Positions 1 to 30,919 of a stretch of DNA of 30,919 bases are shown one piece after another. The position numbers were made by a program, and so were the translations under genes. The stretch is from Candidatus Aerophobota bacterium (GTDB lineage: Bacteria; Aerophobota; Aerophobia; Aerophobales; B3-G15): positions 1-30,919 of the forward strand of contig JACUUP010000006.1 of NCBI GenBank assembly GCA_014859225.1. The letters are read 5' to 3'. The notes below the pieces were generated by a model. That model saw only the letters and a list, made by a program, of their open reading frames with translations, was not told where the DNA came from and searched no databases. Position 1 is the first letter of the stretch; each line of letters opens with the position of its first letter.

Positions 1-4
1 TATT

Positions 5-26
5 CAAAATCCGTTTGCGGATTTTG
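5..26. repeat. Perfect 9-bp inverted repeat at window edge
   Basis: CAAAATCCG (5-13) and CGGATTTTG (18-26) form a perfect 9-bp stem with a 4-nt loop. The arms carry an A-rich flank on one side and a T-rich flank on the other. This could be a weak bidirectional terminator for a gene left of the window, but the T-run is interrupted and no upstream gene is visible. Confidence 0.4.
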
Positions 27-113
27 TTCAAAGAAAGTTCGGATTTCGTCCAAAAGACACCGCCAGTGCAACCAACTTGAACTTTTCTGCTCTTGAAACT
101 AAAGATAATTTGT

Positions 114-142
114 TTGACTTGCAGGCGTAAACTTATTAAAAT
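114..142 (+). promoter_or_regulatory. Sigma70-type promoter for the hrb-fprA cassette
   Basis: TTGACT (114-119), a 17-nt spacer, then TAAAAT (137-142) closely match the -35/-10 consensus. Transcription would start near 149, giving a leader of about 80 nt before the GTG start at 232. No hairpin or known riboswitch fold was recognised in that leader. Confidence 0.6.
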
Positions 143-231
143 GTCATTGGTTTTTCTCCTGTTTTCAGGGTCAGGGGCAAATTAGCTTCAGCAAAAAAAC
201 TTAACTTTTAAAATGAAGATGAGGTGAAAAG

Positions 232-930
232 GTGAATCTTAAAACTTTCTATAAAATTAGCTATGGTCTTTATATTATTAGCTCAAAGGTGGGGGATAAG
301 CTAAATGGACAAATTGCCAATACCATTTTCCAGGTAACATCAGAGCCTCCCCAAATAGCAGTAAGTATAAACAAAGAGAACTTAACGCACAAATTTATTG
401 AGGAAAGTGAGGCGTTCTCCGCTTCCATACTGGAACAGGATACGCCAATGGAATTTATTGGTCTTTTCGGTTTTAAATCAGGAAAAGATACAGATAAGTT
501 CAAACAGGTAAACTACGAAATTGGCAAAATGGGCATGCCTGTGGTTAGAGACAATAGCGTTGGTTACCTGGAGGCTCAAGTAGTTGATAGGCTGGACGTG
601 GGAACGCATACAGTTTTTGTGGCTAAGGTGGTAGATGCGCAAATACTTAAAGAAGATGCTGAGCCTCTTACCTATGCTTTCTATCATGAAATTAAAAAAG
701 GAGTTGCTCCAAAAACGGCACCCACCTATATAAAGGAAGAAGTTCCAGAAGAAAAAGAGGTAAACAAAATGGATAAATACAGGTGTACAGTTTGTGGGTA
801 TCTTTATGACCCTGAGAAAGGGGACCCTGAATCTGGTGTAGAGCCAGGAACACCTTTTAGCAGGCTGCCTGATGATTGGGTGTGCCCTGTCTGTGGAGCA
901 GGCAAGGAGATGTTTGAAAAGGAAGCTTGA
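232..930 (+). CDS. hrb: High-molecular-weight rubredoxin (flavin reductase domain fused to rubredoxin)
   Basis: Residues 1-155 or so form a flavin reductase-like (FMN-binding split-barrel) domain. An acidic linker around 168-178 leads to a complete rubredoxin domain from Met180. Its four iron ligands are C185 and C188 (CTVCGY) and C218 and C221 (CPVCGA). In Moorella the same fusion, Hrb, passes electrons from NADH to the flavodiiron protein FprA, which reduces NO or O2. The next gene is fprA, only 3 nt away, which strongly supports this role. The protein should be cytoplasmic. Start: GTG at 232, with GAGGTG at 221-226 as ribosome binding site. An internal ATG at 769 begins the rubredoxin part exactly, but no separate ribosome binding site is evident there. 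Confidence 0.9.
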
Positions 931-933
931 AAA

Positions 934-2118
934 ATGATAGTTAGGGAGCTAACGAAAGATGTTTTTTGGGTGGGAGCTGTTGATTGGGATAGAAGGCTTT
1001 TTGATGAACTTATACCCTTGCCCGATGGAACAAGTTATAACGCTTACCTTGTAAAGGGAAAAGATAGAACTGCTTTAATAGATACGGTTGACCCGACTAT
1101 GGAGGATGTGCTGGTTGGCAAGCTCAAAAAAAGGGAGATTAAAAAAGTTGATTATGTTATCTCCAATCATGCCGAACAGGACCACTCAGGCACAATACCC
1201 AGGCTACTTGAGCTTTATCCCGGGGCAAAGGTTGTGACAAATCCAAAATGCAAAGCTATGCTTGTGGACCTTCTTTTAATTCCCGATGATAAGTTTATCA
1301 CGGTTGATGACGGAGAAACGCTATCGTTGGGAAACAAAACTCTTGAGTTTATCTATGCCCCCTGGGTTCACTGGCCGGAAACGATGCTTACCTACTTGAG
1401 AGAAGATAAAATTTTGTTTAGCTGTGATCTTTTTGGTGCTCACCTTGCCACGAGTTCACTTTTTGCAAAAGATAAGGTGAAAGTTTACCCGGCAGCTAAA
1501 AGGTACTATGCCGAGATAATGATGCCCTTTAGAAAGGTTATTCAAAAAAACTTAGCTAAGATAAAAAATTTAGATGTGGAGATAGTAGCGCCAAGCCATG
1601 GCCCGATACATAATGAGCCAAAATTTATTTTTGATGCCTACAGAGATTGGAGCTCGGATAATGTAAAAAATGAGGCGGTTATAACTTATGTTTCAATGCA
1701 TGGGAGCACAAGAAAAATGGTGGACTATTTTGTAGATTCTCTTACAGCTAAAGGTATAACTCCTTTGCCCTTTAATTTAACAAAAACTGACATAGGGAAA
1801 CTTGCCATAGCTCTGGTAGATGCTGCTACTATAGTGATTTGTTCACCTACTGTGTTAGCTGGTCCTCATCCTCAAATAGTAGCTTCTGCCTATCTCATCA
1901 ATGCTCTGCGTCCAAAACTTAAGTTTGTTTCCATTATTGGCTCTTATAGCTGGGGTGGAAAAATGGTAGATGTAGTGAAGGCAATGTTAACTAACTTGAT
2001 TATAGACTTTATTGAGCCAGTTATTGCCAAAGGATACCCCAAAGAACAGGATTTTGAGGCACTGGATAGGTTAGTGGATAACATTATTGCAAAACATAAA
2101 GGATGCAATATTATGTAG
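934..2118 (+). CDS. fprA: Flavodiiron protein (O2/NO reductase)
   Basis: This cytoplasmic enzyme reduces O2 to water and/or NO to N2O in anaerobes. The N-terminal metallo-beta-lactamase-like domain (about 1-245) keeps the diiron ligand set: H79, E81 and D83 in NHAEQDHSG, H147 in APWVHWPET, D165 in LFSCDLFG, and H222 in APSHGP. The C-terminal flavodoxin domain (from about 249) has an FMN phosphate-binding loop, SMHGSTRKM, at 254-262. The 394-residue length fits simple class A flavodiiron proteins that lack a fused rubredoxin; here the rubredoxin is supplied by the preceding gene. The ATG lies 3 nt after the hrb stop, so translation is probably coupled. A perfect hairpin begins in the stop codon. 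Confidence 0.95.
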   Translation: MIVRELTKDVFWVGAVDWDRRLFDELIPLPDGTSYNAYLVKGKDRTALIDTVDPTMEDVLVGKLKKREIKKVDYVISNHAEQDHSGTIPRLLELYPGAKVVTNPKCKAMLVDLLLIPDDKFITVDDGETLSLGNKTLEFIYAPWVHWPETMLTYLREDKILFSCDLFGAHLATSSLFAKDKVKVYPAAKRYYAEIMMPFRKVIQKNLAKIKNLDVEIVAPSHGPIHNEPKFIFDAYRDWSSDNVKNEAVITYVSMHGSTRKMVDYFVDSLTAKGITPLPFNLTKTDIGKLAIALVDAATIVICSPTVLAGPHPQIVASAYLINALRPKLKFVSIIGSYSWGGKMVDVVKAMLTNLIIDFIEPVIAKGYPKEQDFEALDRLVDNIIAKHKGCNIM

Positions 2119-2141
2119 TTACACGTAAAGTACGTGTAACT
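2117..2141 (+). terminator. Perfect 11-bp hairpin overlapping the fprA stop codon
   Basis: AGTTACACGTA (2117-2127) pairs perfectly with TACGTGTAACT (2131-2141) around an AAG loop. A short run of four T follows. It resembles a weak intrinsic terminator or an RNA-stability element separating hrb-fprA from the iron-sulfur gene downstream. Because the stem is almost fully palindromic, a protein-binding site is also possible. Confidence 0.45.
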
Positions 2142-2178
2142 TTTACCTGTGTTTGTATATTACAAGGGAGGATTCTAC

Positions 2179-2403
2179 ATGATGAAAGAAAAAGTGGAAA
2201 TGGCTCTTAATAAAATTAGACCCTCACTTCAGGCTGAGGGTGGTGATGTTGAGCTGGTTAATGTCACTCCTGAGGGAGTTGTAAAGGTGAGGCTAACCGG
2301 TGCTTGCAGTGGATGTCCTATGAGTCAGATGACTTTAAAGATGGGAATAGAGAGAATGTTAAAAAAAGAAGTATCAGAAGTAAAGGAAGTAGTTGCTGTA
2401 TAA
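2179..2403 (+). CDS. NifU C-terminal domain (Nfu-type) Fe-S scaffold/carrier
   Basis: This 74-residue protein is essentially a lone NifU C-terminal domain. Such domains hold a [4Fe-4S] cluster between two subunits and deliver it to apoproteins. The cluster motif is C43 and C46 in GACSGCPMSQ, preceded by the conserved LQAEGGDVELV segment. I start at ATG 2179 because GGGAGG (2166-2171) sits 7 nt upstream. A reading frame extending back to GTG 2149 would place the ribosome binding site inside the gene. Its place between fprA and a ferritin-fold protein suggests repair or supply of iron centres during oxidative or nitrosative stress. Confidence 0.85.
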   Translation: MMKEKVEMALNKIRPSLQAEGGDVELVNVTPEGVVKVRLTGACSGCPMSQMTLKMGIERMLKKEVSEVKEVVAV

Positions 2404-2448
2404 TATGTAACCTGAATAAAAGGAAAGCTAAAATCAAGGAGGGTGAGG

Positions 2449-2925
2449 ATGGCGAATATTTTTTCTGCAAGTGAGGTTGTCCAGCTGGGTATTCAGATAG
2501 AAAAAAATGGAAAAGATTTTTACAGCAGGGTGAGCACAATATCAAAATCAGATACGGCAAAAAAAATCTTTCAATATCTTGCAGATGAGGAGGAAAAACA
2601 CATAAAGGTGTGGGAGGATATTCTTTCTGAAGTTGGAGAAAAATACGAGCCCCCAGAGGTATATTCAGATGAGTATTTTTCTTATCTGCGTGCCTTATCC
2701 GAGGAGTATGTATTTACAAAGGAAAAAAAGGGTGAGGAACTGGCAAAAGAAGTTAAAGACGAGATGGAAGCAATTGAGATAGGAATTGACGCTGAGAAAG
2801 ATGCTATCTTATTTTACAGTGAGATGAAAAAGTTAGTCCTAAAAGGGGCACATGAAACAATAGATAAACTGATACATGAGGAACAAAAACACCTATCGCA
2901 ACTTTCCCAGTTAAAAAAACATTGA
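2449..2925 (+). CDS. Rubrerythrin-like ferritin-fold diiron protein
   Basis: A 158-residue four-helix bundle with two ExxH pairs, the hallmark of ferritin-like diiron proteins. Likely ligands are E18 (IQIEKNGKDFY), E48 and H51 (DEEEKH), E116 (AEKDAILFY), and E145 and H148 (EEQKH). There is no C-terminal rubredoxin domain, unlike classical rubrerythrin. A peroxide-scavenging or iron-handling role in the cytoplasm is the usual assignment for this family. Start: ATG 2449, 5 nt after AAGGAGGG (2436-2443); the upstream GTG at 2443 overlaps that site and is unlikely. It follows the Nfu gene by 45 nt, so the four genes read as one redox-stress group. Confidence 0.8.
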   Translation: MANIFSASEVVQLGIQIEKNGKDFYSRVSTISKSDTAKKIFQYLADEEEKHIKVWEDILSEVGEKYEPPEVYSDEYFSYLRALSEEYVFTKEKKGEELAKEVKDEMEAIEIGIDAEKDAILFYSEMKKLVLKGAHETIDKLIHEEQKHLSQLSQLKKH

Positions 2926-2943
2926 ATTACACCTGATTTTAAC

Positions 2944-2978
2944 TTATATGTATCATAATAATTTATATGTATCATAAT
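2944..2978 (+). repeat. Two 16-bp tandem direct repeats upstream of rlmN
   Basis: TTATATGTATCATAAT occurs at 2944-2959 and again, identically, at 2963-2978, a 19-bp period. The second copy ends one base before the rlmN ATG. Each unit has palindromic ends (TTAT...ATAA). No Shine-Dalgarno sequence is present in the interval. The repeat may be an operator or a duplicated -10-like element. Confidence 0.7.
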
Positions 2979-2979
2979 C

Positions 2980-4011
2980 ATGGAGAAAATAGATAACAGG
3001 ATAAATGTCAAAGAAAAACAACTGGATGAACTTTGCGGCTTCTTCAAGGAAATAAGAGAACCTGTTTACAAAGGAAGACAGCTTTTCACCTGGCTCTGGA
3101 AAAAAGGTATAGATGATTTTTCACTTTATTCTGATTTTTCTAAAAAGTTAAGAGAGCATCTCAAAGCTTATTATTACATAGGACGTTTACATATAAATGA
3201 CTACTTGCTCTCTTCAGATGGAACTTGTAAATATATTTTCTCCAGAGAGACGGGAGATATAATTGAATCGGTATTTATACCATCTAATGATAGAAGAACC
3301 GTTTGTATTTCCACGCAGGTAGGCTGTCCTCTGAAGTGCTCTTTTTGTGCCACGGGTCAGGGAAAATTTAAAGGCGATCTTTTAGCCTGGGAGATAGCTG
3401 ACCAGGTCTTGCAGATAATAAAGCATCAAGGTGTGCAGGTTACCAATGTGGTATTGATGGGAATGGGCGAGCCTTTTTTAAATTGGGAAAATACTAAAAA
3501 AGCTTTGCACATCATTAACAGTAGTTACGGGATAAGTATTGGCTCTCGTAAAATAACAGTTTCAACCGCGGGAATAATACCTGGTATATACGATTTGACT
3601 GATTTTCCCCTTCAGGTAAGATTAGCCGTATCTTTAAATAGCGCTATTCAGGAGAAAAGAGATAAAATTATGCCCGTTGCCAGAAAATATCTTCTTTTTG
3701 ATTTGAAAAAAGCAATAAAGTTTTATTATAACAAAAAACACCGTATGGTTACTCTGGAGTATGTGCTTATCCACAAGTTTAATACCAGCAGGGAGGATTT
3801 TTTAGCTTTAAAAGAATTTACAAAAAACCTGAAGGTAAAGATAAATCTTATTCCCTTAAACTTCAACCAAAACATTCCCTTTCTTCCTCCTTCAGAAAAA
3901 GAAATAAATTATTTCTACAACTTATGCCTCTTTTTACCTTATCCTGTAACCATCCGGGAAAGCAAGGGAAAAGATATAAAAGCTGCCTGTGGGCAGCTTG
4001 TAAACAAATAA
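2980..4011 (+). CDS. rlmN: 23S rRNA (adenine2503-C2)-methyltransferase, radical SAM
   Basis: RlmN methylates C2 of A2503 in 23S rRNA and A37 in some tRNAs, using radical SAM chemistry with a methyl-cysteine intermediate. The [4Fe-4S] ligands are C116, C120 and C123 in GCPLKCSFCATG. C109 (TVCIS) and C337 (AACGQL) match the resolving and methyl-carrying cysteines of the family. The GMGEP motif (161-165) binds SAM. The 343-residue length is normal. The ATG at 2980 has no visible Shine-Dalgarno sequence and directly abuts a 16-bp tandem repeat, so initiation may be leaderless or regulated. Its stop is only 16 nt before the next start, whose ribosome binding site lies just past the rlmN stop. Confidence 0.95.
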   Translation: MEKIDNRINVKEKQLDELCGFFKEIREPVYKGRQLFTWLWKKGIDDFSLYSDFSKKLREHLKAYYYIGRLHINDYLLSSDGTCKYIFSRETGDIIESVFIPSNDRRTVCISTQVGCPLKCSFCATGQGKFKGDLLAWEIADQVLQIIKHQGVQVTNVVLMGMGEPFLNWENTKKALHIINSSYGISIGSRKITVSTAGIIPGIYDLTDFPLQVRLAVSLNSAIQEKRDKIMPVARKYLLFDLKKAIKFYYNKKHRMVTLEYVLIHKFNTSREDFLALKEFTKNLKVKINLIPLNFNQNIPFLPPSEKEINYFYNLCLFLPYPVTIRESKGKDIKAACGQLVNK

Positions 4012-4027
4012 AAGGAGGTGAAAAAAC

Positions 4028-4534
4028 ATGAAGATATATCTGGTGGGATTGGCAGTTTTAGCGCTGATGTTTGGTATGGTTCTCCTATCCTCAGCTACAG
4101 AAAAAAGCAATGATTTAATTCTGGGTATTAGCACGGATAAGGAAAGTTACGCTAAAGGAGACCCTGTTTATTGCACCCTGATGCTGGTAAATGTTGGAAC
4201 TCAGCCTATTGTGGTAAATAAACGCCTGGCGATAAACCGTGATGCACTTTTTCCCCATGAGGTGCTTTTCTACGTCACAGGTCCTGAGGGAAAGCTATTA
4301 AACTTCATCCCCATGGTAACAGTAAGTATTTACCCCAAACTTGAGGAATTTACCACTCTTTATCCTTCCCGGTTTGTAAGGAGAACCCTGGAGCTTAGTG
4401 AGTTTTTCTCTTTGGAAAAGGAAGGCAAATACACCATTCAGGCTGTATACGAGAACTACTATGAACCTGCGGGGATGATGGTCTGGCAAGGAAAAATTGC
4501 TTCTAACAAAGTTGAAATTGAAGTTAGAAGATGA
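4028..4534 (+). CDS. Small exported protein, Ig-like beta-sandwich, function unknown
   Basis: Not recognised as a named family. Residues 1-24 or so are a signal peptide (short basic start, then VGLAVLALMFGMVLLSSA). The mature part reads as an Ig-like or BsuPI-like beta-sandwich: 'LGISTDKESYAKGDPVYCTL' followed by alternating hydrophobic strands through to 'KVEIEVRR'. Such domains usually act in adhesion, inhibition or as structural modules outside the cytoplasm. A strong ribosome binding site, AAAGGAGGTG, lies just ahead of ATG 4028. It lies 22 nt before the HExxH protein gene, so the two products may act together in the periplasm or on the surface. Confidence 0.7.
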   Translation: MKIYLVGLAVLALMFGMVLLSSATEKSNDLILGISTDKESYAKGDPVYCTLMLVNVGTQPIVVNKRLAINRDALFPHEVLFYVTGPEGKLLNFIPMVTVSIYPKLEEFTTLYPSRFVRRTLELSEFFSLEKEGKYTIQAVYENYYEPAGMMVWQGKIASNKVEIEVRR

Positions 4535-4556
4535 ACTTTTTTGAAAGGATAAACCA

Positions 4557-6881
4557 ATGAGAAAATTATCTTTTGTTTTAACGGGAATTTTAATACTTAC
4601 TTTCACTTTATTTGTTTGCGGAGGCTGGGCTGCATCTCCTCCCTCCCCCGAAAAAGTTGCAGAGCTACAGCAGGCTATCAATGAAGCTCATAAACTGAAG
4701 GAAAAAGCTGATGATGCGCGTGCCCGAGCTGATGAAGAAGCCTGGGATGAGGCGCGCAAGACATTTCAAGAGGAGTATGCAAAGGCAAAAACTGATGAGG
4801 AAAAAAAGGATGCAGCAAAAAAATTTAGCGATGATGTGGATAAATTTCTGGAGGAAAAGCTAAAAGAGCTTGACTGGGAGAATTTAAAAAAGGCAAAAGA
4901 TGAGGCTTTTCAAAAGATTATTGAAGCGGTAGATGAGGCTTATGATATTGATACGAGTAACGTAAAGGGTGAGCCTACCTTTGACCAGGACCAGAGCGAG
5001 GAGGGTCTTTGCTGGCCGGACGGAAGGGTAAAATTAGGACCAGCTGCCTTTACCTCTCCCGGATGGCTTGCCTCTGTTAAAAAGCATGAGGCAACCCATG
5101 CCGACCAGGGTGCTCAGGGCAGGTGGCGGATGGATAACGTGGGCAACGCCGACCAGGAAATTGAAGCCTACGGACATCAGATAATAAGTGCTGATACAGT
5201 GGGCTTGAGCGATGCAGAAAGGGCAGAGGTTCAGAAAAGACTTCACTATTACCTGGAGGCTAAAAAAGCTGCCCTCAAATACGAGATGGAGCTTGCCACC
5301 GGGACTATGGATAACGAAGTGCAAGAGGAGGAGCTTGGTAAGATTATAGGTAAGATAGAAGCTGTGCAAGAGCTGGAGAAAAAGGGAGATGAGGAAGGGG
5401 CAATATCAAAAAAGGATGATGCCATAGAAGAGCTGGATGAGCTCATTAAGGGGGCAAAGGGAGAAACCAAAAGCACACTGGAGACATTCAAAGAGCATGT
5501 TGAAGAGCTGAAAGAAGCAGAGATTTTTGTCATCAAGATAGATACCATTGAGGATTTGCGTGATGCGCGTGATGCTGCTACAGCCACCAGGGCGCAAAAA
5601 GATGAGATTAATAAAATAATTGGAAAAATTAAAAACCTTATTGATGCAGAGAAAAAAGGTGATGAGGAAAAAGCGCTTGAGATAAAAAAAGATGCCTTAA
5701 AGGAGATTAACGAGCTTTTGAAAGATGCAAAAGGCGAAGTTAAAGATAATCTGGAAAAAGCCAAGGAGAAGCTGGAAAAGTTAATTAGAATTGAAACAAA
5801 GATAACTGTTACGGGAAAAGCTGAAGGTGTAGGGAAAGCACCTGATGGAAGCACCGTTATTCTCGTTCACACCAAGGAATGTAGCCGCTATACAGTGACC
5901 TGCACTCCCGGGACAACCGTAAAGGCAGGACAAACAGTTACTGTAAGCGGGCACACACCTGAGCCGGGTAAGATTAAAGCGACAACGGTTACCACTTTAG
6001 CTTCGCCTCTCCCCGAGAGAAAGAAAGTTAAGGCTAATCATTACTATCAAGGTCCAGGGGAGCCTCTACCCGGGACGGGCGTGTATGGAAGCTTTGTTAT
6101 CACACCTGATACAACGGTTGCGGTGAAGGCAAATGGAGCTACATCCTGTTTCTTTATTGATGAGGAAGGGGAAAAGAAAGAAGAACTTGATAAGAAAGAT
6201 AACTACTTTGTGGGAATTTTAAAGCCAGGAATTGTGGGAGTGGTTACTGCAGGAATCATTGATGCTATCTTTAACCCTCAGGAAAAGCTGCCTCCTAAAA
6301 GTCCGGGAATAAAAATTGACCCTTACTACGATGGAATTACCAATGAACCGGCTATAATTGATATAGAAAATGTGGATATTGGCAGGCTGGAAGATTATAA
6401 TCTTTCTGTAGAAGACACTGCCACAGGTCAGATAATTGACTATGGCTCACCTGACCTTTTCCTTGCTGATGGTAAAACAGGACTTGCCACTGCTACTTAT
6501 TTTCCCGGAGATGTTCCAGCAGGAGCGAAGGAATTTGTCTTTACTGACCCCGAAGGAAACATCCTGCATGAACAAATGACCAATGTGTATAAGTATTCTT
6601 TAAGTTTTAGTCCGTCCCGTGTAACAAAAGGTATGCCCGTCTTTGGAGATGTTTCTATCTCAGGCATGACAGGAGAAGAAAGGGTGCAGGTATATCTTAG
6701 TTTTGATGCGGTACTTGAGGCAGAAATTATCACAGGTGAGCTGATAAGCAGTATTCCAGGCGAGGTTATTTTCAGCGCCAGCGCAGATGAGATAAATCAA
6801 AATCCAACTGACTTCACATTTGACACATCCAGGGGTCTTGGTCAGCAGCAGGTAATAGTGGTGGTTGTACCTGTTGAATAA
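4557..6881 (+). CDS. Exported coiled-coil protein with HExxH motif and duplicated helical repeat
   Basis: Not recognised as a whole. Order of parts: signal peptide 1-26; acidic/basic coiled-coil 33-128; a putative metallopeptidase-like segment with H177-E178-A-T-H181 followed by DQ, and a candidate third ligand in QEIEAY (E201/E203); helical repeat A 253-321; helical repeat B 345-410; a small beta domain about 411-485 with VTGKAEG and VKAGQTVTVSG; then further beta-rich segments to residue 774. Repeats A and B share IIGKI, KKGDEE, a KKDA-(I/L) stretch and (G/D)AKGE-K at matching positions, so they are a duplication. The HExxH-plus-EA pattern resembles zinc peptidases such as DUF4157/M-type domains, but activity is an inference. 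Ribosome binding site GAAAGGA precedes ATG 4557. The next gene starts 11 nt downstream. Confidence 0.7.
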   Translation: MRKLSFVLTGILILTFTLFVCGGWAASPPSPEKVAELQQAINEAHKLKEKADDARARADEEAWDEARKTFQEEYAKAKTDEEKKDAAKKFSDDVDKFLEEKLKELDWENLKKAKDEAFQKIIEAVDEAYDIDTSNVKGEPTFDQDQSEEGLCWPDGRVKLGPAAFTSPGWLASVKKHEATHADQGAQGRWRMDNVGNADQEIEAYGHQIISADTVGLSDAERAEVQKRLHYYLEAKKAALKYEMELATGTMDNEVQEEELGKIIGKIEAVQELEKKGDEEGAISKKDDAIEELDELIKGAKGETKSTLETFKEHVEELKEAEIFVIKIDTIEDLRDARDAATATRAQKDEINKIIGKIKNLIDAEKKGDEEKALEIKKDALKEINELLKDAKGEVKDNLEKAKEKLEKLIRIETKITVTGKAEGVGKAPDGSTVILVHTKECSRYTVTCTPGTTVKAGQTVTVSGHTPEPGKIKATTVTTLASPLPERKKVKANHYYQGPGEPLPGTGVYGSFVITPDTTVAVKANGATSCFFIDEEGEKKEELDKKDNYFVGILKPGIVGVVTAGIIDAIFNPQEKLPPKSPGIKIDPYYDGITNEPAIIDIENVDIGRLEDYNLSVEDTATGQIIDYGSPDLFLADGKTGLATATYFPGDVPAGAKEFVFTDPEGNILHEQMTNVYKYSLSFSPSRVTKGMPVFGDVSISGMTGEERVQVYLSFDAVLEAEIITGELISSIPGEVIFSASADEINQNPTDFTFDTSRGLGQQQVIVVVVPVE

Positions 6882-6891
6882 AGGGTAGAAG

Positions 6892-7914
6892 ATGAGTAGA
6901 TACCTTAAAGGATACATTTTTTCCTGCTTGGTTTTGCTGGCAATTTTCCTTATTTTTTCCGCAGAAAAATTGCCAGCATATGATGCATCTTCCTCTTTTT
7001 ATGTTGATGAGGAGATGGGGGAAGAAAAAGAAGCGATAGCCTCCTTCTACATTGTAGAGGTGAAAAAAGAAGGAGAGGTAGCTTCTTTTTATATTGAAGA
7101 GGAGAAAATAAAGCGAAGGTGGCAGGCTAAGCTTGGTTTCTTTTATGGGGGAGTGACTCTTGAAGAAGTGAACGAGTTTATTGGCGCCATTGATGCATGG
7201 TATCTTACTGAGCTTAAAGGTATGCCCTGGTTTGAAGGTGTAGAGTGGGAAAAACCACCTTATTTTCAGCTCAACCTGCCCCGCATTGAAAATATCACAG
7301 GTTACTACGGCGATATTGTGTATATGATTAACCCGGTGTGGGGAATGGGTATCGGCTATGGCGAGCAAAGAGGGAATTTGAGCCAATTATTTGAAGGAAA
7401 CTGGGAAAGTTTGGTGGATGAGTTTGGTGGGGAAGCGGTATGGGTAAAAGTAGAAGGTTATGTATCCATGGATGTTTACCTGAGCGGACCTTCCCTTTTT
7501 TTAATTTTAAGAAAACCTGAGCTTACCAGAAACCTTGATGCTCATTTTTACCTTGGGGTGGGAAGCTACACCGGGACAATCAACTGGGAGATTTACGAGT
7601 TCTGGGAGGAGATGATGAGCGATATGCCATTCTCTTCATCATTACCATCCTGGGAAAACAACTGGCAGGTAAGTGGACAGGGAAATGCGACGGGGTATGA
7701 GACTGGTGTGAGTTTCTCTTATTCTTTTAGCCAAAACTTATTCATGTTTTTAGATGCTGGATACAGAAGTATCGTGATTGAAAACCTGAAGTACAGGGAA
7801 CATATTGAGAAAGATTCACCTGATGGGGCCTGGCTCAATGGCATTACAAAGCCTTCTACTCTGGATTTCAGCGGCATAACGGGAAAATTTGGCATAGGTC
7901 TTACTTTTAAGTAG
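6892..7914 (+). CDS. Exported beta-rich protein, candidate outer-membrane beta-barrel
   Basis: No named family recognised. A signal peptide spans about 1-30 (GYIFSCLVLLAIFLIFSAEK). Next come three copies of a short motif, SFYVDEE, SFYIVEV and SFYIEEE, starting at residues 35, 51 and 66. From about 77 onward, alternating hydrophobic/polar strands rich in aromatic residues and glycine appear (LGFFYGGV, GMGIGYGE, AHFYLGVGSY, GVSFSYSFSQNLFMFLDAGY), ending in 'GKFGIGLTFK'. This pattern fits an OmpA/opacity-like barrel and suggests a diderm cell. It follows the HExxH protein by 11 nt, so the products may form one envelope complex. The C-terminus ends Phe-Lys rather than the usual final aromatic residue. 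Confidence 0.6.
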   Translation: MSRYLKGYIFSCLVLLAIFLIFSAEKLPAYDASSSFYVDEEMGEEKEAIASFYIVEVKKEGEVASFYIEEEKIKRRWQAKLGFFYGGVTLEEVNEFIGAIDAWYLTELKGMPWFEGVEWEKPPYFQLNLPRIENITGYYGDIVYMINPVWGMGIGYGEQRGNLSQLFEGNWESLVDEFGGEAVWVKVEGYVSMDVYLSGPSLFLILRKPELTRNLDAHFYLGVGSYTGTINWEIYEFWEEMMSDMPFSSSLPSWENNWQVSGQGNATGYETGVSFSYSFSQNLFMFLDAGYRSIVIENLKYREHIEKDSPDGAWLNGITKPSTLDFSGITGKFGIGLTFK

Positions 7915-7961
7915 GGAGAGTATATATTCCCTGCTACATTTAAATTTCAAGGAGGATAGGT

Positions 7962-8408
7962 ATGGAGTGGTTTAAAGGTGGTAAGGTAGAGGATATCATT
8001 TTTTTGAGGTTGGACTATGGGGATGATATTCATAAATCTGTGGAGGAGGTAGCAAAAAAAGAGGATATTCAAACCGGGGTGATTATCTGCGCATTTGGCA
8101 CCGTGGACAAGGCGAGAATGCACAGCATAACCCATACAGATTTTCCACCCCGGGATGACCAGTTTTTAGATTTTTATGGACCTATTGAAATTGCTGGAAT
8201 ACACGGCGTGATTGCTGATTACAAACCCCATATGCACTTTACATTTTATGATTATCTTCATCGGGAAGCAAAGGCAGGACACTTAGAGCCTGGATGCAGG
8301 AGCCTTTACCTTTGTGAAATTGTTATTCTTAAGGTTAAGGGACTTCCGCTCACCCGTCTTCTTCACCCGGAGAAAAAAGTTACGCAGCTTAAGAAAAAAG
8401 AGGGATAG
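7962..8408 (+). CDS. PPC/DUF296 domain protein
   Basis: The 148 residues match the PPC (DUF296) fold: CAFGTVDKARM, an EIAGIHGVI strand pair, then PHMHFTFYD, AKAGHL and EPGC. In plants this domain accompanies AT-hooks. Bacterial single-domain forms are trimeric and of unclear function, with the conserved His residues (PHMH and GHL) thought to bind a metal. No DNA-binding extension is seen here. Ribosome binding site CAAGGAGG (7950-7957) precedes ATG 7962. Its last 46 nt overlap the 3' end of the convergent MFS gene, an unusual tail-to-tail arrangement. Confidence 0.8.
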   Translation: MEWFKGGKVEDIIFLRLDYGDDIHKSVEEVAKKEDIQTGVIICAFGTVDKARMHSITHTDFPPRDDQFLDFYGPIEIAGIHGVIADYKPHMHFTFYDYLHREAKAGHLEPGCRSLYLCEIVILKVKGLPLTRLLHPEKKVTQLKKKEG

Positions 8409-9610
8409 CGCTTTAAGCTAAAAAGTAGTGCAAGGGAGATAAAAACAGGTATGGTAATAATCTTCAAAGCACTGGAAAGTCCAAACTGGTCGGCAATAAA
8501 GCCGGTAATCCCTGGAGCTATCGCACCAACCACAGCTATAAGGAAAAAGATAAGACCATAAACCCCACCCCTTGCATGCTGGGGTGTATTTTCCGCCAGG
8601 TAAGCCTGCTGGGGAGCCCATACTCCAGAATATGAAATACCATAGATGGCAAGAAAAATTATTAGCCAGCTGGAGCTTTCAAGTAAGGTGATGATAATTA
8701 TTAATGGGCCTCCGAATGCGACAAAGATTTTAAGTGCAGTCAAGGGGGAGAGTTTATCCGAAGCTTTGCCGCTTGCTATTGCGCCAAAAAATCCTCCTGC
8801 TATAACTATTGAAAAAGCATAACCAGCAAAAGTTAAACTGAAAGACTTTGCTTCCACAAGGTAAGTGGGAATGAAATTAATAACTCCCTGAATTGTTATA
8901 ATAAAAAGGGTATTTGCTATCAAGAAGGTTACAAAGGCAAGTGGAGTTATTTTTTTTTCTCGGGAAAAAGAAACGTGAGAGTTGTTTTTCTTCTCGTTTA
9001 TATAAGTTATAGAGCTTTGGTTTGCAAGTAGCGGTTTTAAAGATTTGAAAAAAACTGGTGCGAAAACAAATCCGGGAATAGAAAGCACTAAAAGTATTCC
9101 CCTCCAGCCGGGAAAAATCTTCGTTAAAAAAGATATTACAAGCACAGCGCTGAATGCTCCCATAACTCCCCAGAGCTGGAATAGTCCCAGAATAGTTCCT
9201 CTTTTACGCGTGAAACTGTTGGATAAAACGGCAACCATAGATGGATGAAAAACACTGATGCCTACCCCAAAAAGTATTAGAATTAAAAAAAATTGCCAAT
9301 AATTAGAGCTGAGAGCACACAAAACAAGGGCAAGTGAAGCAATAAAAAATCCCCAGCTCAACATAAATCTTCTTCCCGTACGGTCTCCCAGGTAGCCGCT
9401 AACAAGAGAACCGAAGGCTCCTATCAGGGTATAAGAGGTGAGAAGAAGGCCGGATTGGGTGTAGGTCAGGTTGAACTCAGCCTTAATAGATGGGAGCATA
9501 AGGGGGATTATAAACCAGTAGACGTCGTTAAAAAAATGTCCCAGGAAAGATACTCTAAGGAGTTTGCGAGAATTTTTTTGTTGACAAACAATCTTTTTAT
9601 CAGGTTCCAT
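8363..9610 (-). CDS. MFS transporter, 12 TM, Fsr-like
   Basis: A 415-residue major facilitator protein of the inner membrane with about 12 hydrophobic segments. The loop 2-3 signature GYLGDRTGRRFML is clear. The start LGHFFNDVYWFIIPLMLPSI resembles the fosmidomycin-resistance (Fsr) branch. The central cytoplasmic loop is marked by KKNNSHVSFSREKKI. It lies 8 nt downstream of the AlaC-type aminotransferase on the same strand, so the two are probably co-transcribed. Export of an amino acid or of a related small metabolite is a reasonable inference; the substrate is unknown. Its 3' end overlaps the DUF296 gene on the other strand. Confidence 0.85.
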   Translation of the reverse strand: MEPDKKIVCQQKNSRKLLRVSFLGHFFNDVYWFIIPLMLPSIKAEFNLTYTQSGLLLTSYTLIGAFGSLVSGYLGDRTGRRFMLSWGFFIASLALVLCALSSNYWQFFLILILFGVGISVFHPSMVAVLSNSFTRKRGTILGLFQLWGVMGAFSAVLVISFLTKIFPGWRGILLVLSIPGFVFAPVFFKSLKPLLANQSSITYINEKKNNSHVSFSREKKITPLAFVTFLIANTLFIITIQGVINFIPTYLVEAKSFSLTFAGYAFSIVIAGGFFGAIASGKASDKLSPLTALKIFVAFGGPLIIIITLLESSSWLIIFLAIYGISYSGVWAPQQAYLAENTPQHARGGVYGLIFFLIAVVGAIAPGITGFIADQFGLSSALKIITIPVFISLALLFSLKRYPSFFLSCVTFFSG

Positions 9611-9618
9611 CTTAATTT

Positions 9619-10830
9619 TTACCTACTCTGAGAGGACCTTGTATAAGGATGTTCATTTTTCTCGGAAAGCAATTTTTTAATTCCCCTTACAGCTTGTCTT
9701 ATTCTCTGTTTGTTTTCCACCAGGGCAAATCTTACATATTCATCGCCATAGGCTCCAAAACCAATTCCTGGAGATACCGCTACTTTAGCTTCAGTCAGCA
9801 TGGCTTTGGAAAACTCCACCGAACCAGCACTTTGAAATTCCTCAGGTATCTTTGCCCACACGAACATAGTACCCTTTGGTTTTTCCACCTCCCAGCCAAT
9901 TTTATTTAATCCTTCCACCAGCACATCCCTTCTTGTTTTGTAAGTTGCAACTATCTTACCAACGCATTCCTGGGAAGCGTTTAAAGCAATAATTGATGCT
10001 ATTTGAATGGGTTGAAATATCCCATAATCTAAGTAGCTTTTTATTCTTCTTAAAGCAAAAACCATATTTTTGTTTCCTACCACAAAACCCACTCTCCACC
10101 CTGGCATGCTGTAGGATTTGGAGAGGGAGAAAATTTCCACCCCCACCTCTTTTGCCCCGGGGACCTGGAGAAAACTTGGAGCTTTATATCCATCAAATAC
10201 AAGGTCAGCATAGGCAAAATCATGAATAACCATCACTTCATGTTCTCGGGCAAAGTTGACCACTTTCTTAAAAAAATCTAAATCCACACAGCAGGTTGTG
10301 GGATTGTGGGGAAAAGATATAATGAGCATTTTGGGATGGGGCCAGGTTTGCTGGGTCGCTTTTACAAGCTCCTGGAAAAAATTCCCTTCATCATAAAGAG
10401 GAATGCTTCTTAAATCTCCACCGGCAATGATAACAGAGTAGGAATGAATGGGATAGGTTGGATTTGGCACAAAGACTACATCACCCGGTCCTACTGTGGC
10501 AAGAACAAGGTGTGATAATCCTTCCTTAGCGCCTATTGTTACTATTGCTTCCTCCTCAGGGTCTATTTTTACATTGTATCTTCTTTCATACCATTCAGAT
10601 ATAGCCATTCTAAGTTTTGTAATTCCGCGTGAGGCAGAGTAACGATAGTTTTGAGATTTGCGGGAGGCCTCTATTAGTTTATCCACGATATGTTTAGGCG
10701 TAAGAATATCAGGATTTCCCATCCCCAGGTCAATTATATCTTCTCCCTCCCTTCTTGCCTGAAGCTTCATTTCGTTAATGGTGGCAAATACATAAGAAGG
10801 AAGTCTTGTTATCCGGGGGAAATCTTTCAT
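9619..10830 (-). CDS. alaC: Class I/II aminotransferase, AlaC-type (glutamate-pyruvate)
   Basis: A PLP enzyme of fold type I, 403 residues. As I recall it, the sequence tracks E. coli AlaC along most of its length: [77 protein letters not shown]. Catalytic features: K238 in SLSKSYSM (Schiff base), N176-P177, D204 and Y207 (pyridine/phenol contacts), and R246. AlaC transfers amino groups between glutamate and pyruvate to make alanine. LL-diaminopimelate or aspartate aminotransferase activity is an alternative for close relatives. GGGAG lies just upstream of ATG 10830. It is followed by an MFS gene, suggesting alanine or another amino-acid product is moved across the membrane. Confidence 0.85.
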
Positions 10831-10855
10831 CTTTCATCTCCCAAATTTTTTTTAT

Positions 10856-10883
10856 AAGCTACTTATAAATAAGTTCTTGTCAA
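10856..10883 (-). promoter_or_regulatory. Candidate promoter for alaC-MFS
   Basis: On the minus strand TTGACA (10883-10878) is followed after 16 nt by TAGCTT (10861-10856). The -35 box is perfect; the -10 box is weak. The position, about 30 nt before the alaC start, is right for this gene pair. Confidence 0.45.
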
Positions 10884-10950
10884 CTGTTTTGCTTCATCTT
10901 GAAGTTTTAAGAAAGGGCTTTTAAAGTAAAGGGGACTCAGGTTACAGACT

Positions 10951-11796
10951 CTACCTTATTCCTGCTCCTTCAAGGAAATTTTCAAGGCAAAAAGGTAGGT
11001 CCTCATGATAGCCCCCCTCCAGGATGGCAAAAACTGGTTTTTCTAAACCTTTTATTCTCTCACCTATTTTGAAATAACTTTCTGTTTCTAAACTTAAACT
11101 TAGCAGGGTTTCTCTTTTATGAGCGTCAAATCCCGCAGATACAGCAATAAGTGAAGGTGAAAACTGTTTAACTTTATCCAGTCCTTTAAGGAAAAAACTC
11201 ATAAATTCTTTCTCTCCCGCCCCAGGTGGAAGGGGAAAATTTAATGAATTTCCCCTGGATTCCATACCTGTCCCGGGATAAGCTGGATACTGATGCAGGG
11301 AGAGGTATAAAACTTTCTTTTCCTGGAAGAAAATGTCCTCAGTTCCGTTACCATGATGTCCGTCAAAATCAATTATAGCTACCCTGTCAACTTTCTTTAA
11401 AGCTTTGGCTATAGCAACTGCTATATTGTTAAAATAACAAAATCCCCCCAGATAATCTCTACCGGCATGATGTCCCGGGGGTCTGAGGAGGGAAAAACTA
11501 CTTTCTCCTGCTAAAGCTTTAGTTAGTGCTTGAAGGGCACCTCCCATGGAGAGTGCTGCATACTCGTAGATATTTTCCTGGTTGGGAGTGTCAGGGTCAA
11601 AAAAATTGTTGCTTTGAACTCTTTTAAGATGCTCCGGAGTATGGATGAGGAGTATGTCATCTTCCTCGCAGGGTTTTGCTTCATTAAACTGATAGCCTTT
11701 TCTGCTAAGATGCTCGTATGTTCTTTTTACTCTTTCTGCTGATTCCGGATGACCGGGAAAACTATATCCAAGACATCTTTCTGAGAAAAAAATCAC
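10951..11796 (-). CDS. Histone deacetylase-family zinc amidohydrolase (AcuC/acetylpolyamine type)
   Basis: Class I/II deacetylase fold, about 281 residues. Counting from GTG 11796: H109-H110 in RPPGHHAG (active-site His pair), D143 and H147 in DFDGHHGNG, D224 in SAGFDAH (zinc ligands), and Y263 in EGGYHEDL. Bacterial members remove acetyl groups from proteins such as acetyl-CoA synthetase, or from acetylpolyamines. A longer frame begins at GTG 11820. I prefer 11796 because it has AGGTGA nearby and gives the usual short N-terminus (IFFSERCLGY), while the upstream GTG has no ribosome binding site. The promoter at 11844-11871 allows either. It is monocistronic; about 120 nt separates it from alaC. 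Confidence 0.85.
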   Translation of the reverse strand: MIFFSERCLGYSFPGHPESAERVKRTYEHLSRKGYQFNEAKPCEEDDILLIHTPEHLKRVQSNNFFDPDTPNQENIYEYAALSMGGALQALTKALAGESSFSLLRPPGHHAGRDYLGGFCYFNNIAVAIAKALKKVDRVAIIDFDGHHGNGTEDIFFQEKKVLYLSLHQYPAYPGTGMESRGNSLNFPLPPGAGEKEFMSFFLKGLDKVKQFSPSLIAVSAGFDAHKRETLLSLSLETESYFKIGERIKGLEKPVFAILEGGYHEDLPFCLENFLEGAGIR

Positions 11797-11843
11797 TTCA
11801 CCTTCCCCTTTTTCTATCACTTATTGTTTAAAATTTTAATGAG

Positions 11844-11871
11844 AGTATAGCTTTGTTGATGGCAATGTCAA
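11844..11871 (-). promoter_or_regulatory. Sigma70-type promoter for the deacetylase gene
   Basis: On the minus strand TTGACA (11871-11866), a 16-nt spacer and TATACT (11849-11844) give a near-consensus promoter. The predicted start near 11837 leaves about 40 nt of leader to GTG 11796. Confidence 0.65.
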
Positions 11872-12200
11872 GAAAGTACGCGTTAGCTTTGCCCCTTTTT
11901 TGTCCCTCATTTCTCCTACCCGATACCACTATCCTGAATCGCGAAACTCTCCCTTTTTATTTACTTGCCCCCTTAAAAATTCTTAAAATAAAGAGCTACT
12001 TTCATTTTTCAGTTTGTTGTCGCGTATGCTTGACAAATTTTCAATTTATGATAATCTGCTCACAAATTTTAGGAAAAAGCTTTTTTCAGGGAGGACGGTC
12101 CGCTCCTAAGGTGAAAAAGATTAAGCAAATAGAAAAAGAACAATTTTCTAAAAGATAATAAAATAAATAGAGACATCATAAATAAGCAGGAGGTAAATTG
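11872..12200 (+). other. Intergenic leader region before the fused E1 gene
   Basis: No convincing gene is seen; the one open frame here has no ribosome binding site or recognisable motif. TTGACA (12030-12035) with TAATCT 16 nt later (12052-12057) may be the promoter for the E1 gene, which would give a leader near 135 nt. A self-complementary AAAAAGCTTTTT lies at 12074-12085. The real ribosome binding site, GGAGGT (12189-12194), closes the region. Confidence 0.4.
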
Positions 12201-14567
12201 ATGGTAAGAGAGATTACTATATTGCCTGATTTTACCCCCGGATATGTTGAAGTGGGGGGAAAGATTCCTAAATTCCAGTACAAAAAATCCCTAAAGCAGG
12301 AGCTGGAGGAGGAAAGCCTCACACGTGAGGAGGCAATTGACCTTTTAAAGTGCATGCTCCTTATAAGAAATCTGGAGATTATGATCTGTGATTTCAAGGA
12401 AAAAAAAGGAGTATATGGTCCCCTGAAGTACCTTTACATTGGGGCAGATCACGTTTCCATCGGGCAGGAAGCGGTGTCTGCCGGAGCAATCTCTACTATC
12501 TCCGTTACCGATTTTATAACCAGTAACCATCGGGGACATGGAGATGCTCTGGCCAAGGGTTATTTTGCTATAAAGGGGATGGATGATGAGGCTCTCGTAA
12601 ATTTTATCACTGAGGATGAGGAAACAGTGGAGGCTCTAAGGCCTGAGACGGGGATAAGTAGCAGGGAGCAGCTGGAAAAGGAAGCTCTCCGGGTGTACCT
12701 TTTCCGGGCAATAGCAGAGCTTTTTGGGAAAGAAGCTGGTTGGTGCAGGGGAAGAGGAGGTTCCATGCACATTGCTGATTTTAAAAGGGGCCATTTGGGA
12801 GCAAATGCCATTGTGGGAGGTTCCATGGGTATGGCTGTTGGTTCTGGAATCGCCTCCCGCTACCTGGGAGATAAAAAAGTTACCCTGTGTTTTGTAGGAG
12901 ATGGTGGTTTCAATAACGGTATATCCCATGAGACTATGAACATGGCCTGTATGGCCCAGTTCACCAATGGACTTATGAATAAGAAAGAGGGTGTTCCGGT
13001 TATATTTTGCGCTGTGAATAACCAGTACGGGTATACCGGCCAGCAAAGAGGAGAAGTAACAGGGATTGATTATCTTGCAGAAAGGTGCTTTGGTTACGGT
13101 AAGGAAGGTATGCATGCAGAAGTTGTAAATGGAATGGATATTCTTGCCACCAGGGATGCAACAAAAAGAGGAGCACAAATTGCCCGAGAAGGTAAAGGAC
13201 CTGTATATCTTGAGTTCTGGTGTTCAAGGTTTAAGGGGCACAACGTAAAGGATAAACTGTTTACCAAAGAGGATGAGAGCTACCGCACCCTGGATGAGCT
13301 TAGTGCCTGGCAGAGAGTTGATCCTATAAATACCTACGCTGAGAAATTAGTGGAGGAAGGAATTGTCACCAGAGAGCAGCTGGAGAAACTGGGGCACGAA
13401 ACAAGAGAGAGGAACGAACAGATGGCCCAAAAAGCTGCAGAAGCTAAAAGCCCTGACCCTAAAACCATGTATTTTGGACTTTTCAGCGAAACCACTTCAG
13501 AGCAGGTTCCTGAGAGGTTTAGAAATGCTCCTACCCTGAAAAAACCCTCTTTCCTGGACAGAGAACCCGAACAGGAGATTACCTTCAGAGAGGCGATAAA
13601 TGAGTGTCTATTCCAGGAGATGGCAAGGGATAAAAGAGTTGTGCAGTGGGGAGAGGATGTTGCTGACTATGGAGGAGCATATAATGCGACAAAGGGTCTT
13701 CTGGAGATATTTGGAAGAGACAGAATCTTCAACACCGCCATCTCTGAGGCAGCAATTATTGGAGGAGGAATTGGTGCAGCCTTGCGAGGTCTTCGGCCAG
13801 TGATGGAGATAATGTACATTGATTTTATCCTACTGGCCATGGACCAGGTGGCAAATCAGGCGGCAAAGTGGAAGTATATGTCAGGTGGGCAACCAAGTAT
13901 CCCTTTAACCATCCGCGTAACAATCGGAGGAGGAAAAGGATATGCAGGTCAACACTCTCAAAGTCTTGAGGCAATTCTTGCCCACTTTCCCGGCCTTAAA
14001 ATTGTAGTACCCTCTGATGCCTATGATGCAAAGGGTATGCTTGCATCAGCAATAAGGGATGATAACCCGGTTATATTTATTGAACACCAGAACCTTTATG
14101 AGGGACATATTGCACGCGGCAAAGTTCCCAAAGAGGAGTACCTTGTCCCCCTGGGAAAGGCTGATGTGAAAAGAAAAGCTGATACCTCCCGGCCTTCTAT
14201 TACCTTAATCTCCTGGTCCTCCATGGTCACTGTTGCTCTGCAGGCTGCAAAAACTCTGCAGGAGGAAGGGATTGAGCTTGAAGTTGTTGATGTACGTACC
14301 CTTTTTCCCCTTGATGTAGATACAATCATCTCTTCAGTTAAAAAGACAAATAGAGTTGTTATCCTCCATCAGGCCGTTGAGTTTATGGGGTTTGGAGCAG
14401 AACTGATAGCTCAGATTCAACAACACGCATTTGATTTCCTTGATGCGCCCATTAAGAGAATCGCAGCTCCCAACACTCCTCCCCCTTCCTCTCCGGTTCT
14501 TGAGAAGGCGTTTTTGCCCAATGAGAGGGATGTTATTATGGTGGTGAAAAACTTGTTGAATCAATAA
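12201..14567 (+). CDS. Fused alpha-beta E1 of a thiamine-diphosphate 2-oxoacid dehydrogenase
   Basis: One 788-residue chain contains both E1 halves. Alpha part (about 40-440): SNHRGHGDALAKG, GRGGSMHI, the ThDP motif FVGDGGFNNG (232-240) and AVNNQYGYTG. Beta part (about 458-788): ITFREAINECL, GEDVADYGGAY, the catalytic-Glu segment TAISEAAI (E516), QHSQSLEAI (with His585) and VVDVRTLFPLD. Such enzymes decarboxylate pyruvate, acetoin or branched 2-oxoacids and acylate a lipoyl E2. No lipoyl E2 or E3 lies in the window. Residues about 121-170 form an extra acidic segment between the GHGDALAKG and ELFGKEAGWCRGRGG motifs, which are nearly adjacent in ordinary E1-alpha. Start: ATG 12201, 7 nt after GGAGGT; TTG 12198 is too close to it. 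Confidence 0.85.
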   Translation: MVREITILPDFTPGYVEVGGKIPKFQYKKSLKQELEEESLTREEAIDLLKCMLLIRNLEIMICDFKEKKGVYGPLKYLYIGADHVSIGQEAVSAGAISTISVTDFITSNHRGHGDALAKGYFAIKGMDDEALVNFITEDEETVEALRPETGISSREQLEKEALRVYLFRAIAELFGKEAGWCRGRGGSMHIADFKRGHLGANAIVGGSMGMAVGSGIASRYLGDKKVTLCFVGDGGFNNGISHETMNMACMAQFTNGLMNKKEGVPVIFCAVNNQYGYTGQQRGEVTGIDYLAERCFGYGKEGMHAEVVNGMDILATRDATKRGAQIAREGKGPVYLEFWCSRFKGHNVKDKLFTKEDESYRTLDELSAWQRVDPINTYAEKLVEEGIVTREQLEKLGHETRERNEQMAQKAAEAKSPDPKTMYFGLFSETTSEQVPERFRNAPTLKKPSFLDREPEQEITFREAINECLFQEMARDKRVVQWGEDVADYGGAYNATKGLLEIFGRDRIFNTAISEAAIIGGGIGAALRGLRPVMEIMYIDFILLAMDQVANQAAKWKYMSGGQPSIPLTIRVTIGGGKGYAGQHSQSLEAILAHFPGLKIVVPSDAYDAKGMLASAIRDDNPVIFIEHQNLYEGHIARGKVPKEEYLVPLGKADVKRKADTSRPSITLISWSSMVTVALQAAKTLQEEGIELEVVDVRTLFPLDVDTIISSVKKTNRVVILHQAVEFMGFGAELIAQIQQHAFDFLDAPIKRIAAPNTPPPSSPVLEKAFLPNERDVIMVVKNLLNQ

Positions 14568-14959
14568 AACCCATGTTTACCATCTGAGACAAGATTATTC
14601 AGGTAATTTAAGGCTGATAACAGATACTTTGTTTTCAGGACAATTTACATAACGTTTATAGAAAGAGATTTTGAGAGCAGCGATGTTGATCTTTTAAGTC
14701 CGCAAAGCCAAGATTAGTGGGAGAGCGTCTCGGGTACATGGTATATCGCAAGACGTAAATAAAAGGGTTTAAATGAAACAGCACGCAATGGAAATATTTT
14801 TACACTTTTTGACTTTCAGGTTGGTAAAATAAGGATAAATAGATTCGTGATGTCAATAAAAAATGTTCCTTTCAACGAAAGTAGTAATGATTCCTCTTGC
14901 AAATTGTTACAATCAATACTAATGCCTATTTTCATATTTTATGCTCTCAAAAGAGTAAC
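14568..14959 (+). other. Intergenic region without recognised gene
   Basis: About 390 nt of A+T-rich sequence between the E1 gene and the SorC regulator. I see no open frame with a ribosome binding site, no tRNA-like cloverleaf and no clear U-tailed terminator. A short GAGAGCGTCTC inverted repeat occurs near 14721-14731. TGGTAAAAT (14822-14830) resembles an extended -10 element but lacks a good -35. Confidence 0.4.
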
Positions 14960-15027
14960 TTGACAATTTTTGGATAATAGATATTTGTTTAAATAGCATA
15001 CAAATATTTACAATCTACAATATTTGT
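14960..15027 (+). promoter_or_regulatory. Promoter and candidate SorC operator repeats
   Basis: TTGACA (14960-14965) and, 16 nt later, TATTTG (14982-14987) make a promoter-like pair. ATATTTGT appears at 14981-14988, its exact complement ACAAATAT at 15000-15007, and ATATTTGT again at 15020-15027, ending against the TTG start. The first pair is a perfect 8-bp inverted repeat covering the -10 box. This is the expected layout for autoregulation by the SorC-type protein encoded just downstream. Confidence 0.55.
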
Positions 15028-15990
15028 TTGGAGTATGATATATATACGAAAGAAGATTTAATAACAAAAATTGCCTGGCTTTATTACAAGGAAAATTTGA
15101 CCCAGGAGGAGATCTCTAAGCAGATTTCTGTATCCCGTCCAAAGATCCAAAGACTTTTACAGGAGGCTCGAGAGTCAGAAATTGTGACTTTTCAGATTAA
15201 AAATATTTATGCCAATCTTCTAAGCATAGAAAAAAAACTTGTTGAAAAGTATTCTTTAAAAGATGCGGTAGTCGTTCCTTGTAGCTTACCAACAGATGAG
15301 GACCAGTTAAGAAGAACATTTGCCAAAGCAGGGGCCTTTTATCTTCAGTGCATAATTGACCAGAATAAAAAATCTCTTGTGGGACTTGGGTGGGGAGACA
15401 CCATATCCTACCTTGCAGAGTACTTTGAGTCTCCAAAGAGACAAACATCCGTGAGGCTGGTTTCCCTGATGGGAAGCTTGTTGACGGATGTTGCCACAAA
15501 TCCGCGTATTCTCGTGGAGCAGATAGCTTACAAATTAAATGTGTCTTCTTACCTTATATGGGCTCCTGCGATTACTCAGGATAAAAAGACTGCACAGGCG
15601 TTTAAGTCTGAGGCATGGGTCAGGTACGTTCTTCAACTTGCCTCAAAAGCGGATATTATCCTGGTTTCAATTGGAGCATTTTCACCCTCTTCCAGTCTTT
15701 TTAGAATGGGGTTTTTAAATGATAACGATTATAAAAGACTTAAAGCAAAAGGTGCGGTGAGTAATATACTGGGTCAGTTCTTTAATATTGAAGGTAATTT
15801 GGTTAATGATGAGGTTCACGAAAGGGTTATAAGCGTCTCTCTGAATATCCTCAAAGAGAAAAGCAAGATTGTAATAGGGGTGGGGGGTGGTCCTTCTAAA
15901 TTTGAGGGCGTAAAAGGTGCCCTAACTGAAAGATACATAAATGTCTTAGTTACCGATGAGGAAACAGCTCAAAAGCTTTTACGGAAGTGA
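15028..15990 (+). CDS. SorC/DeoR-type sugar-binding transcriptional regulator
   Basis: 320 residues. The N-terminal helix-turn-helix lies at about 24-46 (NLTQEEISKQISVSRPKIQR). The rest is the SorC sugar-phosphate-binding domain of NagB/RpiA-like fold: VVVPC, VGLGWGDT (118-124), VRLVSLMGS, DIILVSIGAF, and IVIGVGGGPSKFEGVKGAL (effector loop). Family members bind a phosphorylated sugar and control nearby catabolic operons. The start is TTG 15028; no Shine-Dalgarno sequence is visible, but the helix-turn-helix begins so soon after it that a later start is unlikely. Candidate operators overlap its promoter. The HAD, cupin and ABC genes follow in the same direction, making them the probable targets. 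Confidence 0.85.
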   Translation: MEYDIYTKEDLITKIAWLYYKENLTQEEISKQISVSRPKIQRLLQEARESEIVTFQIKNIYANLLSIEKKLVEKYSLKDAVVVPCSLPTDEDQLRRTFAKAGAFYLQCIIDQNKKSLVGLGWGDTISYLAEYFESPKRQTSVRLVSLMGSLLTDVATNPRILVEQIAYKLNVSSYLIWAPAITQDKKTAQAFKSEAWVRYVLQLASKADIILVSIGAFSPSSSLFRMGFLNDNDYKRLKAKGAVSNILGQFFNIEGNLVNDEVHERVISVSLNILKEKSKIVIGVGGGPSKFEGVKGALTERYINVLVTDEETAQKLLRK

Positions 15991-16026
15991 AAAAAAATAT
16001 TGGTTGGAAGTTAAGCTCTATAGAAT

Positions 16027-16662
16027 GTGTTGAAAAAGAAAATAGAAGCAGTAATTTTTGACCTCAATGGTGTGATAATAAAATCTATTGCCAGGAAACT
16101 GGATGGGATAAACAAGATCTTTAACGTTGATTTATCACAAGAGGGGCTTTATTCTATATTTTATCCGGTTTATATGGAGGCAAGTCTGGGCAGAATAAGT
16201 GTGCAGGAATTCTGGCAAAAAATTGCTAAGAGGCTATCTTCTGGGTATGTTGTTACCGGCCGAGAGGATGATGTTTTCCTTGGTCAGATAGAGTTGAAGG
16301 AGAATGATGTTTCAGATATTCTGTCCAGTTTAAAAAGGAGGTATAAGCTGGGTTTGCTTTCTAATTTTATAAAAGAGTGGGCTTATAATCTCCTTGAAAG
16401 ATTTAAACTGAGTGAGTATTTTGATGGTATTCTGATTTCCTCTGAGATTGGAGAGAGAAAGCCCCATCTTATGCTTTATTTGAAAATTTGTGAGGCATTA
16501 AAGGTAGAGCTTGAAAAAAGTGCTTACATTGCGGATGAGGAAGAAGACCTGGTGGTGCCTGAGAAAATAGGAATGCTTCCTGTGTTTATTCCTGGGGAAG
16601 CTTTTTCTTCTAAGGTTGGAATTACCATTAAAAGTTTAAAAGAGTTGGAAAATATCCTGTAG
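16027..16662 (+). CDS. HAD-superfamily hydrolase with altered motif I
   Basis: 211 residues, HAD fold with an alpha-helical cap (about 20-90), close in style to YihX/beta-phosphoglucomutase-like phosphatases. Motif I is D12-L-N14-G-V, so the nucleophile is kept but the usual second Asp (acid/base) is Asn. Motif II is S112 (LLSN), motif III K145 (GERKPH), motif IV D170-E171 with D174 (IADEEEDL). A sugar-phosphate phosphatase would suit this locus, though the Asn could weaken turnover or change the chemistry. Start: GTG 16027 with only a weak upstream purine stretch. It follows the regulator by 36 nt and precedes the cupin by 33 nt. Confidence 0.8.
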   Translation: MLKKKIEAVIFDLNGVIIKSIARKLDGINKIFNVDLSQEGLYSIFYPVYMEASLGRISVQEFWQKIAKRLSSGYVVTGREDDVFLGQIELKENDVSDILSSLKRRYKLGLLSNFIKEWAYNLLERFKLSEYFDGILISSEIGERKPHLMLYLKICEALKVELEKSAYIADEEEDLVVPEKIGMLPVFIPGEAFSSKVGITIKSLKELENIL

Positions 16663-16695
16663 CTGGCTTATCTTGACCCAAAAGGGATAAAGAGA

Positions 16696-17052
16696 ATGTA
16701 CATTATTAATATAAAAGATTGTGAGGAAAAGGCGGTAAAATCGGAGAGAACATTGAATACTACACTAAGATGGCTGCTATCCTCCGAGCATGGCGTTCCT
16801 AATTTTGAAATGCGATGTTTTGATATAAAAAAAGAGGGTCGAACCAGATATGGCTCTCACCCTCATGAGCATGAGGTGCTGGTGCTTGAGGGAAAAGGGG
16901 TTTTAAATATCAATGGAGAGAAAAAGAAAATTAAGCCCTATGATGCCATTTATATTGCTCCGGATGAATATCATCAGTTTATAAATGAGGGTGAGGATAC
17001 CCTGAGAATTATCTGTCTTATCCCAAAAGGAAAAGAGGATCATCATAAATAA
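16696..17052 (+). CDS. Small single-domain cupin
   Basis: 118 residues forming one cupin barrel. Motif 1 is GSHPHEHEVLVLEGKG (53-68), giving H55, H57, H59 and E60 as possible metal ligands; motif 2 is APDEYHQFIN, with H93. Many such proteins are sugar isomerases, lyases or sensors, and sequence alone does not decide. RWLLSSEHGVPNFEMR forms the first strands. The gene lies between the HAD hydrolase and the ABC binding protein, so a role in modifying or sensing the imported compound is likely. A metal such as Fe, Mn or Zn is expected from the family. Confidence 0.8.
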   Translation: MYIINIKDCEEKAVKSERTLNTTLRWLLSSEHGVPNFEMRCFDIKKEGRTRYGSHPHEHEVLVLEGKGVLNINGEKKKIKPYDAIYIAPDEYHQFINEGEDTLRIICLIPKGKEDHHK

Positions 17053-17084
17053 CGGGCGTGTCAAGTCATTTAAAAAGCAGCTGG

Positions 17085-17169
17085 AAAGGAGGTGAAAAAG
17101 CATAAAGTGAGGCTGCGAGGCGGGGAAATTTGCAAAATATTTCCTCGGACAAAAAGGGTCTTATTCTAA
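17085..17169 (+). other. Perfect Shine-Dalgarno plus 20-codon leader-like frame containing a hairpin
   Basis: AAAGGAGGTGA (17085-17095) is complementary to the 16S rRNA tail but precedes no large gene. Eleven nt later GTG 17107 opens 20 codons (MRLRGGEICKIFPRTKRVLF) ending in TAA at 17167. Inside it, GGGGAAAT (17122-17129) can pair with ATTTCCTC (17139-17146) with one G-U pair. The binding-protein gene starts 38 nt further on with its own ribosome binding site. This may be a leader peptide or a regulatory RNA element; coding is unproven. Confidence 0.35.
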
Positions 17170-17207
17170 TGAGAAGAAGATAAAACGAGAATAAGGAAGG
17201 AGACAAG

Positions 17208-18839
17208 ATGAAAGTAAGAAAGTCGTATTTATTAATGATGGCAACGTTTTTCACGGCAAGTATGATACTCTTTTCTTTGGTAGCATACGCAGAGCCACAG
17301 GCACTTCCCGAACTTTCTGAGGAAGAACTGGCTGCCCTTTACCCTGATGCTCCTTATCCTAAACTACACTATAAATGGGATAAGTTGTATCAGGGGGAGA
17401 CCTGGAAACCAAAACCAGAGGATGTACCCAAGTGGCAACAGTTTGCTGGAGAGACGGTGTACGTGGCTACAGAGAATACCCCACCGTCCCTTGGTATGTA
17501 CAATATTCTGGATGATTTTACGAAATTAACCGGGATGAAAGTAGATATAACCCTGGATCTTATTGATGAGCTCAAGGAGAAGATCTTTCTTGATCTAAGA
17601 AGTGGTGCCGGTGGATATCACGTTAACTATGGCCAGACGGCTCCTATTGGCACTCAGGCAGCAGAGTTCTGGAGTCCCATAAATATGTTTGCAGACATGC
17701 GTACGGGAAAATCCCTGTTTCCCGACCTTCCCGACATTCCTGATATTCCTGAAGGGACAACGGTGTACGATGCCTTTACGGCCGGAAACGTTGATTATGG
17801 AGCTAAAATTTACTCCCCTGATATCTGGATTGGAATGCCCTATGACACAGCGATGTACCATATGTTTTACAGAAAGGATCTTTTTGAAAAGTACAATGAT
17901 AAATTCATTCAGGAGTATGGGAAGCCCTTGGTCATTGAAGGGATGGGTGAATATCTAACCTGGGATGACTGGTATGATATGTCCGTTTTCTTTAACAAGT
18001 ACGTGACAGAGGTAGATTACGCAATGGGTTTCGTCAATGCACAGAACTGGGCAATTAACCTTAACTTCCAGACCTTGCTGAGAGCGTGGGGAGTTAAAAA
18101 CAACGGTTTTGAAAAACTTGACCCTGTTCTGGGCTCGAGAGATCCGGGGAGATTTCTTGACTACAGTGCCGTAGAATACAAAAAGGCTCTGGATTCTCTG
18201 ATTTTTTTCAAGAAGCTCTATGATGAGATGCATCCTGACTCTGTAGTATGGGGCTGGGATGAAACTGGAAATGCCTTGTGTACGGAAAAAGTTGCCATGC
18301 TATACCAGTGTGGAGAGTATGTTCCTATCGTAGAGGACCCGACAAAATCTATGGTTGCTGGTAGAGTTGGCTACGCCGTTGTTCCCACGGGTCCCGGAGG
18401 AGCTCATGCCTATGCAGTGGGGGCTGCTCCTATTGCTGTGAATGCTACCATTCCTCTGAAAGAACAGAAGAAGGGGTATCTTTATGTTTTGTGGACGACG
18501 GGACCTGTTGCCCAGCATAAATCCTTTGAGCAGTTTTCCGGAACACCTGTGAGAGGAACAGTTTACGAGTATGCTCGCAAGAGAGGCTGGGACTACTACA
18601 CTGAAGATGGGCAAAGAGTTGTCGGAATATACCTGAAAGTCCAGGAAAAACAGTCAACAGCATATGTAGATGACTGGGTTGTGACCAAAATTCCCACTTT
18701 CACCAAGTATCTTGAGATTACCGGTGGTAACATCAGTAAGGCTCTTGTTGGAAGGCTTACTCCCAAAGCGGCTCTGGATGACATGATAACGCGTCTCAAC
18801 AGACTGCATGGGTACCCTGTGGAAATACCAAAAATTTAA
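17208..18839 (+). CDS. ABC importer substrate-binding protein (family 1-like)
   Basis: 543 residues, longer than most carbohydrate-binding proteins. A signal peptide ends near residue 28 (SLVAYA-EP); there is no lipobox Cys, so it should be free in the periplasm or anchored otherwise. Typical features are ETVYVATENTPPS at the domain start, DDFTKLTGMKVDITLDLIDELKEK, SPDIWIGMPYD, MFYRKDLFEKY and VAMLYQCGEYVPIV. Aromatic residues are plentiful (WDDWYDMSVFF, WGWDETGN), as in sugar or polyol sites. Start: ATG 17208 after GGAAGGAG. A strong hairpin follows the gene, as often seen where binding protein is made in excess over permeases. Substrate unknown; a distant relation to rhizobial GlpV-type proteins is possible but not shown. 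Confidence 0.85.
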   Translation: MKVRKSYLLMMATFFTASMILFSLVAYAEPQALPELSEEELAALYPDAPYPKLHYKWDKLYQGETWKPKPEDVPKWQQFAGETVYVATENTPPSLGMYNILDDFTKLTGMKVDITLDLIDELKEKIFLDLRSGAGGYHVNYGQTAPIGTQAAEFWSPINMFADMRTGKSLFPDLPDIPDIPEGTTVYDAFTAGNVDYGAKIYSPDIWIGMPYDTAMYHMFYRKDLFEKYNDKFIQEYGKPLVIEGMGEYLTWDDWYDMSVFFNKYVTEVDYAMGFVNAQNWAINLNFQTLLRAWGVKNNGFEKLDPVLGSRDPGRFLDYSAVEYKKALDSLIFFKKLYDEMHPDSVVWGWDETGNALCTEKVAMLYQCGEYVPIVEDPTKSMVAGRVGYAVVPTGPGGAHAYAVGAAPIAVNATIPLKEQKKGYLYVLWTTGPVAQHKSFEQFSGTPVRGTVYEYARKRGWDYYTEDGQRVVGIYLKVQEKQSTAYVDDWVVTKIPTFTKYLEITGGNISKALVGRLTPKAALDDMITRLNRLHGYPVEIPKI

Positions 18840-19147
18840 GAGTGAGATACCAGGAAAACTTACTGTAAGCTTGTGCAAGATAAATTACCTGGCAGGAAGG
18901 GAAGTTTTCTCTCCTGCCAGGAACAATCTAACGACAAGACGGATAAAAAAGAAAGATAATCCGGGATTTAAATTTTATATACTAGAAATAGAAAGTTCAG
19001 TTAGTTGCCCATGGGATAGTAGGGCAAGGTGATTTTATCAGGCTTTTAGTGACAATACTAAGATTGAAGCATTGCATACAGTTTTTCACCTAAGCATATA
19101 ATCACGGATTAAGTAATTTAAAATAAAAATAAATAGAGGAGAAAAAG
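18840..19147 (+). other. Intergenic region between binding protein and permeases
   Basis: About 308 nt with no supported gene. It holds a strong hairpin (18888-18921, separate entry) and a smaller one, TTGCCC (19005-19010) with GGGCAA (19022-19027). The segment ends with the GAGGAG ribosome binding site (19136-19141) of the first permease. No second promoter was convincing. Confidence 0.5.
18888..18921 (+). repeat. Strong 10-bp hairpin after the binding-protein gene
   Basis: CCTGGCAGGA (18888-18897) pairs perfectly with TCCTGCCAGG (18912-18921), with a 14-nt loop that can close three further pairs. No U-run follows, so full termination is unlikely. By analogy with other importer operons it may protect the 3' end of the binding-protein message or reduce read-through to the permeases. 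Confidence 0.65.
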
Positions 19148-20086
19148 GTGGATAGAACTTACACTATAAGCCAGGAGAGTTTCCTTTCAAGGATTCACCG
19201 GGGAATAGCAAGGAAAGTTCCATGGTATGTATGGTGGCTTCTGCCAGGGTTGATATTATTAGGTGTGGTGACAATGCCGCCTTTTATCTGGATAATATGG
19301 ATGACCTTTCGCAAGATTTTTCTCTCTCCAACACGCCCTGATATATATGTGGGGGTAGCCAATTATATCCAGTACTTTACCGACCCTGAGGTCTATGCAG
19401 CCTGGGGAAAGATGGGTAAGTATGTTGGCGGCTCTATAGCTCTACAAATGGGACTGGGGATTGGAATTGCAATGCTGTTGAACAAGTCAAAACACGAGGA
19501 CGTGTTAATGGCGATTTATCTTGTTCCCTTGATGTTTGCTTCTGTTGTTACTGCATATCTTTATCGGGTTCTGTTACACTCCTCCTATGGACTTTACCAC
19601 TGGCTTCTGGTGACTTTCGGGATATTTTCTCACAGATCACCGAGTTTGTTTGGTAATCCTGATACAGCTTTGTGGACCATGGTGATGATAGACACCTGGC
19701 AATGGACTCCTCTGGTGATTCTTATCGTACTGGCTGGATTAAAAACTGTGCCGAGGAGCATAGTAGAGGCTGCCCGGATAGACGGGGCAGGTAAATGGCG
19801 GGTGTTTAGAGATGTCATAATTCCCTTTACTTCCCCAGCGATATTAATCGCTCTTTTGCTTCGTTTTATGGATAATGTCCGTTTTGTGGACGTGATTTTG
19901 AATACTACGATGGGTGGGCCTGCTGATGCTACCAAGACAATCTCAGTATACACATATTATTTAGCTTTCAGGCAATTTGATCTTGGCTATGGGGCAACCG
20001 TAGGTTTTCTCCTTTTGCTGGTTGTCATTTTTGCAGCGCTAATACTGACCAATGTGTTCAGAAAATACATAACAGCTGAAGGATAA
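19148..20086 (+). CDS. ABC importer permease 1 (MalF/UgpA type)
   Basis: 312 residues, six predicted membrane helices, starting with WYVWWLLPGLILLGVVTMPP (about 26-45). The EAA loop that docks on the ATPase is EAARIDGAGKWRVFRDVIIP (207-226). ANYIQYFTDPEVYAAW matches the periplasmic stretch common in sugar permeases. Start: GTG 19148, 6 nt after GAGGAG. It should pair with permease 2, 19 nt downstream, to form the membrane channel for the binding protein encoded upstream. The ATPase comes later, after two unusual inserted genes. Confidence 0.92.
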   Translation: MDRTYTISQESFLSRIHRGIARKVPWYVWWLLPGLILLGVVTMPPFIWIIWMTFRKIFLSPTRPDIYVGVANYIQYFTDPEVYAAWGKMGKYVGGSIALQMGLGIGIAMLLNKSKHEDVLMAIYLVPLMFASVVTAYLYRVLLHSSYGLYHWLLVTFGIFSHRSPSLFGNPDTALWTMVMIDTWQWTPLVILIVLAGLKTVPRSIVEAARIDGAGKWRVFRDVIIPFTSPAILIALLLRFMDNVRFVDVILNTTMGGPADATKTISVYTYYLAFRQFDLGYGATVGFLLLLVVIFAALILTNVFRKYITAEG

Positions 20087-20105
20087 CGGAGGGGGGCGAT
20101 ATATA

Positions 20106-20969
20106 ATGACAAAAAAAGAAACTTATCTTAGTTTTTCCAGGCTCCTGGGTATAATCGCTTTGATTATATTTGGGATATGGACCGTGTTACCCATAGTCTT
20201 CATGGCATTTGCGTCTTTCAAGATGCAGGTAGAAATATTCGCCATGCCTCGCTTTGGGGACTGGGGGGGTCTTGCCCGGTGGTTCGTATTTAAACCCACG
20301 TTTCTCCACTACAGGGAGCTGTTCGGCGGCAGAGCAGATTTTACCCGCTATCTGATCAATAGCGTGATATTGACCTTTGTGAGCACCGCCATATGTGTTC
20401 CTCTGGGGCTATTTGCCTCGTATTCTCTTTCCAGGGGGAAAATGCCTGGAAAAGATACAATCTTTTTCTGGGTGATCACTACCCGTATGGCTCCTCCGGT
20501 GGTGGTGTGTGTACCCCTTTATTTTTTGTTCATAAGATTTGGTCTCATACGGACATTCCCGGGCATGGTTCTTGCCTATACCACCTTTAGTTTGCCCTTC
20601 GCCATCTGGCTTTTGAGAGGTTTCATAGATGCTGTTCCCCGGGAAATTGAGGAGGCAGCACGGATTGATGGATTATCAAGATTGAGAGTGTTTATCAATG
20701 TGGTTATCCCTCTTATTCGTTCGGGGATTGGTGCAGTTATCATGCTGGTCGCACTTTTCTGCTGGAATGAATACCTTTTTACCCTGATTCTGGGTGGTAG
20801 ACAGTGGGAAACAATGCCTGTCCGAGTCACTGAGCTGCAAACTGCCACAGGTGTTTTCTGGGGACAGGTTTTGGCTGGCGGTACCATCGTAATTATTCCC
20901 ATGGTTATTTTTGGAATCACCGTCAGGAAGTACATTGTGAGAGGTCTGACCATGGGAGCTCTGCGATAA
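20106..20969 (+). CDS. ABC importer permease 2 (MalG/UgpE type)
   Basis: 287 residues, six membrane helices. The EAA loop is EEAARIDGLSRLRVFINVV (182-200), and NSVILTFVSTAICVPLGLFA marks the core transmembrane region of MalG-type permeases. The ribosome binding site GGAGGGG (20088-20094) lies just past the permease 1 stop. The protein ends with RKYIVRGLTMGALR, the usual C-terminal tail of this family. Together with permease 1 it forms the heterodimeric channel of the importer. Confidence 0.92.
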   Translation: MTKKETYLSFSRLLGIIALIIFGIWTVLPIVFMAFASFKMQVEIFAMPRFGDWGGLARWFVFKPTFLHYRELFGGRADFTRYLINSVILTFVSTAICVPLGLFASYSLSRGKMPGKDTIFFWVITTRMAPPVVVCVPLYFLFIRFGLIRTFPGMVLAYTTFSLPFAIWLLRGFIDAVPREIEEAARIDGLSRLRVFINVVIPLIRSGIGAVIMLVALFCWNEYLFTLILGGRQWETMPVRVTELQTATGVFWGQVLAGGTIVIIPMVIFGITVRKYIVRGLTMGALR

Positions 20970-21022
20970 TGTTTTACTAACAATACAGGCGAGGAAAATG
21001 ATCGACAAAACGTGAGTGAGTG

Positions 21023-21862
21023 ATGAGTGATGAAAAGTTTATTTTGTCAATGTATGTGGTAAGGACTTTAGCCAGGAGGGATTTTTATTCATCCCTGCGA
21101 GGTCTGGGGCTTTATATTACGACATCTGTCTCCTTTATAGTCGCTTCCTTTATTCTCAAGAATTATCTTGAGAGTATCGCCAAGAGCGAAGTTTTTGCAT
21201 CTCTTAATCCTCTGAACTCAGTTTTTTTTCTACCCATGGTAATTCTTTCCGTGTATCTTGCTCTTATCTCTGCTGTTTCCATCTCCCGGGAAAGAAATGA
21301 GGGAACCCTGGAGGTGTTATTCTACGGTCCGGTAAGTTACTCCTCTTACATTTTGAGTAAATACGTGAACAGCATGTTAAACTACGTTGTGGGAGTAGCT
21401 TTTTTTTTGGCGTACTTTTTTGGGATAGCTTTTATAACCAATCTGGGATTTTCCTATACATTAGTCGGGGCAATTTTAATGTCCATATTTTCCATATCAT
21501 GTGTGGTTAGCTTCGGCCTTTTTATTTCATCTTTTACCACGAGGGTAAGGACGTCTGTTATATGGCTGGCAGGGATATTTTTGCTTTTCTTGGGGATTCA
21601 ACTTCTGCACACTGTTTTACTGGGAATTCCCGAGGAAACTATGTTCCCCCTGATGGTTTATTTTGAGAAAAGTTTTTCTTTTGTGTCCCGGTATATAATA
21701 GGGTGGCTCTCTCCATTCTACTATATGGACAGAGGATTGGAGGCTGTTTCCTTAGGTGACCCTTATCTGTACGGGATGAACATAGTATACTGTATTATTT
21801 ATTCCGCAGTTTTGGTTGGCATTTCTATATTTGTTCTGGAGAAAAGAGGAGTGAGAGCGTGA
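21023..21862 (+). CDS. ABC-2 type permease embedded in the importer operon
   Basis: About 279 residues with six predicted membrane helices: near 31-50, 67-88, 113-135, 147-172, 180-200 and 255-275. The motif ISRERNEGTLEVLFYGPVS after helix 2 is typical of ABC-2 (NosY/exporter-like) permeases, a family distinct from MalFG. It has no EAA loop and no neighbouring ABC-2-type ATPase. Its stop overlaps the next start by 4 nt (GTGA), so the two proteins are probably made together. Possible roles are an accessory membrane partner of the importer, or a separate exporter using an ATPase encoded elsewhere. ATG 21023 is chosen over GTG 21020; neither has a strong ribosome binding site. Confidence 0.8.
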   Translation: MSDEKFILSMYVVRTLARRDFYSSLRGLGLYITTSVSFIVASFILKNYLESIAKSEVFASLNPLNSVFFLPMVILSVYLALISAVSISRERNEGTLEVLFYGPVSYSSYILSKYVNSMLNYVVGVAFFLAYFFGIAFITNLGFSYTLVGAILMSIFSISCVVSFGLFISSFTTRVRTSVIWLAGIFLLFLGIQLLHTVLLGIPEETMFPLMVYFEKSFSFVSRYIIGWLSPFYYMDRGLEAVSLGDPYLYGMNIVYCIIYSAVLVGISIFVLEKRGVRA

Positions 21863-23247
21863 GAAAGGTCACCTTTTTGCTCACCGTGATGTTCGGATTA
21901 TTTTTATATCTTTCCATTGCAGGATGGGCTCAAAAACCTGTTATGAAAGAACAACTTGTGTACAAGCAGAGATATTTTAACGGCAAGGGATATGGAGGAA
22001 AAGGTTATCCGGATGCATTTACTCCACCATCTGAGGATACTATTTATCTCATAGCAGATCACGATAATGCTGTATCTGCCTGGATGAGTCTTGTGTATTT
22101 CTGGCCGGTTACAGGTAAGTACCGAATTAACTGGGAGGGCTTAAACCAGCCGGCAGAAGGGACACTGGAAATTTTAAAGGAGGGAAAGGTTATTGATTCC
22201 TTGGAAAAAACGGATAACTGTATCTTTTACCTGGAAGGATATACCGGGGGCGTATCGCGGCTTTATAGCGGTGAAAAAGCAAAGCTGATGCGGGAAGAGT
22301 TTGAGAAGGCGGTGGATTATTTCTACTACCGGGTAGATAAATGGAAAGAACAGATGCAGGAATACACCAGGCAGCAAGCCGAACTCCAACAGGAGATGGA
22401 AAGGTTAGGCCAAAAATGGAGAGAGACTGGAGAGGAGCCCACGGGGGCAGAGATAGAGGAATTAGTAAAAAAGAGAACAGATAAGCCAGAACTTCCCCAA
22501 GCTCCGGAAGCTTACGTGACCGAGCTGTGGAAAGATTATATCATAAATTTACCTGCCGGAACCTACAATATACGAATAAGGACCAAGGAGGGAAGTATAG
22601 TCCAGGATAGCGAGAAGAGACTGGTTCTTTTCAGTCCGAGAAAGACCGAGATGGTGGGATATGAGATAGTGCTGGACACCAGATGGGCGCAGCCGGAACT
22701 GTGCCAGGACCCTGCCAGCATAATTTATGTGGATTTAGAATATGTAAAGAAAAACCACAGCCTTTACTTTAAGCCATTTTATCAGAATGAATACAATGAG
22801 TTTTATTATAATAAACTGGCAGACCCTCAGAATTTTGGGAGAAAGAAGAGGTGGAAATGGATTCAATCCGGGAATATAAAAGATGGAGTTTTAGTCTTTT
22901 TGAATGGGAAGAAGGTGGTAAAAGAATCACAGAATGTTGCCTATTATGTAAGAGAGGTTGAAGGCGAAAAGTATACATTTGAGATTATAGAACACAGTAA
23001 AGATAATGTTCCTTCAGGCGCAGGCCCCACTTTTGGAGGACATAAACTGGAGTTTACCCCTGATGTGATGGGTAGAAATCGCCAGATTAACTTGAATAAA
23101 GAAAACACCTATGATTTTTTCAAACAAGCAAAAAGGGAGATCCGGGTGGTGAGTAAGGAAACATCCAGATATCTTTATCCTTTCGCCCTTTTTCCTCTGG
23201 TGATAGGTCTTGTAAGTTTTGTGCAGAGAAGAAGAAAGTTAAAATAA
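21859..23247 (+). CDS. Large exported protein with coiled coil and C-terminal membrane anchor, function unknown
   Basis: Not recognised. Layout of the 462 residues: signal peptide 1-24 (FLLTVMFGLFLYLSIAGWA); beta-rich domain about 58-135 (TIYLIADHDN, GKYRINWEGL, GTLEILKEGK); charged coiled coil about 140-205; second beta-rich domain about 216-430 with LPAGTYNIRIRTKEG; one transmembrane helix about 439-455; then a basic cytoplasmic tail, RRRKLK. It should therefore sit outside the inner membrane held by its C-terminus. It overlaps the ABC-2 permease by 4 nt and lies 32 nt before the importer ATPase. Stable complex formation with the ABC-2 permease is a fair inference; a carbohydrate-binding role is only a possibility. 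Confidence 0.7.
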   Translation: MRKVTFLLTVMFGLFLYLSIAGWAQKPVMKEQLVYKQRYFNGKGYGGKGYPDAFTPPSEDTIYLIADHDNAVSAWMSLVYFWPVTGKYRINWEGLNQPAEGTLEILKEGKVIDSLEKTDNCIFYLEGYTGGVSRLYSGEKAKLMREEFEKAVDYFYYRVDKWKEQMQEYTRQQAELQQEMERLGQKWRETGEEPTGAEIEELVKKRTDKPELPQAPEAYVTELWKDYIINLPAGTYNIRIRTKEGSIVQDSEKRLVLFSPRKTEMVGYEIVLDTRWAQPELCQDPASIIYVDLEYVKKNHSLYFKPFYQNEYNEFYYNKLADPQNFGRKKRWKWIQSGNIKDGVLVFLNGKKVVKESQNVAYYVREVEGEKYTFEIIEHSKDNVPSGAGPTFGGHKLEFTPDVMGRNRQINLNKENTYDFFKQAKREIRVVSKETSRYLYPFALFPLVIGLVSFVQRRRKLK

Positions 23248-23279
23248 AACTTTTTATTTTATAATAAAAGGGGGAAATT

Positions 23280-24386
23280 ATGGCTGAAGTAGTCCTCAAC
23301 AATGTGTGGAAAACGTACGGAAAAGTAGAGGCAATAAGAGGTTTAAGCCTTTCCTGTAAAGACAAGGAGTTCCTTTCATTTCTGGGCCCTTCCGGATGCG
23401 GTAAGACCTCTACTCTCAGAATGATAGCGGGTCTTGAAGAGATATCCTCAGGAGATATCTACATTGAGGGTATTCGTGTGAACGATGTGGACCCTTCAAA
23501 AAGAAACATCGCCATGGTATTTGAGACCTACGCTCTTTATCCTCATAAAACCGTATTTGAAAACATAGCTTACCCGCTTCGTATAAGAAGAGAGCCGACC
23601 AGCAAGGTCAAAGAAAAAGTGATGCATGCAGCCCAACTGCTCCAGATTGAGGAACTTCTTGACCGACGCCCGGGAGAATTAAGTGGAGGTCAACGACAGA
23701 GGGTAGGTATAGGAAGAGCCCTGGTGAGAGAGCCGAAGGTGTTCCTCATGGATGAGCCTATATCACATCTGGACGCCAAACTGCGTGAGTACATGAGGGC
23801 AGAAATTAAACATCTTCAAAAGGACCTGCAGGAGACATTCATTTATGTGACCCATGATCAGCTGGAGGCTATAACTATGGCTGACAGGGTAGCGGTACTG
23901 AATTTAGGTGTACTGCAGCAGCTTGACACCCCGGCAAAGTTATTTAACCAGCCGGCGAACGAGTTTGTCGCAGGGTTTATCGGGAGCCCCCCCATAAATT
24001 TTCTCCAGTGTGAGTTAATCCCGGAAGGTGAAAAATGGAAGCTGAAACACCCCGCTTTTGAACTGCTACTCACTGATAAAATCAAGGCTACTTTGAAGGA
24101 GAAGCTGCCTGCTTTTACCGGCTCGTATCCGGTAAAACTCGGGTTTAGACCGCAGTTCTCCACTGTGGGCCACCAGAAACAAGGGCCCGCTGACATAAAA
24201 TGTAAGGTATTTATCCTGGAGCCTCTTGGAACAGAGATGATTGTCCATTTACTGATTGGAAAGGACAGGGTGAAAGTACTTGCCTCCATGGATTTTGAGG
24301 CGAGCATAGGAGACAATGTCTTTAACAATCTTGATATGGACAGAATTCACATATTTGATGGTGAGACAGGGAAAACCCTGTTCTAA
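23280..24386 (+). CDS. ABC importer ATPase, MalK/UgpC-like, with Q-loop Glu
   Basis: 368 residues: nucleotide-binding domain (1-235) plus a C-terminal TOBE-type regulatory region. Walker A is GPSGCGKTS (36-44), signature LSGGQRQR (134-141), Walker B VFLMDEP (D158, E159), and H-loop H192 in VTHDQ. The Q-loop reads MVFETYALYPH, so position 82 is Glu where MalK-type proteins usually have Gln. The D-loop is ISHLDAKLR, where SNLDAKLR is more usual. Everything needed for ATP hydrolysis is otherwise present. It is the only ATPase in the operon and most likely drives permeases 1 and 2; whether it also serves the ABC-2 permease is open. Ribosome binding site AAAGGGGG precedes ATG 23280. Confidence 0.9.
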   Translation: MAEVVLNNVWKTYGKVEAIRGLSLSCKDKEFLSFLGPSGCGKTSTLRMIAGLEEISSGDIYIEGIRVNDVDPSKRNIAMVFETYALYPHKTVFENIAYPLRIRREPTSKVKEKVMHAAQLLQIEELLDRRPGELSGGQRQRVGIGRALVREPKVFLMDEPISHLDAKLREYMRAEIKHLQKDLQETFIYVTHDQLEAITMADRVAVLNLGVLQQLDTPAKLFNQPANEFVAGFIGSPPINFLQCELIPEGEKWKLKHPAFELLLTDKIKATLKEKLPAFTGSYPVKLGFRPQFSTVGHQKQGPADIKCKVFILEPLGTEMIVHLLIGKDRVKVLASMDFEASIGDNVFNNLDMDRIHIFDGETGKTLF

Positions 24387-24415
24387 AAACAAATAACAAG
24401 ATAAGGAGTAAAGCG

Positions 24416-24865
24416 ATGATCACAGGAATACATCATCTGGGTGTAATTGTGAGTGACATAGAAAAAGCACTTAATTTTTACAGCGATGTGTTAGGTGGCA
24501 AAGTGATTTTCAAGGAAGAGGCAGGTCCTGACTACCTTGAGAAAGGAGTTGGTATTAAGGACGCTCACGCTAAGATGGTTGTTATGAAGGTGGGCTCTGC
24601 TACCCTGGAATTAATCGAATACACCAATCCAAGAACTAGAGCAGAAGGACTCAGGTCGTGTGATGCAGGAACCTTTCATCTCTCATTCCAGGTGGATGAC
24701 ATTAACAAGACCATGGAGCAGCTCCGTAAGAAAGGTGTCAAGTTTTTTTCAGAGCCTAACGTCTCCGGAGGGGAGTTTGAAGGCTGGGTGTGGGTGTATT
24801 TTAAAGACCCGGATGACCACCAACTGGAACTTGTTGAGAATAGAAAACTGAAGCACCCTCTTTGA
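24416..24865 (+). CDS. VOC (glyoxalase/epimerase-like) metalloprotein
   Basis: 149 residues with two paired beta-alpha-beta-beta-beta units. The four usual metal ligands are present: H7 (IHHLGV), E65 (LELIEY), H88 (FHLSFQVDD) and E138 (QLELVEN). Relatives include methylmalonyl-CoA epimerase, glyoxalase I and ring-cleaving dioxygenases. The spacing and 'AGTFHLSFQVDDI' look most like epimerase or lyase members. In this operon an epimerase or isomerase acting on the imported compound is reasonable. Start: ATG 24416 after AAGGAGT. It lies 29 nt after the ATPase gene. Confidence 0.82.
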   Translation: MITGIHHLGVIVSDIEKALNFYSDVLGGKVIFKEEAGPDYLEKGVGIKDAHAKMVVMKVGSATLELIEYTNPRTRAEGLRSCDAGTFHLSFQVDDINKTMEQLRKKGVKFFSEPNVSGGEFEGWVWVYFKDPDDHQLELVENRKLKHPL

Positions 24866-24970
24866 TTTTTTATTGCACAATGTGGTACTGACTGGTGATT
24901 TTTAGTTCCTGATGGGGGTGAACTTTTTATGGAAAAATTTACTGACGTTTAAAATTTCGGGAGAGGATAA

Positions 24971-25939
24971 ATGAAAACCGTATCAAGAAAAGAGAAGCTA
25001 AACTACGTTTTGAGCGTAGATATACCTCCTGTATTGAGGGTTGCGCAGGGGGAATCATTTCTGGTGGAAACTGAAGATAATCTTGGTGGTCTTGTGAGGT
25101 CTGAAGAGGACCTGCCCACACCGGAAAATCTTCGACCCTCTACCGATTATGTTCCCTGGAAACATAACCCTCTCAGCGGTCCTATTTATGTTGAGGGAGC
25201 AGAAAGGGGGGACCTGTTAACAGTGGAGATAGAAAAGATAGAACCTGCAGAGCACGGTCATATATGTACGATTCCGGGATACGGACCTCTGGCCAATTTT
25301 AGCCCCTGGCCAGAGTTAGCTGAGGCTTATACCCATATAATAAAGCACGTTCCCGGGCCAAGTGGGACGAGGAGGGACGGAAAAGCAATTTATAAGGATA
25401 ATATTACTTGGGGCCTGAGGCCATTTATTGGTACAATTGGTGTTACTCCTGATTTTGAATCTGAATCTTCTCTCGTAGGGCAGGGGGTATGGGGAGGAAA
25501 CTGGGACTGCCGGGACATAAAGGAGGGAACAAAATTATATCTTCCCTGCTTCCACGAGGGTGCTTTGTTATTTTTAGGTGACGTTCATGCTTCCCAAGGA
25601 GATGGAGAGTGGAGTGGAATGGCCAATGAAACCAAAGCCGAAGTGGTACTGAGCTGCAGGGTAATAAAAAATAAAAAGATTTCCTACCCTCGTCTGGAAA
25701 AAAAAGAGTCCATCATTCAGCTATACACCGATAAACCACTTGAGGGCGCTGTGTATAAAGCTATAGTGAATCTGATGAGGTGGCTGGTGGAAGAATATGG
25801 GATGACACCTCGAGATGCCTATTTTCAAATCAGTACCAATCCTGATTTTAAAATAAATATCTACCAGATGGTGGATGTGGGTCGACTCCACTATACAGTT
25901 GGTGCTGAATTTCCAAAAACATATCTAAGGGAAAGATAA
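24971..25939 (+). CDS. Acetamidase/formamidase family amidohydrolase
   Basis: 322 residues matching the acetamidase/formamidase family. Visible signatures: HNPLSGPIYVEGAERGD (65-81), PFIGTIGVTP (151-160), GGNWDCRDI (175-183) and EGALLFLGDVHASQGDGEWSG (196-216), with D204, H206 and E213 among likely active-site or metal residues. Family enzymes release ammonia from formamide, acetamide or similar short amides. Here it may act on an amide-bearing sugar or polyol brought in by the neighbouring transporter, or on a pathway by-product. No signal peptide is seen, so cytoplasmic. It begins 105 nt after the VOC gene, with GGGAGAGGA just upstream of ATG 24971. Confidence 0.88.
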   Translation: MKTVSRKEKLNYVLSVDIPPVLRVAQGESFLVETEDNLGGLVRSEEDLPTPENLRPSTDYVPWKHNPLSGPIYVEGAERGDLLTVEIEKIEPAEHGHICTIPGYGPLANFSPWPELAEAYTHIIKHVPGPSGTRRDGKAIYKDNITWGLRPFIGTIGVTPDFESESSLVGQGVWGGNWDCRDIKEGTKLYLPCFHEGALLFLGDVHASQGDGEWSGMANETKAEVVLSCRVIKNKKISYPRLEKKESIIQLYTDKPLEGAVYKAIVNLMRWLVEEYGMTPRDAYFQISTNPDFKINIYQMVDVGRLHYTVGAEFPKTYLRER

Positions 25940-26016
25940 AGTGCCCCCTTGCTTAAAAATGTAAAATAAAAAAAGTTCAAACTCCATACCGCTGCTCTGT
26001 TGTTAGAGGGAATGTA

Positions 26017-26760
26017 ATGAGAAAAGTTATCTTATATATGGCACTACCAGTGGTTGCAGTTATTTTCCTGGTGGTGCTTTCTGGGTATTTCGGTCCATCG
26101 GGTGTGCAGTATGCAACTGTGGAAGGTAGAGTGGTGGATAAATTATCACAGGGATGGGTATGGGGAGTGCAAATTACGGTGGGTGGAAAAACGACCAGTC
26201 GATATGTGAGTGAAACTTACTATCTGGATGAAATAAAGCCTGGTTCGTACACTCTGGTAGCAATTGCTCCAAATTACTATCAGTTTAAAAAAGATGTTAT
26301 ATTAAAAGAAGGAACCAACGTTGTGGATATCTCCATAGAGGGAAGAGAAATTCCCGGGCTGGAAGGTATAGAAGTTTTTACCAGTACTATAGATGAGGGA
26401 ATAGAGCTGGAGATTGTGTTTCTGGATAGCGAGTGGGAGATAATAAAACGCTATCCCTGCCTCCCCCTGCGTCTTGAGGGGACACTTTTTCTGGATGTAG
26501 GTAGAGTGAGGAGCGAGAAGGGGAGAAAAGTATTTGAAGGGCCGATAGAGCTTTTCTGGGACACAGATGCTGCTCTGGGTAATAATAAGGGCATAATTCC
26601 CTGGGAAAAAATAGACATAAAAAGAGAGGATGAAGACAAAGAGAAGAAGGTTATCATCTTGAAAGATTACGGCATCCTTGAATTAATACTTCACACCCCT
26701 CAGGGAGATTTTAAACAAACAAGGATGGGGGTGCCTCTTTTTCAGGTCCCCGAAGGATAA
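26017..26760 (+). CDS. Membrane-anchored protein with carboxypeptidase-regulatory-like domain
   Basis: 247 residues. An N-terminal hydrophobic helix (5-24, ILYMALPVVAVIFLVVLSGY) acts as signal or anchor. Residues about 33-108 resemble a carboxypeptidase regulatory-like beta-sandwich: ATVEGRVVDK, GVQITVGGK, YYLDEIKPGSYTLVAIAPNY, KEGTNVVDISIEG. The remainder (113-247) is beta-rich and unrecognised. Such domains often serve as spacers or binding modules on surface proteins. It breaks the run of cytoplasmic enzymes in the locus and, like the anchored protein at 21859, may be part of the envelope side of the uptake system. Ribosome binding site GAGGGA (26005-26010) precedes ATG 26017. Confidence 0.65.
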   Translation: MRKVILYMALPVVAVIFLVVLSGYFGPSGVQYATVEGRVVDKLSQGWVWGVQITVGGKTTSRYVSETYYLDEIKPGSYTLVAIAPNYYQFKKDVILKEGTNVVDISIEGREIPGLEGIEVFTSTIDEGIELEIVFLDSEWEIIKRYPCLPLRLEGTLFLDVGRVRSEKGRKVFEGPIELFWDTDAALGNNKGIIPWEKIDIKREDEDKEKKVIILKDYGILELILHTPQGDFKQTRMGVPLFQVPEG

Positions 26761-26983
26761 GATCAGAGGTGGGGATAGAATTGATTTTTTCCTTATTCTC
26801 TCTCGGCAGGGGTACTGATCGTTTCTATTTCTCCCGGTGAGGCGGGAGGGATGTATTTCCCCCCCTTCTTTTTGAAGAAGGTAGATACTGATTCTTCTTT
26901 TTTTCTCCTTGAGGAGGGAAGAAGGGCGGGGTGCAAGTTGAGGTGCTATCTGGCAAAACGATTAATTTTGCAAGGGGGTTAAT
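26761..26983 (+). promoter_or_regulatory. Hairpin-rich leader before the FGGY kinase
   Basis: No supported gene. Three consecutive hairpins: CTCCCG/CGGGAG (26831-26848, 6 bp); CCTTCTT/AAGAAGG (26864-26881, 7 bp); and a 12-bp stem with three G-U pairs, 26897-26908 with 26913-26924, loop TTGA. The third covers a Shine-Dalgarno-like GAGGAGG; a 20-codon frame from GTG 26931 overlaps the kinase start out of frame. The flanks also carry GATCAG/CTGATC ends. A termination or attenuation region is likely, though none has a U-run after it on this strand. Confidence 0.45.
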
Positions 26984-28540
26984 ATGGCAGTGAAATACTA
27001 TATTGGTTTTGATTGTGGAACACTGGGAACAAAAGTGGGAATTTTTACCAGCGAGGGAGAAACTGTTGTTCAGGCATTCAGAGAACACAAGATGCATTAC
27101 CCCAGGCCTGGCTGGGTGGAAATGGATGCAGAGCAGTTCTATCAGGTAGTAACCGAAGGAATTTGTGAGTGCCTTAGCAAGGGAAAGGTTGATCCTCAAA
27201 AGGTTGCCGGGATAAGCTGTAGTGGTATTATCTGCGGTCAGGCCCCGCTTGATGATAATTGGAAGCCGGTTGGACCCTATATTTGTTTTCTTGATGGAAG
27301 GGCAACCAAGGAGGCAGAGGAGCTTCAAAGGTATCCTAATTCTCCCTGGGTAGCTGAGGCCGGCAATTCCGAGCCTGCTTCCTACCAGCCACCTGTTGTT
27401 CTCAAGTGGGTTCAAAAGCACCGGCCTGAGGTTATAAAAAAGACAAAAAAGGTAGTAGCTGCCGCTCCTTATGTTATTGGAAGATTGGGAAATTTTAAAG
27501 CAAAGGATGCTTATATTGACTGGGGTCATATGTCCGGATGGGTGATTGGTTTTGATGCCAGAAAGCGCATCTGGTCAGAGAGACAGATTCAAGCTCTGGG
27601 TCTTCCCTTTGAGTGGCTTCCCCGGGCAGTTAAGCCCTGGGATATTGTGGGAGAGCTCTCATCCGAGGAGGCCAAAAAACTGGGACTAAAACCGGGTGTA
27701 CCTCTTGTGGCAGGCTCAGGTGATATATGGCAGTCCTGTTTAGGTTCAGGTCTTACCGGGTCAGGGATGTGTTTTGATGTTGCCGGTACTGCTTCCATTT
27801 TCGTGATCACGGTGGATGACCTTAATCCTGAGATAACCGGAACAAAAATGCTTATTACCGCCATGCCCACTCTTGATGATCTTTATGCATTCTGGGGATT
27901 TATCCCAGCCGGAGGATTCAGCCTTCGCTGGTTCAGGGATGAGATTTATATGAGACCAGGGGAGAGTAGTGCCTATGATGAGTTAAATGAAATGGCTGAA
28001 AAGGTTGTACCCGGATCTGATTTTACATTCTTTTTCCCTTTCTTGCAGGGAAGAGGAACTCCTCTTCAGCCTCAGGCAAGCGGAACCTGGTTGGGACTGA
28101 GGGGCTCTACTAAGGCAGGTCATTTGTGGAGATCGATAATGGAGTCCATTGCCTTTGAGTATAAAATCTGGACACAGTTTTTAAAAGAAAAAGGAGTTTC
28201 CTTAAACAAAGTTATAGGAAGTGGGGGTGGTACCTACTCTCAGCTTTTTAACCAGATTAAAGCGGATATGCTTAATCTGGAGTATGTTTTGCCCGAGAGG
28301 GGTGAAGGTGCCATTTTAGGAAATGCCCTGCTTGTTGCCTATGCAGTTGGGGATGTTAAAGATTTGAAACAGACTGCAAAAGAATGGGTGAGATTCAAGG
28401 AATCATTTAAGCCCAGGGAGAATGCAAGAAAATTTTATGAGAAGGTAGCTGTGGTAAGAAATAAGATTCTTGATGGTCCTTTAACTGAGTGTTTTGATAA
28501 CCTCACGAGATTGCATGAAGTTTCGGTGCCGGGCAGCTAA
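26984..28540 (+). CDS. FGGY-family carbohydrate kinase (xylulokinase-like)
   Basis: 518 residues with both FGGY actin-like domains. The phosphate-1 loop IGFDCGTLGTK (7-17) and the catalytic Asp D247 in VAGSGDIWQSCLGSG are clear, as are FLDGRAT, DVAGTASIF and the adenosine-site segment VIGSGGGTYSQLFNQIKADML. The family phosphorylates xylulose, glycerol, ribulose, fuculose and similar sugars or polyols; substrate is not readable from sequence. In the locus it should activate the imported or modified compound before the transaldolase-family step. AAGGGGGT (26972-26979) precedes ATG 26984. A hairpin-rich leader lies upstream. Confidence 0.9.
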   Translation: MAVKYYIGFDCGTLGTKVGIFTSEGETVVQAFREHKMHYPRPGWVEMDAEQFYQVVTEGICECLSKGKVDPQKVAGISCSGIICGQAPLDDNWKPVGPYICFLDGRATKEAEELQRYPNSPWVAEAGNSEPASYQPPVVLKWVQKHRPEVIKKTKKVVAAAPYVIGRLGNFKAKDAYIDWGHMSGWVIGFDARKRIWSERQIQALGLPFEWLPRAVKPWDIVGELSSEEAKKLGLKPGVPLVAGSGDIWQSCLGSGLTGSGMCFDVAGTASIFVITVDDLNPEITGTKMLITAMPTLDDLYAFWGFIPAGGFSLRWFRDEIYMRPGESSAYDELNEMAEKVVPGSDFTFFFPFLQGRGTPLQPQASGTWLGLRGSTKAGHLWRSIMESIAFEYKIWTQFLKEKGVSLNKVIGSGGGTYSQLFNQIKADMLNLEYVLPERGEGAILGNALLVAYAVGDVKDLKQTAKEWVRFKESFKPRENARKFYEKVAVVRNKILDGPLTECFDNLTRLHEVSVPGS

Positions 28541-28591
28541 AATTTGCAGCATTTAAGATATTTTATGGAAATGAAAAAGGAGTTGAATAAG

Positions 28592-29164
28592 ATGAAGGTG
28601 CTCGCTATAAGTGGGAGTCCTCGCAGAGGAGGGAATACGGAGATTCTCATTAGAAAGGCGTTGGATGTTCTTAAAAATAGCGGAACAGAAACAGAGCTTA
28701 TTAGCCTTGCAGATAAAAAAATTGAGCCCTGTGATGCTTGCAGATACTGCAGAAAAAATACAGGAAAATGCCACATTCAGGATGATCTTGCCGGAATACT
28801 GGAGAAAATGCTTGAAGCAGATGGGGTTATTCTGGGCACACCTGTTTACATGGGTTCTGCAACTGCTCAAATGAAAGCTTTTATGGACAGAGCAGGATAT
28901 ATAGCAAGAGGAATGGAAAAACCTTTTGCCCGAAAGCTGGCAGGAGCGGTGGTCGTAGCAAGAAGAGCAGGGCATAACTTCACCCTCATGCAGCTTTTTC
29001 AGTTTTTCTCAGTTTTGGGAATGATAATTGTAGGCTCTGCCTGTTACTGGAACATCGCATTTGGCAGGGATAAAGGGGATGTTACAGGCGATGAGGAAGG
29101 CATAAGAACAATAGAGGATTTTGCAGAAAATATGGCGTGGCTACTTAAAAATTTAAAAAGATAA
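28592..29164 (+). CDS. Iron-sulfur flavoprotein (NADPH-dependent FMN reductase fold)
   Basis: 190 residues of flavodoxin-like fold. The FMN phosphate loop is SGSPRRGGNT (7-16), followed by the compact cysteine motif CDACRYCRKNTGKC (C47, C50, C53, C60), the C-x2-C-x2-C-x6-C pattern that binds a [4Fe-4S] cluster in archaeal and anaerobe iron-sulfur flavoproteins. GTPVYMGSATAQMKAFMDR completes the family signature. They shuttle electrons from ferredoxin; partners here are unknown. I start at ATG 28592, 9 nt after AAAGGAG, rather than at an upstream TTG with no such site. It sits between the kinase and transaldolase genes. Confidence 0.87.
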   Translation: MKVLAISGSPRRGGNTEILIRKALDVLKNSGTETELISLADKKIEPCDACRYCRKNTGKCHIQDDLAGILEKMLEADGVILGTPVYMGSATAQMKAFMDRAGYIARGMEKPFARKLAGAVVVARRAGHNFTLMQLFQFFSVLGMIIVGSACYWNIAFGRDKGDVTGDEEGIRTIEDFAENMAWLLKNLKR

Positions 29165-29185
29165 GGGGGTGAAGGAGGTAATCCA

Positions 29186-30382
29186 ATGCCGGAAGTTAAG
29201 GATGTGAGCATATTTGAAAAACTTCAACAGGTTAACCCCGAGGCCGAGATATGGTGGGACTCATCTCCACTTATATACCAGGCCTGGGCAAAAGAATTTA
29301 TTGACTCGGTTAAGGATGGGGAAAAAAAGGAGAATATAGAGAAGAGGTTGCTTCACCTTTATAATCCAGAAAAACCGGAGGATTCTTTTTTCAGAGGGGT
29401 AACCACCAACCCACCTTTATCCTTAACTGTTTTAAGCTACCGGAAAGATTACTGGCAGAGTTTTGTAAAAAGAGTACATCGCATCTGTCCCGGTAAAAAA
29501 GACGGGGATCTTTTCTGGCAGCTGTACAAGGAGATAATTTGCAAGGGAGCAGAGCTTTTTCTTCCTGTATTTAAAAAATCGGGGTATCAATATGGCTATA
29601 TATCTGCCCAACTTGACCCAAGAGATAGAGAAGATTTTGATTTGATGTTAAAACAGGCAGAGGAGCTTGCCTCTTTATCTCCCAATGTTATGATTAAGGT
29701 TCCAGGGACAAAAGAGGGATATGAGGTAATAAAGGAGCTGACTTCAAGGGGGGTGCCCACCAACAACACTTTAGCTTTTATGATTCCTCAGTTTGTTGCT
29801 TGTGCCGGGGCGGTCAAAGAGGGATTGCAGATAGCAAATCAGAATGGGGTTGATATTTCAACCTGGAGGTCGGTAATAACCTTCATGAGTTCGAGATTTA
29901 CCGCTTCAGATGATTTAGAAAAAGAAGCAAAACAAAAAGGAATTCAGCTTTCCGAAGAAGATATAAGATGGGCAGAGCTTGCCATAATGAAAAAAGCATA
30001 CAGGATACTTAAAGAGCAAAATCATCCCTCCAAAATGCTTCTCTGTTCTATGAGGATAAGTCCCATTATCAATGGAGAAAAACGCTGCTGGCATCTTGAG
30101 AAGCTTGCCGGTGCTGATATAGTTTATACCTGTCCTCCCAAGTTCATTGCACCGCTTCTTCTGGAAGGTGACCACATTGAGTTCTCCAACCAGATTGATG
30201 AGCCTGCACCAGAGGATGTAATGGGAAAACTCCTTAAGATTGATTATTTTGCAAAAGGATACGATGAGGAAGGGTACAAACCCGAGGAGTTTAACTTTCA
30301 CCCTGCCCTTTTAAACACCGCAAAAGAGTTCAGTGGAGCTGTGAAAGGTATGATTGACTTTATTAAAGAAAGTATTAGCTAA
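29186..30382 (+). CDS. Transaldolase-family enzyme
   Basis: 398 residues, TIM-barrel class I aldolase. Family marks: IWWDSSP (22-28), RGVTTNPPLSL (70-80), ISAQLDPRD (139-147), and the Schiff-base Lys K171 in NVMIKVPGT. It is longer than TalB (about 317) and than fructose-6-phosphate aldolases (about 220), with extra N-terminal and C-terminal segments. It may transfer a dihydroxyacetone unit or cleave a specific ketose phosphate rather than act in the housekeeping pentose pathway, since it lies with a kinase and importer. AAGGAGGT (29172-29179) gives a strong start at ATG 29186, 21 nt after the iron-sulfur flavoprotein. Confidence 0.85.
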   Translation: MPEVKDVSIFEKLQQVNPEAEIWWDSSPLIYQAWAKEFIDSVKDGEKKENIEKRLLHLYNPEKPEDSFFRGVTTNPPLSLTVLSYRKDYWQSFVKRVHRICPGKKDGDLFWQLYKEIICKGAELFLPVFKKSGYQYGYISAQLDPRDREDFDLMLKQAEELASLSPNVMIKVPGTKEGYEVIKELTSRGVPTNNTLAFMIPQFVACAGAVKEGLQIANQNGVDISTWRSVITFMSSRFTASDDLEKEAKQKGIQLSEEDIRWAELAIMKKAYRILKEQNHPSKMLLCSMRISPIINGEKRCWHLEKLAGADIVYTCPPKFIAPLLLEGDHIEFSNQIDEPAPEDVMGKLLKIDYFAKGYDEEGYKPEEFNFHPALLNTAKEFSGAVKGMIDFIKESIS

Positions 30383-30393
30383 AAAAAGCGGGT

Positions 30394-30419
30394 GGAGGAG
30401 AAATAAAGATTTCTCCTCC
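30394..30419 (+). terminator. Perfect 11-bp hairpin after the transaldolase gene
   Basis: GGAGGAGAAAT (30394-30404) pairs perfectly with ATTTCTCCTCC (30409-30419) around AAAG. It begins 12 nt after the stop codon. No U-run follows, only CGGGCTC. An A-run (30381-30387) lies on the other side, so it looks more like a minus-strand intrinsic terminator or an RNA-stability hairpin than a standard plus-strand one. Confidence 0.5.
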
Positions 30420-30462
30420 CGGGCTCACAGAGGGACTCCATCCGCGGAGGGATATAATAACC

Positions 30463-30919
30463 GTGGATAGGCAGAAGACTCCCTACATAAGGGCTTATCA
30501 AACCCTTAAACTACCTAATTACAAACAAGAGCCAGGATATCTGGTCAAACTTGATATCCTTTTAGAGGATAAACCTGGCTCTCTTGCTGATTTTTCCTTC
30601 CTTATAGCTGAAGCAGGAGGAAACATAGGTTTTTTTCACTACGACAGGTCAATAGACCCCAACAGAGTTGTATCAGAGGTACAGTTTAAAGAAAGAGAAA
30701 ATCTTGAAAAACTCCTGCAACTTTTAAAAAAAAGTTACTCTTACTCTGAGGATGAAAGGCTACAGGATGATATAAAAATAATCACTCCTGAAAGTGTTCT
30801 GGAAATAAAGGTTAGATTAACCAACAGACCCGGCTCTCTTGCAGCTTTTGCCTGCCATCTTAAAGAATACAGGGCTAATGTCATATATATGCTGTATAAT
30901 GAGGATATTGACCCTGAAT
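30463..30919 (+). CDS. Tandem ACT-domain protein (3' end outside window)
   Basis: An open frame from GTG 30463 runs 152 codons to the edge without a stop, so only the 5' part is present. Two ACT-like regulatory domains are visible. The first, about 27-90, includes LVKLDILLEDKPGSLADFS followed by AEAGGNIGFFHYDRS; the second, from about 112, includes LEIKVRLTNRPGSLAAFA and EYRANVIYMLYNED. The 'KPGSL' and 'RPGSL' turns are the usual ligand-binding points of ACT domains, which bind amino acids. GGAGGG (30446-30451) lies 11 nt upstream. The missing part could be a further ACT domain or an enzyme such as an ammonia-lyase or a homoserine dehydrogenase-like protein; this cannot be told. Confidence 0.75.
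   Translation, partial: MDRQKTPYIRAYQTLKLPNYKQEPGYLVKLDILLEDKPGSLADFSFLIAEAGGNIGFFHYDRSIDPNRVVSEVQFKERENLEKLLQLLKKSYSYSEDERLQDDIKIITPESVLEIKVRLTNRPGSLAAFACHLKEYRANVIYMLYNEDIDPE

Follow-up and report, generated by a model that had tools for sequence, protein, structure and literature searches.

Gene content of the window

The DNA analysed here (the window) comprises 30,919 nucleotides of contig JACUUP010000006.1 from a Candidatus Aerophobota bacterium, and is part of a 1.8 Mb MAG of 273 contigs that is 91% complete. The following genes are relevant to the present study:

17208..18839, + strand: substrate-binding protein (SBP) of an importer, 543 aa; 28% identity (E 7e-41) to an SBP of genome G006
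19148..20086, + strand: MalF/UgpA-like importer permease; BPD_transp_1, E 7.9e-19; EAA loop EAARIDGAGKW
20106..20969, + strand: MalG/UgpE-like importer permease; BPD_transp_1, E 1e-16; EAA loop EEAARIDGLSRL
21020..21862, + strand (GTG start; ATG at 21023): ABC-2 permease, 280 aa; ABC2_membrane_2, E 1.4e-16
21859..23247, + strand: ANCH, exported protein with a C-terminal membrane anchor, 462 aa; orthologues lie directly 3' of the permease in relatives
23280..24386, + strand: MalK/UgpC-like ATPase, the importer motor; UgpC model 410 bits, cut-off 432
26017..26760, + strand: CPD-like protein; 45-54% identity to the CPD gene that most relatives in the order have between the genes for ATPase and permease

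The SBP, MalF, MalG and MalK genes constitute an ordinary importer set of the MalFGK/UgpAEC (CUT1) sugar type. The ABC-2 permease and ANCH, whose frames overlap by 4 nt, are flanked by MalG on the 5' side and MalK on the 3' side, with gaps of 32-50 nt and all genes on the + strand. MalK is followed by a glyoxalase-like gene, an acetamidase-like gene and then the CPD-like gene. Open reading frames and Pfam thus agree with the first-pass annotation, which had placed an ABC-2 permease and an overlapping, anchored exported protein between MalFG-like permeases and a MalK-like ATPase. The importer setting it described also stands, but the third subunit, CPD, had been overlooked. Between positions 16600 and 27100, promoter-like and terminator-like sites were no more numerous than in shuffles.

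The SBP gave no Pfam match at E 0.1 and no NCBIfam match. It is family-less in these collections, though homologues in relatives sit beside MalFG genes; the G006 homologue adjoins MalF/MalG homologues (locus L146). As a separate observation, contig C232 of genome G000 carries two MalK pairs (10536-12744 and 21703-23911) with identical scores, about 11.2 kb apart, which represent either a tandem duplication or an assembly repeat.

The inserted pair and a third subunit

The inserted permease scored 61.0 bits against Pfam ABC2_membrane_2 (cut-off 27.2) and is assigned as an ABC-2 (type V-like) permease. Its match to NCBIfam GldF is weak (35.6 bits, below the 288.5 cut-off), and the Pfam scan returned no BPD_transp_1 match, so that it does not classify as an importer subunit. 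The window encodes no ABC-2 ATPase, as the first-pass annotation had stated, and MalK is the only ATPase adjoining the pair. The lack of a cognate ATPase gene alongside speaks against a complete ABC-2 system at this locus, not against the identity of the permease.

Neither Pfam nor NCBIfam assigns ANCH to a family at cut-off. In its AlphaFold model (mean pLDDT 65), two beta regions and a long helical segment (138-204) are framed by one helix at the N-terminus and another at the C-terminus (445-461). Fold searches with this model yielded Ig-like matches of a generic kind only (best VIA Z 4.5), including cell-adhesion, antibody and S-layer Ig domains. Because of the model confidence and the generic nature of the matches, ANCH is described here only as beta domains with a long helical segment. 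PDB sequence profile searches gave no match for the permease and chance-level matches only for ANCH.

The CPD-like protein is predicted to contain one N-terminal TM, a transthyretin/CarboxypepD_reg domain and a second beta sandwich (model pLDDT 84). The first domain superposes on the transthyretin-like domain of carboxypeptidase D (5aq0; Foldseek TM(target) 0.80, rmsd 2.0). The match to PF13620 has an E of 1.9e-5 but remains below the cut-off (25.3 of 32.3 bits), and the CarboxypepD_reg assignment is based on the fold. A PDB sequence profile search additionally matched CPD to a TonB-linked receptor, over residues 13-119 of the latter (E 5e-4). The CPD gene is placed three genes downstream of the pair, separated from it by importer and other genes.

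A recurrent ATPase-CPD-permease-ANCH system

A single ANCH sequence queried against the contigs retrieved no relatives; an alignment query retrieved 28 loci. ANCH profile searches were performed in other groups, and the flanks were fetched and scanned in six frames. On the basis of these sequence comparisons, the pair is a copy of a three- to four-gene ABC-2 system consisting of a DrrA/GldA-type ATPase, often CPD, the permease and ANCH. The system is distributed over Aerophobota (the lineage of the window), Atribacterota, Spirochaetota, Chloroflexota and ANGP1. The window sequences scored 406, 628 and 335 bits against the permease, ANCH and CPD profiles, of which they are themselves rows. The window thus holds three of the four subunits, and what is lacking is an ATPase gene upstream of the permease.

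The pair is present in 15 of 16 other genomes of the window's order, where it belongs to a compact four-gene cluster (ATPase, CPD, permease, ANCH) wherever the contigs allow. The cluster of G008 (L044) has no CPD gene between ATPase and permease. This copy is also the most divergent of the order, and its contig stops close to where ANCH ends. An ANCH orthologue directly follows the permease in every relative whose upstream sequence is long enough.

ATPase adjacency was counted where 2.6 kb or more of sequence was available upstream of ANCH, requiring the ATPase to lie on the same strand, and phylum names were taken from the record titles of the seed loci. The ATPase was found directly upstream in 52 of 52 such relatives: 11/11 Aerophobota (the copy on contig C119 included, see below), 18/18 Atribacterota, 13/13 in the Chloroflexota-class set, 5/5 ANGP1 and 5/5 Spirochaetota. 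The window copy is the only exception, and the unusual gene order reported by the first-pass annotation is thereby confirmed. Its proposal that the pair might be an added envelope module of the importer is not borne out: in the loci with enough upstream sequence the pair always stands next to its own ABC-2 ATPase, essentially the outcome that the annotation itself had named as evidence against this view. The CPD gene was present in 10 of 11 Aerophobota clusters and in all Atribacterota and Spirochaetota clusters counted; the same flank scan did not find it in Chloroflexota or ANGP1 clusters. A limited literature search identified no paper on an ATPase-CPD-permease-ANCH system.

A complete paralogue and the origin of the window copy

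The same genome encodes a complete four-gene cluster (C119:6362-10223) in the order ATPase-CPD-permease-ANCH, with the ATPase at C119:6362-7321. This cluster sits after GroEL and TldD/PmbA-type genes rather than in an importer operon. It shares all subunits of the window copy, with BLAST identities of 46% for the permease, 40% for ANCH and 36% for CPD (about 40-43% and 36-38% as ranges for the latter two), but keeps the ATPase gene that the window copy lacks. The window permease is 54% identical to that of G004.

Trees were calculated for ANCH, permease and CPD singly and for their concatenation (961 columns). The window copy has an ancestry separate from that of the copies of its own family. 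In the concatenated tree it groups with G004_f3 and part of f6 (support 96/96), and the AU test rejected its placement with the own-family copies (p 4e-5) as well as with the C119 copy (p 5e-38). All three single-gene trees put it outside the own-family clade, with weakly supported placements. As this holds for each of the three window genes, CPD is considered to belong with the pair despite its distance. The terminal branch of the window copy is long (0.98 compared to a median of 0.2, about five times the median), so that its exact sister is unsure.

The G+C content of the three genes (0.40-0.43) falls between the extremes measured for other genes of the window (0.36-0.47), and GC3 amounts to 0.41-0.44, compared to 0.33-0.35 for the C119 copy. 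The trees and the branch length fit two origins: the copy may have been transferred from a different family of the order, or it may go back to an early duplication accompanied by losses; in either case fast evolution would have followed. The long terminal branch could also reflect decay or a relaxation of constraint, but the three frames are all intact.

Energisation of the window permease

With moderate confidence, and on the strength of sequence comparison, we regard the pair and CPD as a second, divergent ABC-2 copy that resides in an importer operon, presumably lost its ATPase gene and is probably powered in trans by the ATPase on C119. Observations in favour of this assignment are that the C119 ATPase is the sole member of its family in the assembly, that the permease retains putative interface residues, and that the ATPase shows changes at the Q-loop. 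As to the first, the next best ATPase in the assembly is 38% identical, compared to 63-81% identity between the C119 ATPase and orthologues in the order. Regarding the permease, 18 of 19 near-invariant residues are kept in the putative N-terminal interface and coupling-loop regions as opposed to 57 of 72 elsewhere, albeit these are small counts and the regions were assigned by position. Moreover, where 14 relatives are invariant the window permease has nine changes, and all of them lie outside both regions. Finally, of the positions that are invariant among ten other Aerophobota ATPases, only four are changed in the C119 ATPase, and two of these (K82T and Y84H) flank the Q-loop glutamine; for residues 80-92 this corresponds to a hypergeometric p of 0.022, calculated post hoc. 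In TarGH, the Q-loop is located near the coupling helix of the permease (PMC11971408). That an ATPase of this type may be encoded apart is illustrated by GldA (Fjoh_1516) and GldF/GldG (Fjoh_2722/2721) (PMC9127263).

Another ATPase may drive the window copy instead, either a cognate one missing from the assembly or a further ABC-2-like protein of the genome. We judge this unlikely. At 91% completeness and in 273 contigs, a second ATPase could have escaped assembly, but ATPase and permease occur together in all copies elsewhere with enough sequence, which makes it unexpected for an ATPase alone to be missing. Three of the four ABC-2-type ATPases that score next in the genome have a permease-like frame alongside (judged by eye). 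The fourth, an ABC-2-like ATPase encoded at C191:7107-7712 (L064, G000; about 250 aa), has no adjacent permease and would be a candidate; still, it is only 38-40% identical to the family ATPase. The C191 gene lies between FolK-like and YicC-like genes (named by eye), and its product is a possible free-standing ATPase.

It is rather improbable that the three genes are a decaying duplicate, left by transfer or rearrangement and devoid of a transport function. The missing ATPase gene, the displaced CPD gene and the long terminal branch would agree with decay, as would the 16 of 91 near-invariant permease positions that are changed, compared to 2 to 9 in five relatives tested alike. Three intact frames, an ordered spacing within the operon, an ANCH alignable over its whole length and the retained interface and coupling-loop residues speak against it.

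The first-pass annotation had also considered an exporter that shares the MalK-like ATPase, so that one ATPase would serve importer and ABC-2 transporter. MalK lies directly next to the pair in the same gene run, and multitask MalK/MsmX-type ATPases serve several type I importers (PMC7658222). However, the multitask cases in that source are type I importers, and the putative interface regions of the window permease resemble those of relatives paired with ABC-2 ATPases. Furthermore, MalK is needed by MalFG, which keep their EAA loops; its identity to the ABC-2 ATPase is 32-33% where the two align. As the genome has a cognate ATPase on C119, MalK sharing is disfavoured and appears distinctly improbable. 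Still less probable is its extended form, in which a single MalK-type motor serves MalFG as well as the inserted ABC-2 permease and the envelope proteins that accompany it, coupling uptake physically or energetically to the exporter. An assembly artefact, i.e. a chimeric contig of unrelated pieces, is conceivable for a fragmented MAG and an arrangement known from one genome only, yet barely credible: all genes share one strand, the gaps between them are short, two frames overlap by 4 nt, the G+C content is in the range of the other window genes, and two joins would be required around the pair, with more around CPD.

Returning to energisation by the C119 ATPase, the transporter may be envisaged as follows. 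Two permease subunits would form the membrane channel, and ANCH and CPD, as membrane-anchored beta-domain proteins on the outer face, would receive or guide the exported substrate. ATP hydrolysis would most likely be supplied in trans by the C119 DrrA/GldA-type ATPase, with MalK driving MalFG. Co-transcription could then ensure that this exporter variant is made when the substrate of the importer is present. As a guess by analogy with other ABC-2 systems, the exported substrate might be an envelope glycolipid or polymer.

Comparison with known transporters

One of the closest parallels may be drawn to GldA/GldF/GldG of gliding bacteria, which likewise combine a DrrA/GldA-type ATPase, a permease (weakly GldF-like in the window) and a partner protein anchored in the membrane. 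The gene for GldA lies away from those for GldFG, which is the situation proposed for the window copy. The equivalog level is reached by neither protein: the C119 ATPase attains 243.2 of 402.6 bits in the GldA model, and the permease stays below the GldF cut-off given above. In contrast to GldAFG, the window system adds a CPD subunit, and its ANCH lacks a Pfam or NCBIfam family at cut-off.

DrrAB/NatAB-type ABC-2 exporters also have one permease gene, and the ATPase best fits the DrrA subfamily (263 bits, cut-off 312), with a sub-threshold DrrA1-3_C domain. The window system differs in its two extra envelope subunits, CPD and ANCH, and in the absence of an ATPase gene next to the window copy. 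A precedent for one ATPase serving several permeases is provided by MsmX-type multitask ATPases, which are described for type I importers in the source consulted (PMC7658222), whereas the sharing proposed here would take place between ABC-2 permeases.

Association with importer operons

Within the window's order, none of six loci with enough flank has an importer permease within 9 kb of the pair. Importer loci of the order that are related to the window's (L146, L147, L148, L150 and L151) carry no ABC-2 permease of the family described here and lack the pair. On these two results, the pair as a general module of this importer type is rejected.

Co-occurrence of pair and importer, which the first-pass annotation had proposed as a check, is thus not observed in the order of the window but is found elsewhere. 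In raw counts, the complete module, with its own ATPase present, is located near sugar-type importer permeases in 4/4 ANGP1 and 4/8 Chloroflexota loci, in Caldatribacterium and in one spirochaete; the three importer-linked cases in Atribacterota look like one syntenic Caldatribacterium event. Owing to these cases a functional link to uptake operons is possible. Overall, the earlier interpretation of the pair is partly supported.

The ANGP1 clusters also hold genes for nucleoside hydrolase, PfkB kinase and an ADP-ribosylglycohydrolase-like protein, some of which occur in several clusters of Chloroflexota as well; these genes were named by sequence similarity and motif reading. Four ANGP1 loci (L141, L142, L145 and L089) display the order ADP-ribosylglycohydrolase-like, SBP, MalF, MalG, nucleoside hydrolase, ABC-2 ATPase, permease, ANCH, PfkB and nucleoside hydrolase, and two Chloroflexota loci (L139 and L126) have similar gene sets. 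The ANGP1 cluster resembles a nucleoside or ribose-type uptake operon containing an ABC-2 module; no MalK was seen there. The importer association, which is not universal, suggests a role during the uptake or use of sugars or nucleosides.

Implications

The analysis exposes an ABC-2 system that spans several bacterial phyla and whose exported partner matches no Pfam or NCBIfam family at cut-off. Its window copy contains a naturally occurring ABC-2 permease that has no ATPase next to it while a cognate one is encoded elsewhere in the genome, which makes motor sharing between ABC-2 permeases testable. That the complete system recurs in nucleoside or sugar import operons, both in ANGP1 and in Chloroflexota, gives a clue to its substrate.
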